From the NCBI GenBank assembly GCA_024279865.1, contig JAJRRC010000005.1, positions 1 to 61,256 of the forward strand: DNA of 61,256 nt. Reading direction: 5' to 3'. Made by a program: the position numbers and the translations under genes. Origin of the DNA: Planctomycetota bacterium (GTDB lineage: Bacteria; Planctomycetota; Phycisphaerae; Phycisphaerales; Phycisphaeraceae). Of this stretch, positions 1-61,256 are shown piece by piece (the first letter of the stretch is position 1; each line of letters opens with the position of its first letter). The notes under the pieces are model-generated. The model was not told the origin of the DNA. It saw only the letters and a program-made list of their open reading frames with translations, and searched no databases.

Positions 1-235
1 GCATAACGAAAAACAACAGGCAACACAAAAACATGACAACCACAGCCAACACAAAATTTTAACCTCACACGGATAAAAACTGTAAAACCTGAAGGTTTCG
101 CCTGAAGGCGAGGGTTTTAAACCCATCGTGGTGACAATAAAATCACTTGAGACGTATGGGCATAACAGCAGAAAAATGTACTCATTTTTGCGAGCCTGAC
201 GCCCCCTCATGCCTGTCCCATTTCATTCATACGTC
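1..235. other. Intergenic region with a nested hairpin
   Basis: No coding region is supported here. Around 82-118 a nested inverted repeat is visible: an inner CGCC-TGAA-GGCG hairpin inside outer arms AAAACC and GGTTTT, with CCTGAAGG occurring twice as a direct repeat. It lies about 120 bases beyond the stop of the minus-strand gene at 236 and could end its transcript, but there is no clean T-run next to the stem, so the role is uncertain. Confidence 0.3.
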
Positions 236-1357
236 TTACAGCAAGCAAGACCGTCTTTGAAACAGGCCCTCAAGCACGGGTCGCAGGCCTGGAGATTGGG
301 CGGGATCGTCAAGACCTCGGGCGATCGCAATTAAAAGTCGAACCAGGCCATCATAATCATCAATTGAAATAATCTCAGACGCGATTTTGCCTGTAGTTTC
401 ATTCATATTGTGATAATTGCCCAACGGCAAGCATAGGCAAGTCGAAATGTAGCCATAGGCTTGAAAGGCTGACGCTTCACAGGTTCCGCCGGGCATAAGC
501 CTTCGTTGCCATTGAAAGTTTTTGTCTTTGGCCTGCATGTGACGAGCGATTTGAGAGATGCGGTAGGTCAGATCTGGATCAAAGGTACTTGTGGCATCGC
601 CGACGCGAACAATCGGCCCCCCACCGATGGGAGACTCGGCATAACTTTTGGAGTTTTCCAAACAAATCAACCTTGCTCCCTTGGGAACGGTTTTGGCTTT
701 GCAGGCCGCAATTGCGCCGATGAAGGCCACCTCTTCAGCTCTGGTTAAAAGCAATCGCACTTCCGTGGGAATTTTTAGACAAGACGTTTGTGAAGTAATG
801 GCATCAAAGGCTGCGATGGCTGCTGCCACGCCTGCCATATCATCACAGGCTGGGGCGTGCAAGCGTTTACTTCTATTTTTCCCGGTTTTTTTAATCTGTG
901 AAGAACCCACATCCCAGGTAATCACATCACCTTTCTGGGCAGTCACGGGACGGCGGAATTTAATTTTGAGTTTTTTAGCATCACGCGTTGGGTCGATCCA
1001 TTGCGTGACCACCCCCTTTTGGCTCGCCAATGCGTTGTGATGCAGCAAGACTTTGGTGTCTTGGAAATAGGAGTCTTTCACGCCGCCTCGGAATTCTGCG
1101 ATGAGTTCGCGTGGGCTGATTATTTCATGGACCACAAAGGCGGGATGGTCTAAATGGGCGGTGATATAGATGGGTTTGCGTGAACGCTGTGTGTTTTTGT
1201 GCAAGATCGTCAAATTGCCGTACCGGTCACGTTTGAGTTGCCAAGTTCGATGCCGACGCACCAGTTGTTCGACCCAATCGATCACGCGATCTTCTGCTCC
1301 TGAAGCCGTGGGAAGATTGGTGAGTTCAAGTAGCCATTGATGGTATTGTGGTTTCAT
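236..1357 (-). CDS. M42/M28-like metallopeptidase (aminopeptidase-type hydrolase)
   Basis: A 373-residue protein of the M42/M28 co-catalytic metallohydrolase type, which usually removes N-terminal residues from peptides in the cytoplasm. The expected metal ligands are in order: His68 in AHLDHPAF, the Asp pair near 172 in ACDDMAGVAA, the Glu pair near 208 in TRAEEVAFIGA, an acidic residue in LICLENS, and a late His in GNYHNMNET. There is no signal peptide. It starts at an ATG and stands alone downstream of the flagellin terminator. Substrate specificity cannot be read from the sequence; the CDDMAG motif differs somewhat from the usual IDDRAG, so it may be a divergent branch. Confidence 0.8.
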   Translation of the reverse strand: MKPQYHQWLLELTNLPTASGAEDRVIDWVEQLVRRHRTWQLKRDRYGNLTILHKNTQRSRKPIYITAHLDHPAFVVHEIISPRELIAEFRGGVKDSYFQDTKVLLHHNALASQKGVVTQWIDPTRDAKKLKIKFRRPVTAQKGDVITWDVGSSQIKKTGKNRSKRLHAPACDDMAGVAAAIAAFDAITSQTSCLKIPTEVRLLLTRAEEVAFIGAIAACKAKTVPKGARLICLENSKSYAESPIGGGPIVRVGDATSTFDPDLTYRISQIARHMQAKDKNFQWQRRLMPGGTCEASAFQAYGYISTCLCLPLGNYHNMNETTGKIASEIISIDDYDGLVRLLIAIARGLDDPAQSPGLRPVLEGLFQRRSCLL

Positions 1358-1383
1358 ATTGGCATCAAGGGTCTCTGCCCTGT

Positions 1384-1425
1384 AAAAGAGAATATCCGCA
1401 CTCTACCAAGCGTGCGGATATTCTC
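1384..1425 (-). terminator. Rho-independent terminator of the flagellin gene
   Basis: A perfect 13-bp inverted repeat (arms 1388-1400 and 1413-1425, core GAATATCCGCA) has a 12-base loop. On the minus strand it is followed directly by TTTT. It lies 57 bases past the flagellin stop codon, at the end of the flagellar operon. Confidence 0.85.
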
Positions 1426-1481
1426 GGTTATTCTTATATTTTCGATACAAACAGCGTGTCAGCATCTGCATCAAACGGTAA

Positions 1482-2948
1482 TTACTGGAGCAGGCTCAAG
1501 ACGCTTTGAGAACTGTTATTCGCCAGTGCCAAAACCGAAGTTCCTGCATTGACCAGTACCTGGGCGCGGGTTAGGCGTGCGGTTTCAAAAGCAAAGTCTG
1601 TATCTCGCACACGACTTTCACTGGCAGTGAGATTTTCGAGCGCGACGGTTTGACTTCTGAAGGTTGTATCAAGCGTATTTCGTTCAAACGCACCGAGCCG
1701 TCCACGGAGAATCGCGATTTGATCGGTTGCGACTTCCAGAATGAGCGACGCTTCTCGCTGTTTACCGCCGACGAGACTGTTTACGCCCCCGGAGGCTACA
1801 GAATTGAGGAACCCTTTGGATTGATTTCCCAGCTTGCTTGCCGCCACGGATGGAAGTCCAAAGCCAACGCGTTGAGAAGTATCAATCGATGCTCCGATTT
1901 GGAAGTCTGCACCGCCCCCAATGATCGTAAAGGAGGTACTTTGCAGCGTCTGGGACGCAGCTCTGGTGAGTTCCATTTCGACATTGATGGTTTGGGAACG
2001 CAGGCTGACTTTTTGTCCATCGCCCAATGCAAGGTTGCCGTTGACCAGTGCAAGCACATCTTCTCCGGTATCACGTATGATGGCTGCGCCACCCTGTTGA
2101 TTGAAGGTCTGGAAGAAAGATCCGGAATTTCGATCCAATTTTCGCACACTGACAAAGGCATCGCTACCCACTTCTTGGGAGGTGATGATTAAGCCTGAGG
2201 TTTGATCGGTCGGATCGACAAGATAAGCCGAGACACCGGTGGCATCTGAAACCTGATTAAGGTTAAAGACCACTGCTGAAAGCGAGGTACCACTGGTGAC
2301 ACTGATAACTTGCACGCCGGTTGGGCCGGTGACTTCAAATTCAACACTGGAGAGGAACGCCCCTGGCGAGCCCGCGGTGTTACCAGAGATGAATAGCTGT
2401 GCGGTTTCAGCACTGGCGAGCACTTCAACGGTGACGGGGATCGTTGAATTGGTACCAAAGTTAGCACCAAAGATATCCACATCGTTGAGGATGCTAGTAT
2501 CTTCACCACTGGTGAGGTATTCCAACGAGCCGTTGAGCACTTTGAGACCTGCAAAGGTGGTGGAATTTGAGATTCGGGTGATCGATTCGATGGCCGAGTC
2601 GATTTGCAACTGGTTGGCTGCAATTTCTTCACTACTAAAACCGCCTGTGTTGGCTGCTTCAACAATAAGTCCCTGAATATCCACCAACAATTGCGAGATT
2701 TCAGACAGTGCCGCCTCGGTGGTGGCAATGACGTTTGATGCTCGCTCGATGTTGCTGATCGCCTGAGTGGTACTGGATATCTCCGAACGCAAGCGTTCAG
2801 ACACAATCAGCCCAGCGGGGTTATCAGCACCACGGTTGATTTTCAAGCCCGTGCTCAAACGTCGAAGGCTGGTACTGAGGTCCATATTGGACCGAGCCAG
2901 ACTTTGTTGAGCGACAATAGATCCGATGTTTGTATTGATTCTCGACAT
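1482..2948 (-). CDS. fliC: Flagellin (filament subunit)
   Basis: A 488-residue flagellin, exported by the flagellar type III apparatus and polymerised into the filament. The N-terminal D0/D1 domain (about 1-140) is conserved, with SLRRLSTGLKINRGADNPAG; the C-terminal D1/D0 region (about 400-488) has RVRDTDFAFETARLTRAQVL and ends in SLLQ. The middle (about 150-390) is a variable surface domain. It is the last gene of the operon, directly after csrA, and has a very strong Shine-Dalgarno (AAGGAGG, 6 bases before ATG). That ribosome site lies in the loop of a 7-bp hairpin resembling a CsrA-binding site, so translation is probably controlled by CsrA and FliW. Confidence 0.97.
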   Translation of the reverse strand: MSRINTNIGSIVAQQSLARSNMDLSTSLRRLSTGLKINRGADNPAGLIVSERLRSEISSTTQAISNIERASNVIATTEAALSEISQLLVDIQGLIVEAANTGGFSSEEIAANQLQIDSAIESITRISNSTTFAGLKVLNGSLEYLTSGEDTSILNDVDIFGANFGTNSTIPVTVEVLASAETAQLFISGNTAGSPGAFLSSVEFEVTGPTGVQVISVTSGTSLSAVVFNLNQVSDATGVSAYLVDPTDQTSGLIITSQEVGSDAFVSVRKLDRNSGSFFQTFNQQGGAAIIRDTGEDVLALVNGNLALGDGQKVSLRSQTINVEMELTRAASQTLQSTSFTIIGGGADFQIGASIDTSQRVGFGLPSVAASKLGNQSKGFLNSVASGGVNSLVGGKQREASLILEVATDQIAILRGRLGAFERNTLDTTFRSQTVALENLTASESRVRDTDFAFETARLTRAQVLVNAGTSVLALANNSSQSVLSLLQ

Positions 2949-2970
2949 GACAATCCTCCTTGATTGTCCT
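2949..2970 (-). promoter_or_regulatory. CsrA-type hairpin presenting the flagellin Shine-Dalgarno
   Basis: Read on the minus strand, arms GACAATC and GATTGTC form a perfect 7-bp stem closing a six-base loop AAGGAG; the stem ends at the base before the flagellin ATG. CsrA favours GGA in hexaloops of short hairpins, so the GGA of the ribosome-binding site is displayed exactly as a CsrA target. Binding would block ribosome entry. The geometry is seen; the function is inferred from the neighbouring csrA and fliW genes and from the known Bacillus hag leader. Confidence 0.75.
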
Positions 2971-2992
2971 GTTCGTGATGGTTCGGTTTGCT

Positions 2993-3012
2993 AACCCGTA
3001 ATCCTGTAGGTT
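2993..3012 (-). promoter_or_regulatory. Possible second CsrA site in the flagellin leader
   Basis: About 45 bases upstream of the first hairpin, the minus strand carries ACAGGAT within a loop closed by AACC and GGTT. ACAGGA matches the core of the CsrA consensus. A pair of sites at this sort of distance is known in the Bacillus hag leader. The stem is only 4 bp, so the support is modest. Confidence 0.4.
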
Positions 3013-3079
3013 TTTGAGTGCAAACCCGCCATCTCTGGTTCTTGTTTTCGCCGCTTTGCTGCGGCACGTTAATCTATCT

Positions 3080-3343
3080 TTACTGAGGGCCCGGCGGTTT
3101 TGGCTTTTTCCCGCCTAGCTTTCTCAGGTTTTCGTTAGCGATATTCAGATCATCTACCTGGATGTTGCTCGCTTGGGCATTTTCACTGCGGATCGCTTCG
3201 TACACTTCTTTTCGGTGTACCTGAATCGATCTCGGTGCGTTGATACCCAGTCGAACTTTGTCTCCACGAATGTCGACGACGGTGATTTCAATCTCGTCGC
3301 CGATCATGATCGTTTCATCGCGTTGGCGCGAAAGCACCAGCAT
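3080..3343 (-). CDS. csrA: Carbon storage regulator CsrA, translational repressor
   Basis: CsrA is a small dimeric RNA-binding protein that represses or stabilises mRNAs carrying GGA hairpin loops. The protein is 87 residues: the first 60 form the canonical fold, starting [18 protein letters not shown] and with the [10 protein letters not shown] helix, followed by a longer basic, proline-rich tail ending KKPKPPGPQ. The start was placed at 3343 because GGAAGGAG lies 7 bases before that ATG; a longer upstream reading would remove the conserved N-terminus. It sits between fliW and the flagellin gene, the arrangement in which CsrA represses flagellin and FliW relieves it. Confidence 0.96.
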
Positions 3344-3441
3344 GTTCAGGCTCCTTCCATGGGCCTTGAAAACGTCTTTCACACGAAAAACGCTTCCTGT
3401 TCAACTGACGCCTCCTTGCGTCAGACACTTCCGTTACCAAC

Positions 3442-3888
3442 TCAAGCAGACATCGCTTGAACCGGACTTCCCAGTTCCACCAAAGGAACACGGGTGGTAA
3501 ATCGACGGTCACTGAGGACCAACTGTTCACCAACCTTGGTCGCCACATTGATGACCAGCGGTCCTTGCAGATTGCCTGTGAGCAATCGGTCGACCTTGTT
3601 GACAATCACAAAGACCTGAGCGTTACTAATGGACTGAATGCCAAGCTCTCGTAACTGATCCTGTTTCACTGGCACCTTGTACGTGGGAACAAAAAGGCTC
3701 GGGTCTGTCACCACAAACGCAAGGTCCGGGGCTTCGGTTGATTGCAGCCAGAGAAAGTAACCTTCCTCGCCTGGCTCAATGAGGACGTAACGGGTGAAGT
3801 TGGAAAAGCCCAACAATCCCTTGGGGAATACAATCACGCGATTGTCATCCACCTCCACTTGTCCGAATCTTGATGTGTTTACGATCAT
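3442..3888 (-). CDS. fliW: Flagellar assembly factor FliW (CsrA antagonist)
   Basis: FliW is a cytoplasmic protein that binds either flagellin or CsrA, so free flagellin releases FliW onto CsrA's partner cycle and couples flagellin synthesis to export. The residues FGQVEVDDNRVIVFPKGLLG and YFLWLQSTEAPDLAFVVTDP are family signatures, and the length of about 148 residues is normal. I prefer the internal ATG at 3888 (GGAAGGATGG lies about 7 bases upstream); an alternative ATG at 3918 would add ten residues. It lies between flgL and csrA in the same orientation. Confidence 0.93.
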   Translation of the reverse strand: MIVNTSRFGQVEVDDNRVIVFPKGLLGFSNFTRYVLIEPGEEGYFLWLQSTEAPDLAFVVTDPSLFVPTYKVPVKQDQLRELGIQSISNAQVFVIVNKVDRLLTGNLQGPLVINVATKVGEQLVLSDRRFTTRVPLVELGSPVQAMSA

Positions 3889-4036
3889 TTCCAATCCATC
3901 CTTCCGACGACCATCCATCCTGGACCTTTGTTCATCTCCCCCGGGGCGATGCGAACGGAATCCTTCCGTTCGATATTTTTCTTCGATCAGTCACGACCGG
4001 TCGTAGGCCGTGTCTGATGCGCAACTGCTGCGCCAC

Positions 4037-6013
4037 CTAGCGCAAAAAGTTCAATAAGCTCTGCTGCAAATTTTGCGCTCCGACGCTCAAACTTGCCTGC
4101 AATTGTTGCTGCAACTGTTGGAACTTCAAAATAAGTTCCGTCATATCGCCTTCTTGCAGGTCACTTAGCAAAATTTCTTCTGTAATCTTCAATTCAGAGG
4201 ACCTTTCTTGTGCTCTTTCGGCTCTTTGAGTTCGAATGCCGATTCGAGCACGGCCTTGTGTCACAAACTCTGTGTCACGTTCTATATCACTTGTAGCAAG
4301 CGAGATGCCACGCGAGTCATTTTTCAGCAAACTTTCTTTTAAATTAAATAAATGTGTAAAAATGCTGTCTACCTGCACCGCAGCGTTGTCCTGGCCTGTC
4401 ATGGTGTTGGCAGTTCCTGCGTTGATGAGGATGCCCAGGTCTGTTGCTGCGAGTGATTCGTTGAGTTGGGTGACTTCAAAGTTAGTTGCACCGGCGGTGT
4501 TGTCTTCGAGGGTAAAGCCGTTGCCGTCGGCAGCGAGTCCGATGTTAAAATCGGTTCCCAGATCGCCCGGGTTCCCCACGCTCAACCCCGCGGCAGTGGC
4601 TGCAGCGCCAAACGTGGCCAAAACATCTTCTACGTCTACCGCGTTATCTAAATTAATATCAAAGGCTCTGCCATCATGGAGCGAAACACGCACATCATCT
4701 TCGCCTTGAGCCCGATCCACTCCCACGCCACGATTAAAATCCCTGAGTTTGGTAGTGGTGCTGAAGGTTCGCACGCCCAAATCTCCTGCGGTGGTTCCAC
4801 CTGCATTTTCGCCGATGGTAAGATTAATGCCGCTGACTTCACTGATGAGGTTCATGCCGGTCCCAGCATCATTGATTTCAAAGCGTAATCCCATGTGCAG
4901 GCCGTCGATCACATTGTTGAGGTCTTGCACGGTTTTGGCATTGGAGAAGTCTGCGATTTTGGTGGTAGCGCCCTGGGTAATTTTTAGGCCGCCGGTCCAA
5001 TCCACACTTGGCCCTAAATCGGTCAAGAGGGTTTGCATGGTCAGGTTCACGCCTGGGTCTGCTCCAGCGACGGTGCTTGCGTTGGTTGCGGTCAGTTCAA
5101 TTCCCAAGTCTTGTGCGGTCACGCCAGCAGGCAAATCCGAGATGCTCAAGGCATGTCCTGCCGCCGCGGTTAATTCAAAGCCACCGCCTGCAAGCTGAAA
5201 GCTCCCTGCTGTGGGGTCAATATTGTCAATGGCATTTTGAACACGAGTCACCACATCATTCATGTTTTGAGCGGTATTGAGGTCCACCGTCGCCAAGGTT
5301 CCATCGACATTGATCTGGAAGGTGCCTCGTCGAATGCCTCGCCCCAGCGTGCCGTCAAGATCATCTAGCCGGGTGCTTGGGAAGGCATTGGGGCTCAAAT
5401 CCACCGCTCCCGCCACGCGGCCGGACAGTGCGTTGAGGCCGTCGGCCCCGTTGTAGTTATAGGCCAGTGGATCGCTCAAGCCTGCCTGGCTGATCATATC
5501 CGTGGTTCCACCGAGGTAGCGAATACCGCCGAGGAATGGTTCAAAGGCCAGGTTGTCTACATTAGCGCGGTTGGCGTTGCCGGTGAACAGGCCGATGCCG
5601 CCGATGCGGCGATTGGTGATATCCATGAGGCCGCTGATTTGTCCATCCACGACGGCTGCTTCTGCTTCACGGGTGGCAGCATCGGAGGTGATTCCGATTT
5701 GGCTCAATCCCAGCGAATGTGCTTCGATTGCCAAAGCGCCGATATCGCCCATGGCCTGATCGACGTTGTTAAGCATGCCAACAATATGATCCAAGTTGCG
5801 ATCCTGTTGAGCGCGTGCGTCGAGTTGCTGATTGATCAGCAAAATAGCCGACGTACGAGCCGGAGCATCGGAGGGCTTGTTGATTTCTCTGCCCGTTGAG
5901 ATCGCCAATTGAGCTTTGTTTAAGTCATCTTGGGTACGACGCAACTGTAGTAACAGCTGATTGCTGCTAAGCAATGAAGTCGTGCGGCCGTAACTGGAGG
6001 AAATGCTACTCAT
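4037..6013 (-). CDS. flgL: Flagellar hook-associated protein 3 (FlgL), expanded
   Basis: FlgL joins the hook to the filament. The N-terminus (TTSLLSSNQLLLQLRRTQDD, ISTGREINKPSDAP) and the C-terminus (ILLSDLQEGDMTELILKFQQ) are flagellin-like and typical of FlgL. At 658 residues it is about twice the usual length. The extra middle (about 200-540) holds three related segments, each with a VQxxI or similar helix, a DLG(I/V) turn and an ADGNGF or GGGFEL strand, resembling flagellin_IN-type hook domains. It starts 10 bases after the flgK stop. The extra domains probably decorate the junction; their role is unknown. Confidence 0.93.
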   Translation of the reverse strand: MSSISSSYGRTTSLLSSNQLLLQLRRTQDDLNKAQLAISTGREINKPSDAPARTSAILLINQQLDARAQQDRNLDHIVGMLNNVDQAMGDIGALAIEAHSLGLSQIGITSDAATREAEAAVVDGQISGLMDITNRRIGGIGLFTGNANRANVDNLAFEPFLGGIRYLGGTTDMISQAGLSDPLAYNYNGADGLNALSGRVAGAVDLSPNAFPSTRLDDLDGTLGRGIRRGTFQINVDGTLATVDLNTAQNMNDVVTRVQNAIDNIDPTAGSFQLAGGGFELTAAAGHALSISDLPAGVTAQDLGIELTATNASTVAGADPGVNLTMQTLLTDLGPSVDWTGGLKITQGATTKIADFSNAKTVQDLNNVIDGLHMGLRFEINDAGTGMNLISEVSGINLTIGENAGGTTAGDLGVRTFSTTTKLRDFNRGVGVDRAQGEDDVRVSLHDGRAFDINLDNAVDVEDVLATFGAAATAAGLSVGNPGDLGTDFNIGLAADGNGFTLEDNTAGATNFEVTQLNESLAATDLGILINAGTANTMTGQDNAAVQVDSIFTHLFNLKESLLKNDSRGISLATSDIERDTEFVTQGRARIGIRTQRAERAQERSSELKITEEILLSDLQEGDMTELILKFQQLQQQLQASLSVGAQNLQQSLLNFLR

Positions 6014-6022
6014 CGTTTTTTA

Positions 6023-7729
6023 CTAAATTAGCCCCAAAATAGTTTGCATCATTTCATCAACCACGCTTAAAAATCGGGCGCTTCCTTGAAACGCTCGCTG
6101 ATAACTCGAAAGATTGATCACTTCTTCGTCCGAGTTCACGCCACTGATTGCTTGCTGCTGGGCATTGAGACTGGACTGTACAATTACATCTGCTTCAAAC
6201 GTACTGCGAGCCTGTCCAAGACGGCCTGCGTATTCTTCAATGTGACGATTCCATTGTTCGGTCAGGCTAATGCCACCCAAATCAGAAAGTGATTCAGATC
6301 GCAAGCTAGACAAGGCCAAGGCATTGGTGTTGCCGCCAGGCACATGCCCTTGGGTCACTGCCACTTTACCTGGGTCGTTGCTGATTATTTGGTTGATGTC
6401 GATGGTCGCGCCATCTTTGCCTGTGAAAAAGGTATTGATTCCTGCGACTGCGAGAAAGCCACTGGAATCATCGCTGAAAGAGAGTTCAAAATCGGAGCCT
6501 GAGGTTTGCAGCACCAACTGTCCGCTGGCAGAAACCGAAGCCGAAAGGTTATCGACATTGTTCAAAGCTGTCGCAATGCTGTTGAGCGTGGCATCATTGG
6601 TTGGATCAATGCCATCGAGATCCACGTCGATGTTGGTGGTGATGCGTTGACCTGTTTGAGCTTGGGTGAGATGAACTTGAAAACTGCCATGCTTGACATT
6701 AAAGGCAAGCAACGCATCTTCGGAATTCAAAACCGCGGTCGCATTTTCAAACCGTGTCACACCAGTCACCGATTCAAAACCCGTGGTTCCCTGGCCCTGA
6801 CTGTGTAGCAAGTTAACCTGATGAATCAGATTGGCTGCAAAGTCATCCAAATCTGCCATCGCACCATTGACGCTGCTTTCACGAGCTTCTAAAAGACCTT
6901 TAATTTCACCAGCCGTCGCAGGCAAAGGTGAACCATCAGCCCGCAGAACCAGTTGCAAATTCATATCATCGCCATTGGCGGTGCGTTTGAGTTGAATACC
7001 ACGGTTGGTTCCGTTGAGAATCACCGGGATCGAACCGACAAAAACGTCTACCTTGCCATCGCGTTGTTCCACCGTGGAAATGTCGACGTATTTGCTCAAT
7101 TCAGCGAGCAACGCATCGCGTTCATCCCGCAGACTGTTGGCTTGTCCATTGGTGTTTTCAACACGAGCCACTTCATTGTTGATCACCGCCAAACGGCCAA
7201 GCACTTGATTGGCTGAAGCCACCGCTGCATCCACGGACTCGTCCACCTGATCACGAAGACTCAGCATATTTCCGCGTAAATCCTGCACAAACGAACCCAA
7301 CTTACGGCCCTGCTCAATGACCAGCGTTCGCTTGGAATGGTCATCAGGCGTATTGGCTAATTAACTCCACGCATCAAAAAATTCTGTTAAATTGGTGGAC
7401 AAATCAATGTCCGTAAATTCATTTTCCAAGGCTTCAATCTGAGCCAACACGTCTTGCTGAACCTCCGATGCCGCTTGGTCAGAAATCCCACTGCGAATGC
7501 GACTCTCCAACGCTTCGGAAATGCGTCGGGTGATACTCTCCACGGTCACACCACTACCCACGAGAAGGCCGCTACTAAGGTTCCCGGTTTGAACAGGTGT
7601 CAGCGAAGTCGTCTGGCGGTGATAGCCTGGCGTTGAGACATTGGCAAGGTTATTACCAATAACCTCGAGCCCTGTCTGGCTGGCGAGAATGCCGGCACGT
7701 CCGATTTGTAAGGCATTACTTAAGCTCAT
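6023..7729 (-). pseudogene. flgK: flgK, hook-associated protein 1, interrupted by an in-frame TAA
   Basis: FlgK is the first hook-filament junction protein. Residues 1-122 are a normal N-terminus (SNALQIGRAGILASQTGLEV, GNNLANVSTPGYHRQTT) ending LTEFFDAWS; then comes TAA at 7361-7363, and the same frame resumes with LANTPDDHSKRTLVIEQG and continues to the C-terminus, which has the typical EEVINLSSYQRAFQGSARFL. Homologues usually have Glu (GAA/GAG) at the position of the stop, so one base change accounts for it. Without the stop the protein would be 568 residues. A TTG at 7300 could in principle restart the second part, but that product would lack the essential N-terminus. It may be a real nonsense mutation, a suppressed stop or a sequence error. 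Confidence 0.88.
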
Positions 7730-7756
7730 GGTTTACACTCGAAAACAATTAACTTT

Positions 7757-8272
7757 CTAAGCGGTCAAGCTAAACGTACTCACTGCCATCGCCTGCTTCG
7801 GCGGAGCGCCCTTGGCGCTGTACACAGAAACACCTGTGCAAACAGCACTCACCTTCTGCAACAAACCAGCCATGTGCTGCATCAATAACTCCGTGGCTTG
7901 ACGGGTCGTGCGAGACTGGGTCTGAGTCTGCAACATGCGATCACAAAGCTGCTGGCGAAACACCAACAGCCTGCCACGCTGAGGCTCTGGTAAAAGCTCC
8001 GCCAATTCGCCCAGCTTCATCGGTTTTGCCGCGTCAGGGTCCATCAACAACGTCAAGTCCGCGACCTGTTGCAAACGTACTTTTTCCAAATCGCCAATCT
8101 CACGAACCTCTTGGTTTTCCAGCTCACACAGCTGAGCCATCCGTTCTTGATCAGCTTGGCAGACGGCTTGACGCTTTTGGTCCAGCAACTTGGACAAACG
8201 CTCATGGGCCACAAGCTGCGACCGAAGCGTCCGTTCCAACGCGACCAGTGGTTGCTCTAATTGCTTACGCAT
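7757..8272 (-). CDS. FlgN-like flagellar export chaperone
   Basis: A 171-residue, almost wholly helical protein with heptad-like spacing, rich in Gln, Glu and Leu (LEQPLVALERTLRSQLVAHE, ELLMQHMAGLLQKV). Its size, predicted helical coil and position directly before flgK match FlgN, the cytosolic chaperone of FlgK and FlgL, although sequence identity in this family is always low. The ATG at 8272 is chosen over a TTG one codon earlier; it overlaps the end of the upstream rod-binding gene. The tail from residue about 145 is Ala- and Ser-rich. Confidence 0.7.
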   Translation of the reverse strand: MRKQLEQPLVALERTLRSQLVAHERLSKLLDQKRQAVCQADQERMAQLCELENQEVREIGDLEKVRLQQVADLTLLMDPDAAKPMKLGELAELLPEPQRGRLLVFRQQLCDRMLQTQTQSRTTRQATELLMQHMAGLLQKVSAVCTGVSVYSAKGAPPKQAMAVSTFSLTA

Positions 8273-8666
8273 CAATATCTACTCCCGTACCTCTGTGGGC
8301 TGTCATTTTTTGATAAATCGTCTCAACAATTGGAAAGTTGGCCTTGCTCACAATTCGGTCCGCCAAAAGCGTATCGAGCTGAGACCCGAAGGTGTCCTCA
8401 GCCAATCCGCCATGCAAAAAAGACTTGCCAAAAGGACTGTGCCGCATCTGCTGCAACAACGGTAAAACCAAGGTACGGGCCACCAACTGTTCAGCCGCTT
8501 CACGAGCTGGCTCTCCCCCGGAAGTTTCGGACACGTTGCCGAGGGTGTTGCCGGGGGCACTGCCGGGGGCGGGGGTATGGCTTTTGAGCAATTGGTCAAA
8601 GTCACGGGACATCCCCGCGGTGCGGGCTGCCTGGAAAGTCATGTTGTTTAGGGCATCTATTTTCAT
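8265..8666 (-). CDS. Rod-binding protein (FlgJ N-terminal type) with repeat-derived linker
   Basis: A 133-residue protein corresponding to the rod-capping half of FlgJ, without the muramidase domain; MltA-like enzymes may supply that activity. The family motif is seen in the second half: LVLPLLQQMRHSPFGKSFLH followed by GLAEDTFGSQLDTLLADRI. Between the first helix and this domain (about residues 30-53) is a Pro/Gly/Ser stretch (HTPAPGSAPGNTLGN) encoded by GC-rich 12-bp repeats. ATG at 8666 is preferred over a GTG one codon upstream. The gene follows flgI with a gap of a few bases, as in other flagellar operons. Confidence 0.82.
   Translation of the reverse strand: MKIDALNNMTFQAARTAGMSRDFDQLLKSHTPAPGSAPGNTLGNVSETSGGEPAREAAEQLVARTLVLPLLQQMRHSPFGKSFLHGGLAEDTFGSQLDTLLADRIVSKANFPIVETIYQKMTAHRGTGVDIDA
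8515..8575. repeat. GC-rich 12-bp repeat array inside the rod-binding gene
   Basis: Two inverted blocks face each other: CCCCCGGAAGT at the left and GCCGGGGGCACTGCCGGGGG at the right. On the coding strand it gives a TPAPGSAPGN-type linker in frame with the gene. Confidence 0.75.
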
Positions 8667-8673
8667 CACGTTT

Positions 8674-9756
8674 CTATTCGATCATGAGTTCTGCATGTAA
8701 GCTGCCGATTTTGTCCAACTCTTTGATAATGGCGATCCGGTCATGGGCTTCGACACGCAACTGTTTCAAAGCATTGAGCAGATCTGACAATTTCGCTCCG
8801 CCTCGTCGTTGGGGGTCCACCGAGACCCAATTGTTTTCTTGCACCTGAGGGTTTTCAAGTGTGGGTTCAACAGGGGGCATGATCGTGGTAATGGTCAACC
8901 CTCTTGCTGAAATCACCACGGGTGAAATCTGAACACCTGCACCAAAGACAATGGTTCCTGCTTTTTCATTGATTTTGACCCGCGCCCCTGTGCCGATTAA
9001 GGGGGGATCGATGTAGGACGTGAGAATTTGACTTAAAAAAGCTCCCGGATTTGTCTGGTCAGCCAGAGGAACTTTGACCACGATATTTTTAGGATCAATC
9101 GCCATAGCCACCGAAGGACCATCGTCCAACGTCACCACGCCGTTGATATGACTGGCCAGATTGCTGGCAGTGGGCCAGGATGCGATTTTTGAATCAATGA
9201 CAAACGTCACCTCGCCGCGATCATTGAGAAATTGAGCCCGCAGATCACGGGTCATCTGAGCGCCATTTTTAATCACCGCCGTGTTGGGAAATTCTATATC
9301 TTCAATCGAAAGAGCGCCCTCGGCATAAGCAAAGATACCTGATCCAGGAAGCGGGCCTGTCATCGGAATTAAAAACAGTCGACCGCCTTGAAGACTCTTG
9401 GCAGGGCCCACCGCACTGAGATGAACGTCCAAGTGATCGCCTTCCCGCACGCCGTTGGCGGGAACCGTCACGGACAATGCGACCATGGCTACGTTCTTGG
9501 AATTTTTCAATTCTGAAGCCACCACGCCGCCCACTGCCAGATGGTCAATCACACGCGCCAAAGATCGCATCGCAGGCAAAAACTTGCCGCCGTCGCCTGT
9601 ACCAGACAGGCCAAAGACCAATCCCATGCCCACCAGTTTGCTCGATTCAGCACCCTTCACACGCACTAGATCCTGCAACTGTGATGCCGAGGCTCCAGAA
9701 GCCAAGAGCAAACAAGTCAGCAAGGCGGTCACAAATTGGCGTAAGAATAAGGGCAT
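8674..9756 (-). CDS. flgI: Flagellar P-ring protein FlgI
   Basis: FlgI forms the periplasmic P-ring around the flagellar rod. The start at 9756 gives a 360-residue protein with a Sec signal peptide (LLTCLLLASGASA, cleaved near residue 25) and the signature KLVGMGLVFGLSGTGDGGKF followed by long blocks typical of FlgI (VSVTVPANGVREGDHLDVHL; ALSIEDIEF). Its C-terminus has SDLLNALKQLRVEAHDRIAI, the usual FlgI ending. A longer start at 9795 would overlap flgH by 29 bases and displace the signal peptide, so it was rejected. It follows flgH with a 10-base gap. Confidence 0.95.
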   Translation of the reverse strand: MPLFLRQFVTALLTCLLLASGASASQLQDLVRVKGAESSKLVGMGLVFGLSGTGDGGKFLPAMRSLARVIDHLAVGGVVASELKNSKNVAMVALSVTVPANGVREGDHLDVHLSAVGPAKSLQGGRLFLIPMTGPLPGSGIFAYAEGALSIEDIEFPNTAVIKNGAQMTRDLRAQFLNDRGEVTFVIDSKIASWPTASNLASHINGVVTLDDGPSVAMAIDPKNIVVKVPLADQTNPGAFLSQILTSYIDPPLIGTGARVKINEKAGTIVFGAGVQISPVVISARGLTITTIMPPVEPTLENPQVQENNWVSVDPQRRGGAKLSDLLNALKQLRVEAHDRIAIIKELDKIGSLHAELMIE

Positions 9757-9766
9757 GAGGGTTCCG

Positions 9767-10483
9767 CTAAAAGTTGAAAATCGTGTCAAGCACACGGGTT
9801 AAAATCCCTTTTTTTGTGGATTTTTGCATTTGGCCATCGGTGTGCTTGCGTAAGTTCAAATCGTAAAGCTGCGTAGACAGCACGGTATTGTCAGATTTAA
9901 TATCTTCCTTGCGGCAAGTTCCTGTTAGAACCAAGTTCAGCGTTTCGGTGTCATCAATAATGCGTTTGCGGGCTTCGAGAACCAGCGTGCCGTTGGGTTT
10001 GATATCGATGATTCGAGCAGTCAAACGGGTGGTGAAGGTATCTTTGCGTTTACGCTTGCCTTCACTTTCAAAATCTGATTTCATCTTTACCCCCAAGGCC
10101 GGCAGATTATCCGTGGCACTGGCACGGGTCTGTAGATTTAACAAATTTGACAGTCGCAGGTGGGGAAAATCGCTGACTTTGCCTTTGTATGTGACCGTCT
10201 TGTTGGTTTCCATTGTGGCAGAGGTATCGTTTTCAATGGTTTCACGGATGATGATGGTCACAAGACCATGACGGGAAAACTTGCGAGGCTCGGGCAGCGG
10301 AACTGCCGAGTAACTGGCCTTGGCCAATGAAGGTGAAAGACGGTCATATTGTCCACCGGGTCCGGTGACGGGATTTCGCTTGATAGGCGGGCCTGCGGTG
10401 AACAGAGACGAACTCTGAGCGAGCGTGCTGCTGCAAAGCAAACCCACACAAACCAACACAAAACCATGGGTACAGATTCGCAT
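9767..10483 (-). CDS. flgH: Flagellar L-ring protein FlgH
   Basis: FlgH builds the outer-membrane L-ring, so its presence shows a diderm envelope. The protein has 238 residues with a signal peptide (FVLVCVGLLCSSTLA) and the FlgH core: VTIIIRETIENDTSATMETN, RLTARIIDIKPNGTLVLEAR, and NTVLSTQLYDLNL near the C-terminus. I do not see a clean lipobox; the Cys residues at 14-17 fall inside the hydrophobic stretch. It starts two bases after the flgA stop. Confidence 0.94.
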   Translation of the reverse strand: MRICTHGFVLVCVGLLCSSTLAQSSSLFTAGPPIKRNPVTGPGGQYDRLSPSLAKASYSAVPLPEPRKFSRHGLVTIIIRETIENDTSATMETNKTVTYKGKVSDFPHLRLSNLLNLQTRASATDNLPALGVKMKSDFESEGKRKRKDTFTTRLTARIIDIKPNGTLVLEARKRIIDDTETLNLVLTGTCRKEDIKSDNTVLSTQLYDLNLRKHTDGQMQKSTKKGILTRVLDTIFNF

Positions 10484-10485
10484 AC

Positions 10486-11520
10486 TTACAAACCCCTCCC
10501 TGTAAATCGTGCATTGCTTTGGGACGTTCCTGTATTCAAAACAAGAATTGCTTCATGCGAACTAGAAACACGGGCAGTAAAGGTACTTCTTGAGGTTTCA
10601 TTGCGGAATGAAATGGTTTGATCCATCATGCCGTCTTGCTCTGCGCGAGCGGTGGTACGGACCAACACCCCGCCGACCATGCAGCGAACGGTGACCCGCT
10701 GACCTTTATGAATCAAGACCGCCGGTGCGACATCTTCAGCGAACAACATTTGCCCCACGCGTAATCGACGCTGAGCGGATTGGCCAACCACCTTGCCTAA
10801 TTGTCGCAGGGGTTCAGATCGACCGCGATTCAAAAGCACTTCACGAATTTGAATATCACGAGGACCAAAAACCTGCCCACGCTTGACAGACTTCACCATC
10901 ACAAAGGCCAACGTTTTACGAGCCACCATCGCGGTCACGCGAAGTTCTTTCATCAGACGGCCACCTTGCCAATGACGAATCGTCACAGGAATGCGGCCGA
11001 GAGGACCTTGACCAGCAGGCTCAAATTCCAACCGTCCCACGCCCACCGCCTGGGCCAGACGCTGACGATCACGCTCTGAAAATTTGACCACGACTTCACT
11101 ATTTTCAAAACCAGTCCAAGTAACCAAGTATTGAATCAGTTGGGCTTCAAATGTCAGAGCAGATCGCGTATCTACTGCTTTTGTGGGATTGGCCAAGACC
11201 GATGTGTGAGTCGCTTCTGTCACGACACAAACTTGTGGGCCTCCCCATGCGATCCGGGAAACATCCACGCCTAGGTCATCCAAATGCTGGCGTACCTGTT
11301 GCAAGCTGACCTGGGTTAAAGATTCGCCCCCACTTCGTTGCACCAACACGGTTTGTCCCAGACGCGAAACAATCGAGCCATGCAGTTGCGCCACATCAGC
11401 CAAGCGAACGATTGATGTTTGAACCTGTGCTTGTGGGTATAGCTGCACCTGATCCGCCTGCACATTGGCCAGCGGCAAGAGCAATCCCAACAGAAGATTC
11501 AGCACAACAACACGATTCAT
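10486..11520 (-). CDS. flgA: FlgA, P-ring assembly chaperone
   Basis: FlgA is a periplasmic chaperone for FlgI. The 344-residue protein has a signal peptide (VVLNLLLGLLLPLANVQA) and a C-terminal SAF-type domain: VMVKSVKRGQVFGPRDIQIR and RRLRVGQMLFAEDVAPAVLI, followed by VTVRCMVGGVLVRTTARAEQ. The N-terminal half is less conserved, as usual. It lies between flgG and flgH. Confidence 0.9.
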   Translation of the reverse strand: MNRVVVLNLLLGLLLPLANVQADQVQLYPQAQVQTSIVRLADVAQLHGSIVSRLGQTVLVQRSGGESLTQVSLQQVRQHLDDLGVDVSRIAWGGPQVCVVTEATHTSVLANPTKAVDTRSALTFEAQLIQYLVTWTGFENSEVVVKFSERDRQRLAQAVGVGRLEFEPAGQGPLGRIPVTIRHWQGGRLMKELRVTAMVARKTLAFVMVKSVKRGQVFGPRDIQIREVLLNRGRSEPLRQLGKVVGQSAQRRLRVGQMLFAEDVAPAVLIHKGQRVTVRCMVGGVLVRTTARAEQDGMMDQTISFRNETSRSTFTARVSSSHEAILVLNTGTSQSNARFTGRGL

Positions 11521-11562
11521 TTTGACCTTTCTTTCAAGCCTTCAATATTTTCACTTCATTAC

Positions 11563-12369
11563 TTAAGACCGACGGAGGTTGCTGACGACTTGCAGGGTGC
11601 TGTCGGCAGCCTGGATCGTTTGGCTATTCATTTCAAAAGCTCGTTGGGCTTTGATCAGTTCAACGAGTTCACGAACGGGATCGACATTGGATGATTCGAG
11701 AGCGCCTTGAAGGATCGTCCCGAAGTTACCGGTGCCGGGGTTACTTTCATTGGGTGGCCCTGAGGCAGCGGACTCGATGTAGAGGTTGCCACCGATTTGG
11801 GATAGGCCATGCGGATTCACAAAACTGGCGAGTTGAATTTGGCCTTGCTCTTGCAAGTTTGCCTGGCCGGGCAATTGGGCAAAGATGCGGCCGTCATCAC
11901 TGATGCTGATTTCTTGGGCATCTGCGGGGATATTGATATTGGGTTCAAGACGTGGGCCGTTGGAATTGCCCAGGACGATATCACCTTCACTGTTGAGGAA
12001 GAAGTTTCCGCTCCGGGTGTAAGCGGTGGTGGTTTCCCCACGGTTGATTTGCACTTGGTAAAAGCCGTTCCCGTTGATCATCAGGTCCAGCGGACGGTCG
12101 GTGATTTGAGGGGAGCCTGTGGAGAGGTCTAGTTGGGTGTTACTCACGCGTGTGCCGAGCCCGACATACAGGCCGGCTGGACGTTGGTCACCGTTTTCAT
12201 TTTCCACGCCTGGCTGCATTTTTTCTTCATAGAGCAAGTCTTCGAAGTTCACGCGTGAACCCTTAAAGCCAGCGTTGTTCACGTTGGCCAAATTATTGGC
12301 GATCACGTCGATATTGGTCGCCAAGGCGGACAAGCCTGATGCTGCTGAATGTAGTGCTGCGATAGCCAA
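11563..12369 (-). CDS. flgG: Flagellar distal rod protein FlgG
   Basis: FlgG forms the distal rod. The 268-residue protein starts ALHSAASGLSALATNIDVIA with the family motif NNLANVNNAGFKGSRVNFED, has LDLMINGNGFYQVQ in the middle and ends with AFEMNSQTIQAADSTLQVV. The only start that preserves the conserved N-terminus is a TTG at 12367-12369. It follows flgF, with a 16-base gap. Confidence 0.94.
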   Translation of the reverse strand: MAIAALHSAASGLSALATNIDVIANNLANVNNAGFKGSRVNFEDLLYEEKMQPGVENENGDQRPAGLYVGLGTRVSNTQLDLSTGSPQITDRPLDLMINGNGFYQVQINRGETTTAYTRSGNFFLNSEGDIVLGNSNGPRLEPNINIPADAQEISISDDGRIFAQLPGQANLQEQGQIQLASFVNPHGLSQIGGNLYIESAASGPPNESNPGTGNFGTILQGALESSNVDPVRELVELIKAQRAFEMNSQTIQAADSTLQVVSNLRRS

Positions 12370-12385
12370 AGGATCTGCCCTTTAT

Positions 12386-13168
12386 TTATGCGACGCTGCC
12401 GAGGGTGTTAATCACCCGGTCAAGCATCTGGTCTTGATAACGAATTAAATTTGCGTTGCTGTTGGCGGTTTTGGTGGCATCGATAAGCTGCATCAACGTC
12501 GAGATGGGATCGACGGAGCTTTGTTCGGTGTAGCCTTGGGAAACTGCGATACGTGACGCTGGCGTACGAATGTCTTGGGAGCCTTCCCATGCAAACAGGT
12601 TTTGGCCCTGCTTGATCAGTCGCTCTAGATCACTGACGCCGGTGACTTGAATTTTGCCCACTGCCTCGCCGTTGACACTGACTTGGCCATCATCACGCAC
12701 ATGGATTGCCCCTTCAGCGGGCATGGAAATCTGTTTGTCTTTTTCATCCAACACGCGATATCCCCCTGTCATGGTGGCAAGAAAACCCTCACTATCACGG
12801 GTGAATCGACCATCACGGGTAAGCTGTACTTGTGTGCCGCCTTGGCCGTCTGAAACACTCACTGCAAAAAAGGTTCCTGCTTCATCGAGTGCCATATCAA
12901 ATGGATTTTTGGTTTCACTAAAGGCTGCACGGTCATGCTGCACGTGTTGCGTGCCGGCGAGAACGCCTCCACCTAGCTTGTCGAGCATCTGTTGGCTGAC
13001 GGCATAACCCAGATTGTCTTCCATGGCTTCTGGTTCACGCTGACGAATACTCGGGCGGTCGAGCTTAAAGCCCACCGTCTGCGCATTGGCCAGGTTATTC
13101 GCAAAAACATCCTGTCGATACATGTTCGACAGCATGCCAGAAGCAGAAAGATACAACCCGTAATTCAC
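12386..13168 (-). CDS. flgF: Flagellar proximal rod protein FlgF
   Basis: A 260-residue basal-body rod protein of the FlgF/FlgG family. Start MNYGLYLSASGMLSNMYRQD, motif ANNLANAQTVGFKLDRP, middle GTFFAVSVSDGQGG and C-terminal SVDPISTLMQLIDATKTANS. Position before flgG and the weaker match to FlgG support flgF. Its ATG overlaps the stop of the upstream small gene by 4 bases. Confidence 0.9.
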   Translation of the reverse strand: MNYGLYLSASGMLSNMYRQDVFANNLANAQTVGFKLDRPSIRQREPEAMEDNLGYAVSQQMLDKLGGGVLAGTQHVQHDRAAFSETKNPFDMALDEAGTFFAVSVSDGQGGTQVQLTRDGRFTRDSEGFLATMTGGYRVLDEKDKQISMPAEGAIHVRDDGQVSVNGEAVGKIQVTGVSDLERLIKQGQNLFAWEGSQDIRTPASRIAVSQGYTEQSSVDPISTLMQLIDATKTANSNANLIRYQDQMLDRVINTLGSVA

Positions 13169-13383
13169 GCTTGCGCCTCCGCAGAAAAGGGATAAGGTCC
13201 CTTGGGCTCATCAGCATCATCTGTCGTGCCAACAAGACGCAATTCCGGACCGATATCCTCAAGGTCTTCTTGAGCCTGCTCAAACCAATGAGCCGTCACC
13301 GCTAGATTTGCCAGGCGAGTCAACGTTTGACCCACATGCTCATCGCCAGCCTGTTTCATTAACTTCAGAAACGTATCAGACAT
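13165..13383 (-). CDS. Small protein of unknown function heading the flagellar operon
   Basis: A 72-residue acidic protein (TFLKLMKQAGDEHVGQTLTR; AHWFEQAQEDLEDIGPELRL). I do not recognise a family. A good Shine-Dalgarno (AAGGAG) lies 8 bases before the ATG, and the stop overlaps flgF by 4 bases, so it is translated as the first gene of the operon. It has no signal peptide or membrane helix. A regulatory or chaperone role for rod assembly is only a guess from position. Confidence 0.7.
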   Translation of the reverse strand: MSDTFLKLMKQAGDEHVGQTLTRLANLAVTAHWFEQAQEDLEDIGPELRLVGTTDDADEPKGPYPFSAEAQA

Positions 13384-13439
13384 CTATAAAACTCCTTGCT
13401 AAAGCCCGATTTATCGCAGACCTGTCGCTCTCATACCTA

Positions 13440-13455
13440 CGCAAGAAGAATGCCA
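13440..13455 (-). promoter_or_regulatory. Sigma-54-type promoter of the flagellar operon
   Basis: On the minus strand TGGCATTCTTCTTGCG matches the -24/-12 consensus TGGCACGNNNNTTGCA with exact spacing between GG and GC. It lies about 57 bases before the first ATG of the operon. Sigma-54 control of mid-stage flagellar genes is common; no sigma-54 activator gene is in this window. Confidence 0.5.
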
Positions 13456-13588
13456 GACGTTAAAACAAGGCATTAAAGAACCACAAAAAAACCCATAAAC
13501 ACTTCAAATTAAACAATTTACAAAACACACAGAATCAAAAAGGCCTTTTTTGCGTAGCAGGATACAAAAGCGAGCGTCGTCCAAGCAT

Positions 13589-13623
13589 GCGCAAGGAATG
13601 CCACTATGGCGCATTCCTTGCGC
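13589..13623. repeat. Perfect 13-bp inverted repeat
   Basis: Arms GCGCAAGGAATGC (13589-13601) and GCATTCCTTGCGC (13611-13623) with a 9-base centre. Neither side has a T-run, so it is not a typical terminator. It could be an operator for a dimeric regulator, or a stable RNA hairpin after mltA. Confidence 0.7.
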
Positions 13624-13829
13624 CATAAAATGGGCGATGAAACGTGTTCATACCAGAACCCATAGGCGAACTGGGTTCATCATTATTTTTTTTTGGTTTA
13701 GAGCATGGGGAATCGAACACATCGCATGCAAAAAAATAAAAGACGCGACGCATCAAACGTTGGCATTGCTCTCACATGCACCGTTGAGATCGGCGGACCT
13801 CAACGGCAATCAGAATATAGATTTTGAAC

Positions 13830-15041
13830 TTAATATGAAGATCGCGTCGCTTCTAAACGATGACGCCAATAGGCGAAACGCTGGGGCTTGAGAATCAGAT
13901 AAAACATCTTGCCCTCAGCAAGCTGCATCCCTGCCTGAGCTTCAGCCTGTGACCCAATGCCAAAATACAAATCACCACGGCCGGGCGCGCGAATCGCGCC
14001 GCCTGTGTCCTGATCCACCATCAAACGTAATTGCCGTGGTGAAGTTCCATCAGATTCAACGATGGCCGCTTCAATCAACAACGGTCCGCCCCGTGGGAAA
14101 ATACGCTTATCCGTTGCGACCGTTCGCAAGGGGGTCACTTGAAAACCCAAGGACCCACTTGGCCAAACGTCTGGCTCATAGTCTTTGAAAAAAATGAACC
14201 GCTCATTGACCAGTAGCCGTTGGTCCAACTCTCGGGGATGATCCTTAAAATAGGCACGAATGGCAGGCAAATTCAGTTGATTGGCATCGAGTTTGCCTTC
14301 AGCCACCATTTGCCGTGCAATGCTGGTGTAGGAACGGTCGTTGCTGCCTGCGTAACCCACATACCGGGTCGAGCCGTCAGGCAAGGTCAACTTGGCGGAC
14401 CCTTGAATCTGAGCCAAATACACTTCAAAGGGGTCCGAAAGCCAAATCAGTTCATTCCCCGCCAAAAGATCTTGCTCTGCAATCTCACGACGCGTGGGCC
14501 AAGGCTTCTGCGTCTGAGGCAAACGATACAACGGATACGCAAACGCATCCGTGCGAGTGAGCGATGCTTCAAACACCGGACTGTAGTAGCCGGTCAACAA
14601 CACCGTTCCCTGGCCATCCCAACCGACGCTCATGTAGAGATCAAATTCATCCTTGAGCGTTGCAACATCCAACGGCCGTAACATCTGAGCCAACGCATAG
14701 GTGCTTAAATGGGCCGCTTCATGGGTGATCCCTTGCACGGGAAAATGCTTTTGTGTCGAAGGTAAAACAAACCAGCCCAAACTGCGTTTGAGCGCTTTTT
14801 CCAGTGAAAGTGGGTCATCAGAGGTTAAACCCGCCAGGTCAGGCCACTGGGCAAGATCCAACTTGCGTAGCGCCGCTTCACCTACTACCAGTTGCCTTGC
14901 ATAGGCAGGTGGACGACTCGCACGAGGAACCTCTGACGTTTGGGTACAACTGGCCAACAAGCTTATACCTGCAAGACCTAAAAGCACCACGCCACACTTA
15001 AGACCACTGAGGCCCATTGAAACAGATGGTTTTTCAAACAT
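13830..15041 (-). CDS. mltA: Membrane-bound lytic murein transglycosylase A (MltA)
   Basis: MltA cleaves peptidoglycan glycan strands at the outer membrane. The start at 15041 gives 403 residues with a lipoprotein signal ending LAGISLLASC. The MltA domain has VLLTGYYSPVFEASLTR and LAQIQGSAKLTLPDGS, followed by YAGSNDRSYTSIARQMVAEG. The C-terminal 3D domain has the three Asp region MVDQDTGGAIRAPGRGDLYF. Starting further upstream would overlap pheA, whose stop is two bases before the chosen ATG; GGAAG lies in front. It may clear space for the flagellar rod, since FlgJ here lacks a muramidase, but that is inference. Confidence 0.93.
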   Translation of the reverse strand: MFEKPSVSMGLSGLKCGVVLLGLAGISLLASCTQTSEVPRASRPPAYARQLVVGEAALRKLDLAQWPDLAGLTSDDPLSLEKALKRSLGWFVLPSTQKHFPVQGITHEAAHLSTYALAQMLRPLDVATLKDEFDLYMSVGWDGQGTVLLTGYYSPVFEASLTRTDAFAYPLYRLPQTQKPWPTRREIAEQDLLAGNELIWLSDPFEVYLAQIQGSAKLTLPDGSTRYVGYAGSNDRSYTSIARQMVAEGKLDANQLNLPAIRAYFKDHPRELDQRLLVNERFIFFKDYEPDVWPSGSLGFQVTPLRTVATDKRIFPRGGPLLIEAAIVESDGTSPRQLRLMVDQDTGGAIRAPGRGDLYFGIGSQAEAQAGMQLAEGKMFYLILKPQRFAYWRHRLEATRSSY

Positions 15042-15043
15042 GC

Positions 15044-16138
15044 TCAAAGGACTTCCTGAGCGCGTGGGAAGGAACCCAAAACCGTCAACTGGCGACAATG
15101 TTTGCGGGCCTCTTCCAAAGCGTTGGCCACATTTTCTTCTTCCCGATGTCCTAGGAAATCAACAAAGAAACAATATTCCCAGTTCACATGACGGCTGGGC
15201 CGTTTGTCGATATGCGTCAGATTCAGCTTGTAATCTCGCAAAACATCCAAAATATCGCTTAATGCACCGGCTTTGTGTTCGGTGGTGAACATAATGGCGG
15301 TCTTGTCATCGCCACTGAACTTGGCGTTGTCGCGGGCAATGACAAAAAAGCGTGTGATGTTGTTGGGGTTGTCTTCAATGTTGGCGAACTGAACTTTGAG
15401 GCCATACAACTCACCGGCAAGTGTGGAGCCGACGGCAGCGGAACCTTCTTCTTTGGAGGCCAGTTCCGCAGCCCGCGACGTTGAGGCCACGGGGATTTTA
15501 TCCGCTCGTGAAAGCTGGACCGACAGCCAATTGCGACATTGACTAAATGCCACGGGCTTGGAGTAGACCTTTTGAATTTTTTCGGGGGGAACGTTCGACA
15601 ACAGGTTGTGATGCACGGCCACGAGCACTTCTGCGTAGACTTGAACGGCGGTATCGAGAAAAGAGTCAAGTGTTTCACCGATGCCGCCCATAGAAGAGTT
15701 TTCGATGGGGACTAGGCCGTAGTCGATATGCCCGCGAGCGACTTCTTCGCAGACGGCCGCGATCTCGCCGAGGTCATCATATTCCACGCTGCGGCCGAAC
15801 TTTCGAATGGCTGCCAAATGACTAAACGAACCCGGAGGTCCTAGATAGCCAATCCGCAACGGCCGTTCTAATGCAAAGCTTCCACTCATCAACTCACGCC
15901 AAATCGCTTCGACGCAAGAGTCAGGCAACGGACCTTGATTATAAGCTCGGACCTGTTCAAGAACCTTCTGTTCTCGATCCGGTGCATAAATGGGAGAATC
16001 GCCTGTGCGTTTGATATCTCCCACGTTCACAACGACCTCGGCTCGTTCGTTAAGCAGTTGGATAATCTGCTGATCGAGTTGGTCAATCTGCTTGCGCAGC
16101 GGCGCTAATTGCTTTTGAATGGTTTGATCCTGGCTCAT
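15044..16138 (-). CDS. pheA: Bifunctional chorismate mutase / prephenate dehydratase
   Basis: The P-protein makes phenylpyruvate from chorismate for phenylalanine synthesis. Residues about 1-85 are an AroQ chorismate mutase (LRKQIDQLDQQIIQLLNERA), residues about 95-275 the prephenate dehydratase (IGYLGPPGSFSHLAAIRKFG; YGLVPIENSSMGGIGETLDS; NNITRFFVIARD), and the C-terminus an ACT domain (GALSDILDVLRDYKLNLTHI), which normally binds phenylalanine for feedback. The usual ESRP is DKRP here. I prefer the fourth codon as start (16138): a TACAAT box lies seven bases before it, suggesting a leaderless transcript, and overlaps the upstream ATG at 16147. Confidence 0.94.
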   Translation of the reverse strand: MSQDQTIQKQLAPLRKQIDQLDQQIIQLLNERAEVVVNVGDIKRTGDSPIYAPDREQKVLEQVRAYNQGPLPDSCVEAIWRELMSGSFALERPLRIGYLGPPGSFSHLAAIRKFGRSVEYDDLGEIAAVCEEVARGHIDYGLVPIENSSMGGIGETLDSFLDTAVQVYAEVLVAVHHNLLSNVPPEKIQKVYSKPVAFSQCRNWLSVQLSRADKIPVASTSRAAELASKEEGSAAVGSTLAGELYGLKVQFANIEDNPNNITRFFVIARDNAKFSGDDKTAIMFTTEHKAGALSDILDVLRDYKLNLTHIDKRPSRHVNWEYCFFVDFLGHREEENVANALEEARKHCRQLTVLGSFPRAQEVL

Positions 16139-16145
16139 GGGATTC

Positions 16146-16204
16146 ATTGTACCGATTCAAGCGAACCGTGGCGTATTCGCTACTTTGAACGATTGGGATA
16201 CAAT
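16146..16204. promoter_or_regulatory. Divergent promoters for pheA and tatC
   Basis: TACAAT occurs on the plus strand at 16199-16204, 8 bases before the tatC ATG, and on the minus strand at 16151-16146, 7 bases before the preferred pheA ATG. Both genes lack a Shine-Dalgarno. No convincing -35 box is visible for either. Confidence 0.4.
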
Positions 16205-16212
16205 TGCTTGCC

Positions 16213-17271
16213 ATGACGGATTCTGCCACTAATTTGACGATGAACTTCAGCGATCATCTTGAAGACCTTCGCAGCCGCCTGATCTGGTCCCTCGTCGGCA
16301 TTGCGGTCATGTGCGGGATCACCCTCTATTTTGGCGACTATATTGTCGCGTGGCTCCAGCAGCCTCTGCACCATGCCCAACGCAAGGCTGGATTGCCCGC
16401 CAAGACCTTTGGTTTTAGCGTAACGACTGGCTTTGCTATCTATATTAAAGTCAGCCTGATCTCGGGCTTCATTCTCGCGGGGCCATGGATTTTGTATCAG
16501 GCATGGAAGTTTGTCGAAGCGGGTCTGTATTCCACTGAAAAGAAGGTAGTCTATATTCTTTCACCTTTCAGCACGGTGATGATTGCGTTGGGGGTGAGCT
16601 TTGCGTATTACATCATGTTGCCGTTGTGCTTGGCGTTTTTGATTACGTTTACGGTGAGCTATCCGGATGCGGGAGGTACGGGGCCTAGCTTTATGGATCG
16701 GCTGACTGATATTGTCGAAGAAATGACCGCTCCCTCGAAAGCTTCTCCAATAGCAGTACCTTCTTCCCCTCAAAATTTACCTTTAGAAGCCCCCCCCCCG
16801 GAAGTTTCATTTGTCACAGAAAGCGGTACATTGCGGATCCCGATTCTTGAGATAGACCCGGTTTCGCCGGGCAATGGTGAAATCTGGTTCAGCCGTCATG
16901 CCACGGAATTAAAGATCATGCTCGACGGCCACATCCGCTCGGTGCCGTTGGCGACCAGTGCGCTTATGAGTCCGATGATTGAAATCGGTGATTACATTAG
17001 TTTCGTGACCATTTTGACCCTAGGCGTGGTAATTGCGTTCCAGTTGCCTCTGATCATGCTGGTGGTGGGCTGGACGGGGATTATTCACCCCAACGTCATT
17101 GCCAGCTATCGCAAACATTGTATTTTTGTCTGCTTTTTCCTCGGGGCGTTACTCACACCTGCCGACCCGGTGAGCATGATCGTCTTGGCTGTTCCGCTTT
17201 GGGTTTTGTTTGAAATGGGCCTGGTCCTCATGCGGTTCACGGTGAAGCCTCAGACGGCAGGACCTGAGTAA
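16213..17271 (+). CDS. tatC: Sec-independent translocase TatC with a large periplasmic insert
   Basis: TatC is the twin-arginine signal receptor in the inner membrane. The 352-residue protein has the N-terminal MNFSDHLEDLRSRLIWSLVG signature, six membrane segments, and the FLGALLTPADPVSMIVLAVP motif near the end. Between membrane segments 3 and 4 there is an additional stretch of roughly 100 residues (about 155-255), Pro/Ser-rich and then beta-like, where ordinary TatC has a short loop. The insert contains a C10 homopolymer at 16790-16799 and an APPPEV peptide related to the 12-bp repeat family. No Shine-Dalgarno is seen; TACAAT ends 8 bases before the ATG, so the mRNA may be leaderless. Confidence 0.93.
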   Translation: MTDSATNLTMNFSDHLEDLRSRLIWSLVGIAVMCGITLYFGDYIVAWLQQPLHHAQRKAGLPAKTFGFSVTTGFAIYIKVSLISGFILAGPWILYQAWKFVEAGLYSTEKKVVYILSPFSTVMIALGVSFAYYIMLPLCLAFLITFTVSYPDAGGTGPSFMDRLTDIVEEMTAPSKASPIAVPSSPQNLPLEAPPPEVSFVTESGTLRIPILEIDPVSPGNGEIWFSRHATELKIMLDGHIRSVPLATSALMSPMIEIGDYISFVTILTLGVVIAFQLPLIMLVVGWTGIIHPNVIASYRKHCIFVCFFLGALLTPADPVSMIVLAVPLWVLFEMGLVLMRFTVKPQTAGPE

Positions 17272-17355
17272 CACCAGACGAAACAAACGCTATAAAATAT
17301 GCCCATACAGCACGTTAGACCAAACAAACAGTCAATAACATCAAGCTAAAAAACA

Positions 17356-17405
17356 ACCTTTGCGTCATATCTGCATCAGCAGAGGCAACGCAAAGGTCAT
17401 TGTTT
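17356..17405. terminator. Bidirectional terminator between tatC and the small basic gene
   Basis: Arms ACCTTTGCGT (17356-17365) and ACGCAAAGGT (17388-17397) enclose a second hairpin TCTGC-ATCA-GCAGA. Both sides continue into T-rich sequence in the direction of transcription, fitting the convergent arrangement of the flanking genes. Confidence 0.65.
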
Positions 17406-17474
17406 ATTCTTTAATAATGAAGGTTCTACCTAGCCCAAGGCCCTTGGATCGTAGAAACCAAGCAGTCAGATCAA

Positions 17475-17786
17475 TTAAGCAGGGGTCACTTCAATGAAGC
17501 GGCTCACACTGCGGAGATCGGCGATCACATCGGATGAGGCGAAAAGAACGCCGCTTTCACCGACTTCTCCCTTGGCGGGATGCTGTTTGACGAGCTGTTG
17601 GATCCATGCACGACCGCCGCGACGCTTGGTTTTGAAGTTGGCCTTGGCCACTTTATCCAAACGCTTCTTTTCTGTGGCAAAGGTTTCGTCTTTGCAAAGA
17701 ACCCGACGCAGGGTCTTGACTGCGGCCTCATTGGTAGGCGACTTGACAATTTTAATGTTCACGGTTGAACCGACTTTAATTTCCAT
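17475..17786 (-). CDS. Small basic protein, unknown function
   Basis: A 103-residue protein rich in Lys and Arg, especially in the centre (KRLDKVAKANFKTKRRGGRA). The first 30 residues look like a beta hairpin (EIKVGSTVNIKIVKSPTNEA), and the C-terminus ends in an ASSDVIADLRSVSRFIEVTP strand-helix-strand. No family is recognised with certainty; the basic patch suggests nucleic acid or ribosome binding. It has a good Shine-Dalgarno (AAGGA, 8 bases before the ATG) and is a single-gene unit divergent from the HTH gene. Confidence 0.75.
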   Translation of the reverse strand: MEIKVGSTVNIKIVKSPTNEAAVKTLRRVLCKDETFATEKKRLDKVAKANFKTKRRGGRAWIQQLVKQHPAKGEVGESGVLFASSDVIADLRSVSRFIEVTPA

Positions 17787-18043
17787 AGCATCGAATCCTT
17801 ACTTGGGGCGATTGGAGGAAGCTCCGTATTCTTTCAAAGAACCAGTGAATTGTCAAATTTCATCTGACAATCCCCCTTATCACCTTGTCCTTGGGGCATA
17901 ATTCCTCTAAAGTATGAGTGTAGGATACCTTGGAGCAATATAGGTAAAGTTTGACCCCATCCTAAAGGTTGGAGCCGATCTACCTAACACTGAACCAGTG
18001 CATATAATTTCAAGAAATCCGCATGCGTCAAAAAACGATCAAT

Positions 18044-18056
18044 CCCTATAATAGGG
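18044..18056 (+). promoter_or_regulatory. Promoter -10 embedded in a palindrome
   Basis: CCCTATAATAGGG is a perfect inverted repeat (arms CCCTA and TAGGG) whose centre is an ideal TATAAT box (18047-18052), 34 bases before the start of the HTH/membrane gene. The -35 region is weak. A dimeric regulator sitting on the palindrome would block the -10 box; the gene's own HTH product is a possible candidate. The rest of the 300-base gap 17787-18086 shows nothing else. Confidence 0.4.
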
Positions 18057-18086
18057 ATGCCTCGGACAAAGGGCAGGAGGTCCGCG

Positions 18087-19619
18087 ATGGCCAAGATGGA
18101 ATTTTACAGCCTCGAAGAAGTCGTGGCTAAACTGGGTATTGATGAAGCGGCAGTCAAGCAAATGGCTTCCCGCGGTGAATTACAGCCGTTCCGCGACCGG
18201 GACAAGCTTCTATTCAAACGCGATCAGGTCGATATCCTAGCTTCCAATAAAGATTCGATGTCTGACTCCATCGGCTTGGACCCTGCTGGCGGTGGAGAAA
18301 CCGGAGAAATCTCTCTGGCTGACTCAGGGGACACCGGTGCGATTACCCTTGAAGACTCGGGCGATACAGGCATCATCTCACTGTCCGACAGTGCCAGTCA
18401 TGAAACCGGAGCGATTCCTCTCGCAGACACCGGCCTCGGTGACACCGGCGAAATCATCCTCTCCAGCGATGACACGGATAATCTCTCTCTTGATAATGAT
18501 GGTAGCACCAGCATCCCACTTTCGGACACCGGGACAGCCACCGGAGCCGACATTGGCCTCAGCGCAACAGGGCTCGGCGATAGCGGCATCGGCCTCAGCG
18601 CCACACGCATGGGAGACTCGGGACTCAGTGGAACAGATTTGGGCGGAACCGCTCTTTCTGCCGACAGTGGTATGGACCTCCATGCAGCAGGCTCAGGCAT
18701 TGACCTAACCGGCTCGTTGGGTGGAACGGACCTGCCCCTTTCAGAACCAAACGACAAATCATCCGAAATGTCGCTCTCAGGCAGCGACATCGGCGTAGAC
18801 CTCTCAGAAGACAATGAAGGTAGCAGTGGCTTGGGCTTGGCCCTTGATGACCTCGGCGGCACAGCCTCAGGCGATACCAACGACAGCTCCGCCATTGGAA
18901 CAGGACTGGGAAATGCCGCAACCAAACTAGGCAATGACGCACGCCAAGCAACAGGCATCAGCGTCTTTGATGCAGGCGAAGTCGATGAAGCGGACCCCAT
19001 GGCCCAAACCATCATCACCGAAGCGGGCATCGGCGCGGACGACGACTTGGCACTTGAAAGTGTCGGATCAGGCAGCGGACTGCTGGACCTGACCCGTGAA
19101 AGCGATGACACCAGTCTGGGTGCTGAACTTTTAGATGAAATCTATCCCACGGGAACCGCTGCGGGCGATACAGCCTCGGGTTCCCAGATGGACACCGCAG
19201 CAGGCTCCTCAGGCGTGTTTGACGGAGGCGTGACCCTCGAAGCGGAGAAAACAACCGCGAGCGATGACACTGCTGAAGATTCAGTCATCGCCACCAAAGA
19301 CCCCTCAGAAACCACCGAACTGCAACCTCCGATGCCTGTCGCAGCGACCGCAGCCCCGGTTGCCGCAAGTGCGGTTGCCTATGAAGCCTTTGACCCAGCG
19401 GGCAGCGGCTTTGCCACGGGCATGCTACTCGGTGCCACGGTCTCGCTAACACTGGTTCTCACCGTCTGTGTTTCCACCCTGTTCGGCGGAACAAGCGCGG
19501 TTGTGACAATGATGGCTCAAGATGCTGGATCGCTCTGGAAATACGTCGGCATGCTCGGGGGCATCAGTGTGATTTTTGGCGTTTCGGGCCTATTTGTAGG
19601 AAAATGGCTCAGCAAATAA
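18087..19619 (+). CDS. HTH-domain protein with acidic repeats and C-terminal membrane helices
   Basis: A 510-residue three-part protein. The N-terminus (about 1-55) is an excisionase/MerR-like winged helix-turn-helix: YSLEEVVAKLGIDEAAVKQM followed by SRGELQPFRDRDKLLFKRDQ. Residues about 65-400 are very acidic and low-complexity; the first part is a degenerate repeat of about ten residues, DSGDTGxIxL. The C-terminus has two membrane helices (GMLLGATVSLTLVLTVCVST and YVGMLGGISVIFGVSGLFVG). Start at 18087 has AGGAGG 7 bases upstream. It may be a membrane-anchored DNA-binding or DNA-tethering protein; the true function is unknown. Confidence 0.8.
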   Translation: MAKMEFYSLEEVVAKLGIDEAAVKQMASRGELQPFRDRDKLLFKRDQVDILASNKDSMSDSIGLDPAGGGETGEISLADSGDTGAITLEDSGDTGIISLSDSASHETGAIPLADTGLGDTGEIILSSDDTDNLSLDNDGSTSIPLSDTGTATGADIGLSATGLGDSGIGLSATRMGDSGLSGTDLGGTALSADSGMDLHAAGSGIDLTGSLGGTDLPLSEPNDKSSEMSLSGSDIGVDLSEDNEGSSGLGLALDDLGGTASGDTNDSSAIGTGLGNAATKLGNDARQATGISVFDAGEVDEADPMAQTIITEAGIGADDDLALESVGSGSGLLDLTRESDDTSLGAELLDEIYPTGTAAGDTASGSQMDTAAGSSGVFDGGVTLEAEKTTASDDTAEDSVIATKDPSETTELQPPMPVAATAAPVAASAVAYEAFDPAGSGFATGMLLGATVSLTLVLTVCVSTLFGGTSAVVTMMAQDAGSLWKYVGMLGGISVIFGVSGLFVGKWLSK

Positions 19620-19704
19620 CACCGCCTGCCATACCCCCAAAAATGGAACCGAAAAGGCCAAGACGTCTAAATAACGCCAACAAGTCCTTTCCGATTATCT
19701 TCCT

Positions 19705-19739
19705 CTTACTGATGGCTGATCGCTGAAAACTGATCGCTC
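19705..19739 (+). repeat. ACTGATCGCT-type intergenic repeat, copy 1
   Basis: CTTACTGATGGCTGATCGCT followed by GAAAACTGATCGCTC. The same sequence style recurs at 24718, 50401 and 53196, always between genes and preceded by a short CTT-rich stretch. Confidence 0.6.
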
Positions 19740-19748
19740 TAATTCATT

Positions 19749-20783
19749 ATGCTTAACTCTGACGCAAAGCCCGAATGGCTTACCATTTTTATCATTGGCC
19801 TGCTGCTGGGCGCGACCACCCTTCTTTTGGGGTTGTGGCCTGTCACGATTTTCGTGGCAATCCTGACGGCTGCGCTGCTGGCGTTTTTCCGCGATCCTGA
19901 ACGTGCCATCCCCACCCACCGGGGCATCATGACCAGCCCGGCTGATGGCAAAATTTCTTCCATTCATGAATTAGAGTTTTTTGAGCCGTTCAACGGACCT
20001 GCCGTCTGCATCCGCATCTTCCTCAGTGTCTTTGATGTGCATGTCAACCGTTCACCCGTTCATGGCGTGGTCACCAGTGTCCGACACAAGCCCGGCGAAC
20101 ACCTCAACGTTCTCAACCCAGACTCTGCAGAAGTCAATGAATCAAACCTAATCATCCTCGCCCATCCCATGAAGCATGAACCCATCGCGGCCGTCCGGCA
20201 AGTTGCCGGCTTGCTCGCTCGAACCATTACATGCAACGCAACCGAAGGAGCCGTCGTCCAACGAGGTCAACGCATCGGCATTATCAAACTTGGTTCCACC
20301 ACCGAACTGTACATCCCCAAAAAAGATCAACCCGCCATCGCCGTTGAAAAAGGGCAATACGTCTACGCAGGCACCACCATCCTCGCACACATGGAAAACA
20401 CCACCCCCGGAAGTGCCCCTGAAATCGACACCACCCCCGAGAACGCCACCGAAAGCACACCTCAAAACGAGCCCAAAAGTACCCCCACAGCTGACAATGT
20501 GTCAGAACCACATTCCCAAAACACGGCCGCCTCTGAAAACGACTCGGACCAAACACCCCAATCTGGTTCTGACAGCGTGCCTCAAAACACGCCAGATATC
20601 ACCTCTGAAAACGAACCTGAAAGCCTGCCGGAAAACTTGCCTGAAAATAACTCTGAAAACACCGCTGAAAACTTACTCGAAAACGCTCACCAGAACATGC
20701 TCTTCCCCGAAGAAACGGCTGAGGAAAAACCTGATTCTGATACCCAGGCATCAGAATCAGAAAACCCTCGTCAAAATGGCTAA
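19749..20783 (+). CDS. psd: Phosphatidylserine decarboxylase with repetitive acidic tail
   Basis: Psd makes phosphatidylethanolamine at the inner membrane and matures by self-cleavage to a pyruvoyl enzyme. Residues 12-46 form two membrane segments; the core has AFFRDPERAIP, SPADGKI, FLSVFDVHVNRSPVHG (93-106) and the cleavage motif LGST (181-184), so it belongs to the short type. The catalytic part ends near residue 226. The remaining approximately 118 residues are a hydrophilic, acidic tail with a four-residue rhythm (TPEN-ATES-TPQN-EPKS; PENL-PENN-SENT-AENL) matching a 12-bp DNA period. The tail is not part of known Psd and seems derived from the GC-rich repeat family. Confidence 0.93.
   Translation: MLNSDAKPEWLTIFIIGLLLGATTLLLGLWPVTIFVAILTAALLAFFRDPERAIPTHRGIMTSPADGKISSIHELEFFEPFNGPAVCIRIFLSVFDVHVNRSPVHGVVTSVRHKPGEHLNVLNPDSAEVNESNLIILAHPMKHEPIAAVRQVAGLLARTITCNATEGAVVQRGQRIGIIKLGSTTELYIPKKDQPAIAVEKGQYVYAGTTILAHMENTTPGSAPEIDTTPENATESTPQNEPKSTPTADNVSEPHSQNTAASENDSDQTPQSGSDSVPQNTPDITSENEPESLPENLPENNSENTAENLLENAHQNMLFPEETAEEKPDSDTQASESENPRQNG
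20404..20690 (+). repeat. Decayed 12-bp repeat array forming the Psd tail
   Basis: It begins with CCCCCGGAAGTGCCCCTGAA, a near-perfect copy of the family unit, and continues in 12-bp steps with drift (for example CCTGAAAGCCTG, CCGGAAAACTTG, CCTGAAAATAAC). The encoded tail keeps the four-residue phase over most of its length, with a less regular middle. Confidence 0.6.
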
Positions 20784-20832
20784 CCCTGCCAGCAGCCTGT
20801 TTTCAAACGCCGAATCAATCACAACCCGACAC

Positions 20833-20872
20833 CACCTTCTCAAGGTGTGAGCGATTGGTATAAAATGACCTC
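20833..20872 (+). promoter_or_regulatory. pabB promoter region and small hairpin
   Basis: CACCTT-CTC-AAGGTG (20833-20847) is a perfect hairpin and may end the psd transcript or act as an operator. TATAAA (20859-20864) then lies 8 bases before the pabB ATG, with no Shine-Dalgarno between, suggesting a leaderless mRNA. Confidence 0.4.
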
Positions 20873-22249
20873 ATGATTCCCCACGGCCGCCAACTTGAAA
20901 GCTTCCCCCCGCCAGAGCAATGGATCAAACACTGGCCTGAAGACCAACGGTTGCTCATGCTTCACTCTGGGCGCAGTGATTCACGGTGGGCTCGATGGTC
21001 CATCCTTGCCACGCCCGGAAAAGAGGCCAAAACCTTTTGCTTTGCACCCTCTCCAGATAGCCCTCCTGTCGGCGACCCCCTGGCACAACTGCAACAGGCC
21101 ATGGACAAAGAATCCGATGGCATCTGGATCGGATACCTCAGTTATGACCTTGGACGCTGGATTGAACAATTGCCTCAACAAGCACAAGCGGACCGCCACT
21201 GGCCTGTGATTGAATTCGCCCACTGCCCCGGCTATTTGCTGTACGACCATCTCCATGCCAAAGCCTATGCCTGTGGAACATGGGAAAGCCTCACACATCT
21301 ACCAATCCCCCCGGAAGTGCCCCCGCCCCCGGAAGCGCCCCCGGAAGCGCCCCCGGAAGCGCCCTCGGAAGTGCCCCCGAACATCCCTTCAAAATTATCG
21401 CCGAGTCCCATCCAAATCACCCCGCCCACAAGCCTGTTTGATCAAGCGTCCTATGAGCAAGCTGTTCAAAAGTGCATTGACTACATCCATGCGGGCGATG
21501 TGTTTCAGGTTAATCTCGCTCAACGATTTACCTCGGCCATGCAAGGACCTTACCCACAAACCCAACGCCAATTGTTTGAGCAACTGGCCCGCGTGTCGCC
21601 TGCTTGGTATGGCGCGTATCTGGAATTAACTGACCAGCGAACGATTGCATCCACTTCGCCTGAATTGTTCTTGGAGGTTTTACCTGACGGACGCATCATC
21701 ACCCGACCGATCAAAGGAACGCGGCCGGCCTCTCTGCCAGCACAGCAATTGGCGGACAGTGAAAAAGATCGGGCAGAGCTGCACATGATTGTGGATTTGA
21801 TGCGAAACGACATCGGCCGCGTCTGTCAGTTTGGGTCCGTCACTGTCACCGAGCCACGGGTCATTGAAACACACCCGACGGTCCATCACGGCGTGGCGAC
21901 CATCGAAGGACAACTCGCCCCGGACAAAAATCTTTTTGACCTACTTCGAGCAGCCATCCCAGGCGGGTCCATCACCGGTGCCCCCAAAGTACGGGCCATG
22001 CAGATCATCGACGAACTCGAACCCGTACAACGTGGCCCCTATTGCGGCGCGATCGGCTACCTTTCCCATCAATATGGAAGTTGCCTGAACATTGCCATCC
22101 GAACCATGCTCATTGAACCGGACAGAATTGATTACAGTGTCGGCAGCGGAATCGTGGCGGATTCAAACCCCGCAGCGGAATACCAGGAAACCCGCGATAA
22201 AGCAGCAGCCATCGAACAAACGCTTGGCCGCGTCACTTCCATTTTATGA
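20873..22249 (+). CDS. pabB: Aminodeoxychorismate synthase component I (PabB)
   Basis: PabB aminates chorismate to aminodeoxychorismate for folate. The C-terminal chorismate-binding domain has AGDVFQVNLAQRF, the PabB-specific PIKGTRP with Lys281 as nucleophile, HMIVDLMRNDIGRV and IPGGSITGAPKVRAM, ending VGSGIVADSNPAAEYQET. The N-terminal domain (about 1-140) is present. Between the domains, residues 146-169 are PPEVPPPPEAPPEAPPEAPS, encoded by exact 12-bp repeats. The glutaminase partner PabA lies separately at 49.7 kb. TrpE is excluded by Lys in PIKGT. Confidence 0.93.
   Translation: MIPHGRQLESFPPPEQWIKHWPEDQRLLMLHSGRSDSRWARWSILATPGKEAKTFCFAPSPDSPPVGDPLAQLQQAMDKESDGIWIGYLSYDLGRWIEQLPQQAQADRHWPVIEFAHCPGYLLYDHLHAKAYACGTWESLTHLPIPPEVPPPPEAPPEAPPEAPSEVPPNIPSKLSPSPIQITPPTSLFDQASYEQAVQKCIDYIHAGDVFQVNLAQRFTSAMQGPYPQTQRQLFEQLARVSPAWYGAYLELTDQRTIASTSPELFLEVLPDGRIITRPIKGTRPASLPAQQLADSEKDRAELHMIVDLMRNDIGRVCQFGSVTVTEPRVIETHPTVHHGVATIEGQLAPDKNLFDLLRAAIPGGSITGAPKVRAMQIIDELEPVQRGPYCGAIGYLSHQYGSCLNIAIRTMLIEPDRIDYSVGSGIVADSNPAAEYQETRDKAAAIEQTLGRVTSIL
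21307..21379 (+). repeat. GC-rich 12-bp repeat array inside pabB
   Basis: Near-exact tandem units (CCCCCGGAAGTG, CCCCCGGAAGCG) in the linker between the two PabB domains, read as PPEV/PPEA. The G-rich strand is the template strand. Confidence 0.9.
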
Positions 22250-22262
22250 AAAACAATAGTTC

Positions 22263-23291
22263 TTAATCAGGCCAGTAAGACAACAGTTGCTGCACCATCT
22301 GCCCCGGATCTGAAGCCTGACAAACCACACTGCTCACCGCAATGCCTTGGACACCCGCCTGGACCAACGTCGGCAAATTCTCAGGGGTGATCCCCCCAAT
22401 CGCCAAATGAGGCAAGGCCCGTGGCTGTGCTAAATATTGCTTCAAATACGTGGGGCCAACAATCGTCTTTTTGTGCTTGGTCGTGGTGGGGAACATCGGA
22501 CCCAGCCCGCAATAATCAGCCCCCTCGGTCAACGCGTTCTGAGCCTCGGCCATGCACGAAGTACTCTGGCCCAGGATCATTGACGGCCCCACCATCTGGC
22601 GAACTGCCCCAAGCGGCAAATCCGTCTGTCCCAGATGCACCCCATCAGCCCCACACGCCAAAGCCACGTCCGGCCGATCATTCACAATCAAACCCACCTC
22701 GTGAGAATGACACAAATCAACCAAAACCTTCGCGCGTTGCAAAAACTCACCACTGTCCAGAGCCTTCTCTCGCAACTGAATACAATCCACCCCAGCAGTC
22801 ACAATCGCTTGGGCAACACAAAGCCAATCGCCCCCCGGACAAAGATTTTCACTGAGAAGCACACACAAACGCCACTGCGGCATCACATCTGCTCCAAACG
22901 CAGCATTGAGTTTTTGCTCCAATCGGTAACCACGGTAACGCAATTGCTCAATGGCCCCAGATGAAAAATTCGGCAACGTCTTTGAAAATTCTTCCAGAGA
23001 TCGTAACGCTTCAGAAAGACGCTTCCCCGCAGCAATCACCACCTCTGCAAGGTCCGCACGTTGACCCTCAGTAGCAGTGGTCACTTGCGTTCCCACATCC
23101 CCAGGCGTGTCCCGATACAACGGGAGATTCCCCAATGAACTCAACGCTCCCGCCAAATCATGACGCAATTGCTTTAACTCACAGCTCAACGACAGATGGT
23201 CCAAGCCAAAACGGGCCGCATCCTCCATCACCCGCATGGCTTCACGGGCACGGTTGGCATTGGCGTCGAGGATGCGGAGGACTTGGCTCAT
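22263..23291 (-). CDS. thiE: ThiD2-ThiE fusion, thiamine phosphate synthase
   Basis: The C-terminal half (about 140-342) is a ThiE TIM barrel that joins HMP-diphosphate and thiazole phosphate: CIQLREK, LIVNDRPDVALACGADGVHL, GQSTSC, GLGPMFPTTTKHK and AIGGITPENL are all in place. The N-terminal half (about 1-130, RILDANANRAREAMRVMEDA; LYRDTPGDVGTQV) is the ThiD2 domain, an alternative HMP-phosphate kinase often fused to ThiE. The start ATG overlaps the stop of the LAB_N gene by four bases (ATGA), so it is co-translated with unrelated envelope genes. Confidence 0.9.
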   Translation of the reverse strand: MSQVLRILDANANRAREAMRVMEDAARFGLDHLSLSCELKQLRHDLAGALSSLGNLPLYRDTPGDVGTQVTTATEGQRADLAEVVIAAGKRLSEALRSLEEFSKTLPNFSSGAIEQLRYRGYRLEQKLNAAFGADVMPQWRLCVLLSENLCPGGDWLCVAQAIVTAGVDCIQLREKALDSGEFLQRAKVLVDLCHSHEVGLIVNDRPDVALACGADGVHLGQTDLPLGAVRQMVGPSMILGQSTSCMAEAQNALTEGADYCGLGPMFPTTTKHKKTIVGPTYLKQYLAQPRALPHLAIGGITPENLPTLVQAGVQGIAVSSVVCQASDPGQMVQQLLSYWPD

Positions 23292-23863
23292 GGTGTTGAT
23301 TCGATGGATTCGGGGATGTCTTCAGGAGCAGCGGTTTTAGAGGGCGGATGATGGCGGTAAATCAGCATCAGGTTACGAATATAAATACCCCAACCGGTGG
23401 CTTGACCCAACACCCCGATGATGTCCTGACGCCAAAGGAAGTAGGTAATCAGCATGGTCGCACCAATGAGACTCATCCACCAGAAGGCCACCGGAACCAC
23501 CGAACGTTTGTGTTTTTCACTGGCAAGCCATTGCACAATCATGCGGCCGGTGAAAAGAACCTGACCCAACAATCCCACCGTGACCCAAACAAGGCCAAAG
23601 GGATTGGAGATATTTAAAAGTGCATACCACCATCCGCGTTGCTGTTGATCTTGGAGAAGAAACTCGGCAAATGCCTGCGGGTTGTACGATTGTGTCTGCC
23701 CATCACGCATGGTGACACGATAAGACAACGGGTCAGCGTCTAGGACGATTGTTTTCACGCCAGTGGGTTGAGGCTTGATCTTAATCGTCAGCGGTTCAGA
23801 GGCCGCTTGGGCGAAGGTCCCACCGAGCATTATCAGCAAAACGGCAATGGACAATAGCCTCAC
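23288..23863 (-). CDS. LAB_N (lipid A biosynthesis N-terminal) membrane protein
   Basis: A 191-residue membrane protein with the LpxB N-terminal (LAB_N) domain: LVWVTVGLLGQVLFTGRMIV, WLASEKHKRSVVPVAFWWMS, ATGWGIYIRNLMLIYRHH. A signal peptide (LSIAVLLIMLGGTFAQA) precedes a small periplasmic segment. I place the start at a GTG at 23863: GGGGAGG lies five bases before it and it overlaps the upstream TGA as GTGA. Proteins of this kind accompany GT2 and GT39 enzymes and probably handle a lipid carrier, though the biochemical role is unsettled. Confidence 0.85.
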   Translation of the reverse strand: MRLLSIAVLLIMLGGTFAQAASEPLTIKIKPQPTGVKTIVLDADPLSYRVTMRDGQTQSYNPQAFAEFLLQDQQQRGWWYALLNISNPFGLVWVTVGLLGQVLFTGRMIVQWLASEKHKRSVVPVAFWWMSLIGATMLITYFLWRQDIIGVLGQATGWGIYIRNLMLIYRHHPPSKTAAPEDIPESIESTP

Positions 23864-24606
23864 GACCGGGCCTCCCCAGTTTGGTCTGTGCCGACGGCTG
23901 CGGGATTGCGGTAGCGTTTGAGCATCCATCGCATGGCAAAGCAATCCACCAGGCCGACCAAGGCTCGGTTCATCACGCCATACTTCGCCACACCTGCATG
24001 ACGTTGGCGATGGTTCACGGGTACTTCCACCAGTTTCGCGCCCAGCATCTTTGAGTAAACTGGGATGAATCGATGCATCCCTTTGAATTGAAGGGGAAGT
24101 TGTTGGGCCAATTCGGTTTTCATCATGCGTGAGGAACAACCGGTGTCTCGCACCACATCGGAAAGAATCAACCGACGCGCGGTGCGTCCGACCCAGCTAC
24201 TGCAACGACGCACAAACGTATCGCGGCGATTGGCAGAGCGATCTCCCTGCACCAAATCCACCTCTTGTTCGGTGATGACTTTGAGCATGTGAGGCAAGTC
24301 GGCCGGATCATTTTGCAGATCGGCATCAAGCATGGCAACATAGGTTCCTCGGGCGGCGGCAATGCCTGCGAACATGGCAGCGGACTGACCTTGGGGTTGA
24401 GCTCGATGCAGGGGACGCACCCAAGGAAATTCTGCCGCTGCAGCGTTGAGTCTTGCGAGCGTTTCATCGGTGGACCCATCGTCCACCACGATCAATTCCG
24501 CATCAATGCCTTGATCGATCACAGCCTGTTTCACCTGTTCGATCAATGGGTCGATATTGTCCTGTTCGTCTAGGGCGGGGATCACAATAGATAACTGCGG
24601 AGACAT
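23860..24606 (-). CDS. Family 2 glycosyltransferase, dolichol/undecaprenyl-phosphate sugar synthase type
   Basis: A 248-residue GT-A enzyme that would load a sugar onto a polyprenyl phosphate at the cytoplasmic face. Motifs: LSIVIPALDEQDNIDPLIEQ, LIVVDDGSTDETLARL, MLDADLQNDPADLP and LVQGDRSANRRDTF. It lacks the C-terminal membrane helices of ArnC, resembling DPM1. It lies between a GT39 gene and a LAB_N gene, the usual trio for adding a sugar to an envelope glycolipid or protein. Confidence 0.9.
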   Translation of the reverse strand: MSPQLSIVIPALDEQDNIDPLIEQVKQAVIDQGIDAELIVVDDGSTDETLARLNAAAAEFPWVRPLHRAQPQGQSAAMFAGIAAARGTYVAMLDADLQNDPADLPHMLKVITEQEVDLVQGDRSANRRDTFVRRCSSWVGRTARRLILSDVVRDTGCSSRMMKTELAQQLPLQFKGMHRFIPVYSKMLGAKLVEVPVNHRQRHAGVAKYGVMNRALVGLVDCFAMRWMLKRYRNPAAVGTDQTGEARS

Positions 24607-24717
24607 GGGATTCCTTTTCCAAACAATCAGCCCTCAAAGTAATCAGGTCCCAGGCCCAAAAGATGCCCCCCACAGGCTTCATCGCCTGATCTGAAGCATC
24701 TTTGGTTCTGCTCTTTT

Positions 24718-24752
24718 CTGACTGATAACTGACTGCTGATAACTGACAACTT
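24718..24752 (+). repeat. ACTGATCGCT-type intergenic repeat, copy 2
   Basis: CTGACTGATAACTGACTGCT followed by GATAACTGACAACTTA, located just after the stop of the GT39 gene. It is a more degenerate version of the copies at 19705, 50401 and 53196. Confidence 0.55.
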
Positions 24753-26631
24753 ACTTATAACGCCACAATCTTAACCGAGCGTGCCTCAAAACTCCCAAAG
24801 GGGTTACTTTGGGATGATTCACCTGAAGATCAATGGGGCTGACCAGTACAATTTGACGGTCCGGGCCATCAATCGATAGTGTAGCGAGGGCATGGTCAAG
24901 TTGCGAATGAGAAACGCCCTGAATTACACTGCGAACATAGAGTAAAAAAGTTGGGTCCAGCGGCTTGGGGTCCACATCACGCTGAATCCAAAAGGCATCT
25001 GATTTTTTCAAAAGTTCAGCCAATTGGAGCGCTTCAGGCTTACTTGCATTGACCACTGCTTGGGAGCGAGCCAGCGGAATGCACAAAATCGTTGCCATAA
25101 CGATACACCAGAAACTCCAGCAGATCACCGCCCGTCGGGGATGATGATGAATCACGCCTGCCACGGATAGCAAGGTCAACCCCACCAAAATGGCTGCAAA
25201 CGAACCAATGAATGACAGACTCAACTGGGTTTCCAAAGACGCAGGCATGTACCCCCAGGCAATCAAATCTGCCTGATGACCCAACCCCCAAGGAACCGCC
25301 ACCGACAACACCAACAACAAACCCGTATGAGGCCAACGAAGCCATCGCCATGTGCGAGGCAAATGACTCAACTGAGTCATATCCGACAAATGGTGAAAAA
25401 GCTGACCAATCGCCAAACAAATCGGCATCGTAATCGGTAAAACATCCCCCCAAACCGGCTCCAACGGCAACGGAATTAACAACAAAACCATCCCAATTGC
25501 CCAACCCGATGCCAACCACAAACTAATGCGACGGCCATGACTCGAACGACTCAACGGCTGAAAAATCACGGCCACAAGCCATAAAATCCACGGCAAAAAC
25601 AACAACCCCAACATCATCGCACGCCAGCGAACACGCGCCCAAAGAAACTCTGAATCAAGATGCTGAACCGACACAATGCTTGATATCCAATACTCCCAGA
25701 CGTGGGGATCTTGCTCATGAGCATAAATCAACCAAGGTGCCACCAACAAAACACCAATCAACAACGAGGCCAAGAGGCCTATCAAATGGCTCACCCGGTC
25801 TGGACAAAAGAGAATAATCAGGAAAATAGGCGCTAAAACCGTCACCAACGTCAGCGGACCTGCCGTGAGCGTCGCAGCCCCCAACGCCAGGCCACACCCG
25901 ATCCAGCCAAGAAACTGACGCTCCGTTGAAGGCATCGGCCGCAACGGACGAATCGCCCAGAGCGCTGCTGCAATCGCCAGCATCGCCCAGCCCACATGGA
26001 TAATCGTTGAATCCGCTGACCTCGCATAATAAATGAACGCTGGATTGGCGATCAAAATCAACGTGCTGAAAAAGGCTGTTTTTCGCCGCCCCAAAGAATG
26101 ACCCGCCCAGAAAATACCGATGATTGTCATCAAGCCAAAGGCCACCGACAACAAACGGACGCGAAGCACCATGTCCTCTGTATGACAATGTTTAGATGAA
26201 AGGCCCGTCAACGCAATCATGTGCTGCCAAGTAACCCCAGGCGGCTGATGCAAGGACGGACGACCATGCACATAAGGAATCAACGCATCGACAGACCAAC
26301 CCCGCTCAGCTGTCAATTGAGCCCAACGCTCCCATGTCTGAAAAGAACGAAGCACGACCTTGGCTTCGTGAGGAGCCACCACATCAGGCTGATCCAAATG
26401 AACCAACAACGCAGGCAAACTCACGCATAAAATCAATGCCAAAAGTAACCAGCTCTTAAAAGAACTCGTCGTCCGCTGCATGTCCCCCAATGCTCCAGCC
26501 CGCACACGCCCACCCCCCGGAAGTGCCCCCGGAAGTGCCCCCGCACCACCCTCGGGGACAGGGGATGGCTGAACTTGGCTTGGCGAGGGATTGAGCTCAT
26601 AGCACTCTCCTTTGCCAGGCGTTGCGTTCAT
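24751..26631 (-). CDS. GT39 (ArnT/PMT-like) membrane glycosyltransferase
   Basis: A polytopic enzyme of about 626 residues that would transfer a sugar from a polyprenyl phosphate on the periplasmic side. The first loop has PDVVAPHEAKVVLRSFQTWE with the acidic/His region typical of GT39, and LHQPPGVTWQHMIAL; about 12 membrane helices follow. The N-terminus is uncertain: ATG at 26631 includes a GGAGALPGALPGGG segment made of 12-bp repeats, while an ATG at 26481 would start just before the first helix and leave the repeats upstream. No convincing Shine-Dalgarno decides it. It is probably co-expressed with the downstream GT2 gene. Confidence 0.8.
   Translation of the reverse strand: MNATPGKGECYELNPSPSQVQPSPVPEGGAGALPGALPGGGRVRAGALGDMQRTTSSFKSWLLLALILCVSLPALLVHLDQPDVVAPHEAKVVLRSFQTWERWAQLTAERGWSVDALIPYVHGRPSLHQPPGVTWQHMIALTGLSSKHCHTEDMVLRVRLLSVAFGLMTIIGIFWAGHSLGRRKTAFFSTLILIANPAFIYYARSADSTIIHVGWAMLAIAAALWAIRPLRPMPSTERQFLGWIGCGLALGAATLTAGPLTLVTVLAPIFLIILFCPDRVSHLIGLLASLLIGVLLVAPWLIYAHEQDPHVWEYWISSIVSVQHLDSEFLWARVRWRAMMLGLLFLPWILWLVAVIFQPLSRSSHGRRISLWLASGWAIGMVLLLIPLPLEPVWGDVLPITMPICLAIGQLFHHLSDMTQLSHLPRTWRWLRWPHTGLLLVLSVAVPWGLGHQADLIAWGYMPASLETQLSLSFIGSFAAILVGLTLLSVAGVIHHHPRRAVICWSFWCIVMATILCIPLARSQAVVNASKPEALQLAELLKKSDAFWIQRDVDPKPLDPTFLLYVRSVIQGVSHSQLDHALATLSIDGPDRQIVLVSPIDLQVNHPKVTPLGVLRHARLRLWRYK
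26513..26557 (+). repeat. GC-rich 12-bp repeat array at the start of the GT39 gene
   Basis: CCCCCGGAAGTG repeated twice with flanking CCCC/GGGG blocks. The coding (minus) strand reads GALPGALPGGG if the longer start is used. Confidence 0.85.
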
Positions 26632-26762
26632 GGGATTTTGAGATGAAGACGAATCTTCCAAAATTATTTTTCTCCAGCGTCATCATCTTTCTCAAGGCAA
26701 TCAAAGAGATTAAGACGCGTCAAACAAGGGGACCCTGTTTCACAATAGGCCAGTTCATGGTT

Positions 26763-29078
26763 TTATTTTCGAGCCAATGCAGCTTCAAGCCGCTGCATCT
26801 GAGATTTGATTCGTGTGTTCCTCGCTTCATTGAGCAATCGTTGGCCAAACCGAATTTCATAAAACACTTCCGTGAGTACGACCACTGGATTAAACCGCAT
26901 GGGATTTGCCGCAGCCAATTCACGTGAAAAGTCCAGCGGGCTTTGCCAGAGCGGACGAATATAGCCATGACGTTCAAGCATATCGAGCATGGTCAGATAC
27001 CATTTGAGTCGCTTGGCCAAAGCTTTGCGTTCTTTACGTGACAAGCGTTGTAATTGCAGAGCTGTCAATCGCCGTTTTCGCATGATTAAGGAATGCGTCA
27101 AGCTGGACAAGCCGACGATAATGAAAAAGCCGATGGTTCCCATCATGACATAGCTGAGTTGATCAAGCATCAACATTTTAGGAATGCCTTTAAGCCATTT
27201 TACGATTTTATCGATTCTCGAAACACCCGTGCGTGTGGCTGCTTGAAGGGAGTGTGTGGTCTCTTTGAGCATTTCTTCTTGTTTTTTTGCATCAAAAGAA
27301 ACCACTTTGGAAACCCAGAGAAATTCCATGTGTTCATAAAGTTCACGCATCCCTGACAACCATGAGTCCGGTGCAGCATGTTCTCTTGCCACGGCATCAG
27401 GAGGCGTGGCATCAAAAGGCAGCCATCCCCGTCCCGGGCAATAAATTTCTGTCCATGCGTGGGCATTGGATTGCCTCACGACGTAATAGCCTCCAATTCG
27501 GTTGTATTCACCAGCCCGATAGCCCGTGATCAAACGAGCCCGGATGCCAATGGATCTCGCCATGGCTGCCAAGCCAGAGGCAAAGAGTTCACAATGGCCA
27601 CTCTTGGTTGATAATAAAAATTTTGAGATTGGTTGGCGGTTGGCACTATTGCTCGGCGATTCGAGGTCATAACGGAAGTTATCCCGCAAATATTTGCTCA
27701 GCAGTTGAGCCACCTCAAGGGTCTGATCTGCCGTCAAATCTTTCAGCGGTCCTTTGAACCCTTGCGTGCGAAGCACCCGGCGGGTGTGTTTTGACAAAAT
27801 CGCCCGTTGGTGTTTATCAGGCCAACCAGCAGCGTAAGATTTGACCATTTTTCGAGCTCGAGGGCGACGTTGTTCCTGCGACCTTGTCAGGTAAGCACTC
27901 TCTGATAAATCTGCCATGTACGCTTCTTCAAAGCCAACCGGAAAAGCAAGAGGTGATCGAAGCGAATAATTTAACGTGCCATAAAATTTAGAGGAAACTC
28001 GAATCTGAAAATCGCGTTTATTAAAAACCACTTTGGTCAGTTGATCGCTCTGGAAAAAAATCGGGGGATATTGTGCCAACGTAAAAAGATGCTGGTGGTC
28101 TGACCCGCGAATCGCAATATTTGCTTCGAGCACGGGCATCGTTTGCTGCCCCGCAAGCAACTCAAGCCCCCCAGGTGGAAGCTTGATTATCACGTCACCA
28201 CGCGAAATAGAACCACTGCGCGTCCAGGTGCGTGAGGAACTGCTGTATCGATCCAAGGCTGCCCCACGAAGCAAAAAGGCGTGATCAGAACCTTGAACCG
28301 CAACCCCGTTCTCCTCCAACTTCACATACATCACCGGCGTGCGAGGACCATCATTAATCGGCTTGCCATCAAGTGTGATTTTAGAATTAAAACCCGATTG
28401 ACTCCCCGCCAAACCCGCACCAAGTGTCGGATGCATCCGAGACTCGCCCGAGCGAGGCATCACCATAAACACCACCGCCCCGATCCACGCGCAACCAATA
28501 CCAATCACCAAAGCAAAAAGACGGAAATGCCATCGATGACCACGGCAAACCACCGCTTTGGGACGAGGCAAAGGAACCTCCGCAGGCACAGCCTTTTGAT
28601 TAGCCTCGAGAACTTGATCACTGGTTGCCTTGAGATGAAACAAAATCAGCGTAAACAAGGCCATGACGCAATAGACAATGAGTAAAATCCCAAAGACCAT
28701 CGATACCGTAATCACACTGGCACCGGTCATAATCATGAGACTTAAAACCAAAATCTCGCCATATTCGCGGTTATCCTTTTTGGCATAGAGCAACAAAATT
28801 TGAAGCCAAATGGTGAAATGGCACATCACCACAATGACCTGCCCTTTTTGCCAGGCTAATTCAAAACCCAGCCCAGCCACCGCGATCATCGCGCCCAGAA
28901 TAATCATCCATTGAGGTAACGGCTTGCCCGTCGGGCCTTCGACGACATACCAACTCAACGCGCCCAAGGAGCCAGCCACGAGCAACAGGCCTGGATTAGA
29001 TTCTGCCATGCAAAAGGCGACAATCCCCAAGAGAACCTGAGCAAAGACCATTCGTCGAAATAAGAAAATCAAACCCAT
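26763..29078 (-). CDS. TgpA-like transglutaminase-domain membrane protein
   Basis: A 771-residue protein with an N-terminal group of 5-6 membrane helices (about 1-200), a periplasmic transglutaminase-like domain (about 470-560) and one further helix near 640, the layout of TgpA. The catalytic triad is visible: Cys in STKSGHCELFASGLAAMARS, His in VRQSNAHAWTEIYCPG, Asp in GWLPFDATPP. It starts six bases after the DUF58 gene, its usual partner. There is no Shine-Dalgarno, so translation is probably coupled. Substrate is unknown. Confidence 0.9.
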   Translation of the reverse strand: MGLIFLFRRMVFAQVLLGIVAFCMAESNPGLLLVAGSLGALSWYVVEGPTGKPLPQWMIILGAMIAVAGLGFELAWQKGQVIVVMCHFTIWLQILLLYAKKDNREYGEILVLSLMIMTGASVITVSMVFGILLIVYCVMALFTLILFHLKATSDQVLEANQKAVPAEVPLPRPKAVVCRGHRWHFRLFALVIGIGCAWIGAVVFMVMPRSGESRMHPTLGAGLAGSQSGFNSKITLDGKPINDGPRTPVMYVKLEENGVAVQGSDHAFLLRGAALDRYSSSSRTWTRSGSISRGDVIIKLPPGGLELLAGQQTMPVLEANIAIRGSDHQHLFTLAQYPPIFFQSDQLTKVVFNKRDFQIRVSSKFYGTLNYSLRSPLAFPVGFEEAYMADLSESAYLTRSQEQRRPRARKMVKSYAAGWPDKHQRAILSKHTRRVLRTQGFKGPLKDLTADQTLEVAQLLSKYLRDNFRYDLESPSNSANRQPISKFLLSTKSGHCELFASGLAAMARSIGIRARLITGYRAGEYNRIGGYYVVRQSNAHAWTEIYCPGRGWLPFDATPPDAVAREHAAPDSWLSGMRELYEHMEFLWVSKVVSFDAKKQEEMLKETTHSLQAATRTGVSRIDKIVKWLKGIPKMLMLDQLSYVMMGTIGFFIIVGLSSLTHSLIMRKRRLTALQLQRLSRKERKALAKRLKWYLTMLDMLERHGYIRPLWQSPLDFSRELAAANPMRFNPVVVLTEVFYEIRFGQRLLNEARNTRIKSQMQRLEAALARK

Positions 29079-29084
29079 AGGAGG

Positions 29085-30371
29085 TTACACTTTTTCTTTC
29101 TGAAATTCTTCTCGATGACTCGCTGCCATCACGCGACGCGACAACGCATTGTTGACACCCTCTTTGAATTGCTCAACGTACTGCGTCATCTCATCCACAC
29201 GCAACACCTGCGTCGTAGGCCCACTGACAATGGCGCTCTGAGGCCCTGCTTGAATGACCACCGACGGGATAAAATTCAATGTAGGAACCGCTTCCGTATC
29301 TAAAAAAGAAAGATCCAATTGTGCCAAAGCTTCCAAAATACGCGTGCGGTGAGGCAAACTGTGATGAACACCAAAAGGAACACACGGGACCCCCGCCACT
29401 GTCACGCCGATTTGATAGCCATGTAGATAGGCATCACAGACCAAAGAGGCCGCCAAGCTAATTGCTTGTTCGATCAACTGGGTATCAGGAGACGGAGCGT
29501 GGGTCGAGGACTGCCAGAAACCAAACCCACGCTTCACCACGGACCCCTCAAAAGAGGTCAGGTCCAGCACCAGCGTAATTTTCGGCGGGCTGGGCTGAGT
29601 CATTTCCCTTGAAACCAATTTCGTGGTGCGGGCTGAACGTTTCCAGTCGATCATTTTCAAGCTATCGCCTGCACGGTATTCACGTAGGCCGAAGAATTCT
29701 TCCTGTCCCCCTGCACGTTGGAGCTTCTTGCGGCCGTGCGGATCTGCATTGCTCAGGTGATACAACATGCGGCGATTAATTCGCAATAATTTGGGATAAA
29801 TCAACATCGACTGAGGCTGCTCAAACTCGCGCAACCACCGAACCACCCCAAAGGGATAGGCTGAATAAATCTGGATCTTTTCAAAGTGCAACCGTCCCCG
29901 TCTCAACGGCCAGCAAGGCGCTTCAGCCTGAACATGTTGATTGGGGCCCAAGTGCAGCACCCAGCCGTGCGGACGTCCTTTGAGTTGGGCGGGTTCATCG
30001 ACGAGGGGGCCGGTTTTTTTCCAGCCGTGATTGCCCTTGCCCCACGTTTCACGAATAACCAGAGAAAACGCGGGCATCCAACGTTTGGGATTGGTGATTT
30101 GATAGCGAATGGCCGTTGATTCATCTGCCACGCCATGACTGGGTAGCACACGAATCACGGTAATTCCCCGCATGGTTTGCCAGGAAACAAAAGTTGAAAC
30201 AAGCAAGGCACCGACGAGCAAACCAAATCCGCCGTAGAGCAACGGCGCATCAGAATAATACGCCACCCCCAAAAACAAGATCGCCACCACCACGAACATG
30301 GTCCCACCTGGGCCAAAGTGGACCCGGGTGCGAGATCGAAGCATTTGGTTGGAAGCGACTGCAGAAGGCAT
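29085..30371 (-). CDS. DUF58-domain protein
   Basis: About 428 residues with two N-terminal membrane helices (MFVVVAILFLGVAYYSDAPL; GFGLLVGALLVSTFV) and a DUF58 domain with the signature EFFGLREYRAGDSLKMIDWK followed by RSARTTKLVSREM and a VWA-like ITLVLDLTSFEG. Genes of this kind accompany MoxR ATPases and TgpA proteins; here only the TgpA-like partner is next door. I prefer ATG at 30371 over a TTG at 30395. The molecular role is not established. Confidence 0.87.
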   Translation of the reverse strand: MPSAVASNQMLRSRTRVHFGPGGTMFVVVAILFLGVAYYSDAPLLYGGFGLLVGALLVSTFVSWQTMRGITVIRVLPSHGVADESTAIRYQITNPKRWMPAFSLVIRETWGKGNHGWKKTGPLVDEPAQLKGRPHGWVLHLGPNQHVQAEAPCWPLRRGRLHFEKIQIYSAYPFGVVRWLREFEQPQSMLIYPKLLRINRRMLYHLSNADPHGRKKLQRAGGQEEFFGLREYRAGDSLKMIDWKRSARTTKLVSREMTQPSPPKITLVLDLTSFEGSVVKRGFGFWQSSTHAPSPDTQLIEQAISLAASLVCDAYLHGYQIGVTVAGVPCVPFGVHHSLPHRTRILEALAQLDLSFLDTEAVPTLNFIPSVVIQAGPQSAIVSGPTTQVLRVDEMTQYVEQFKEGVNNALSRRVMAASHREEFQKEKV

Positions 30372-30409
30372 TCGTTTTCTCACGATTAAAATCAAACGTT
30401 CATCACTGG

Positions 30410-30922
30410 CTACTGACCTAAAAACCGATCCTTGAACTTCAAGGTTTCGCCGAGAATATCCTCAGGCGGGCTGGGATCACCCCGACCTGCAGCGCCAGGC
30501 CTCAATGTAATCAAAAGCATTTTACCCGCCATCGGAAGTTTAAGGGTCCGCCACAGGTTTCGATGTCCCTTGGCAGTGACAATCAAACCTAAATTATATT
30601 CTTGAAAACGGCCTGCCCCCAAGGCATCCACGCCCATCTGAAAGCGGCCCTGTGAATCAGTCTGGACGGTACCCAGTCTTTGTGGAGAGATCGAATTCGG
30701 ATCCAAAACCAATTCCACCGAAGCGCCCGCAAGTCCTGCATCCTCAAAACGAACGTCATTGGCGTTTGCAATCACCACAGCAGCCCCGGGCCCTGTCATC
30801 ACCGTGCCACGCAATTCATAAGGCGAGCAACCATGACAAACCAACATCAAAAGAACAACCACTGCCAGTGAATGATAGCTGGCAAGCCGTTGTGGACCCC
30901 AAGATTCGCGTAACTGGCGCAT
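30410..30922 (-). CDS. Predicted lipoprotein with carboxypeptidase-regulatory-like fold
   Basis: 170 residues. A signal sequence (SLAVVVLLMLVCHGC) ends in a Cys that may be lipidated, though the lipobox is poor. The remainder is a beta-rich domain with SVELVLDPNS and TVQTDSQGRFQMGVDALGAG, typical of carboxypeptidase-regulatory-like or transthyretin-like beta sandwiches. GGAGG lies 11 bases before the ATG and overlaps the scpB stop, so the two genes are translated together. Confidence 0.65.
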   Translation of the reverse strand: MRQLRESWGPQRLASYHSLAVVVLLMLVCHGCSPYELRGTVMTGPGAAVVIANANDVRFEDAGLAGASVELVLDPNSISPQRLGTVQTDSQGRFQMGVDALGAGRFQEYNLGLIVTAKGHRNLWRTLKLPMAGKMLLITLRPGAAGRGDPSPPEDILGETLKFKDRFLGQ

Positions 30923-30928
30923 CAAATG

Positions 30929-31816
30929 CTAGACCTCCGAAACAGGTTTCTCTGCAGACTGATCTTCGGGAGAAACATTTTCATTTGACACTGAAGAAAC
31001 TTCGTCTGAAATGGTTTTTTGTTCCTCTGGCAAAACAGCTGCCGCATCCAACGCCTGCGTGTTTGGGTCTTGGGAAGGCACGGCTGCATTTTCATCCAAA
31101 GCCCCGCCTTGGGCATCTGAAGATGTGGCGGGAGAATCTTTGGGAGAATCCGAGGCACCTTCCGAGGAGGCCACTGAATCTTCCGGCGGAATTTCCAGGG
31201 ACACTTTCGGGGGGGATTTTTTGGGAGGTGAGGTGCGTAACTCGCGGGCATTGGGAAGATCTTTGAGACCCGCCAAGCCAAACACTTCTAAGAAAGCTTT
31301 GGTCGTGCCATAGAGCATGGGACGACCGATGTCTTCAGCCCGTCCCACGATTTTCACAAGATGTCGTTCCATGAGGCTGCGAACCATTTCACCACTGGCT
31401 ACGCCACGAATGGTTTCGATTTCAGCTCGAAGCACCGGTTGTTTGTAGGCAATAATGGCCAAGGTTTCCATGGCGGCGGGGCTGAGCTTGTTGCTCTGGC
31501 GTGTTTTGTGCAAGGAGGACAAGACCTCGGCATACTCTGGGAGGCTGACGATTTGCCAACCGCCTGCGAGTTTTTCGATTCGGAAGCTGCGGCCGGTCTG
31601 TTGGTATATTTCGTTGAGTGAGGTGATGGCGGCGGTGACTTGGCTGGCTGCCATGTTGCCGAGGACTTCCCCCAGCCGAGCAGATCCAATCGCCCGGTCC
31701 GTCGTCATCAGAGCAGCTTCCACACGCAGCGAAAAATTCGCTGGCACAGCATTCTCATTATCCAAATGTTCAACCTCGCTCACTTGCGGCGGCGAGGCAA
31801 TGGGTTCATCTGTCAT
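30929..31816 (-). CDS. scpB: Segregation and condensation protein B (ScpB)
   Basis: ScpB is the kleisin-associated winged-helix subunit of the SMC condensin. The core (about 25-195) has RVEAALMTTDRAIGSARLGE, the KLSPAAMETLAIIAYKQPVL signature and IRGVASGEMVRSLMERHLVK, ending GTTKAFLEVFGLAGLKDLP. A hydrophilic, acidic tail of about 100 residues follows; its start (PPKVSLEIPPED) is encoded by drifted 12-bp units. ScpA is not in the window. I prefer ATG at 31816: TATAAT lies seven bases upstream and there is no Shine-Dalgarno, suggesting a leaderless mRNA. Confidence 0.92.
   Translation of the reverse strand: MTDEPIASPPQVSEVEHLDNENAVPANFSLRVEAALMTTDRAIGSARLGEVLGNMAASQVTAAITSLNEIYQQTGRSFRIEKLAGGWQIVSLPEYAEVLSSLHKTRQSNKLSPAAMETLAIIAYKQPVLRAEIETIRGVASGEMVRSLMERHLVKIVGRAEDIGRPMLYGTTKAFLEVFGLAGLKDLPNARELRTSPPKKSPPKVSLEIPPEDSVASSEGASDSPKDSPATSSDAQGGALDENAAVPSQDPNTQALDAAAVLPEEQKTISDEVSSVSNENVSPEDQSAEKPVSEV
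31181..31218 (-). repeat. Decayed 12-bp repeat units in the scpB tail
   Basis: On the coding strand three successive 12-base units can be read (CCCCCGAAAGTG, TCCCTGGAAATT, CCGCCGGAAGAT), giving PPKVSLEIPPED. The resemblance to the family unit is clear but imperfect. Confidence 0.5.
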
Positions 31817-31967
31817 GGCAACCATTATACGCAAAAGCACTTGATGCTAAAAGAATCCCATGTATTTGCACTGGGATGACAAAACAAGCATCAAAAAAAT
31901 ATCTAAAAAACGTCCAAAAGCTCAAAGGCCAAAGGTCAAAGCATGCACAAAAAAATTCAGGGAGGTG

Positions 31968-32495
31968 TTATCCCTGACGTTGACAGCGAAAATCACTTAA
32001 TGTCCACACATAACGTGAACGCTTGGCTTTAAAGCTGACATAGCCCTGTTCGCAAAAAAATTTCAAAGGTTCAATGGCATCAGTCAGTTCACGCGAGAAG
32101 GGAATTCGGAATTTGCCGAGTTCTTTAATCTGATCACCCATGACTTCTTTGGCGGAATCGAGGATTCGGGTGACATTTGAAAGGCTTGGCGTGGCAAAAT
32201 ACAGAATGCCGTCGGGATTCAAAAAGTCGGCCACACGCTCAAACAAGCGGATGACCACGGACGCGCCATCTTCCCTGCCGGTGTTCACCGAGGGAGGGTA
32301 CCAGCCAGCAACCCGGCCGGGCAGTTCGGCAATACCAGACACATCGTTCACGACAATATCGAATTTCATGCCTTTAACGGGTGCAAACAAGTCGCCGTTG
32401 CGGACGGTAATCACATCTTGAAGATTCAAGCGGTTGACGTTCTGCTGGGCCAATTCACAGTCACCAATCTGATATGTTTCAAGCGATTCGGACAT
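31968..32495 (-). pseudogene. 5'-truncated class I methyltransferase
   Basis: The preserved part resembles a small-domain (MTS-type) SAM methyltransferase: DCELAQQNVNRLNLQDVITV is the motif II/III region and KFDIVVNDVSGIAELPGRV the motif IV region, followed by FLNPDGILYFATPSLSNVTR. The glycine-rich motif I that binds SAM, which should precede, is absent; upstream sequence instead runs into the end of the GH10-like gene. From ATG 32495 the protein would be 175 residues. It is either a beheaded pseudogene or a divergent protein without cofactor binding. I cannot name the substrate. Confidence 0.6.
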
Positions 32496-32566
32496 TATCG
32501 TTGTTTTAACTCCAAGCCAAATAAAAGCGTCGATGGTAACCGCAACTGCCTTTAAGTCCAAATAGT

Positions 32567-33883
32567 TCAGTCTGATAACGGCTCCAAAGAAACCGCCAAC
32601 GGCCCCACCACCACCAACCGTCGACGCGGGTCCGCAGAGAGATACAAACTCGTCCAAACAATTTGCCCATCAGGCAAAATCGCACTTATGTCGTACAAGC
32701 CTGTAAAAGCCCGCGTTTGCACATTGCCTCGCTCATCTGTTTGAGCGGTGAAGTCCGACCACCAGACCTTGCGAAACAAATGGTCGATTTGCTGACCGGC
32801 AACCGTCACAGTGCCAGTGGAATCAATCAGCCCTGATTCTGAAAAATCCAGCCAAATGCCCTGCACCATCGACGATTCAAACAACAACTCCATCGCCAAT
32901 GACATGTCCGAGGCCACCTGCTTCGGTGTCGAAGCATCCGTGGTCAAAGACCGAATCCACAAAGGACAGTCCAAACTACTTAACCAACTCAAAGCTTTAC
33001 TCAACCGAGGACGTGTCACCGGACTACGCAAGCGTATCCCCAACGCCAAAGCGTCCAACGGCACAAAAGCCTGCTTCAAAGCAGCCACCTGCTGAATCAC
33101 CTTGGGAATCCGACCCGGAGCAGTCACATCTTCCATCCCAATAGCAAACCCCCCGGTTCCCCCGGCTCCCCCGGCTGCCTGAATCGCCCCTGCCTGTTCA
33201 AACAGACGACGAAGCATCACGGTACTGAGACGATTCTCAATAAAATGGCCATCAAGGACATCTGTATAAAGGTCAAAGCCCGACACTTGCCGCCCCACTC
33301 GATTGAGCAAGCTGCGTACATGCAGACCCAACGCGGCCTCTAGATCACGTCGACCCAGTGAAGTCACCCAATCCACTTGCCGATCGGTGCGAGCACTAAA
33401 AACCGAGCCCCACTGAACGTCCAGCCCATGCTCCCTTGCAAAATCCAACCACCGATCCGTGGCCTGGAACTTCTGATTACCCAAAAAGGGTTCAATGTAA
33501 TCCCAACGTCCTAAATAGTTTAAATTCACACTATTGACACATCGCCACAACGGCAGCGTCTGCCAATTGTCTGGAAATTCAAAAGCACCACCACCCTCAG
33601 GCAACGTCAAGCCAAATGTGAAAGCATGACGCCGCTGCTTGATACGAACCTTCGCTCCCGAAACAGGATTGCCAGCCTGATCCACCACTATCACCTGTAA
33701 CAAACGACGGTGATTCCCCCCGGAAGTGTCAGAAGTGTTCTTGCGAAACCCGCCCCCCGGTTCCCCCCCGGAAACTCCCCCGGAAACTCCCCCGGAAGCT
33801 CCCCCGCCCAACGCCACCCCAACGAACAGTATGACCCAAAGGGGAACGAAACGAAAAATGAAAAACAAGCGTGATCCAAGCAT
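32567..33883 (-). CDS. GH10-like glycoside hydrolase-fold protein, probably non-catalytic
   Basis: 438 residues with a signal peptide (FVPLWVILFVGVALGGG), a repeat-derived Gly/Ser segment (GASGGVSGGVSGGEPGGG), a beta domain (LQVIVVDQAGNPVSGAKVRI; RRHAFTFGLTLPEG) and a TIM-barrel-like region starting VNLNYLGRWDYIEPFLG, typical of planctomycete GH10-like proteins. The barrel position where GH10 has the acid/base Glu in a W-D-V-x-N-E motif reads FDLYTDVLDGHF, without Glu, so xylanase activity is doubtful. A second Gly-rich insertion (AAGGAGGTGGF) lies mid-protein. Assignment to GH10 rests on overall pattern and is moderate. Confidence 0.6.
   Translation of the reverse strand: MLGSRLFFIFRFVPLWVILFVGVALGGGASGGVSGGVSGGEPGGGFRKNTSDTSGGNHRRLLQVIVVDQAGNPVSGAKVRIKQRRHAFTFGLTLPEGGGAFEFPDNWQTLPLWRCVNSVNLNYLGRWDYIEPFLGNQKFQATDRWLDFAREHGLDVQWGSVFSARTDRQVDWVTSLGRRDLEAALGLHVRSLLNRVGRQVSGFDLYTDVLDGHFIENRLSTVMLRRLFEQAGAIQAAGGAGGTGGFAIGMEDVTAPGRIPKVIQQVAALKQAFVPLDALALGIRLRSPVTRPRLSKALSWLSSLDCPLWIRSLTTDASTPKQVASDMSLAMELLFESSMVQGIWLDFSESGLIDSTGTVTVAGQQIDHLFRKVWWSDFTAQTDERGNVQTRAFTGLYDISAILPDGQIVWTSLYLSADPRRRLVVVGPLAVSLEPLSD
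33149..33177 (+). repeat. Short GC-rich repeat in the GH10-like gene
   Basis: CCCCCCGGTTCCCCCGGCTC continuing CCCCGGCTG, with a 9-bp unit, encodes AAGGAGGTGG on the minus strand. It resembles the 12-bp family but with a shorter unit, still a multiple of three. Confidence 0.6.
33714..33809 (+). repeat. GC-rich 12-bp repeat array in the signal-peptide-proximal part of the GH10-like gene
   Basis: Begins CCCCCCGGAAGTGTCAGAAG and ends with three units of the form AACTCCCCCGGA. The coding strand gives GGASGGVSGGVSGGEPGG between the signal peptide and the first domain. Confidence 0.85.
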
Positions 33884-34226
33884 CTACACAGTTTATCGAC
33901 AAATGCCATGGAAGTGACCCCCTGTCAGTATAAAAAGGTGTAAGTAAACCCCATATCCGGCCCTTCGGCAGACCTCAGAGCTCGGCGTTGTGATTATCAC
34001 ACGCTTAATGAAGTTCCCATCCTCACACACCAAATATCCAAGGAGCCCCGAAGTAGAGAACCCAAAGCAAGATCAAAGAAAACATTTGATACTTCCGGGG
34101 AACATCCGAGGGGGGCTTCCGGGGGGGGCTTGGCGTTTTTATGCTTCAAAAAGGGTTCTGGGTGAACCGGACCCCTGCCTGCTGCGTATCAATAGATATA
34201 GATAGACTTCATTTGGGAACTCGAAA
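33884..34226. other. Intergenic region with two repeat types
   Basis: 343 bases without a gene. 33953-34007 is a copy of the TTCGG-type intergenic element also found near 37.36 and 47.24 kb. 34091-34132 is a G-rich member of the GC repeat family with irregular units (ACTTCCGGGG). The last 20 bases hold a GGGA ribosome site for the P-type ATPase. Confidence 0.6.
33953..34007 (+). repeat. TTCGG-type intergenic element, copy A
   Basis: Shares ATCCGG..CTTCGG..GACCTCAGA..CTCGGCGTTGTGAT.ATC with the copies at 37325 and 47198. It lies 220 bases before the P-type ATPase gene. Confidence 0.6.
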
Positions 34227-36293
34227 ATGAGCCAAGCTTCTTCAGGCACGTCACTTACAGACCACGGACACACCCATGCACCGGCCAAACCACCCAGTTT
34301 GGAGGAGCGGCGAGTCGACTCAAAAATCATCACCATTTTGATCGGCGGCACGATTCTGATCGCCGCAGTGATCACCCGATACCTCTTGGATACGCCCAAT
34401 CAAGGCGACCTCCTCGCGGCTGTTGCAGCACTGATGCTCGGCGTTCCCATTGTGTACGATGCTGCAAGAAGCCTCATCACCGGACGCTGCCCGCACCACA
34501 AACACGATAGCCACACTGAATGTGACCATGAACCCCATGCCCATGAAAAATCACACATGGAAGAACTGGTTGCTCTGGCGATCATCGCGTCGTTTGCCTC
34601 GGGCCAATACCTTGAGTCCGGAGCGGTGGCCTTCTTCATGCTCATTAGTTCCATGATCGAACATCGCACCGCCATTGGTGCATTACAGGCCATTGAAAAC
34701 CTGATCCGCATCACACCCACCAAGGCCCAAAAGCTCGTCGATGGCAAAGAAGTCCAAACCGAAGCTTCTCAGCTTCAGTCTGGGGATATCATCGTCGTGC
34801 GACCTGGCGACAACATCCCTGCCGACGGCACCATCAAAAACGGTGCTTCGACCATCAACCAAGCCAACATCACCGGCGAATCATTGCCTGTGGAAAAAAC
34901 TGAAAACGATGAAGTCTTCTCAGGCACCATCAACGAAACCGGCGTGCTGACCATCGAAGTCACCCGCGCAGGCAAAGACTCGACCCTCGGCAAAGTCAAA
35001 GACCTCATCCTTCAAGCCTCCACGAGCAAACCTGCGGTCATCCGACTGCTCGACCAATACGCCAGCTTCTATACCCCCACGGTTCTCATGCTCGCGGGCG
35101 TGGTCTTTTTCATCACCCGTGAACTCAATGATGCCATCTCTTTGCTATTGATCTCATGCCCATGCGCAATCATCCTTGCTGCCCCCACGGGCATGGTGGC
35201 AGCTCTCTCAGCTGCTTCACGCTTGGGCGTTTATGTCAAAAACGTGTCGGATTTGGAAGTCGCTCGCCGCATCAGTGCCATTGTGTTTGATAAAACAGGC
35301 ACGCTGACCATTGGTGAATTATCGGTGAGCCGTTTGCATCCTGCTAAGGGCGTGGAGCCTGCGGATCTGCTGCTGACGGCAGCCTCGATTGAGCATAACA
35401 GTAAACATCCCGTGGCCCGTGCGGTGGTCCGCATGGCCAAGAAGGCTCAATTATCTTTGGAGACCATTTCTGACTTTGCAGAAGTTGCCGGCCGCGGCGT
35501 GCAAGGCGTGATCAACGGCAAGACCGTCCATGTCGGCCGTGAGGCATGGATCGCTGAACAAGGCATTGATATCAGCCAAGCAGACACGTCCGAAGCCGAA
35601 GGCATGAGCCTGTTATTCATCGCACGGGACGACCAGCTTCTCGGTTGGGTCGGCCTTGAAGACCAAGTTCGCCCCGGTGCTGCTGAGGCCATGAAAGAAC
35701 TTGAAGACCTCGATATTAAACGTCGCGTCATGATCACCGGCGACCGCTGGAGCCCAGCCCGCAAAATCGCACAACTCGTACGAGTCACCGATGTCGAAGC
35801 TGAAGCCCTCCCAGGCGACAAACTCGAACTGGTCAAACAACTCAAAGCCAACGGCCACACCGTAGCGGTCATCGGTGACGGCGTGAACGACGGCCCGGCC
35901 CTTGCCGCTGGCGATGTCTCCATTGCCATGGGAGCTGCCGGCTCAGACGTGGCCATCCACTCCGCCACCGTCGCCCTGATGAACAACAACCTCAACCGAA
36001 TCCCGTTCTTGATCCGTCTCTCACGATCAACCGTCACGGTCATCCGACAAAACCTTCTGGGAACCATGTTCTATATCTTCCTGATGCTAGGCCTCCTCGC
36101 AGCAGGACACATGACCCCACTACTGGCTGCCATCGGACATGGCATCAGTTCCATCATCGTGATCTTCAACTCCGCAAGACTCATCCGTGAAGGTGAAAAC
36201 CTCCATGACCATGTACCCACGCACATCGAAGCCAAACCGCAGCACGAACGACGCATCGAAGCCGTCGAACAAGCTCAACCTGCCACGGCCTAA
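34227..36293 (+). CDS. Heavy-metal P1B-type ATPase, zinc/cadmium exporter type
   Basis: A 688-residue pump. The N-terminus and the loop at 85-112 are His-rich (HHKHDSHTECDHEPHAHEKS) and probably bind metal in place of an HMA domain. It shows TGES (around 222), the membrane motif SCPCAI (about 311), the phosphorylation site DKTGTL (about 352), HP in KHPVARA, and GDGVNDGPALA. CPC with the downstream membrane residues points to Zn/Cd/Pb export rather than copper, but this is inferred. A ZIP transporter follows on the same strand. The C-terminus carries a further His (DHVPTHIEAKPQHERR). Confidence 0.93.
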   Translation: MSQASSGTSLTDHGHTHAPAKPPSLEERRVDSKIITILIGGTILIAAVITRYLLDTPNQGDLLAAVAALMLGVPIVYDAARSLITGRCPHHKHDSHTECDHEPHAHEKSHMEELVALAIIASFASGQYLESGAVAFFMLISSMIEHRTAIGALQAIENLIRITPTKAQKLVDGKEVQTEASQLQSGDIIVVRPGDNIPADGTIKNGASTINQANITGESLPVEKTENDEVFSGTINETGVLTIEVTRAGKDSTLGKVKDLILQASTSKPAVIRLLDQYASFYTPTVLMLAGVVFFITRELNDAISLLLISCPCAIILAAPTGMVAALSAASRLGVYVKNVSDLEVARRISAIVFDKTGTLTIGELSVSRLHPAKGVEPADLLLTAASIEHNSKHPVARAVVRMAKKAQLSLETISDFAEVAGRGVQGVINGKTVHVGREAWIAEQGIDISQADTSEAEGMSLLFIARDDQLLGWVGLEDQVRPGAAEAMKELEDLDIKRRVMITGDRWSPARKIAQLVRVTDVEAEALPGDKLELVKQLKANGHTVAVIGDGVNDGPALAAGDVSIAMGAAGSDVAIHSATVALMNNNLNRIPFLIRLSRSTVTVIRQNLLGTMFYIFLMLGLLAAGHMTPLLAAIGHGISSIIVIFNSARLIREGENLHDHVPTHIEAKPQHERRIEAVEQAQPATA

Positions 36294-36423
36294 TACGTTT
36301 TGCGCCTTTTAGTTGCACAGTGAAATTTTACAATGCCTTGTCCATTGCGTTTCCACGAATTACAAAATGCACGTGAATGAAATGGGGTTGGTCTAACTCC
36401 AAACCGAGGAAACAAGCCACACG

Positions 36424-37326
36424 ATGACCGTACCTCTTCTTGTCTATTGTCTGCTGATCGTTGCTGCCTCGATTCTTGGCGGATGGATTCCGCTGGTCGT
36501 GAAGCTGACCCATCGACGAATGCAGTTGATCGTCAGCTTCATCGCAGGCATGATGTTCGGCGTAGGCTTGCTACACATGCTCCCCCACGCGATGGAAAAA
36601 ATACCTATTAAACCGGCCATGTACAGCCTCATCGGCGGTTTTTTAGTCATGTTCTTCATTGAACGCTTCTTCTGCTTTCACCATCATGACGCACCGGATG
36701 ACGAAGAGTCAGACCACGCAGCCTCCTGCTCCCATAGCCAACACGACCATGACAATGAACATCCTCACGGCCACAAACTCACCTGGTCCGGGGCAGCCAT
36801 CGGAATGACCCTTCATAGCCTCATCGGAGGAGTCGCACTCGCCTCAGCAGTCGCAGGCGGCATGGGCGTGGGAGAACATACCATCGCATGGCCGGGAATA
36901 GCAGCCTTTGCCGTCATCCTGCTCCACAAGCCTTTTGATGCATTGACGGTTTTGACGCTCGCCAAAATAGGAAATCTTTCTAAGTTTCATTCTCACTTGA
37001 TCAATGCGTTGTTTTCACTGGCTGTGCCGTTGGGTGCGGTTTTGTTTACGATTGGTTTTAGTAGCGTGCTTGAAAGCTCCTCCACCTTCATCGGCTACGC
37101 CTTGGCGTTTAGCGCGGGCACATTTCTGTGCATTTCACTGAGCGATTTACTGCCTGAATTACAATTCCACCACCACGACCGCTTGGGATTGTCGGGCGCT
37201 CTACTTGGGGGCCTCATCGTCGCATGGGGCTTTGGATTGCTCGAACATACCCAGCACGATCATAGCGGACACAACCACGCACCTGCTGCGGTTCAAGTCG
37301 ATGAACATGCCGGCCACAATCATTAG
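36424..37326 (+). CDS. ZIP-family metal transporter
   Basis: A 300-residue inner-membrane protein with eight probable membrane segments. A long His-rich loop (about 80-118; CSHSQHDHDNEHPHGHK) lies between segments 3 and 4. The ZIP metal sites are visible: MTLHSLIGGVALASAVAG in segment 4 (His and downstream) and AVILLHKPFDALTV in segment 5 (H-K-P-F-D). The C-terminus is also His-rich. ZIP proteins normally import zinc or iron. It lies 130 bases after the exporter and probably belongs to the same zinc-handling unit. Confidence 0.92.
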   Translation: MTVPLLVYCLLIVAASILGGWIPLVVKLTHRRMQLIVSFIAGMMFGVGLLHMLPHAMEKIPIKPAMYSLIGGFLVMFFIERFFCFHHHDAPDDEESDHAASCSHSQHDHDNEHPHGHKLTWSGAAIGMTLHSLIGGVALASAVAGGMGVGEHTIAWPGIAAFAVILLHKPFDALTVLTLAKIGNLSKFHSHLINALFSLAVPLGAVLFTIGFSSVLESSSTFIGYALAFSAGTFLCISLSDLLPELQFHHHDRLGLSGALLGGLIVAWGFGLLEHTQHDHSGHNHAPAAVQVDEHAGHNH

Positions 37327-37400
37327 AGCGTTATGAATTCATCTTAAATATAGTGTTTAAAAGAATCCGGTTCTTCGGAAGACCTTAGAATTCAGCTTTG
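37325..37400 (+). repeat. TTCGG-type intergenic element, copy B
   Basis: AGAGCGTTATGAATTCATC, then AAGAATCCGGTTCTTCGGAA and GACCTTAGAATTCAGCTTTG. The first part matches the copy at 47198 (AGAGCGTTATAAATTCATC), the second matches all copies. The remaining bases up to 37580 show nothing recognisable. Confidence 0.65.
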
Positions 37401-37580
37401 AAAAATACAGAAAACACGACAGGTGGTTTTGTAATGTTCTAGGTAGCGTGGAACTATCGCGCCTGAAAATTTTTTCCAAATATCGAGATATGAAGCGAAA
37501 GCGTTTTGAGAAAGGAACATTGCCATTGAAGTCAAAGGGATGGGCGTTAAATGACAAGGCCACAGATCAAAACAAGGCCG

Positions 37581-38885
37581 TCAGGAGCGGGGAATCCACT
37601 CGGCTTTGCGGGTCACCGAGGGAACCAAACCCAGCGTGACCACCAAAATTACAATCATCCCTGCAAAACAGAGCAAAATGGAGTCATACCGGGTCATCGG
37701 TAAGCCCCACAGTGTCCATTCATTATTAAAGACACCCAGTTTCAGCATCCAAGCACTGAGGATGCCCGACAAGGCCCCTCCCGCCCGAAGCATCATGTAG
37801 CCGCTACTGGAAAACAAAGATTGGTTTTCCTTCGGCATCAGTGACAAAACTTCCGTGCTAATCGCAATGGATGAAGAAGCCATCACGATTCCAAACAAAG
37901 TATGCGCCACTGCCACGCACCCAAAGATCCATTCACCGCTTAAACCACGCACCAAAAACAGCATCAACGCCAAGCTATAGCTAAAATGACAAACCAGAAA
38001 AACCGGTTTGGTTCCCACGCGGTCTACAAGCTTGCCCCCGATGAAAAACCCCACCACGGCTCCAAGCATCTGCAGATTACCCAACCAGAGCACCTGATTA
38101 TCCCCCATACCCAATTCCTGCTTTTCGATCAGGCCGAACAGCATCGGGGCGCCCAACGTAAACAAAGACAGCAAGAAGATATAAGCGACAAAGGACGTAT
38201 ACCCTTCCACATGCATAATATAAACAATGGCGTTCTTAAATGACATACCATTGGAATTGGGCGTTGTTAAGTCTGGAATACGACTATAAACCCCAATACG
38301 CAACACCAAGGTCACCGCTGCAAACCCCATGAGGATTTGGAAATAGTACAACGGCGAATCAATGGTTAAATAACTGGCACATACCCCTGTGAACACCAAT
38401 GCGACAATCTGCCAACTCACACGCAGACGGCCAAAGAAGCGACCCCGCATCGTTGCAGGGACCAACGGCTGCAAAAGGGCAAACCACCCAGAGAAACACA
38501 TCGATAGCCCCAAGCTGTAAATCACAACGCCCAGCACGATCAAGCCTTCAACCATGATGCCGTCGGCAAACCCACTTAGAGACAGCACACAAAACCCAAG
38601 CATTTCCAAACAAGCGCCCGCCACGCCTAGGCGTTTGATACCCAAACGATCCGCCAAGTAAGAAAAGGGAAGTTTGGTCAGGCCATCCATCGCCAAGGGG
38701 ATCGACAGATACATCATCACACGCACGCTATTGATTTTGGCGGCATTCAAAAATAGCAACATCAAACCACTGGTAAACATGGTCCACGAGACCCCAACGA
38801 GGCAGCCGCAAATAATGGCCGTCCGCATTCCCTTTCTTTGCTGAGCTGTGGGAGCATGATCTTGTTGGGATATGTCCGGGTTCAT
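37581..38885 (-). CDS. Major facilitator superfamily transporter
   Basis: 434 residues with 12 predicted membrane segments, for example TAIICGCLVGVSWTMFTSGL and WIFGCVAVAHTLFGIVMASS, and the MFS loop-2/3 signature FSYLADRLGIKRLGVAG. The loop between helices 6 and 7 is short. Substrate cannot be told; the upstream AraC-type regulator has a cupin-like sensing domain, so a sugar or sugar acid is plausible. The start lies 12 bases after the regulator's stop, so they form one unit. Confidence 0.9.
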   Translation of the reverse strand: MNPDISQQDHAPTAQQRKGMRTAIICGCLVGVSWTMFTSGLMLLFLNAAKINSVRVMMYLSIPLAMDGLTKLPFSYLADRLGIKRLGVAGACLEMLGFCVLSLSGFADGIMVEGLIVLGVVIYSLGLSMCFSGWFALLQPLVPATMRGRFFGRLRVSWQIVALVFTGVCASYLTIDSPLYYFQILMGFAAVTLVLRIGVYSRIPDLTTPNSNGMSFKNAIVYIMHVEGYTSFVAYIFLLSLFTLGAPMLFGLIEKQELGMGDNQVLWLGNLQMLGAVVGFFIGGKLVDRVGTKPVFLVCHFSYSLALMLFLVRGLSGEWIFGCVAVAHTLFGIVMASSSIAISTEVLSLMPKENQSLFSSSGYMMLRAGGALSGILSAWMLKLGVFNNEWTLWGLPMTRYDSILLCFAGMIVILVVTLGLVPSVTRKAEWIPRS

Positions 38886-38897
38886 AGACGGACCATT

Positions 38898-39725
38898 CTA
38901 CACATAATCACGCTTACGATAAGCCCCCGGGCCCATTCCAAAGTGCTTTGCAAAAATCCGTGAAAAATAATATCGATTACAAAAACCCGTACGGTCGGCA
39001 ATCTGATCAATCGTCTGATCACCAAAACAAAGCAACTTGGCTGCCTCGCTAATGCGTCGCTCTTGAATATACTGAGCAGGTGTTTGACCCACGCATTCCC
39101 GAAAGCGACGAATAAAATAGTCCTCGCTCATGTAGCACAGGCCTGCCAATTCACTGTTTTTCAGCGGACGACCAAAAGCTTCATCAATCCGACGAATCGC
39201 AGGCCCCACGGTTTCCTGCAACACCATCGCACGATCACAAGCTTGAATCTGGTCCGTGGACAACTGAGCAAACAGATCACCCATCGCCCAATACACCAAT
39301 GATTTCGCACTGCATAATTGTGACAAAGGGGCCATGCGTCTGGCCTTCAATGCGTCCTTCAATCCGATCAAAGCCTCACGACGATCCGGCGACAACGGCA
39401 ACGGCATCGGCCGATCAAACACCTTGCGAATCAATGTTGGCGGCAAGCCCAGCACATCAAAATGAATATAAAAATGCTCGATATCCGTCGTGTTCAGACA
39501 CGTAAACGTCACCCAAGCTGGAACAAAATGAATCACCCCTGCCGTCAAATGATAATCCCCCCTTTGCGTGTGAACCTTCGCACCATCACGGTTATTGATA
39601 TACAAACGCCAGAAGCTATCGGATGCTCGAACTGCATTCCATCGAGGTGTAATCATCGTCACCGCACATGCCAGCAAGTGCATCGACAGACGATCCTCCA
39701 TTTTCAACAAATGCAAATCTGCCAT
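38898..39725 (-). CDS. AraC-family transcriptional regulator
   Basis: A 275-residue regulator. The C-terminal pair of helix-turn-helix motifs (about 175-270) has LKNSELAGLCYMSEDYFIRR and IDQIADRTGFCNRYYFSRIF, with the typical YIQERRISEAAKLL linker. The N-terminal 150 residues form a probable cupin-like effector domain (GDYHLTAGVIHFVPAWVTFT; DIEHFYIHFDV). GAGAGG lies 6 bases before the ATG. It probably regulates the MFS gene downstream. Confidence 0.93.
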   Translation of the reverse strand: MADLHLLKMEDRLSMHLLACAVTMITPRWNAVRASDSFWRLYINNRDGAKVHTQRGDYHLTAGVIHFVPAWVTFTCLNTTDIEHFYIHFDVLGLPPTLIRKVFDRPMPLPLSPDRREALIGLKDALKARRMAPLSQLCSAKSLVYWAMGDLFAQLSTDQIQACDRAMVLQETVGPAIRRIDEAFGRPLKNSELAGLCYMSEDYFIRRFRECVGQTPAQYIQERRISEAAKLLCFGDQTIDQIADRTGFCNRYYFSRIFAKHFGMGPGAYRKRDYV

Positions 39726-39900
39726 AAAAAACCTCTCAACGGAATCAGATACATGTCATGTTATCAAATTCAAACAACACGCGACCCCTCAAAACCGCGT
39801 TTTTGATCAAAATCTTAACATCAAAAATCCTGTTTGTTTTTAAGCCGCATCTTGTCATAGACTAAATCCGCCATGCAAATCAGCCGATATTCCTAATCGC

Positions 39901-39909
39901 GGGGGGGGG
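39901..39909 (+). repeat. G9 homopolymer upstream of the hybrid histidine kinase
   Basis: Nine consecutive G bases lie 65 bases before the preferred ATG and 175 bases upstream of the divergent AraC gene. Such tracts slip during replication and can alter promoter spacing. Confidence 0.7.
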
Positions 39910-39973
39910 CACTTTGCGTGTTTCTTGGCCTAGACGTTATTCAAAAGCCAAGAATCTGATTAAAGAAGCCCCT

Positions 39974-41956
39974 ATGCCTCATGTCCGCCTCAAACATTCT
40001 CTGCGTCATCTATGGAAATCGGCTATCGCGACATCGGTCGTCATTTTTTTCCTTGAGCTGATCGTCATGCTCTTTATCGTGCCGCAGATCATGCGTTTTC
40101 CCTTCCTGCGTGATATACAGAACAATATTTCGCTCAATACGCTCTTCGTCATTGAAGCATTGATTGATTCCCTCTTCTTGGCATTATTGGTCGTACCCTT
40201 GCTGTGGTTCTTTTTGGTTCGCCCTTTTCAGCAGACCGCCGCATCGGAACAAGCCCATCACCAGGCCATTCTCGAAGCAGCCCCCAACGGCATCATGGTG
40301 ATCAACTCCAAAGGCATCATCCAATCCGTCAACAGCTCTATTCTTTCGATTTTCGGGTACAAAGAACATGAGTTGATTGGGCACAACGTGTCCATGCTGA
40401 CACCTGAGCCAATTCGGTCCCAACATGATGGCTATCTACGAAGATATTTAAAAGCAAGGTCCACTCACTCGGCAGTCGTTGGCCTCAACATTGAAATCCA
40501 GGCAATACGTAAAGATGATACGCTTGTGTGGATCCATCTGGCAGTGGGAGAAGTTTATAACAAAGAAAATATTTCCTCCCAGCTTTTTACGGGAATCATT
40601 CATGATTTAACCTCAGAAAAAGAGGCTGAACAAAAAATCAATGAATATGCTAAGCAACTTGAGCATAACAACACACGGCTACGAGAAGCCTTACAGCAAG
40701 CTGAAATCGCCACGCGTTCCAAAAATCAATTCCTTGCCAACATGAGTCATGAATTGCGAACGCCGTTGACTGCTATTCTTGGTTTTTCGGAGATGGCATT
40801 GCATGATTCCGATACGGATCTTCAAGCTCAAAACGAAGCATTACAGGCCATCCACAGCAGCGGTGACCATCTGCTCACGCTGGTGAATGACATTCTTGAC
40901 CTCTCCAAGGTCGAAACGGGCATTCTGGCAATAGAATCGATCAAACTCGATCCATGGAAGGTCATCACTGAAATTCTCGAAATTTTAAAAAATCAAGCCC
41001 AAAAAGCAGGGTTACAAATCGCCATCACCTGTATCAACGAGATTCCTCAAACCATTGTCAATGATCCTATTAGACTACGGCAAATTTTGATGAATGTGGT
41101 GGGTAACGCAATTAAGTTTACCCAAGTGGGTCGTATACAGGTTAATATTTCGTGCGAAAAAGACTCCCAAACATTGCGGTTTGATGTGATTGATACAGGC
41201 ATCGGCCTCACATCCAAACAAATCGAATATATCTTCACCCCATTTAACCAAGCAGATCCTTCGATGACCCGAGAGTTTGGAGGAACAGGCTTGGGACTTA
41301 GTATCTCACAAAAACTAGCTCGGTTGATGGGTGGTGACATTACCATAGACAGTACACCCAACAAAGGAAGCACTTTCTCGATTTTTATTGGGACCGGCGA
41401 TCTCGCCCACGCATCTTGGATACAGCACCGTGACACCAACACAACGACCCATTCCCCATTAACCGTGAAAAAGAAAAACACTCAATCCCTCGAAGGATTT
41501 ACCATTTTGCTAGCTGAAGATGGCCTGACAAACCAAAAGCTAATTACCCGTATACTCGAAAAAGCGGGCGCCCAAATCCACCTTGCCGTCAATGGACACA
41601 TTGCCGTGAACATGGTCCGACAAGCAGCCAAAGCTGGTCAATGTTTTGATCTTATTTTGATGGACATACAGATGCCTGAAATGGACGGACATACAGCCAC
41701 ACGCACCTTACGTGAAGCAGACTTCCAGTTGCCGATTATTGCATTAACAGCCCATTCAATGGTCGGTGATCGTGATAAATGTTTCGAGGCAGGTTGCGAT
41801 GATTATCAAACCAAGCCGATCAATCGCCAACATCTCATTGAACGATGTGTCCATTGGAAACAGCAAAAACCACAAAAATCTGCATCAGGTGGATTCAATC
41901 CCACAGGCCAGACCCTCAAGGGAAAAAGCCGGTCCAATTCTGTCTTACAGGTTTAA
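39974..41956 (+). CDS. Hybrid sensor histidine kinase with PAS and receiver domains
   Basis: A 660-residue membrane kinase. Two N-terminal membrane helices (IATSVVIFFLELIVMLFIVP and LFLALLVVPLLWFFLV) flank a short periplasmic loop. Then follow a PAS domain (about 95-210; ILEAAPNGIMVINSKGIIQS), HisKA with phospho-acceptor His in FLANMSHELRTPLTAILGFS, the HATPase domain (NAIKFT, DTGIGLT, FGGTGLGLSISQKLARLMGG) and a C-terminal receiver with the phospho-acceptor Asp in DLILMDIQMPEMDGHTA. ATG at 39974 is preferred over a TTG at 39914. It is not next to a response regulator gene. Confidence 0.95.
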   Translation: MPHVRLKHSLRHLWKSAIATSVVIFFLELIVMLFIVPQIMRFPFLRDIQNNISLNTLFVIEALIDSLFLALLVVPLLWFFLVRPFQQTAASEQAHHQAILEAAPNGIMVINSKGIIQSVNSSILSIFGYKEHELIGHNVSMLTPEPIRSQHDGYLRRYLKARSTHSAVVGLNIEIQAIRKDDTLVWIHLAVGEVYNKENISSQLFTGIIHDLTSEKEAEQKINEYAKQLEHNNTRLREALQQAEIATRSKNQFLANMSHELRTPLTAILGFSEMALHDSDTDLQAQNEALQAIHSSGDHLLTLVNDILDLSKVETGILAIESIKLDPWKVITEILEILKNQAQKAGLQIAITCINEIPQTIVNDPIRLRQILMNVVGNAIKFTQVGRIQVNISCEKDSQTLRFDVIDTGIGLTSKQIEYIFTPFNQADPSMTREFGGTGLGLSISQKLARLMGGDITIDSTPNKGSTFSIFIGTGDLAHASWIQHRDTNTTTHSPLTVKKKNTQSLEGFTILLAEDGLTNQKLITRILEKAGAQIHLAVNGHIAVNMVRQAAKAGQCFDLILMDIQMPEMDGHTATRTLREADFQLPIIALTAHSMVGDRDKCFEAGCDDYQTKPINRQHLIERCVHWKQQKPQKSASGGFNPTGQTLKGKSRSNSVLQV

Positions 41957-42006
41957 ACCTGTCATTTTTCCAATCAAGCTGGCCTCAAAAACTTACAATC
42001 AAAAAC

Positions 42007-42048
42007 CGCCTCCCCAAACATCAGAGCATGAGGAGGCGTTTTATTTTT
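42007..42048 (+). terminator. Terminator after the hybrid kinase
   Basis: Arms CGCCTCC (42007-42013) and GGAGGCG (42032-42038) followed by TTTTATTTTT. The A-run on the other side lets it also serve the convergent minus-strand gene at 42102. Confidence 0.75.
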
Positions 42049-42101
42049 AGAAACATTTCATGCCAAGCATGGTCCCAATTCCACTATTCGCTATGTTGTT
42101 T

Positions 42102-42740
42102 TTACCACGAAGCCTTTTGGGACTTTTGAGACAATTCTTTGAGACGTGCTTCAATCAATTGCTCGCGACTGTTGCTGCGGGCTTGAGTTTGTTTTTCTAA
42201 TTCTGCAATTCGCTGTCTTAGTTTTTCCATGTCCCGCTCACGGATTTTCTGACGAACATCAAAATGCTCCCTCAAGACTGCCTTGAGCTGAGCCCGTTTT
42301 TCAGATGACTGGCCAGCCTCTTTGGCAAGGGCCTGGCTTTGCATTTCCAGTTTAAGGTCTTGAATTTTCAAGTCGTACATGGCCCGGTCCGTCTCTTTGA
42401 CCCGCATCAGAGAGTGAAAGCGATAACGCATCTTGGTCAGCATGGACATGGCATGCGGGGAATCCGCTTCTTGCCACTTCTTAAGACGCTCAAGTAGTTC
42501 AGGATTCACTTCTTCGAGAATTTTGTACAGGGTGTCCCTCTCTTCTTCGGTCAATGAGGAGCGATGCGACCGACGGCGATGGTCCGCGGATCGACGCCCC
42601 CCTTGCTTACCGCTAGACCAGTCACGATCCTGACGAGAAGGTCGCTCACGATCTCGAGACGGCGGGCCCTCTTGAGCCAACACCACACCGCTGCTGCACA
42701 ACAAGACCAACATGACACAAACGCTTGTAAACCGTGCCAT
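42102..42740 (-). CDS. Periplasmic helical protein downstream of the sigma/anti-sigma pair
   Basis: 212 residues: a signal peptide (SVCVMLVLLCSSGVVLAQ), a basic Arg/Ser-rich segment (about 25-65), then a long helical region with a high Glu/Lys/Arg content, coiled-coil-like (MEKLRQRIAELEKQTQARSN). The pattern resembles CpxP/Spy or CnrX-type periplasmic sensors only in a general way. AGAGGAT lies 7 bases before the chosen ATG. It is the third gene of the ECF sigma unit, so a role in envelope sensing is plausible but unproven. Confidence 0.65.
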   Translation of the reverse strand: MARFTSVCVMLVLLCSSGVVLAQEGPPSRDRERPSRQDRDWSSGKQGGRRSADHRRRSHRSSLTEEERDTLYKILEEVNPELLERLKKWQEADSPHAMSMLTKMRYRFHSLMRVKETDRAMYDLKIQDLKLEMQSQALAKEAGQSSEKRAQLKAVLREHFDVRQKIRERDMEKLRQRIAELEKQTQARSNSREQLIEARLKELSQKSQKASW

Positions 42741-42776
42741 CACACAATCCTCTTTGTAAGTCATTTTTGTATTCAT

Positions 42777-43472
42777 CTAAAATAGTTCCATACTCTTGGC
42801 AGTCCCCAACTGCACTTCCAATCCCACAAAAACCTGGTCCAAATCATCCATGGTACTTTCCCAATCATCGCCCCGAGCCAATTGATTAATCTCCACGGAA
42901 AGCATGTCCATTTGTTGATCTAAGGACGTATTGGGCTCAGCATATTGAATCAAGGAAGTGAGCTGACGATTGGCCTGGACAATTTGGTAGGCATCAGAGC
43001 CAATACCCCATGCCTGCATCATCACACCCAAGCTTGCCATCAACACCACGGCCGCGGCCATGCGAAACGCAAGGTTATAGCTCAACGATACAGGCCCAAT
43101 TTTTGCAATCACACCCGCAGCCCGAGCCTCTGTCTGGGCCATAATCCGCTCGACGAGTTCACCGGATTCTGGCAACGTCCCAAGAGATTCTGTTAACAAA
43201 CCATCCATGGATGCAGCAGCCTGAGCATCACCAAGATCAAACCCCGATGCAAGGAGATTGCAGGGGGACTTGCCGGGGGGACTTCCGGGGGTAATGCCGG
43301 GGGTACTTCCGGGGGTACTTCCGGGGGTAATGCCGGGGGTAATGCCGGGGGCGGGGGCAGAGGATTGAGTTTGAGCTAGAATCTGCTCGACCAACGGGCC
43401 CTCTACCGCTTGTGGCGAGAGAGCTTCATCGAGAAGCGATTCTAAGAAATTGTCATCTGACTGGCGTGTCAT
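42777..43472 (-). CDS. Membrane protein partner of the ECF sigma factor (anti-sigma-like)
   Basis: A 231-residue protein with one membrane helix near 145-170 (FRMAAAVVLMASLGVMMQAW). A short motif occurs twice, before and after the repeat insert: EGPLVEQILAQTQ and SGELVERIMAQTEA, each preceded by a helix with LL.E.L. Between the two lies PAPGITPGITPGSTPGSTPG and more, made of seven 12-bp units. The gene starts within the sigma gene's end, at ATG 43472, which has AAGGATC nine bases upstream; an upstream ATG at 43505 has none. No zinc anti-sigma motif is visible. Placement makes an anti-sigma role likely. Confidence 0.65.
   Translation of the reverse strand: MTRQSDDNFLESLLDEALSPQAVEGPLVEQILAQTQSSAPAPGITPGITPGSTPGSTPGITPGSPPGKSPCNLLASGFDLGDAQAAASMDGLLTESLGTLPESGELVERIMAQTEARAAGVIAKIGPVSLSYNLAFRMAAAVVLMASLGVMMQAWGIGSDAYQIVQANRQLTSLIQYAEPNTSLDQQMDMLSVEINQLARGDDWESTMDDLDQVFVGLEVQLGTAKSMELF
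43262..43358 (+). repeat. GC-rich 12-bp repeat array in the anti-sigma-like gene
   Basis: Longest array in the window: seven near-exact units of the type GGGGGTACTTCC or GGGGGTAATGCC. Coding strand reads PGIT/PGST. The plus strand has G5 tracts separated by seven-base spacers, fitting a potential G-quadruplex. Confidence 0.92.
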
Positions 43473-43497
43473 CGCCTTGATCCTTTTCGTTTTCGTT

Positions 43498-44115
43498 TCA
43501 GTCATCTGCTGACGAAAGCAGCGTTTTGAGTTTTCCCAATGCCCGATGGCCTCGTGCCAGAACTGTGCCTAGGGGCTGTTCGAGCGTATCGGCGATCTGC
43601 GCGAATGTCAGGCCGGCCGTGTGACGCAGGTAGATAATTTCTCTGTCGGACTCACTTAATGTTTCAACTGCACAACGGACCTGCTCTAACTGCTCCTGAT
43701 GCGTAAGCTGCTCCAATCCCCCGCCCCCGGAAGTGCCCCCGAAAGTGCCCCCGAAAGTACCCCCGGCAAGTCCCCCTGCATCCTGATCGGCCCGGGCGCT
43801 GCCTGGGGTCATATCCATGGCAACTGCTTGACGTTTACGCCGACGCATCTCGTCTCGCAAACGATTCATCGCAATTCGAAACAACCACGACTCAAACCGG
43901 CCTCGCTCATCGTATTGACCGAGCTTTGAAACCACTTTCACAAACGTTGCCTGGGTGATTTCTTCCGCCAAGTCACGGTCATGGCACTGCTTGATAAGCA
44001 GCCCCAACACACGAGGCGTATAACGCTCAACCAACACACGCCATGCCTGAGCATCGCCCTGAGCAGCATCAGACAACGTCTGATCAATATTCGGTTCGGT
44101 CGTCGCTATCTGCAT
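43498..44115 (-). CDS. ECF RNA polymerase sigma factor with a repeat-derived linker
   Basis: A 205-residue sigma-70 family ECF protein. Region 2 (about 20-90) has CHDRDLAEEITQATFVKVVS and RFESWLFRIAMNRLRDEMRR; region 4 (about 145-200) has LSESDREIIYLRHTAGLTFA and LEQPLGTVLARGHRALGKLK. Between them lies GGLAGGTFGGTFGGTSGGGG, encoded by 12-bp repeats, which lengthens the flexible linker. It overlaps the downstream membrane gene, a usual sigma/anti-sigma layout. Confidence 0.93.
   Translation of the reverse strand: MQIATTEPNIDQTLSDAAQGDAQAWRVLVERYTPRVLGLLIKQCHDRDLAEEITQATFVKVVSKLGQYDERGRFESWLFRIAMNRLRDEMRRRKRQAVAMDMTPGSARADQDAGGLAGGTFGGTFGGTSGGGGLEQLTHQEQLEQVRCAVETLSESDREIIYLRHTAGLTFAQIADTLEQPLGTVLARGHRALGKLKTLLSSADD
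43718..43777 (+). repeat. GC-rich 12-bp repeat array in the ECF sigma gene
   Basis: Units CCCCCGGAAGTG and CCCCCGAAAGTG in tandem, located exactly in the linker between sigma regions 2 and 4. The coding strand is G-rich and reads GGTFGGTS. Confidence 0.9.
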
Positions 44116-44325
44116 AGGCTGCCTTCTACTACAAGGTTCAACGATTCAAACACCATCCTATTGCATTGTTTAACTATTTGTGGGGAAAAATTATTTTTGC
44201 ATGCCTTTTTGAATCGGATACGCATTGCGTGTTTTTATTGCGCTTTGATAATTTTATAAAGTCTTGTCAATTCAGTCTCCGCAAACAACAAAACGCACGA
44301 GTTTTAAACATGATGGGTATGAGAC

Positions 44326-44355
44326 CTGACAGGTGATAGTGAATCGCTTTATAAT
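44326..44355 (+). promoter_or_regulatory. Promoter of the metallophosphoesterase gene (leaderless)
   Basis: CTGACA (44326-44331), an 18-base spacer and TATAAT (44350-44355). The ATG follows after 8 bases, so transcription would start at or next to the start codon, giving a leaderless mRNA. The rest of the gap 44116-44363 is AT-rich with no gene. Confidence 0.7.
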
Positions 44356-44363
44356 CGAAACCC

Positions 44364-45269
44364 ATGGAACACGATTCAGTAGAGATGCCTCCCACGCCTG
44401 ACACGGGCATGAACCTTCAAAATCCGACGGTAGCGATTGATCTGTTTAGCCGAGCAGCAACCCTGAACCTCGAAGAACCGCGACGACAAGGCAGCACCGT
44501 CCACCTCCCGGACACAGGCATCCTGCTCATGACAGGTGACTTGCATGACCACGGCCTAAACTTTCAACGCATCGTCAAACTCGCCTCGCTGCACAAATAT
44601 CCCGACCGACATCTGATCCTCCATGAATTGATCCACGGCGAATCCCGCCTCAACGGCAGAGACATCAGCATTCGAACCATGGCCAAAGTCGCGGCCCTCA
44701 AATGTGCCTACCCACAACAAGTTCACCTGATGCTAGGCAACCATGAACTCGCCCAGCTCCATGGCGAAGGCATCCTCAAAGACAACGTCAGCCTCGTCGA
44801 TGCCTTTGAAGATGGCATGGAATTTATCTACGCGAATCGAACCGATGATGTCAAAAATGCTATGAACAAGCTGATCCGAAGCATGCTCTTGGCCGTGCGA
44901 TGTCCCAACGGCATCCTGTGTAGCCACTCGCTGCCTTCACCTCGCAAACTAGCTCAGTTCGATACCGAAGTCCTCAACCGCGTGTTAACCCCAGAAGACT
45001 TGGCCTCCGGTGGGTCTGCGTATCACATGGTTTGGGGGAGACATCACACCGGCCCGCTAGCGGACAAGCTGGCCAAGGCGTGGGATGTTAAGATGTTTGT
45101 CATGGGTCATCAGCCTGCGGAGATGGGTTATGAAACCCAAGGCGACAATCGGCTGATTCTGGCCTCGGATCATAGCCATGGCGTGATTCTGCCGTTGCGC
45201 CTGAATGTCGACTATGATCTAGATACACTGGTGGGGCAACTGATCCCCCTCGCAAGCATTGCTTTATAG
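44364..45269 (+). CDS. Metallophosphoesterase
   Basis: A 301-residue calcineurin-like phosphoesterase. The metal-binding motifs are LLMTGDLHDHGLNFQRI (GDxHD), VHLMLGNHELAQL (GNHE) and FVMGHQPAEMGYETQG with a GHQP; ILCSHSLPSPRKL gives another His. There is no signal peptide, so it should act in the cytoplasm. Family members hydrolyse phosphoesters in nucleotides or proteins; the substrate here is unknown. A secreted LamG gene follows 21 bases later and may be co-transcribed. Confidence 0.88.
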   Translation: MEHDSVEMPPTPDTGMNLQNPTVAIDLFSRAATLNLEEPRRQGSTVHLPDTGILLMTGDLHDHGLNFQRIVKLASLHKYPDRHLILHELIHGESRLNGRDISIRTMAKVAALKCAYPQQVHLMLGNHELAQLHGEGILKDNVSLVDAFEDGMEFIYANRTDDVKNAMNKLIRSMLLAVRCPNGILCSHSLPSPRKLAQFDTEVLNRVLTPEDLASGGSAYHMVWGRHHTGPLADKLAKAWDVKMFVMGHQPAEMGYETQGDNRLILASDHSHGVILPLRLNVDYDLDTLVGQLIPLASIAL

Positions 45270-45290
45270 TTCCAACGTAAGAAAGTTCTC

Positions 45291-47188
45291 ATGATTCGAG
45301 CCCTTGGTGGATTCTGTCTGGTTGTCGTGCTGCTTTTGGCGGGCCATGCCCGGGCAGGGTTTCAAACACGCGAACTGGAAAATGCGGGCGCGTTGCTCTA
45401 CATGAGCTTTGATAATGGGTCCAAGCCCGATTATTGGAAAGGCAAGCAACCGCTCACCAACGCCAATGCACAGATCGCCAGCGGTGCCTTGGGCAACGGC
45501 TGCCTTTCACCAAAACTCCAACTCAACGCGACGGGCAATTTGCTTGGCTCACAGGGAACCATTGCTTTTTTGCGAAGCTTAAAGATCACCCCGGTCCTTT
45601 TATGACCATCAAATGCAAAGAAACCACGCTGAATCAATGGATGTTAATTTTGCATCGGTCGGGCCAATGGCTGCGGCCGTGGCGTTTAGATACCCAAGGC
45701 CACGCCATCGGTAGAGAGTTTGATACCACCGATTTGGATATGTCTCGCTGGCATCACTTTGCGTTGGTCTGGGATCACCAGCGAGGCGTGAAGTTTTACG
45801 TCGATGGCAAACTGGCTTCCCAACAATGGGGGGGCCATGGCTGGGATACACCGCTTACCCCGACCACGATCACCTTCACCCCTCAGCACGGCATCGACGA
45901 ATTGTGGGTCTTTGACCATCCGCTACAAAGCAAACAAATTGCCGCCTTGCAACAAGGACGGCTCATTGCTTCTACTGTTCAAGCCGTACCGCAGCCTAAA
46001 AAAACACGCAGCTCTCGCTCTGTTCAACGACCGATCCAATCAAAAAAAAGGGTTACTTCTGCCAAGCCTTATCGAGGCGAGATTCCTCGCTGGGCCCAAC
46101 AGACCCGTTGGCTTGTTCAGCGTTTTCAAAAAAAACTTGACCACCAAAATTTGTTCCATTTTGATGCCGCATCCCCCGTGCGAATGCTCCAAGGATTTCA
46201 TGCCTGGCAACAGCATGCCTATGGGCCGTTGGTGGATTTGTGGTGCTGGTATACGCATTGTCCCAATGCGCAAGGTCAAATTTCGCTCCCCCCTCAACCC
46301 ATCGCCAGAGCGCGTGAAGACGCGACCCGCTATCTCAAGCAACTGAGCCTTGGCGGCCCGGCGAGTGCCATGGGGCAACAGGCTCTTTTAGAGGCATGGC
46401 TTCAAACCGGTGAAACTCATTTCTTAACAGGCACCCTCAACAGCGCGTTAACCGATGACGATGCTTTTGGCTGGAGCGTTTTAAGCACGCTGTTTTGTCG
46501 AGGCAAGCTACATCACCCGGGCTGGCCTGATGTAAATTCTGTCTGGGCGACATGGGAAGGCCTTGGGTCTGAGGTGATCGTCAAGATCAACCGGGCTGAG
46601 AGCCAAAGTCTTCAGGTGACCTTTTTCAACTTCACCAACCAGACCCGTCAGGTCGTCCTTCGGCCGTGGCGTTTGGGGCCAGGTCAATACCAGATGATCC
46701 TCGGGCCGGATCAAAACAACGATGACATGGCAGACTCCATTTTACAGTTGACCCAATGGTCTAAGGTGGTACGTGGTTCGAGCCATGCGTTGTCCTTGCC
46801 GCCGGGCGCGTCGGTTTTGGAGCTTGTGCAAATTGAAGCGTTTGATTCTCCGGCCGCTGCGGTTCTCTTGGCGGACCCGGCAATTGATGCGAGCTGGGTA
46901 ACCTATGACAAGCAGACCGATACGCTGCGTTTGCGTGTGATCAATTTGGGGATGGCTTCCATTTCGAACCTGCGTTTGCGTTTGCAGGTCGATGGTCAAT
47001 TGTTACGACTGGAACGGATTGCGTTGCTACCTGGGTCGAATCTTCGCAAACTCGGAAAAGTTGAAATTCAATACCCTTTGGCAAGCACGTTGAGCGGTGG
47101 CCGTCTGACGGCAGAGCTGGAAGTTATTGGCTCTGAAGGGTCCGACCAAAACAATGCGATGAGTATTTCGTTGCCTTTGAAATTTTAA
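45291..47188 (+). pseudogene. Secreted LamG-domain protein with a -1 frameshift at T6
   Basis: The first frame (from ATG 45291) gives a signal peptide (GGFCLVVVLLLAGHARAG) and the first LamG strands (GALLYMSFDNGSKPDYWKGK, up to GSQGTIAF). The remainder (FAKLKDHPGPFMTIK onward) is in the -1 frame and gives a typical LamG end (DMSRWHHFALVWDHQRGVKF, GIDELWVFDHPL), then a basic linker, a helical region and a beta-rich C-terminal domain to 47188. The switch lies at TTTTTT (45566-45571) preceded by GC; the zero-frame codons there are TTT TTG, a canonical slippery heptamer. Either one T is missing (mutation or sequencing error) or a programmed shift or transcriptional slippage makes the 632-residue protein. 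Confidence 0.75.
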
Positions 47189-47197
47189 AGGCACGTT

Positions 47198-47290
47198 AGA
47201 GCGTTATAAATTCATCTGTCGCGTCTAAAGAATCCGACTCTTCGGCCCCGGAGGGCCTTGGGGCTCGGCGTTGTGATGATCGCGCGTTTG
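47198..47290 (+). repeat. TTCGG-type intergenic element, copy C
   Basis: AGAGCGTTATAAATTCATC, then AAGAATCCGACTCTTCGGCC and GGCTCGGCGTTGTGATGATC. It unites features of copies A (33953) and B (37325). It starts just after the stop of the LamG gene and is followed by a GC repeat at 47319. Confidence 0.65.
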
Positions 47291-47318
47291 CAATGTAGCC
47301 TGTTCGTCTTTCCCAAGG

Positions 47319-47352
47319 ACGCACCGGGGCGCACCGGGGGCGCACCGGTGCG
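47319..47352 (+). repeat. GC-rich 10-11-bp intergenic repeat
   Basis: Three units of GCACCGGGGC type. Related to the GC family in base content and tandem style, but the period is not a multiple of three. Confidence 0.55.
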
Positions 47353-47405
47353 TTGTTGAAAAATTTATCGCCAATTAGGGGATAAAAGACCTTGCCGTCT
47401 AGGCT

Positions 47406-48626
47406 TTATCGTCTTCTTTTTTTACCGAGTGACCCGGACGCTTTGGAGGCTCGTTTGGTGGGTCTGGCAGATGTTTTACCTCCCCGGGCGGCAGGTCTAG
47501 CGGAGGATTTTTTGGGGCCTCGCGAGGTTGGCCTTGGTTTGTCTGTCGCTTTCCGTGGGCCACGTGAGGTGGTTTTGGCGGACGCTTTGCTACCTCGTGC
47601 CGTCGGTTTGGCATCACTGGTTTTAGCGGTTTGTGTTGCGGGCCTGGCGGTCGTTTTTCGAGCTGGCCTTGCTGATGCGTAGGTCGATTTTTGTTCTCGT
47701 GCGTCAGCAGCGGTGTCGTCTGATTTTTGATTTGCATCAGGGCGAGCGGAGTTGCGCAACATGCGAACTTCTTTGTCACTGAGCAGACGCCAGTGGCCGC
47801 TGGCGAGTCCTTTGAGGTTTAAGGGGCCGATGGAGACACGTTCGAGGCGTCGAACTTTGAATTCCAGCTTGGCGAGCAAGCGGCGAATTTCTCGGTTCTG
47901 GCCTTCGTATAAAGTGATTTCCAGGCGGGTGCGTTCACCGCTGGCGCTGCGGCCGTAGCTGAGCTTTTTGACTGAGCCCATCTGCGCACGCTTGACGGGC
48001 CTGCTTCCTTTTCGTTTCTGGGTCAGCATGAGGCCGTTTTTGAGCTTTTCAATATCCGAATCTTCCAAACGACCGCGAATCGAAACACGATAGCACTTGG
48101 GCACTTGAAAACTGGGATGTGTCAGTTGTTGAGCCAGATCGCCGTCGTTGGTCAAAAGGATCAACCCGGTGGAATCGGCATCAAGTCGACCCACGGGGTA
48201 CAGCCTCGGTGCATCGTTGATATCCACCAGGTCCAACACCGTGCGGCGACCTTGAGGGTCATCGACGGTACTAATCACCCGACGAGGCTTATTGAGCATG
48301 ATGCAGATTTTACGCTGATGCTTGGCGGGCCCACGGGTCAGCTTTGCCAAGGATTTGCCATCGACGGTGATGAGGTCTTGGTCCAAGTCCACAAAGGCTG
48401 GCAAAGCAGTGACCAATTTATCATTGACCCGGACGCGGCCCTGCTGGACGACAGCCTCACACTCACGGCGAGACGCAATCCCCGCATCAGCCAGGGCTTT
48501 TTGCAAACGAACCCCACGAGCAGAATCAGAGAACTCGGAGGGAACACCGGGTCGGCCATGTTCACCTTTTTTGCGACTCATACGTTTGGATCGAACAGAA
48601 TGGTAGGACATAACAGTCACTTTCAT
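47406..48626 (-). CDS. RsuA/RluB-family 23S/16S rRNA pseudouridine synthase
   Basis: 406 residues. An S4 RNA-binding domain (VRLQKALADAGIASRRECEA) is followed by the catalytic domain with the active-site Asp in PVGRLDADSTGLILLTNDGD, typical of the RsuA/RluB/RluE/RluF group; the two-domain build best fits RluB. The last 110 residues (about 295-406) are a Lys/Arg/Ala/Ser/Thr tail without clear structure (SARPTKRASKASGSLGKKRR), suggesting additional RNA binding. The start is uncertain between ATGs at 48626, 48611 and 48581, none with a good Shine-Dalgarno. Confidence 0.9.
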   Translation of the reverse strand: MKVTVMSYHSVRSKRMSRKKGEHGRPGVPSEFSDSARGVRLQKALADAGIASRRECEAVVQQGRVRVNDKLVTALPAFVDLDQDLITVDGKSLAKLTRGPAKHQRKICIMLNKPRRVISTVDDPQGRRTVLDLVDINDAPRLYPVGRLDADSTGLILLTNDGDLAQQLTHPSFQVPKCYRVSIRGRLEDSDIEKLKNGLMLTQKRKGSRPVKRAQMGSVKKLSYGRSASGERTRLEITLYEGQNREIRRLLAKLEFKVRRLERVSIGPLNLKGLASGHWRLLSDKEVRMLRNSARPDANQKSDDTAADAREQKSTYASARPARKTTARPATQTAKTSDAKPTARGSKASAKTTSRGPRKATDKPRPTSRGPKKSSARPAARGGKTSARPTKRASKASGSLGKKRRR

Positions 48627-48714
48627 GCCAAGGGTTATTGGCTTTTGCGTTTATTGTAAAACAAATTAAATACTGAATCGTTACATCAAGTAAAAAAACA
48701 AGATGCCACGTGGA

Positions 48715-49455
48715 TTATTGATCGAATTCATCGCCTTTGAAGGTCGAGCCCAGATAAAGCTGTTTGACCTGTTCGTTGTTGATGATTTCTTTGGGCGTTC
48801 CCTCAGCAAAGACGCGGCCCTCAAAAATCACATAAGCCCGATCCACAATTTCCAACGTTCGTTGCACGTTGTGATCGGTCACCAAGACCGCAATGTGGTG
48901 TTCATCACGCAGACGACGAATTTCCACCTGAAGCTCTTCAATGGTCAATGGGTCCACTGCTGAAAAGGGTTCATCCAAAAAAACCAAAGAGGGTTCGGTG
49001 ACCATCGCGCGAGCGATTTCAAGCTTCCGCCGTTCACCGCCTGAGAGGGTTCGGGCTTGCTGACGACGAAGTTTGGTTAAATTGAACTGGGCGAGCAGTT
49101 CTTCAGCCCGTTCTCGGCGTTCATGGCGACTCATCGGGCGGGTTTCGAGGATGGCCAGGAGGTTTTCTTCAACGGTAAGTCGTTGAAACACACTGGGTTC
49201 CTGTGCCAGATAGCCGATACCCAGCCGAGCCCGTTTGTACATCGGTTCATTGGTAATATCTTGATCGTTGAACCGAACGGTCCCTTCTTTGGGCTTAATC
49301 ATTCCCATGACCATGCGAAAGCTGGTGGTTTTTCCTGCACCGTTGGCACCGAGCAGACCGACGATCTCACCTTCACCGACGTGAAAGGAGACGTTGTTGA
49401 CGACAGTGCGGCCGCCGTATTGCTTGGTCAGGTTGTTGGCCTCGAGAATTTCCAT
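48715..49455 (-). CDS. lptB: LPS-export type ABC transporter ATPase LptB
   Basis: A 246-residue ATPase that would power lipopolysaccharide transport. Walker A is GLLGANGAGKTTSF, the signature LSGGERRKLEIARAM, Walker B SLVFLDEPFSAVDP; LGIGYLAQEPSVFQRLTVEE and VKQLYLGSTFKG at the end are typical LptB. The start at 49455 gives MEILEANNLTKQYGG; the longer form from 49512 is not supported. LptA, C, F and G are not nearby. Together with the LAB_N protein it supports an LPS-type outer membrane. Confidence 0.93.
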   Translation of the reverse strand: MEILEANNLTKQYGGRTVVNNVSFHVGEGEIVGLLGANGAGKTTSFRMVMGMIKPKEGTVRFNDQDITNEPMYKRARLGIGYLAQEPSVFQRLTVEENLLAILETRPMSRHERRERAEELLAQFNLTKLRRQQARTLSGGERRKLEIARAMVTEPSLVFLDEPFSAVDPLTIEELQVEIRRLRDEHHIAVLVTDHNVQRTLEIVDRAYVIFEGRVFAEGTPKEIINNEQVKQLYLGSTFKGDEFDQ

Positions 49456-49719
49456 CGGGATATGATACCAACGCGAGGCGTTTTTGCGTAGTGGCGCCCT
49501 TGGGCAAGGCACAGCCTACAAAGCCTTGGAATATCCGACCGACGCACAAAAAAAGAGGACTATCATGAACTAAAGATACGCAACAGGCGTGAAATTCCTA
49601 CAATAGACCACACACGATTGAGCTGAATCAATCACTTAAAGCGTGCGAGGCTTGTTTTGGGGCCTTGCATTCAACTATTTTTTATCGCGGGACATTATCA
49701 TGCCCGATGGGTCTACATC

Positions 49720-50316
49720 ATGATTTTGATCATCGACAACTACGACAGTTTTACCTACAACCTTGTGCAACGCATTGGGGAACTGCATCAAGACTCTGAA
49801 GCAGTTGATCTCCAGGTCATCCGCAACGACAAGATCACCGTTTCCCAAGTGCTAAAACTCAAGCCCGACCGGATCATTATCTCTCCGGGTCCCTGCACCC
49901 CACGCCAAGCGGGGATCAGTGTCGAACTGGTCAAAGCAGTCGCAGGGCAAATCCCTCTGATGGGTGTTTGTCTGGGCCATCAAAGCATCGGCGAAGCTTT
50001 CGGCATGATCGTTGAACGCAATAATCGGATCATGCATGGTAAAACCTCGCCTATGCACCATGACGGCCAAGGCCTGTTTGTGGGCCTGAGCAATCCATTT
50101 ATTGCCACGCGTTATCATAGCCTTGTCATCAGGCCTGATAGCTTTGACGAGAAACGCTTCGAACGAACCGCCTGGACCAAAGAAGGTGAAATCATGGGCC
50201 TGCGTGCCAAGCCCGGAGTCTTCGGCAACGCGCCACTGGAAGGCGTGCAATTCCACCCCGAAAGCTTCCTCACCGACGAAGGACCCCAGCTACTACAAAA
50301 TTTCCTAAACCTATAA
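49720..50316 (+). CDS. pabA: Glutamine amidotransferase component PabA/TrpG
   Basis: 198 residues of class-I glutamine amidotransferase that supplies ammonia to PabB (and perhaps TrpE). Start MILIIDNYDSFTYNLVQRIG; the catalytic Cys is in PLMGVCLGHQSIGEAFG and the His/Glu in VQFHPESFLTDEG. The start at 49720 is fixed by the conserved N-terminus. It stands alone, about 27 kb from pabB, upstream of GC-rich repeats. Confidence 0.93.
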   Translation: MILIIDNYDSFTYNLVQRIGELHQDSEAVDLQVIRNDKITVSQVLKLKPDRIIISPGPCTPRQAGISVELVKAVAGQIPLMGVCLGHQSIGEAFGMIVERNNRIMHGKTSPMHHDGQGLFVGLSNPFIATRYHSLVIRPDSFDEKRFERTAWTKEGEIMGLRAKPGVFGNAPLEGVQFHPESFLTDEGPQLLQNFLNL

Positions 50317-50389
50317 CCCCCCCCGGAAGTTTCCCCCGGTTTCCCCCGGTTTCCCCCGGCCCCCGGAGTTTCCCCCTGTTTTCCCCCGC
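50317..50389 (+). repeat. GC-rich intergenic repeat array with 10-bp period
   Basis: CCCCCCCCGGAAG followed by TTTCCCCCGG units of 10 bases, then degenerate copies ending TTTTCCCCCG. It is outside genes, and its period is not a multiple of three, unlike the copies within genes. Confidence 0.88.
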
Positions 50390-50395
50390 ATTGAT

Positions 50396-50432
50396 CTTCA
50401 TCTTACTGATAGCTGATAACTGATCGCTTCTT
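50396..50432 (+). repeat. ACTGATCGCT-type intergenic repeat, copy 3
   Basis: CATCTTACTGATAGCTGATA followed by ACTGATCGCTTC. It directly follows the GC-rich array and precedes the permease gene; the same pair of elements lies together at 53.1 kb. Confidence 0.65.
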
Positions 50433-50451
50433 AACCGAAAGCTAAAACACA

Positions 50452-52323
50452 TTGGCAACCCTTTACCGCTGGTTATGGCAATTGTTCCCAGCCAACCCTA
50501 TTTTGCTTCGCATTGTCTGGGGCGGCTCACGACGCTTGAGGCATCTGGGCATACGGATGGGATATCTGGGTGTCATGATCGCGTTGGTGCTGCTGGCACT
50601 CACCTCGGGCGGTGGATTGGGGAACAATGTCTCCATGACCGCGCTCGCCAAGGCAGGCGCTCAAGTGTTTTCCGTCATCGCTTATGGACAGGTGATCCTG
50701 ATCTGCCTGCTCGCTCCGATGTTCATGGCAGGCGCTATTGCAGCAGAACAGGCTGCCAAAACTTTTGACATTATGCTCACCACGCCGCTGACGAATCTTC
50801 AAATCGTTTTTGGCTCACTCACAGGCAGGCTTTATTTTGTGTTGGCGTTGCTAGCCAGCGGATTGCCGTTGTTTTCAATCCTTTTGATCTTTGGGGGCGT
50901 GCCTGTCTCAGCAGTGTTCGTCAGCTTTGCCACGGCAGGCTTGTCCGCCATTCTCATGGGCGCTACGGCCGTCACCCTATCCGTCATGCGGTTCGGCGGC
51001 CGCAAGGCAGTCGTCGTCTTCGTCATTACCACCGCAGGCTATCTCGTTGCTGGCTATGTGCTAGACCGCCTACTGCTAAGACGATTCCCCATTGTCCCTC
51101 AGGGAACGACTTGGCTCACAGCCATGCACCCGATCCTGGTCCTTGAATCCTATCTCAATCAGGCCAACTACCACGCACCAGATCCTGAACAACTCACCAG
51201 CTATGGTAGCTTGGCAAAATTTTACCTGACAAAACCTTTTGCTTTTTTTGCGATCTGGACCACGGCCCTGAGTTTTTTCATGATGGCCGCCTGCTCGATC
51301 TGGGTTCGTCAGATGGGTCAGGGACCTAGCCGCGTGCGTGTTGTACTCAAGCGTATTTTGCGATTGGGACGCCAGCCCGGAGAAACACGCACCCGTCCGC
51401 CGCGACATGTCTGGGCGAACCCCATTGCCTGGCGTGAAGCAAGTACCCGAGGCAAAGTTGCCGCGGGCATTCTCGGCCGTTGGGCATTTGTCTTGCTTGG
51501 ACTGGGCGCGGCGATTGCGCTTCTTTGGATGTACCACACCCACCGGTTGCCGACTCTGGGTACAACCACCGGGGGCGAAGTTTTTCGCAATGCGTTGGTG
51601 ACTTTATTGATGATGGAATTGGCGGTGATTTCACTGGTGGCGTTGTATATGAGCGCTAGTTGTGTGAGCCGCGAGCGGGAAGATGCGTCGCTGGACCTGA
51701 TCCTGTCCACGCCGATCACGCCCAAGCAATATGTCTGGGGCAAATTGCGAGGACTGGTCAGTTTTTTAAGCGTCATGCTCACCGTGCCGATCCTGACGAT
51801 GGTGATGGTCAGCCTGTACACCTGGATTGGCCAGCACTATCAGTGGGCCACTGCGGTGGTTCCCTACCGGGTCAATCAAGCGACCGCTCATTATCCCTTG
51901 CTGTTAATTGAAACGCCGGTGCTGTTGACGATGATGCTGTTGCCGTTTATTGCCTTTTGCGTCATCATCGGCATGACTTGGAGCATCAAAAGTAAAGGCG
52001 TTCTCAGCGCGGTCATTGGAGCGGTGGGGATTGTCGCAACCGTGGCAGTGGTCATGGGATTTTGCGGCTTCAACGCAGCCCAGAACATTCCGGTCATCGG
52101 CCCGCTACTCAATAGCTTTAGCCCAGTGACCAATCTGCTGATGCTTATCAATCCGTGGGAAACCATTGATGGCTTTTTACAACAGCCCACCCCCGGGCGT
52201 TGGAACTTGTTTGCAGGCGCGTTGGCGGCTGGAGCTGGTTACAGCATTGCCGTCTATCTCATGCTCTTGAACATGATCAAAAACTTCAATCAAACCGTCC
52301 GCAAGCTCAGCGGAACAGCCTAG
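50452..52323 (+). CDS. ABC-2 type transporter permease, duplicated halves
   Basis: A 623-residue inner-membrane protein with about 12 membrane segments in two similar halves; each half has a motif AAEQAAKTFDIMLTTPLTNL or SREREDASLDLILSTPITPK, typical of ABC-2 permeases. The start is a TTG (50452) with weak ribosome site; the N-terminus (PILLRIVWGGSRRLRHLGIR) makes it necessary. No ATPase gene is adjacent. The substrate is unknown. Confidence 0.85.
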   Translation: MATLYRWLWQLFPANPILLRIVWGGSRRLRHLGIRMGYLGVMIALVLLALTSGGGLGNNVSMTALAKAGAQVFSVIAYGQVILICLLAPMFMAGAIAAEQAAKTFDIMLTTPLTNLQIVFGSLTGRLYFVLALLASGLPLFSILLIFGGVPVSAVFVSFATAGLSAILMGATAVTLSVMRFGGRKAVVVFVITTAGYLVAGYVLDRLLLRRFPIVPQGTTWLTAMHPILVLESYLNQANYHAPDPEQLTSYGSLAKFYLTKPFAFFAIWTTALSFFMMAACSIWVRQMGQGPSRVRVVLKRILRLGRQPGETRTRPPRHVWANPIAWREASTRGKVAAGILGRWAFVLLGLGAAIALLWMYHTHRLPTLGTTTGGEVFRNALVTLLMMELAVISLVALYMSASCVSREREDASLDLILSTPITPKQYVWGKLRGLVSFLSVMLTVPILTMVMVSLYTWIGQHYQWATAVVPYRVNQATAHYPLLLIETPVLLTMMLLPFIAFCVIIGMTWSIKSKGVLSAVIGAVGIVATVAVVMGFCGFNAAQNIPVIGPLLNSFSPVTNLLMLINPWETIDGFLQQPTPGRWNLFAGALAAGAGYSIAVYLMLLNMIKNFNQTVRKLSGTA

Positions 52324-52357
52324 CACCACTGAGGCCTAGAGCGTGTGATGAAATATT

Positions 52358-52918
52358 TTATTTGTCGCCACTGGAAGAACAACAACTCCCACCAGACCCA
52401 CAGCTTTGATTCCAAGGCATCCTGGCGATCAACTGCGCCATCAGACAAATACCCGTCAAGCCCGCGAACATCATCCCACAACCAACAAACCCACTGAGGA
52501 TCAGCCACAAGGGATTCACCGTCACGCCCAGCACCACGCCCAGCGTCACCATCAGACCCAACACAATATGGAGCTGACGCTCCAAAGGCAGTTTGACGCA
52601 TGAGCTACTACGCACAACAGGCAAAGAAGCAGCTTCCCAGCCCTGGGTTCCCCCTTCAACGCAGACAACGTTGTCACAACCGCCAGCGATGAGTTTTTCA
52701 CACGCTTTGATCGCTCGTGAACCACTGTGGCAAATAATATAGGCCTTGCTCTGAGAAGTTAAACTGTCCGCTTCGATTTGGTCCAACGGCACATTGCGGG
52801 CGCCTTGGGCGTGAACCATCGCAAACTCCGCAGAACTACGCACATCAATCAAATCCACCGGCTCGCCTTGATTCTGTAGGATCGCTACGGCTTGAGGGCT
52901 AATCATCTTCACTGCCAT
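52358..52918 (-). CDS. Rhodanese-like protein with two membrane helices
   Basis: 186 residues. A rhodanese domain (about 1-105) has the catalytic Cys in AYIICHSGSRAIKACEKL and the VDLIDVRSSAEFAMVHAQGA motif. A DUF2892-type pair of helices follows (LHIVLGLMVTLGVVLGVTV; LILSGFVGCGMMFAGLTG), as in YgaP. The C-terminus is Cys/Ser-rich (SCGSGGSCCSSSGDK), possibly metal- or sulfur-binding. ATG at 52918 has AGAGGAG seven bases upstream. It probably handles persulfide sulfur at the membrane. Confidence 0.9.
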   Translation of the reverse strand: MAVKMISPQAVAILQNQGEPVDLIDVRSSAEFAMVHAQGARNVPLDQIEADSLTSQSKAYIICHSGSRAIKACEKLIAGGCDNVVCVEGGTQGWEAASLPVVRSSSCVKLPLERQLHIVLGLMVTLGVVLGVTVNPLWLILSGFVGCGMMFAGLTGICLMAQLIARMPWNQSCGSGGSCCSSSGDK

Positions 52919-53106
52919 TTTCAAACTCCTCTGAAACAAATCTGGGATTGTTATCCCTGTTAACAACACGTCACAAGCCCCAAGTAACCTATTATACCCC
53001 CCTCAATAAAAAAAGCTGCGATAAAAAAAGATTGAACGCTGAAAAGGGTGTGACAATATCTGCGGGCATTTGCGTCAAAAGCGATCCGCGATCAGTCAGA
53101 GAAGAA

Positions 53107-53127
53107 CCGGGGGAAGCCGGGGGAAGC
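53107..53127 (+). repeat. GC-rich intergenic repeat, 10-bp period
   Basis: CCGGGGGAAG repeated twice, inside the MITE-like element. It is the G-rich orientation of the family and again is not a multiple of three. Confidence 0.7.
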
Positions 53128-53134
53128 GTTTTTT

Positions 53135-53170
53135 TAGACAGGATTGACAGGATCAATCGGATTGAACAGA
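53135..53170 (+). repeat. GACAGGAT-type repeat
   Basis: AGACAGGATTGACAGGATCA followed by ATCGGATTGAACAGAT: a degenerate tandem of about 10-12 bases, similar to short repeats found between genes in many bacteria. It lies inside the MITE-like element. Confidence 0.5.
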
Positions 53171-53195
53171 TCACCCAATCACCTTGAATTTCATC

Positions 53196-53235
53196 TTTCT
53201 TACTGACAACTGATCGCTGATGGTTGATCGCTTTT
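53196..53235 (+). repeat. ACTGATCGCT-type repeat, copy 4
   Basis: TTTCTTACTGACAACTGATC then GCTGATGGTTGATCGCTTTT. It forms the inner part of the right arm of the MITE-like element, which may explain where this repeat family comes from. Confidence 0.65.
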
Positions 53236-53537
53236 CAAGAACTTGCCCGCAAATATTGTCACACCCGCTGAAAACGCAGGCTTGGCGTACCACAAGTTCT
53301 CCGAAAACTCACACGAATGATTTGCTTTGCTTCAAAAATGGGCTTGACCATGTACCGACAACGGTTTACGCTGGAGACACCTCATCTGGGTAACCTGTGG
53401 TACCTACTCGCCTTTTTTCTGATGCGTTAGAGATTTAAAGTTTGAATAGCGTGCTTGTCAGTTCGATTTTTACACTGAACCCTCAAGCACAAAAATGATT
53501 CGTTCGCAATCTGTTTTTTTACAAGTGGAGGTGTGGA

Positions 53538-56500
53538 GTGCTGGTTCGCTGTCCTCATTGCAGCCATCGGATCATGGTGAAAAACGCCACCCCCCGTACC
53601 TATTCGCCTTCTTGTGATAAATGTAAAAAAACATTTGGGATGCTCATCGAAGGAGAGCCTGGCCCAGACCAACGAGCAGGCGTTTTTAAAACACAAAAAA
53701 TCATGAAGGAAAAAATCCTTCAAGCCATTGCCGTTCGCCGATCCAAACGCTGGCAGAAAAATAACCAAAGGCCCGAGAGCCCCGCAGGCATGGTCCAACA
53801 GGCTGCCGACTCGTCCCCCACGCCTCAACGTGATCGCCCCGAATCCCCTTTGCCCTCGCCCATTACCGATTCCTCAACGGAACCTAGCCGTCCCAGTGAT
53901 CCGCTCCAGACACTTGCCTCAGATACCGCCAATGATTCTCAAGACCCACTCTCGGGAACCGAAAATCTGTCCGAAGAGGATATCCCGTCCATCACGCTGA
54001 TCCATGAATTAAACTTAAATCAACAGGAAGCTCTCGCTCCCACCACCTCCACCATGCCTGACATGGATGATTCGAGGCCTGAAAGTCCCAGAGCAAATGC
54101 CCTACCAAGCACCAACAGTGATGCGGAAAATGATTTTGACATCACCCTTGCCAGTGATCCTGACGATTCGGCTGTTGCGGACATGAATCAAACGCTGCCC
54201 AGTCAAGGGAAAGCCTCTTCAGCACCGAGAGAAATTAAATCCATTGATGTGCCTGACGATGAACTACATGGCACGCTCGGCGGTTTCAAAATCGAACGCT
54301 TGCTCGGACGAGGTGGCATGGGCTCTGTCTATCTCGCCAACCAACTCTCGCTGGATCGTTCCGTCGCAATCAAAACCATCAACCCACAATGGGCTCAAAA
54401 CCCCGTCTTTCTGTCACGATTTACACGCGAAGCCTATGCTGCGGCCCAACTGACACATCACAATGTGGTCCAGATTTATGACATGGACGAAAGCCAAGGC
54501 GTTCACTTTTTCTCCATGGAATACGTCCAAGGACAATCCCTTGCAGACCTGATCGATAAACATGGCGCGATTGATATCGAACAAGCTGCAGGCTACATCC
54601 TCCAAGCAGCTCGCGGCCTCAAGTTTGCCCATGACCATGGCATGATCCATCGAGATATCAAACCCGACAACTTGATGCTCAACGAACAAGGCATCGTCAA
54701 AGTCGCAGACCTAGGCCTCGTCAAAACACCCGACTCTGTTGCGGACGATGAAGCGTCCCCTGTCGCAATAGAAAGACCACAAACCCCTCGCCACTCCCAA
54801 GCCAATGCCAATATCACACGCGTGAATGTGGCCATGGGAACCCCTGCCTACATGGCCCCCGAACAAGCCCGCGATGCTCGCAATGTCGATGCCCGCGCGG
54901 ATATCTATTCCCTGGGATGCACCTTCTATCACATGCTCACCGGCAAGCCCGTGTTCGAAGGAGAATCCATCGAACAACTGCAAACCAAACATGCCAGTGA
55001 ACCAGTCATCCCCCCCCAAGCGATTGTCGACCGGGTCCCCCAATCACTCTCAGCAATCATCTTGAAAATGATCGCAAAAAAACCGTCAGACCGATACGCC
55101 ACGCTAGACGGCTTAATCACCGCGTTGGAAGAATTCCTGGGGATCACCCGAACAGGCCCCTTCACCCCACGTGAAGAACACGCCACCCTACTCGAACAAA
55201 ACGTCACCCAGTTCAATGCCTCCAAGACCGCCAAACTGCGTCACCTCATCGGGCTGGCGTTTCATGTTGCCTGTGCGGGACTATTCTTGATCTTCGCAGC
55301 CACAAAAATGCCCATTTGGGCCGGCGGCACGCTGGGACTTTGGGTCCTCAGTGAAGCCAGCTATTTCGGCCTGACAGGCATCACACAAAAAAACTTTGTC
55401 TTCCGCAAGGTTCGGCAATACGTGTTTGGATTCAAACTCATCGACTGGGTCAAATGGGGCGCGGCAGTGGTGGCCTTTGTCAGTTTGTTGTGGATGTTCA
55501 AATTGCTCTGGGTCTGGCTGGGTGTTTGTTTCGTCGCGGTGGCGTGGACGGCAGGGCTGCATTTCGTGCTGGATCGCAAGGTCACCAAAGACCGCCAAGC
55601 TCCCCTTGAAGCAGTGCGTGATTTGCTCAAGGGCATGCGACTGCGTGGTCTGGATGAAGATGCGATTCGTCGGTTTGTGTGCAAATACAGCGGCCGTCAC
55701 TGGGAACCCATGTACGAAGCACTCTTTGGATATGAAGCTAAAATGACCGCTCGATCCCAATGGGGAACCCAGCGTGACGATGGCAAGTCGGCCAAAAAAT
55801 ATGCCATCTGGCGTGATGGACTTATTTCATGGATCAATTGCCGCGAACGTGAACGTGAGCAGCAAAAACAACGTGCGTATCTGCGAAAAATCGAACGCGA
55901 AAAACTCAAAGCCCAAGGCATGGACGATCTGCAAGCCAACAACCAAGCCAAGCAAGCTGCCCAGCAAATGGTTGCCGGGGCCGAGGCCTTCCGCCAAGCA
56001 GCTCAGCCCACGCCCCAGGAAACGGACATTGATCAAGCCCAACAACAACCAGCCTCCCCCCCACCCGTGGACCTCACCAAAGTGATCTATGGCGACGAGG
56101 ACGAAGACGGCTACCGAGACTCCACCCCCTCACGATCTGGCCTGATCGCCAAACTATTGGGTGCTCACATGAGGCTGATCGTCGGTCTGATCCTTGTGAC
56201 TCTTTGTGTTCTGTGGATGTATCAAAACGACTTGTTCCCCCAGTCGGCAACCCAGGAAATCATCGGACAAACTCCCCAAACACAACAACCCCAGATCGAA
56301 CCACTGGCCCTGCCTGGGATCACGTTGCCTTCGGTCGTTGCAAGCGTTTTATCGTCCTATGCCGTCGGCTTCGCAGGCGTGTTGCTCATCGTTTCATCTT
56401 TCCTTGGCGGCACAAAATTGACGTTCTACCTCCTTCCCGGATTGACGGTGTTATTGGGAGGCCAACTCGTTGAAATTGAACTGTTAACCAATCTGACGAC

Positions 56501-56585
56501 AGGCATGCTTGAGGGCTTCGACCCGATTCAGGTCCTCGGCGGAATCCTGTGTTTCATAGGCCTTTTCTTTGGACGCTCCAGATGA
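53538..56585 (+). CDS. Large Ser/Thr protein kinase with N-terminal zinc ribbon and membrane tail
   Basis: A 1015-residue protein. Residues 1-40 form a zinc ribbon (VRCPHCSHRI and CDKCKKTFGM); 45-235 is a low-complexity linker; 247-530 is a Hanks-type kinase with LLGRGGMGSVYLANQL, VAIKTI, HRDIKPDN (about 370), DLG in place of DFG, and GTPAYMAPEQARD. Then follow four to five membrane helices (570-690), a charged cytoplasmic segment (700-860) and three more helices. The GTG start has GGAGG six bases upstream. Such kinases are abundant in Planctomycetota. It overlaps the amidohydrolase by ATGA. Confidence 0.93.
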   Translation: MLVRCPHCSHRIMVKNATPRTYSPSCDKCKKTFGMLIEGEPGPDQRAGVFKTQKIMKEKILQAIAVRRSKRWQKNNQRPESPAGMVQQAADSSPTPQRDRPESPLPSPITDSSTEPSRPSDPLQTLASDTANDSQDPLSGTENLSEEDIPSITLIHELNLNQQEALAPTTSTMPDMDDSRPESPRANALPSTNSDAENDFDITLASDPDDSAVADMNQTLPSQGKASSAPREIKSIDVPDDELHGTLGGFKIERLLGRGGMGSVYLANQLSLDRSVAIKTINPQWAQNPVFLSRFTREAYAAAQLTHHNVVQIYDMDESQGVHFFSMEYVQGQSLADLIDKHGAIDIEQAAGYILQAARGLKFAHDHGMIHRDIKPDNLMLNEQGIVKVADLGLVKTPDSVADDEASPVAIERPQTPRHSQANANITRVNVAMGTPAYMAPEQARDARNVDARADIYSLGCTFYHMLTGKPVFEGESIEQLQTKHASEPVIPPQAIVDRVPQSLSAIILKMIAKKPSDRYATLDGLITALEEFLGITRTGPFTPREEHATLLEQNVTQFNASKTAKLRHLIGLAFHVACAGLFLIFAATKMPIWAGGTLGLWVLSEASYFGLTGITQKNFVFRKVRQYVFGFKLIDWVKWGAAVVAFVSLLWMFKLLWVWLGVCFVAVAWTAGLHFVLDRKVTKDRQAPLEAVRDLLKGMRLRGLDEDAIRRFVCKYSGRHWEPMYEALFGYEAKMTARSQWGTQRDDGKSAKKYAIWRDGLISWINCREREREQQKQRAYLRKIEREKLKAQGMDDLQANNQAKQAAQQMVAGAEAFRQAAQPTPQETDIDQAQQQPASPPPVDLTKVIYGDEDEDGYRDSTPSRSGLIAKLLGAHMRLIVGLILVTLCVLWMYQNDLFPQSATQEIIGQTPQTQQPQIEPLALPGITLPSVVASVLSSYAVGFAGVLLIVSSFLGGTKLTFYLLPGLTVLLGGQLVEIELLTNLTTGMLEGFDPIQVLGGILCFIGLFFGRSR

Positions 56586-57442
56586 TCGACTTCCCTTTGA
56601 TCGATGCACATGTGCATTTGTGGGATACGAATTTTCTAAACTATCCTTGGCTCATCACACGAGAAGATTTAAACCGTCCCTTTTCCGAAGCGGATTACCA
56701 TCAGGCTTGCGGGAAAATTGCTGTTGAAAAAGCGGTCTTCATCCAAAGTGAATGCGACCCCTTGCACCATGCCAAGGAAACGGCCTGGGCGACCAAGCTT
56801 GCTCAGTTGCCTGATTCTCGCATTGGGGGGGTGGTTGCTTTTTTGCCGCTGGAAAAGGGCCGTGCCCTGCGTTATGACATGGAATCGCTTAAAGCAAAGA
56901 ACCCTTTGGTCAAAGGCATCCGCCGAGTCATTCAATATGAACCGGACCTGGAATTTTGTCTGCGTCCCCGCTTTGTGCAGGCCGTTCAAATGCTCAGTGA
57001 GTTTGACTGGAGTTTTGACATTCGCATCGGAGCCCAGCAGTTGGAGGTGGCCCTTGAGCTGGTCGAACAGTGTCCAGACACACGGTTTATTCTAAATCAC
57101 ATGGCCAAGCCTGATGTTCAATTTGGAAAACTGGACCCTTGGCGTCGCCAACTGACAGCCCTGTCCAAGCATCCCAATGTCAGTTGCAAAGTGTCAGGAC
57201 TCGTCAGTGAAGCAGACCCAGACTACTGGACGGAAGAAGATTTTAAACCTTTTCTAGAACATGTATTTACATGCTTCGGATTCGACAGGGTCTTATTCGC
57301 CAGCGTCTGGCCTATCTGTGAATCAAACTGTGACTATGCCCGTTGGGTTCAGATTTTAACGACGGTTCTCCGTGGCGAGCCCCAGGACAACAAGCGTAAA
57401 TTCTTTCGAGACAACGCGTTAAAGTCCTACCGGTTAAAATGA
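56582..57442 (+). CDS. Amidohydrolase_2 family protein with altered active-site motif
   Basis: A 286-residue TIM-barrel hydrolase of the lactonase/amidohydrolase group (COG3618 type). The HxH motif is IDAHVHLWDT, the second His in FILNHMAKPDVQFGK. The conserved F-G-S-D-W-P-V-C motif, whose Asp is catalytic, reads FASVWPIC here, with Val (GTC at 57305-57307) instead of Asp; GAC to GTC is one base change. Start at 56582 forms ATGA with the kinase stop. It may be an inactive copy or have a different activity. Confidence 0.85.
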   Translation: MIDFPLIDAHVHLWDTNFLNYPWLITREDLNRPFSEADYHQACGKIAVEKAVFIQSECDPLHHAKETAWATKLAQLPDSRIGGVVAFLPLEKGRALRYDMESLKAKNPLVKGIRRVIQYEPDLEFCLRPRFVQAVQMLSEFDWSFDIRIGAQQLEVALELVEQCPDTRFILNHMAKPDVQFGKLDPWRRQLTALSKHPNVSCKVSGLVSEADPDYWTEEDFKPFLEHVFTCFGFDRVLFASVWPICESNCDYARWVQILTTVLRGEPQDNKRKFFRDNALKSYRLK

Positions 57443-57510
57443 TGAATTCGCAAAAAGGGGCGCAAAAAAAACCACAACCCGTCCCTAAGGGCGTTTCTAT
57501 AGGGAGGTCA

Positions 57511-57539
57511 TTGTAACCCGTTGCTCCTGCCGGTATAAT
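57511..57539 (+). promoter_or_regulatory. Promoter of the polyprenyl synthase-dxs operon
   Basis: TTGTAA (57511-57516), a 17-base spacer and TATAAT (57534-57539). A Shine-Dalgarno (AGAGGA) follows before the ATG at 57576. Confidence 0.7.
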
Positions 57540-57575
57540 GCCACGTTTGGTCCGTGTTAAAGAGGATTTCGCTGC

Positions 57576-58472
57576 ATGCCCCCCCGTTCCCCCACCCAGT
57601 CTGATCAGCAGAAGATCACTGAGCCAGTGGGTGAGGTCGAACGTTTTTTGGCGGCATTTATTGACGGCAGAACCTTGCCTGTGAATTTACGAGATGCCAT
57701 TAAATATGCACTGCTCGGCGGCGGCAAACGGCTGCGACCAATTTTGACCGTTCGATGCTGTGAAGCTGTGGGCGGACAAATTGAAAACGCGCTCGCTCCA
57801 GCTGGCGCGATTGAATTGATCCATTGCTTTAGCCTAGTCCATGACGATTTGCCTGCCATGGACGATGACGACCTTCGCCGCGGCCGCCCGACCCTGCACA
57901 AACAAACCAATGAAGCCATGGCCATCCTCGGCGGCGATGCCATGATGGGGCTGGCGTTTGAATTGCTCGCCACGGGCATTGAGGACGTGGCCTTGTCTGG
58001 ACGACTGACTCTTGAACTGGCCACCGCGACCAATGACATGATCGCAGGTCAGGTCTACGACACCTTGCCTCAGTTCCCCGAAGGTCTTTCTGACATGGAA
58101 CGACTCAAAACCATTCACCGTCATAAAACAGGGGCGTTGTTGCGATGTGCCTGTCGTATGGGCGCCATTGCAGGCGGTGGGACAGATGACCAGATCGACT
58201 CGATCACCCGCTATGCCGAGGCTGTGGGACTGATGTTCCAAGTGGTCGATGACTTGCTCGATGTCACCCAAACCACCGAACACCTCGGCAAAACCGCAGG
58301 CAAAGACAGTATTCAAGGTAAACTTACCTATCCCGAACTTATCGGCATTGACGCCACTCGCCAAGAAGTAGCCCAATTACAAACCCAGGCTCATGAAGCC
58401 TTGTCCAAATTAGATCATCAAGCAAACCCGCTGCGTGAACTATGCGATTACATGGCTGTTCGGTCTAACTAA
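57576..58472 (+). CDS. ispA: Polyprenyl (farnesyl/geranylgeranyl) diphosphate synthase
   Basis: A 298-residue trans-prenyltransferase of the isoprenoid pathway. The first Asp-rich motif is SLVHDDLPAMDDDDLRRGRP and the second FQVVDDLLDVTQT; KRLRP and GGGKRL flank as expected. The two residues before the first motif (His-Asp, Val-His) and the six-residue loop agree with short-chain FPP/GPP synthases of the IspA type, but chain length cannot be fixed. The gene shares a promoter with dxs 37 bases downstream. Confidence 0.93.
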   Translation: MPPRSPTQSDQQKITEPVGEVERFLAAFIDGRTLPVNLRDAIKYALLGGGKRLRPILTVRCCEAVGGQIENALAPAGAIELIHCFSLVHDDLPAMDDDDLRRGRPTLHKQTNEAMAILGGDAMMGLAFELLATGIEDVALSGRLTLELATATNDMIAGQVYDTLPQFPEGLSDMERLKTIHRHKTGALLRCACRMGAIAGGGTDDQIDSITRYAEAVGLMFQVVDDLLDVTQTTEHLGKTAGKDSIQGKLTYPELIGIDATRQEVAQLQTQAHEALSKLDHQANPLRELCDYMAVRSN

Positions 58473-58508
58473 CCAACCAACCGTTCAGCAAAGATAAAGG
58501 AACTCGTT

Positions 58509-60509
58509 ATGACCTCTGTGTCAACGCAGTCAGAACAAATTAACGATCAGGCCAAGCTCAATGATAAGCAAATCAATCGCCTGCCCCTGTTGCGAACCAT
58601 TCAAACACCAGCGGACCTCAAAAAACTGTCCATTGATGAACTCCCCCAGCTTGCAACGGAAATCCGCCAAGCCATCTGCCATCAAGTCTCCCAAACCGGT
58701 GGACACCTCGCGCCGAACCTCGGCGTGGTGGAACTGACCATCGCATTGCACTACGTTTTTGACTTCGGCCATGACCGATTGCTCTTTGACGTCGGCCATC
58801 AATGCTACCCACACAAACTATTGACCGGACGGCTGGACCTCTTTGGCAAACTGCGAACCAGTGAAGGCATGAGCGGATTTCCCGAACCTCTGGAAAGCCC
58901 TTACGACCTCTTTAGCGTCGGACATGCAGGCACCGCCATCTCCACCGCCGTCGGCATGGCACGCGGCGACAACATGACCGGCAAAGAAGACCGCAAAGTC
59001 GTCTCACTCATCGGAGACTCCTCCATCGCCAACGGCGTCGCCATGGAAGGACTCAACAACGCAGGAACACTCAAACGACAATTCCTCGTCGTCCTCAATG
59101 ACAACGGCATGAGCATCGCCCAACCCCAAGGCGCCCTCGCAAGCTACTTCGACCATGTACGCGTCAATCAAGCCTATGGCGATCTGAAAAAACGAGCCCG
59201 CGAAGTCATCGAACGTTTGCCCGGCGGACACGCAGTCGTCGAAGCCTATCACCGGTTTGGCGAAATAGCCAAGGCTGCCCTCGCCCACGATCACATGTTC
59301 GAACACTTCGGCCTTGTCTGCCTCGGCCCCATCGACGGACATGATCTGCCCACACTCATCGATATGCTCAACGAAGTCAAAGACATTAACCGCCCCGTGC
59401 TACTGCACTGCAAAACAATCAAAGGCAAAGGCTTTTCCTTTGCTGAAGGTGATGCCACCGCGTTTCACTCTCCCAAGCCATTCGTGGTTGAAGGCTGTCG
59501 CGTAGAAGTGAAATCAGGCGGACGATCCTTCACCACCGCCTATGCCGACGCCATGTGCGACATGATGAAAACCGACGACAAAATCTTTGCCGTCACCGCA
59601 GCGATGGCTGACGGGACCGGACTTGCCAAAGTTGCAACGGAATATCCCGACCGCACGCTCGACACAGGCATTTGCGAATCCCATGCCATGGACATGTGTG
59701 CAGGTATGGCCAAGACGGGTGTGAAACCCTTCTTTGCCGTCTATTCCACCTTTGCCCAGCGGGCGTTGGACCAGATTTTCCAAGAAGTTTCCCTCCAAGG
59801 GTTGGCTGTCCGCGTCTGTATGGACCGCGCCGGTTACGTCGGCGGCGACGGAGCTGTTCACCACGGCTTTATGGACATCAGCATCTTCCGCCTCTTCCCC
59901 AAGGCAGCCCTTTTGGCTTCTAGCGATGAAGTGAATCTACGGGCAGGCCTCGAGTTCATGCGACAGTACGATGAAGGCGCATCCTTTATTCGCTATCCAC
60001 GAGACAGCGTTGCCTCCGTGCCACTCGAAGCCCAAACGCCTCCTTACGAACTAGGCAAAGCCCACCTCGTCAGGCCAGCGAAAACCAAACGACCCGACGT
60101 GGCGATCCTCGCTCTGGGCATGACTGTCTACGCAGCCAATGAAGCCATCGACGAACTGGAATACCAAGGCTACCGACCCGCACTCTACGACGCTCGATTC
60201 GCCACCCCGGTGGACATTGACTTGCTTCGTGAATTGATTGAAGCAGACATTCCAATTCTGACCATTGAGGATCATACGCTCGTCGGCGGGTTTGGTTCAG
60301 CCGTCCTCGAAGCGTGCAATGACCACCAACTCAGCACCAGCAAAATCCAGCGTCTGGGCATGCCTCAAACCTGGGTCCGTCAGGACAGTCGCTCCAAGCA
60401 GCTCAACGATCATGGGCTCGATGCACAGGGTATTGCAAGGCGTGTGAGGCAAATGTTAGAAACACCGCAAAGCAAGCCTGTAACATCTAAGAAAAAAACG
60501 AATGTATAA
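58509..60509 (+). CDS. dxs: 1-deoxy-D-xylulose-5-phosphate synthase
   Basis: Dxs condenses pyruvate and glyceraldehyde 3-phosphate, the first MEP-pathway step. The 666-residue protein has LLFDVGHQCYPHKLLTGR, the thiamine diphosphate region GDSSIANGVAMEGLNNAG ending LNDNGMSIAQP (GDS instead of GDG), the catalytic domain TAAMADGTGLAKVATEYP, and the C-terminal transketolase domain GGFGSAVLEAC. AAAGGA lies 8 bases before the ATG. It sits with ispA. Confidence 0.96.
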   Translation: MTSVSTQSEQINDQAKLNDKQINRLPLLRTIQTPADLKKLSIDELPQLATEIRQAICHQVSQTGGHLAPNLGVVELTIALHYVFDFGHDRLLFDVGHQCYPHKLLTGRLDLFGKLRTSEGMSGFPEPLESPYDLFSVGHAGTAISTAVGMARGDNMTGKEDRKVVSLIGDSSIANGVAMEGLNNAGTLKRQFLVVLNDNGMSIAQPQGALASYFDHVRVNQAYGDLKKRAREVIERLPGGHAVVEAYHRFGEIAKAALAHDHMFEHFGLVCLGPIDGHDLPTLIDMLNEVKDINRPVLLHCKTIKGKGFSFAEGDATAFHSPKPFVVEGCRVEVKSGGRSFTTAYADAMCDMMKTDDKIFAVTAAMADGTGLAKVATEYPDRTLDTGICESHAMDMCAGMAKTGVKPFFAVYSTFAQRALDQIFQEVSLQGLAVRVCMDRAGYVGGDGAVHHGFMDISIFRLFPKAALLASSDEVNLRAGLEFMRQYDEGASFIRYPRDSVASVPLEAQTPPYELGKAHLVRPAKTKRPDVAILALGMTVYAANEAIDELEYQGYRPALYDARFATPVDIDLLRELIEADIPILTIEDHTLVGGFGSAVLEACNDHQLSTSKIQRLGMPQTWVRQDSRSKQLNDHGLDAQGIARRVRQMLETPQSKPVTSKKKTNV

Positions 60510-60586
60510 GGTAACTTAGCATCGCGATATCCGCTTGGGTTAAAGCTTAAAACAACTTCAATCTACAAGACTCACGACGCAGACAT

Positions 60587-61054
60587 CTACGAACCCGTGT
60601 TGCGATTGCGCTTCGGAATTGAATCCGCCCTTATTAGACCCCATTTATCAATTAGTGGGTATACCTCCAGAAATGCATTTATATTTTCCATGTTCGAATT
60701 GCAACGCACATCTTCCCATTGAATCAGTGGCCTAAATGGTTTGAGCAACTGCGTTTCTTCGTAAATCGGTTCGGGCAGGGGGAGTATCTTTGCCGCCAGT
60801 TCTAAAAAGTTATAGCTGTCCAAATGGTTGTCGGCAAAAGAGGCTGCAATAGGTATGTCCAAATGGTTATAACGGCCAAGTATGATTTTACCGCGTCCAA
60901 ATTGGTAGAAACCTTCCTTATCCAAAACACCACATCGAATACCAATGTAGAACACTTTTTCCAGTGATTCAGGTTTCTCAATAGATTCAATTTCAATAGC
61001 CCTGATGACATCAGGCAAACGTGCACCCTGAATGACTTTCTGGTTTTCAAGCAT
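60587..61054 (-). CDS. Unknown protein near the right edge
   Basis: A 155-residue protein (LENQKVIQGARLPDVIRAIE; VFYIGIRCGVLDKEGFYQFG). No family is recognised. It has no signal peptide or membrane helix. Its base composition is lower in G+C than the genes to its left, and a probable transposase begins just beyond, so acquisition by transfer is possible. ATG at 61054 is preferred over a GTG at 61072. Confidence 0.5.
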   Translation of the reverse strand: MLENQKVIQGARLPDVIRAIEIESIEKPESLEKVFYIGIRCGVLDKEGFYQFGRGKIILGRYNHLDIPIAASFADNHLDSYNFLELAAKILPLPEPIYEETQLLKPFRPLIQWEDVRCNSNMENINAFLEVYPLIDKWGLIRADSIPKRNRNTGS

Positions 61055-61185
61055 ACGACATGCGAGGACCACCGCTGATCGTATGTTAAGTAACTGCTGA
61101 AAGGTAGATGTTTGTTTATACTGATGCCATTTGAAAATTCCCTAATTTTAAACTTTGGGCTGATCTATGTCCGATAATTATATCT

Positions 61186-61256
61186 ATGAGAGATTACAGA
61201 TTGCCACCGAAAGAAATAGCCAAACTTGAACGGACCCATCGTTCTCTGTCCGACAA
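61186..61256 (+). CDS. Partial gene, probable IS630-like transposase N-terminus
   Basis: The last 71 bases encode MRDYRLPPKEIAKLERTHRS and a few more residues. The pattern (a start near P-x-E/K, LE-x-x-H-R-x-x-x-D) resembles the N-terminal helix of IS630-family transposases. Only 23 residues are visible, so the assignment is tentative. Confidence 0.4.
   Translation, partial: MRDYRLPPKEIAKLERTHRSLSD

Follow-up and report, generated by a model that had tools for sequence, protein, structure and literature searches.

In Bacillus subtilis, fliW and csrA adjoin the flagellin gene hag (Yakhnin 2007 and Mukherjee 2011, as cited in PMC7652899), the hag leader contains two CsrA sites, one of which lies over the Shine-Dalgarno (SD) sequence (PMC7652899), and translation of csrA is coupled to that of fliW (PMC6529632). 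In Campylobacter jejuni, the 45-nt flaA leader carries ANGGA motifs in two clear stem-loops, the second loop being located over the ribosome-binding site, with compensatory changes among relatives, and FliW acts as the antagonist of CsrA (PMC4894983). In Escherichia coli, where CsrA is antagonized by sRNAs, glgC-type leaders combine a strong upstream GGA hairpin with a site at the SD (PMC7652899). The CsrA/RsmE consensus is an ANGGAN hexaloop, and CsrA-binding hairpins selected in vitro mostly had four or fewer contiguous base pairs (PMC7652899). We found no paper on CsrA/FliW regulation of flagellin in planctomycetes among the open-access papers searched.

The locus described here is part of the window, i.e., the whole 61,256-nt stretch of contig JAJRRC010000005.1 (Planctomycetota bacterium, Phycisphaeraceae) that was analyzed. 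A flagellar operon on its minus strand encodes, in this order, a rod-binding-domain protein, FlgN, FlgK, FlgL, FliW, CsrA, and flagellin (based on open reading frames and Pfam). A first-pass annotation of this DNA had placed csrA and fliW as the next two genes upstream of flagellin, and both the Pfam matches and the coordinates agree with it. The genes and RNA features considered below are the following:

1482-2948, minus strand: flagellin, 488 aa, ATG at 2948-2946 (Pfam Flagellin_N 2.2e-26, Flagellin_C 2.5e-13)
2949-2968, minus strand: hairpin H1, GACAATC-AAGGAG-GATTGTC, directly before the flagellin ATG (sequence, fold, conservation, covariation)
2949-2955, minus strand: 3' arm of H1
2956-2961, minus strand: loop of H1 (SD core)
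2962-2968, minus strand: 5' arm of H1
3001-3007, minus strand: ACAGGAT, which may be a further, weak site for CsrA in the flagellin leader (sequence)
3080-3343, minus strand: csrA, 87 aa, start ATG at 3343 (Pfam CsrA 9.8e-26)
3350-3359, minus strand: csrA SD region TGGAAGGAGC, with two GGA (sequence)
3405-3424, minus strand: hairpin H2, CTGACGC-AAGGAG-GCGTCAG, perfect 7 bp, in the fliW-csrA gap, ~60 nt before the start codon of csrA
3442-3918, minus strand: fliW (Pfam FliW 2.6e-34; PDB 2aj7, 5dmb), for which an internal ATG near residue 11 may be an alternative start
4037-6013, minus strand: flgL, the upstream operon neighbour (TIGR02550 5.5e-34, below the TIGR02550 cut-off)

The first-pass annotation had likened this layout to that of the Bacillus hag leader, and the comparison holds for the site at the SD and for the fliW and csrA genes adjoining flagellin (PMC7652899), although the second GGA of this leader is weak. 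C. jejuni flaA is closer still, as it shares the ANGGA loops, one of them over the ribosome-binding site, and the FliW antagonist, which is predicted here (PMC4894983). It differs in belonging to another phylum, in that fliW is not adjacent to csrA in Epsilonproteobacteria, and in its two stem-loops within a short leader, whereas in the window a single strong hairpin and the weak GGA share a leader of 131 nt. Where B. subtilis couples csrA to fliW, the window has a 98-nt gap that contains H2, a strong CsrA-type hairpin absent from the first-pass annotation. The csrA leader of the window (H2 together with an GGAAGGAG SD) resembles the E. coli glgC type, the likely antagonist here being FliW and not sRNAs. 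Flagellin control of the hag/flaA type through CsrA and FliW appears to be the most likely function at this locus.

The SD core AAGGAG forms the six-base loop of H1 on a perfect 7-bp stem, an arrangement that had already been recognized in the first-pass annotation and that is confirmed by the sequence, the folds, and chance counts. H1 was present in both the MFE and the centroid fold of the flagellin leader (z = -5.3), its inner pairs had a probability of ~1.0 in sequence context, and in isolation it reached -7.1 kcal/mol (order mean -5.2). The 20-mer occurred once in the window when up to 3 mismatches were allowed (chance expectation: none). Of the 170 A-N-GGA-[AG] sites that the window contains, just three lay in a hexaloop closed by 5 or more base pairs, and the two with 7-bp stems were H1 and H2. 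A search of the window against Rfam gave no family at or above its gathering score. The loop bases are unpaired, as implied by the earlier view that the stem-loop exposes the ribosome site rather than hiding it, but the final base of the SD and the entire SD-to-AUG spacer are paired in the stem, so the hairpin alone should slow initiation somewhat.

In order to follow H1 in relatives, flagellin leaders were taken by their own coordinates, with the SD rather than the pairing as anchor, and the adjacency of csrA was rechecked by tblastn. Flagellin N-terminal searches gave matches in 125 of the 151 genomes of the order (relatives being mostly metagenome-assembled genomes), and the named loci with related flagellins (GTDB contigs) belonged to Planctomycetota, mostly to Phycisphaerae/Phycisphaerales. 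The SD lay in a hexaloop closed by 5 or more base pairs in 91 of 114 csrA-linked leaders of the same order (full 7-bp stem in 38, no 5-bp stem in 23), and in 0 of 35 SD-bearing leaders without an adjacent csrA. Three further flagellins of the genome itself, two on contig C57 and one on C83, are not csrA-linked, and none of them has the hairpin. When the 3' arms were reshuffled among the leaders, the average stem fell from 5.40 to 4.34 ± 0.08. In 104 of the 114 leaders the loop ended 7 or 8 nt from the ATG. In relatives, the SD of many flagellins not linked to csrA is TTCACGGAGGA-like and has a stem of only 2 bp, perhaps a weaker CsrA site.

Covariation was scored on 72 distinct hairpins, class-level leaders included, which were likewise SD-anchored and not selected for pairing. 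The score was 0.197 vs. 0.135 ± 0.014 in shuffled sets, a value reached in none of 500 shuffles; both sides changed at six of the seven H1 pairs, and all slid registers scored worse. The third pair was G-U in 16 of the 72 hairpins. As the stem barely varies in the home family, much of the covariation is supplied by other families; the outer two pairs are loose outside the home family. Compensatory stems include GTAATC/GATTAC (L198), TTAATC/GATTAA (L211), and TCAGTC/GACTGA (L221), while GACAAAC/GTTTGTC was found in one genus (L034, L045, L059, L060, L064) and GCAATC/GATTGC in several families. The shuffle ignores kinship, and therefore we give more weight to substitutions seen in different families and to the control leaders without csrA. 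The covariation check suggested with the first-pass annotation thus found a stem that is both kept and covarying across the order and the class, and conserved only upstream of a flagellin that follows csrA.

The loop consensus from 152 csrA-linked leaders is A-N-G-G-A-G, with A at position 1 in 151 of them, a variable position 2 (A71 C56 T16 G9), and an invariant GGA, which overlaps the flagellin SD. As the final G of the loop and the closing G are demanded by the SD itself, and the GGA both by the SD and by our anchoring, these bases carry no weight. It is not obvious, on the other hand, why an SD alone would be free at position 2 yet fixed at position 1, while a loop of this kind with its C-G closing pair fits the ANGGAN hexaloop of CsrA/RsmE.

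A second loop at ACAGGAT had also been proposed for the flagellin leader. Its sequence and the 45-nt spacing between its GGA and the first one stand, but the structure is weak: only 2 bp of pairing remain in the MFE fold, where the GG itself is paired, and we rejected it as a strong hexaloop and regard it as a GGA site lacking a clear hexaloop. A strong second hairpin was present in the flagellin leaders of 13 of 109 relatives, where 0.4 would be expected. The SD hairpin of genus g14 (L022, L023, L113, L121, L122, L125) has degenerated, and just upstream lies a GC-rich GCCGCG-ACGGAG-TGCGGC hairpin, as though the strong CsrA site had shifted there, which makes this flagellin leader resemble the E. 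coli glgC type too (PMC7652899). Two members of family f100 share the position of an upstream hairpin, with arms CCGGTTGCG/CGCAACCGG and CCGGTCGTG/CACGACCGG.

Upstream of csrA, ANGGAN hexaloops with a stem of at least 6 bp were found in 28 of 81 non-redundant leaders, about a third, whereas dinucleotide shuffles of the same leaders contained a mean of 0.13 such hairpins and never more than one. Loop positions 2 and 6 and nearly every stem pair vary among them; as these sequences were picked for pairing, pair counts on them are circular and illustrative only, and the shuffle is the fair test. H2 was more stable than H1 in all 30 genomes having both (mean -12.7 vs. -6.2 kcal/mol), and H1 stems have 44% GC within leaders of 63% GC. 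We read the lower stability and GC content of H1 as selection for a hairpin that the ribosome can open, a constraint from which H2 would be free. The stability of H2 and its conservation upstream of csrA point to csrA autoregulation, for which it is likely the site. Closer to the start codon, many relatives have GGAAGGAG at the csrA SD. A covariance model of both hairpins ranked H2 first and H1 second in the 3.4-Mb genome, a ranking that shows the rarity of equals and not an independent discovery, as both were in the training set. Directly after H2, a TTG (3404-3402) is a possible leader ORF start.

The matching hairpin before csrA also bears on the alternative that fares best, namely that H1 is a start-site RNA structure independent of CsrA, which modulates or thermally gates the access of ribosomes or shields the mRNA, its loop being kept as an SD only. 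With the spacer paired up to the AUG and a stability that is only moderate, H1 could indeed affect initiation without any protein. We nevertheless consider this explanation unlikely, as such a structure would not be expected only at the flagellin that follows csrA, nor with a loop free at position 2 and fixed at position 1, nor with a counterpart before csrA that is away from any SD.

The proteins fit a FliW-CsrA system, with both fliW and csrA present and a CsrA that has a C-terminal extension. The best PDB match of this CsrA was 5dmb_D, the CsrA of the FliW-CsrA complex, aligned over residues 2-80. The alignment with E. coli CsrA is gapless, and of the positions that we singled out for their presumed roles (L4, R6, R7, V42, and R44), all are kept as read off the alignment except R7, which is replaced by Q.

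We therefore favor, with considerable confidence, H1 as a candidate CsrA-binding hairpin that would control translation of the main flagellin, the csrA-linked one, with antagonism by FliW and autoregulation through H2. AAGGAG is both the ribosome-binding sequence and the hexaloop, so CsrA and the 30S subunit would compete for the same bases. In the absence of CsrA, the modest A/T-rich stem of H1 could be opened by the ribosome, while bound CsrA would cover the loop, hold the spacer stem, and turn flagellin translation off. FliW would inactivate CsrA during flagellin export and set it free once flagellin accumulates in the cytoplasm, and CsrA would limit its own synthesis through the stronger H2. 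From the conserved hairpins and their gene context we infer CsrA binding, repression, FliW antagonism, and csrA autoregulation alike. Given that ligands selected in vitro mostly had at most four base pairs, the 7-bp stem of H1 is longer than favored, which counts against it as a CsrA site.

CsrA could also bind H1 and activate flagellin, by opening the hairpin or by stabilizing the mRNA, as E. coli CsrA opens the ymdA SD hairpin and stabilizes flhDC mRNA (PMC7652899). This appears improbable, since the bound GGA is the SD itself, and CsrA and the 30S subunit should exclude each other; moreover, fliW is adjacent to csrA, and the comparable circuits in Bacillus and Campylobacter work by repression. 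A transcription-factor operator in the DNA, to which the perfect 7 + 7 bp dyad of the home family would be suited, is hardly credible, as the G-U at the third pair breaks a DNA dyad and keeps an RNA stem, the distance to the ATG is fixed, and the SD is always at the dyad centre.

Under the preferred reading of H1 as a CsrA site, the fliW-csrA-flagellin operon of Phycisphaerae may use two graded CsrA hairpins, a strong one that sets the CsrA level through autoregulation and replaces the fliW-csrA coupling of Bacillus, and a weaker one, its weakness maintained by selection, over the flagellin ribosome-binding site, a model to which we give an even chance. The hairpin on the csrA side may be a variant for a FliW-type operon, given that B. 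subtilis couples csrA to fliW translation (PMC6529632). If the model is true, the graded hairpins would form a homeostasis circuit with set points encoded in RNA. Autoregulation of csrA within a FliW-type system is a further prediction. More broadly, the flagellin-homeostasis switch of Bacillus and Campylobacter probably also works in the distant phylum Planctomycetota, judging from these genomes, and such an extension of the CsrA-FliW checkpoint and its RNA element would support flagellin control as an old role of CsrA. The more than 70 distinct flagellin hairpins and ~30 csrA hairpins are natural candidate CsrA sites that vary in stem strength and loop letters, and could be useful for learning what CsrA requires.

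Several other observations were made in the operon and the genome. Consensus patterns of sigma-54 and sigma-28 were not found in the csrA-linked flagellin leaders. An intergenic 7-bp AAGGAT hexaloop (L242, contig C40:6930-6949 of the genome, G000), adjoining a quinolinate-synthase-like (nadA) gene, had a covariance-model score nearly equal to those of the flagellar hairpins, and another match (L243) lies inside a nusG-like gene; as further CsrA targets both look incidental, L242 being either a target or a chance match. A second, more divergent CsrA paralogue (~79 aa frame) is encoded in the same genome (contig C70:124839-125000, outside the window) and a divergent paralogue occurs in most searched genomes of the order. 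Finally, flgK (6023-7729, minus strand) has an in-frame TAA at 7361-7363, ~122 codons in, after which the frame reopens straight away; the stop may reflect either an error in sequencing or a genuine nonsense mutation. Lacking FlgK, a cell would be unable to assemble a filament, and a genuine mutation would be relevant to the control of flagellin.
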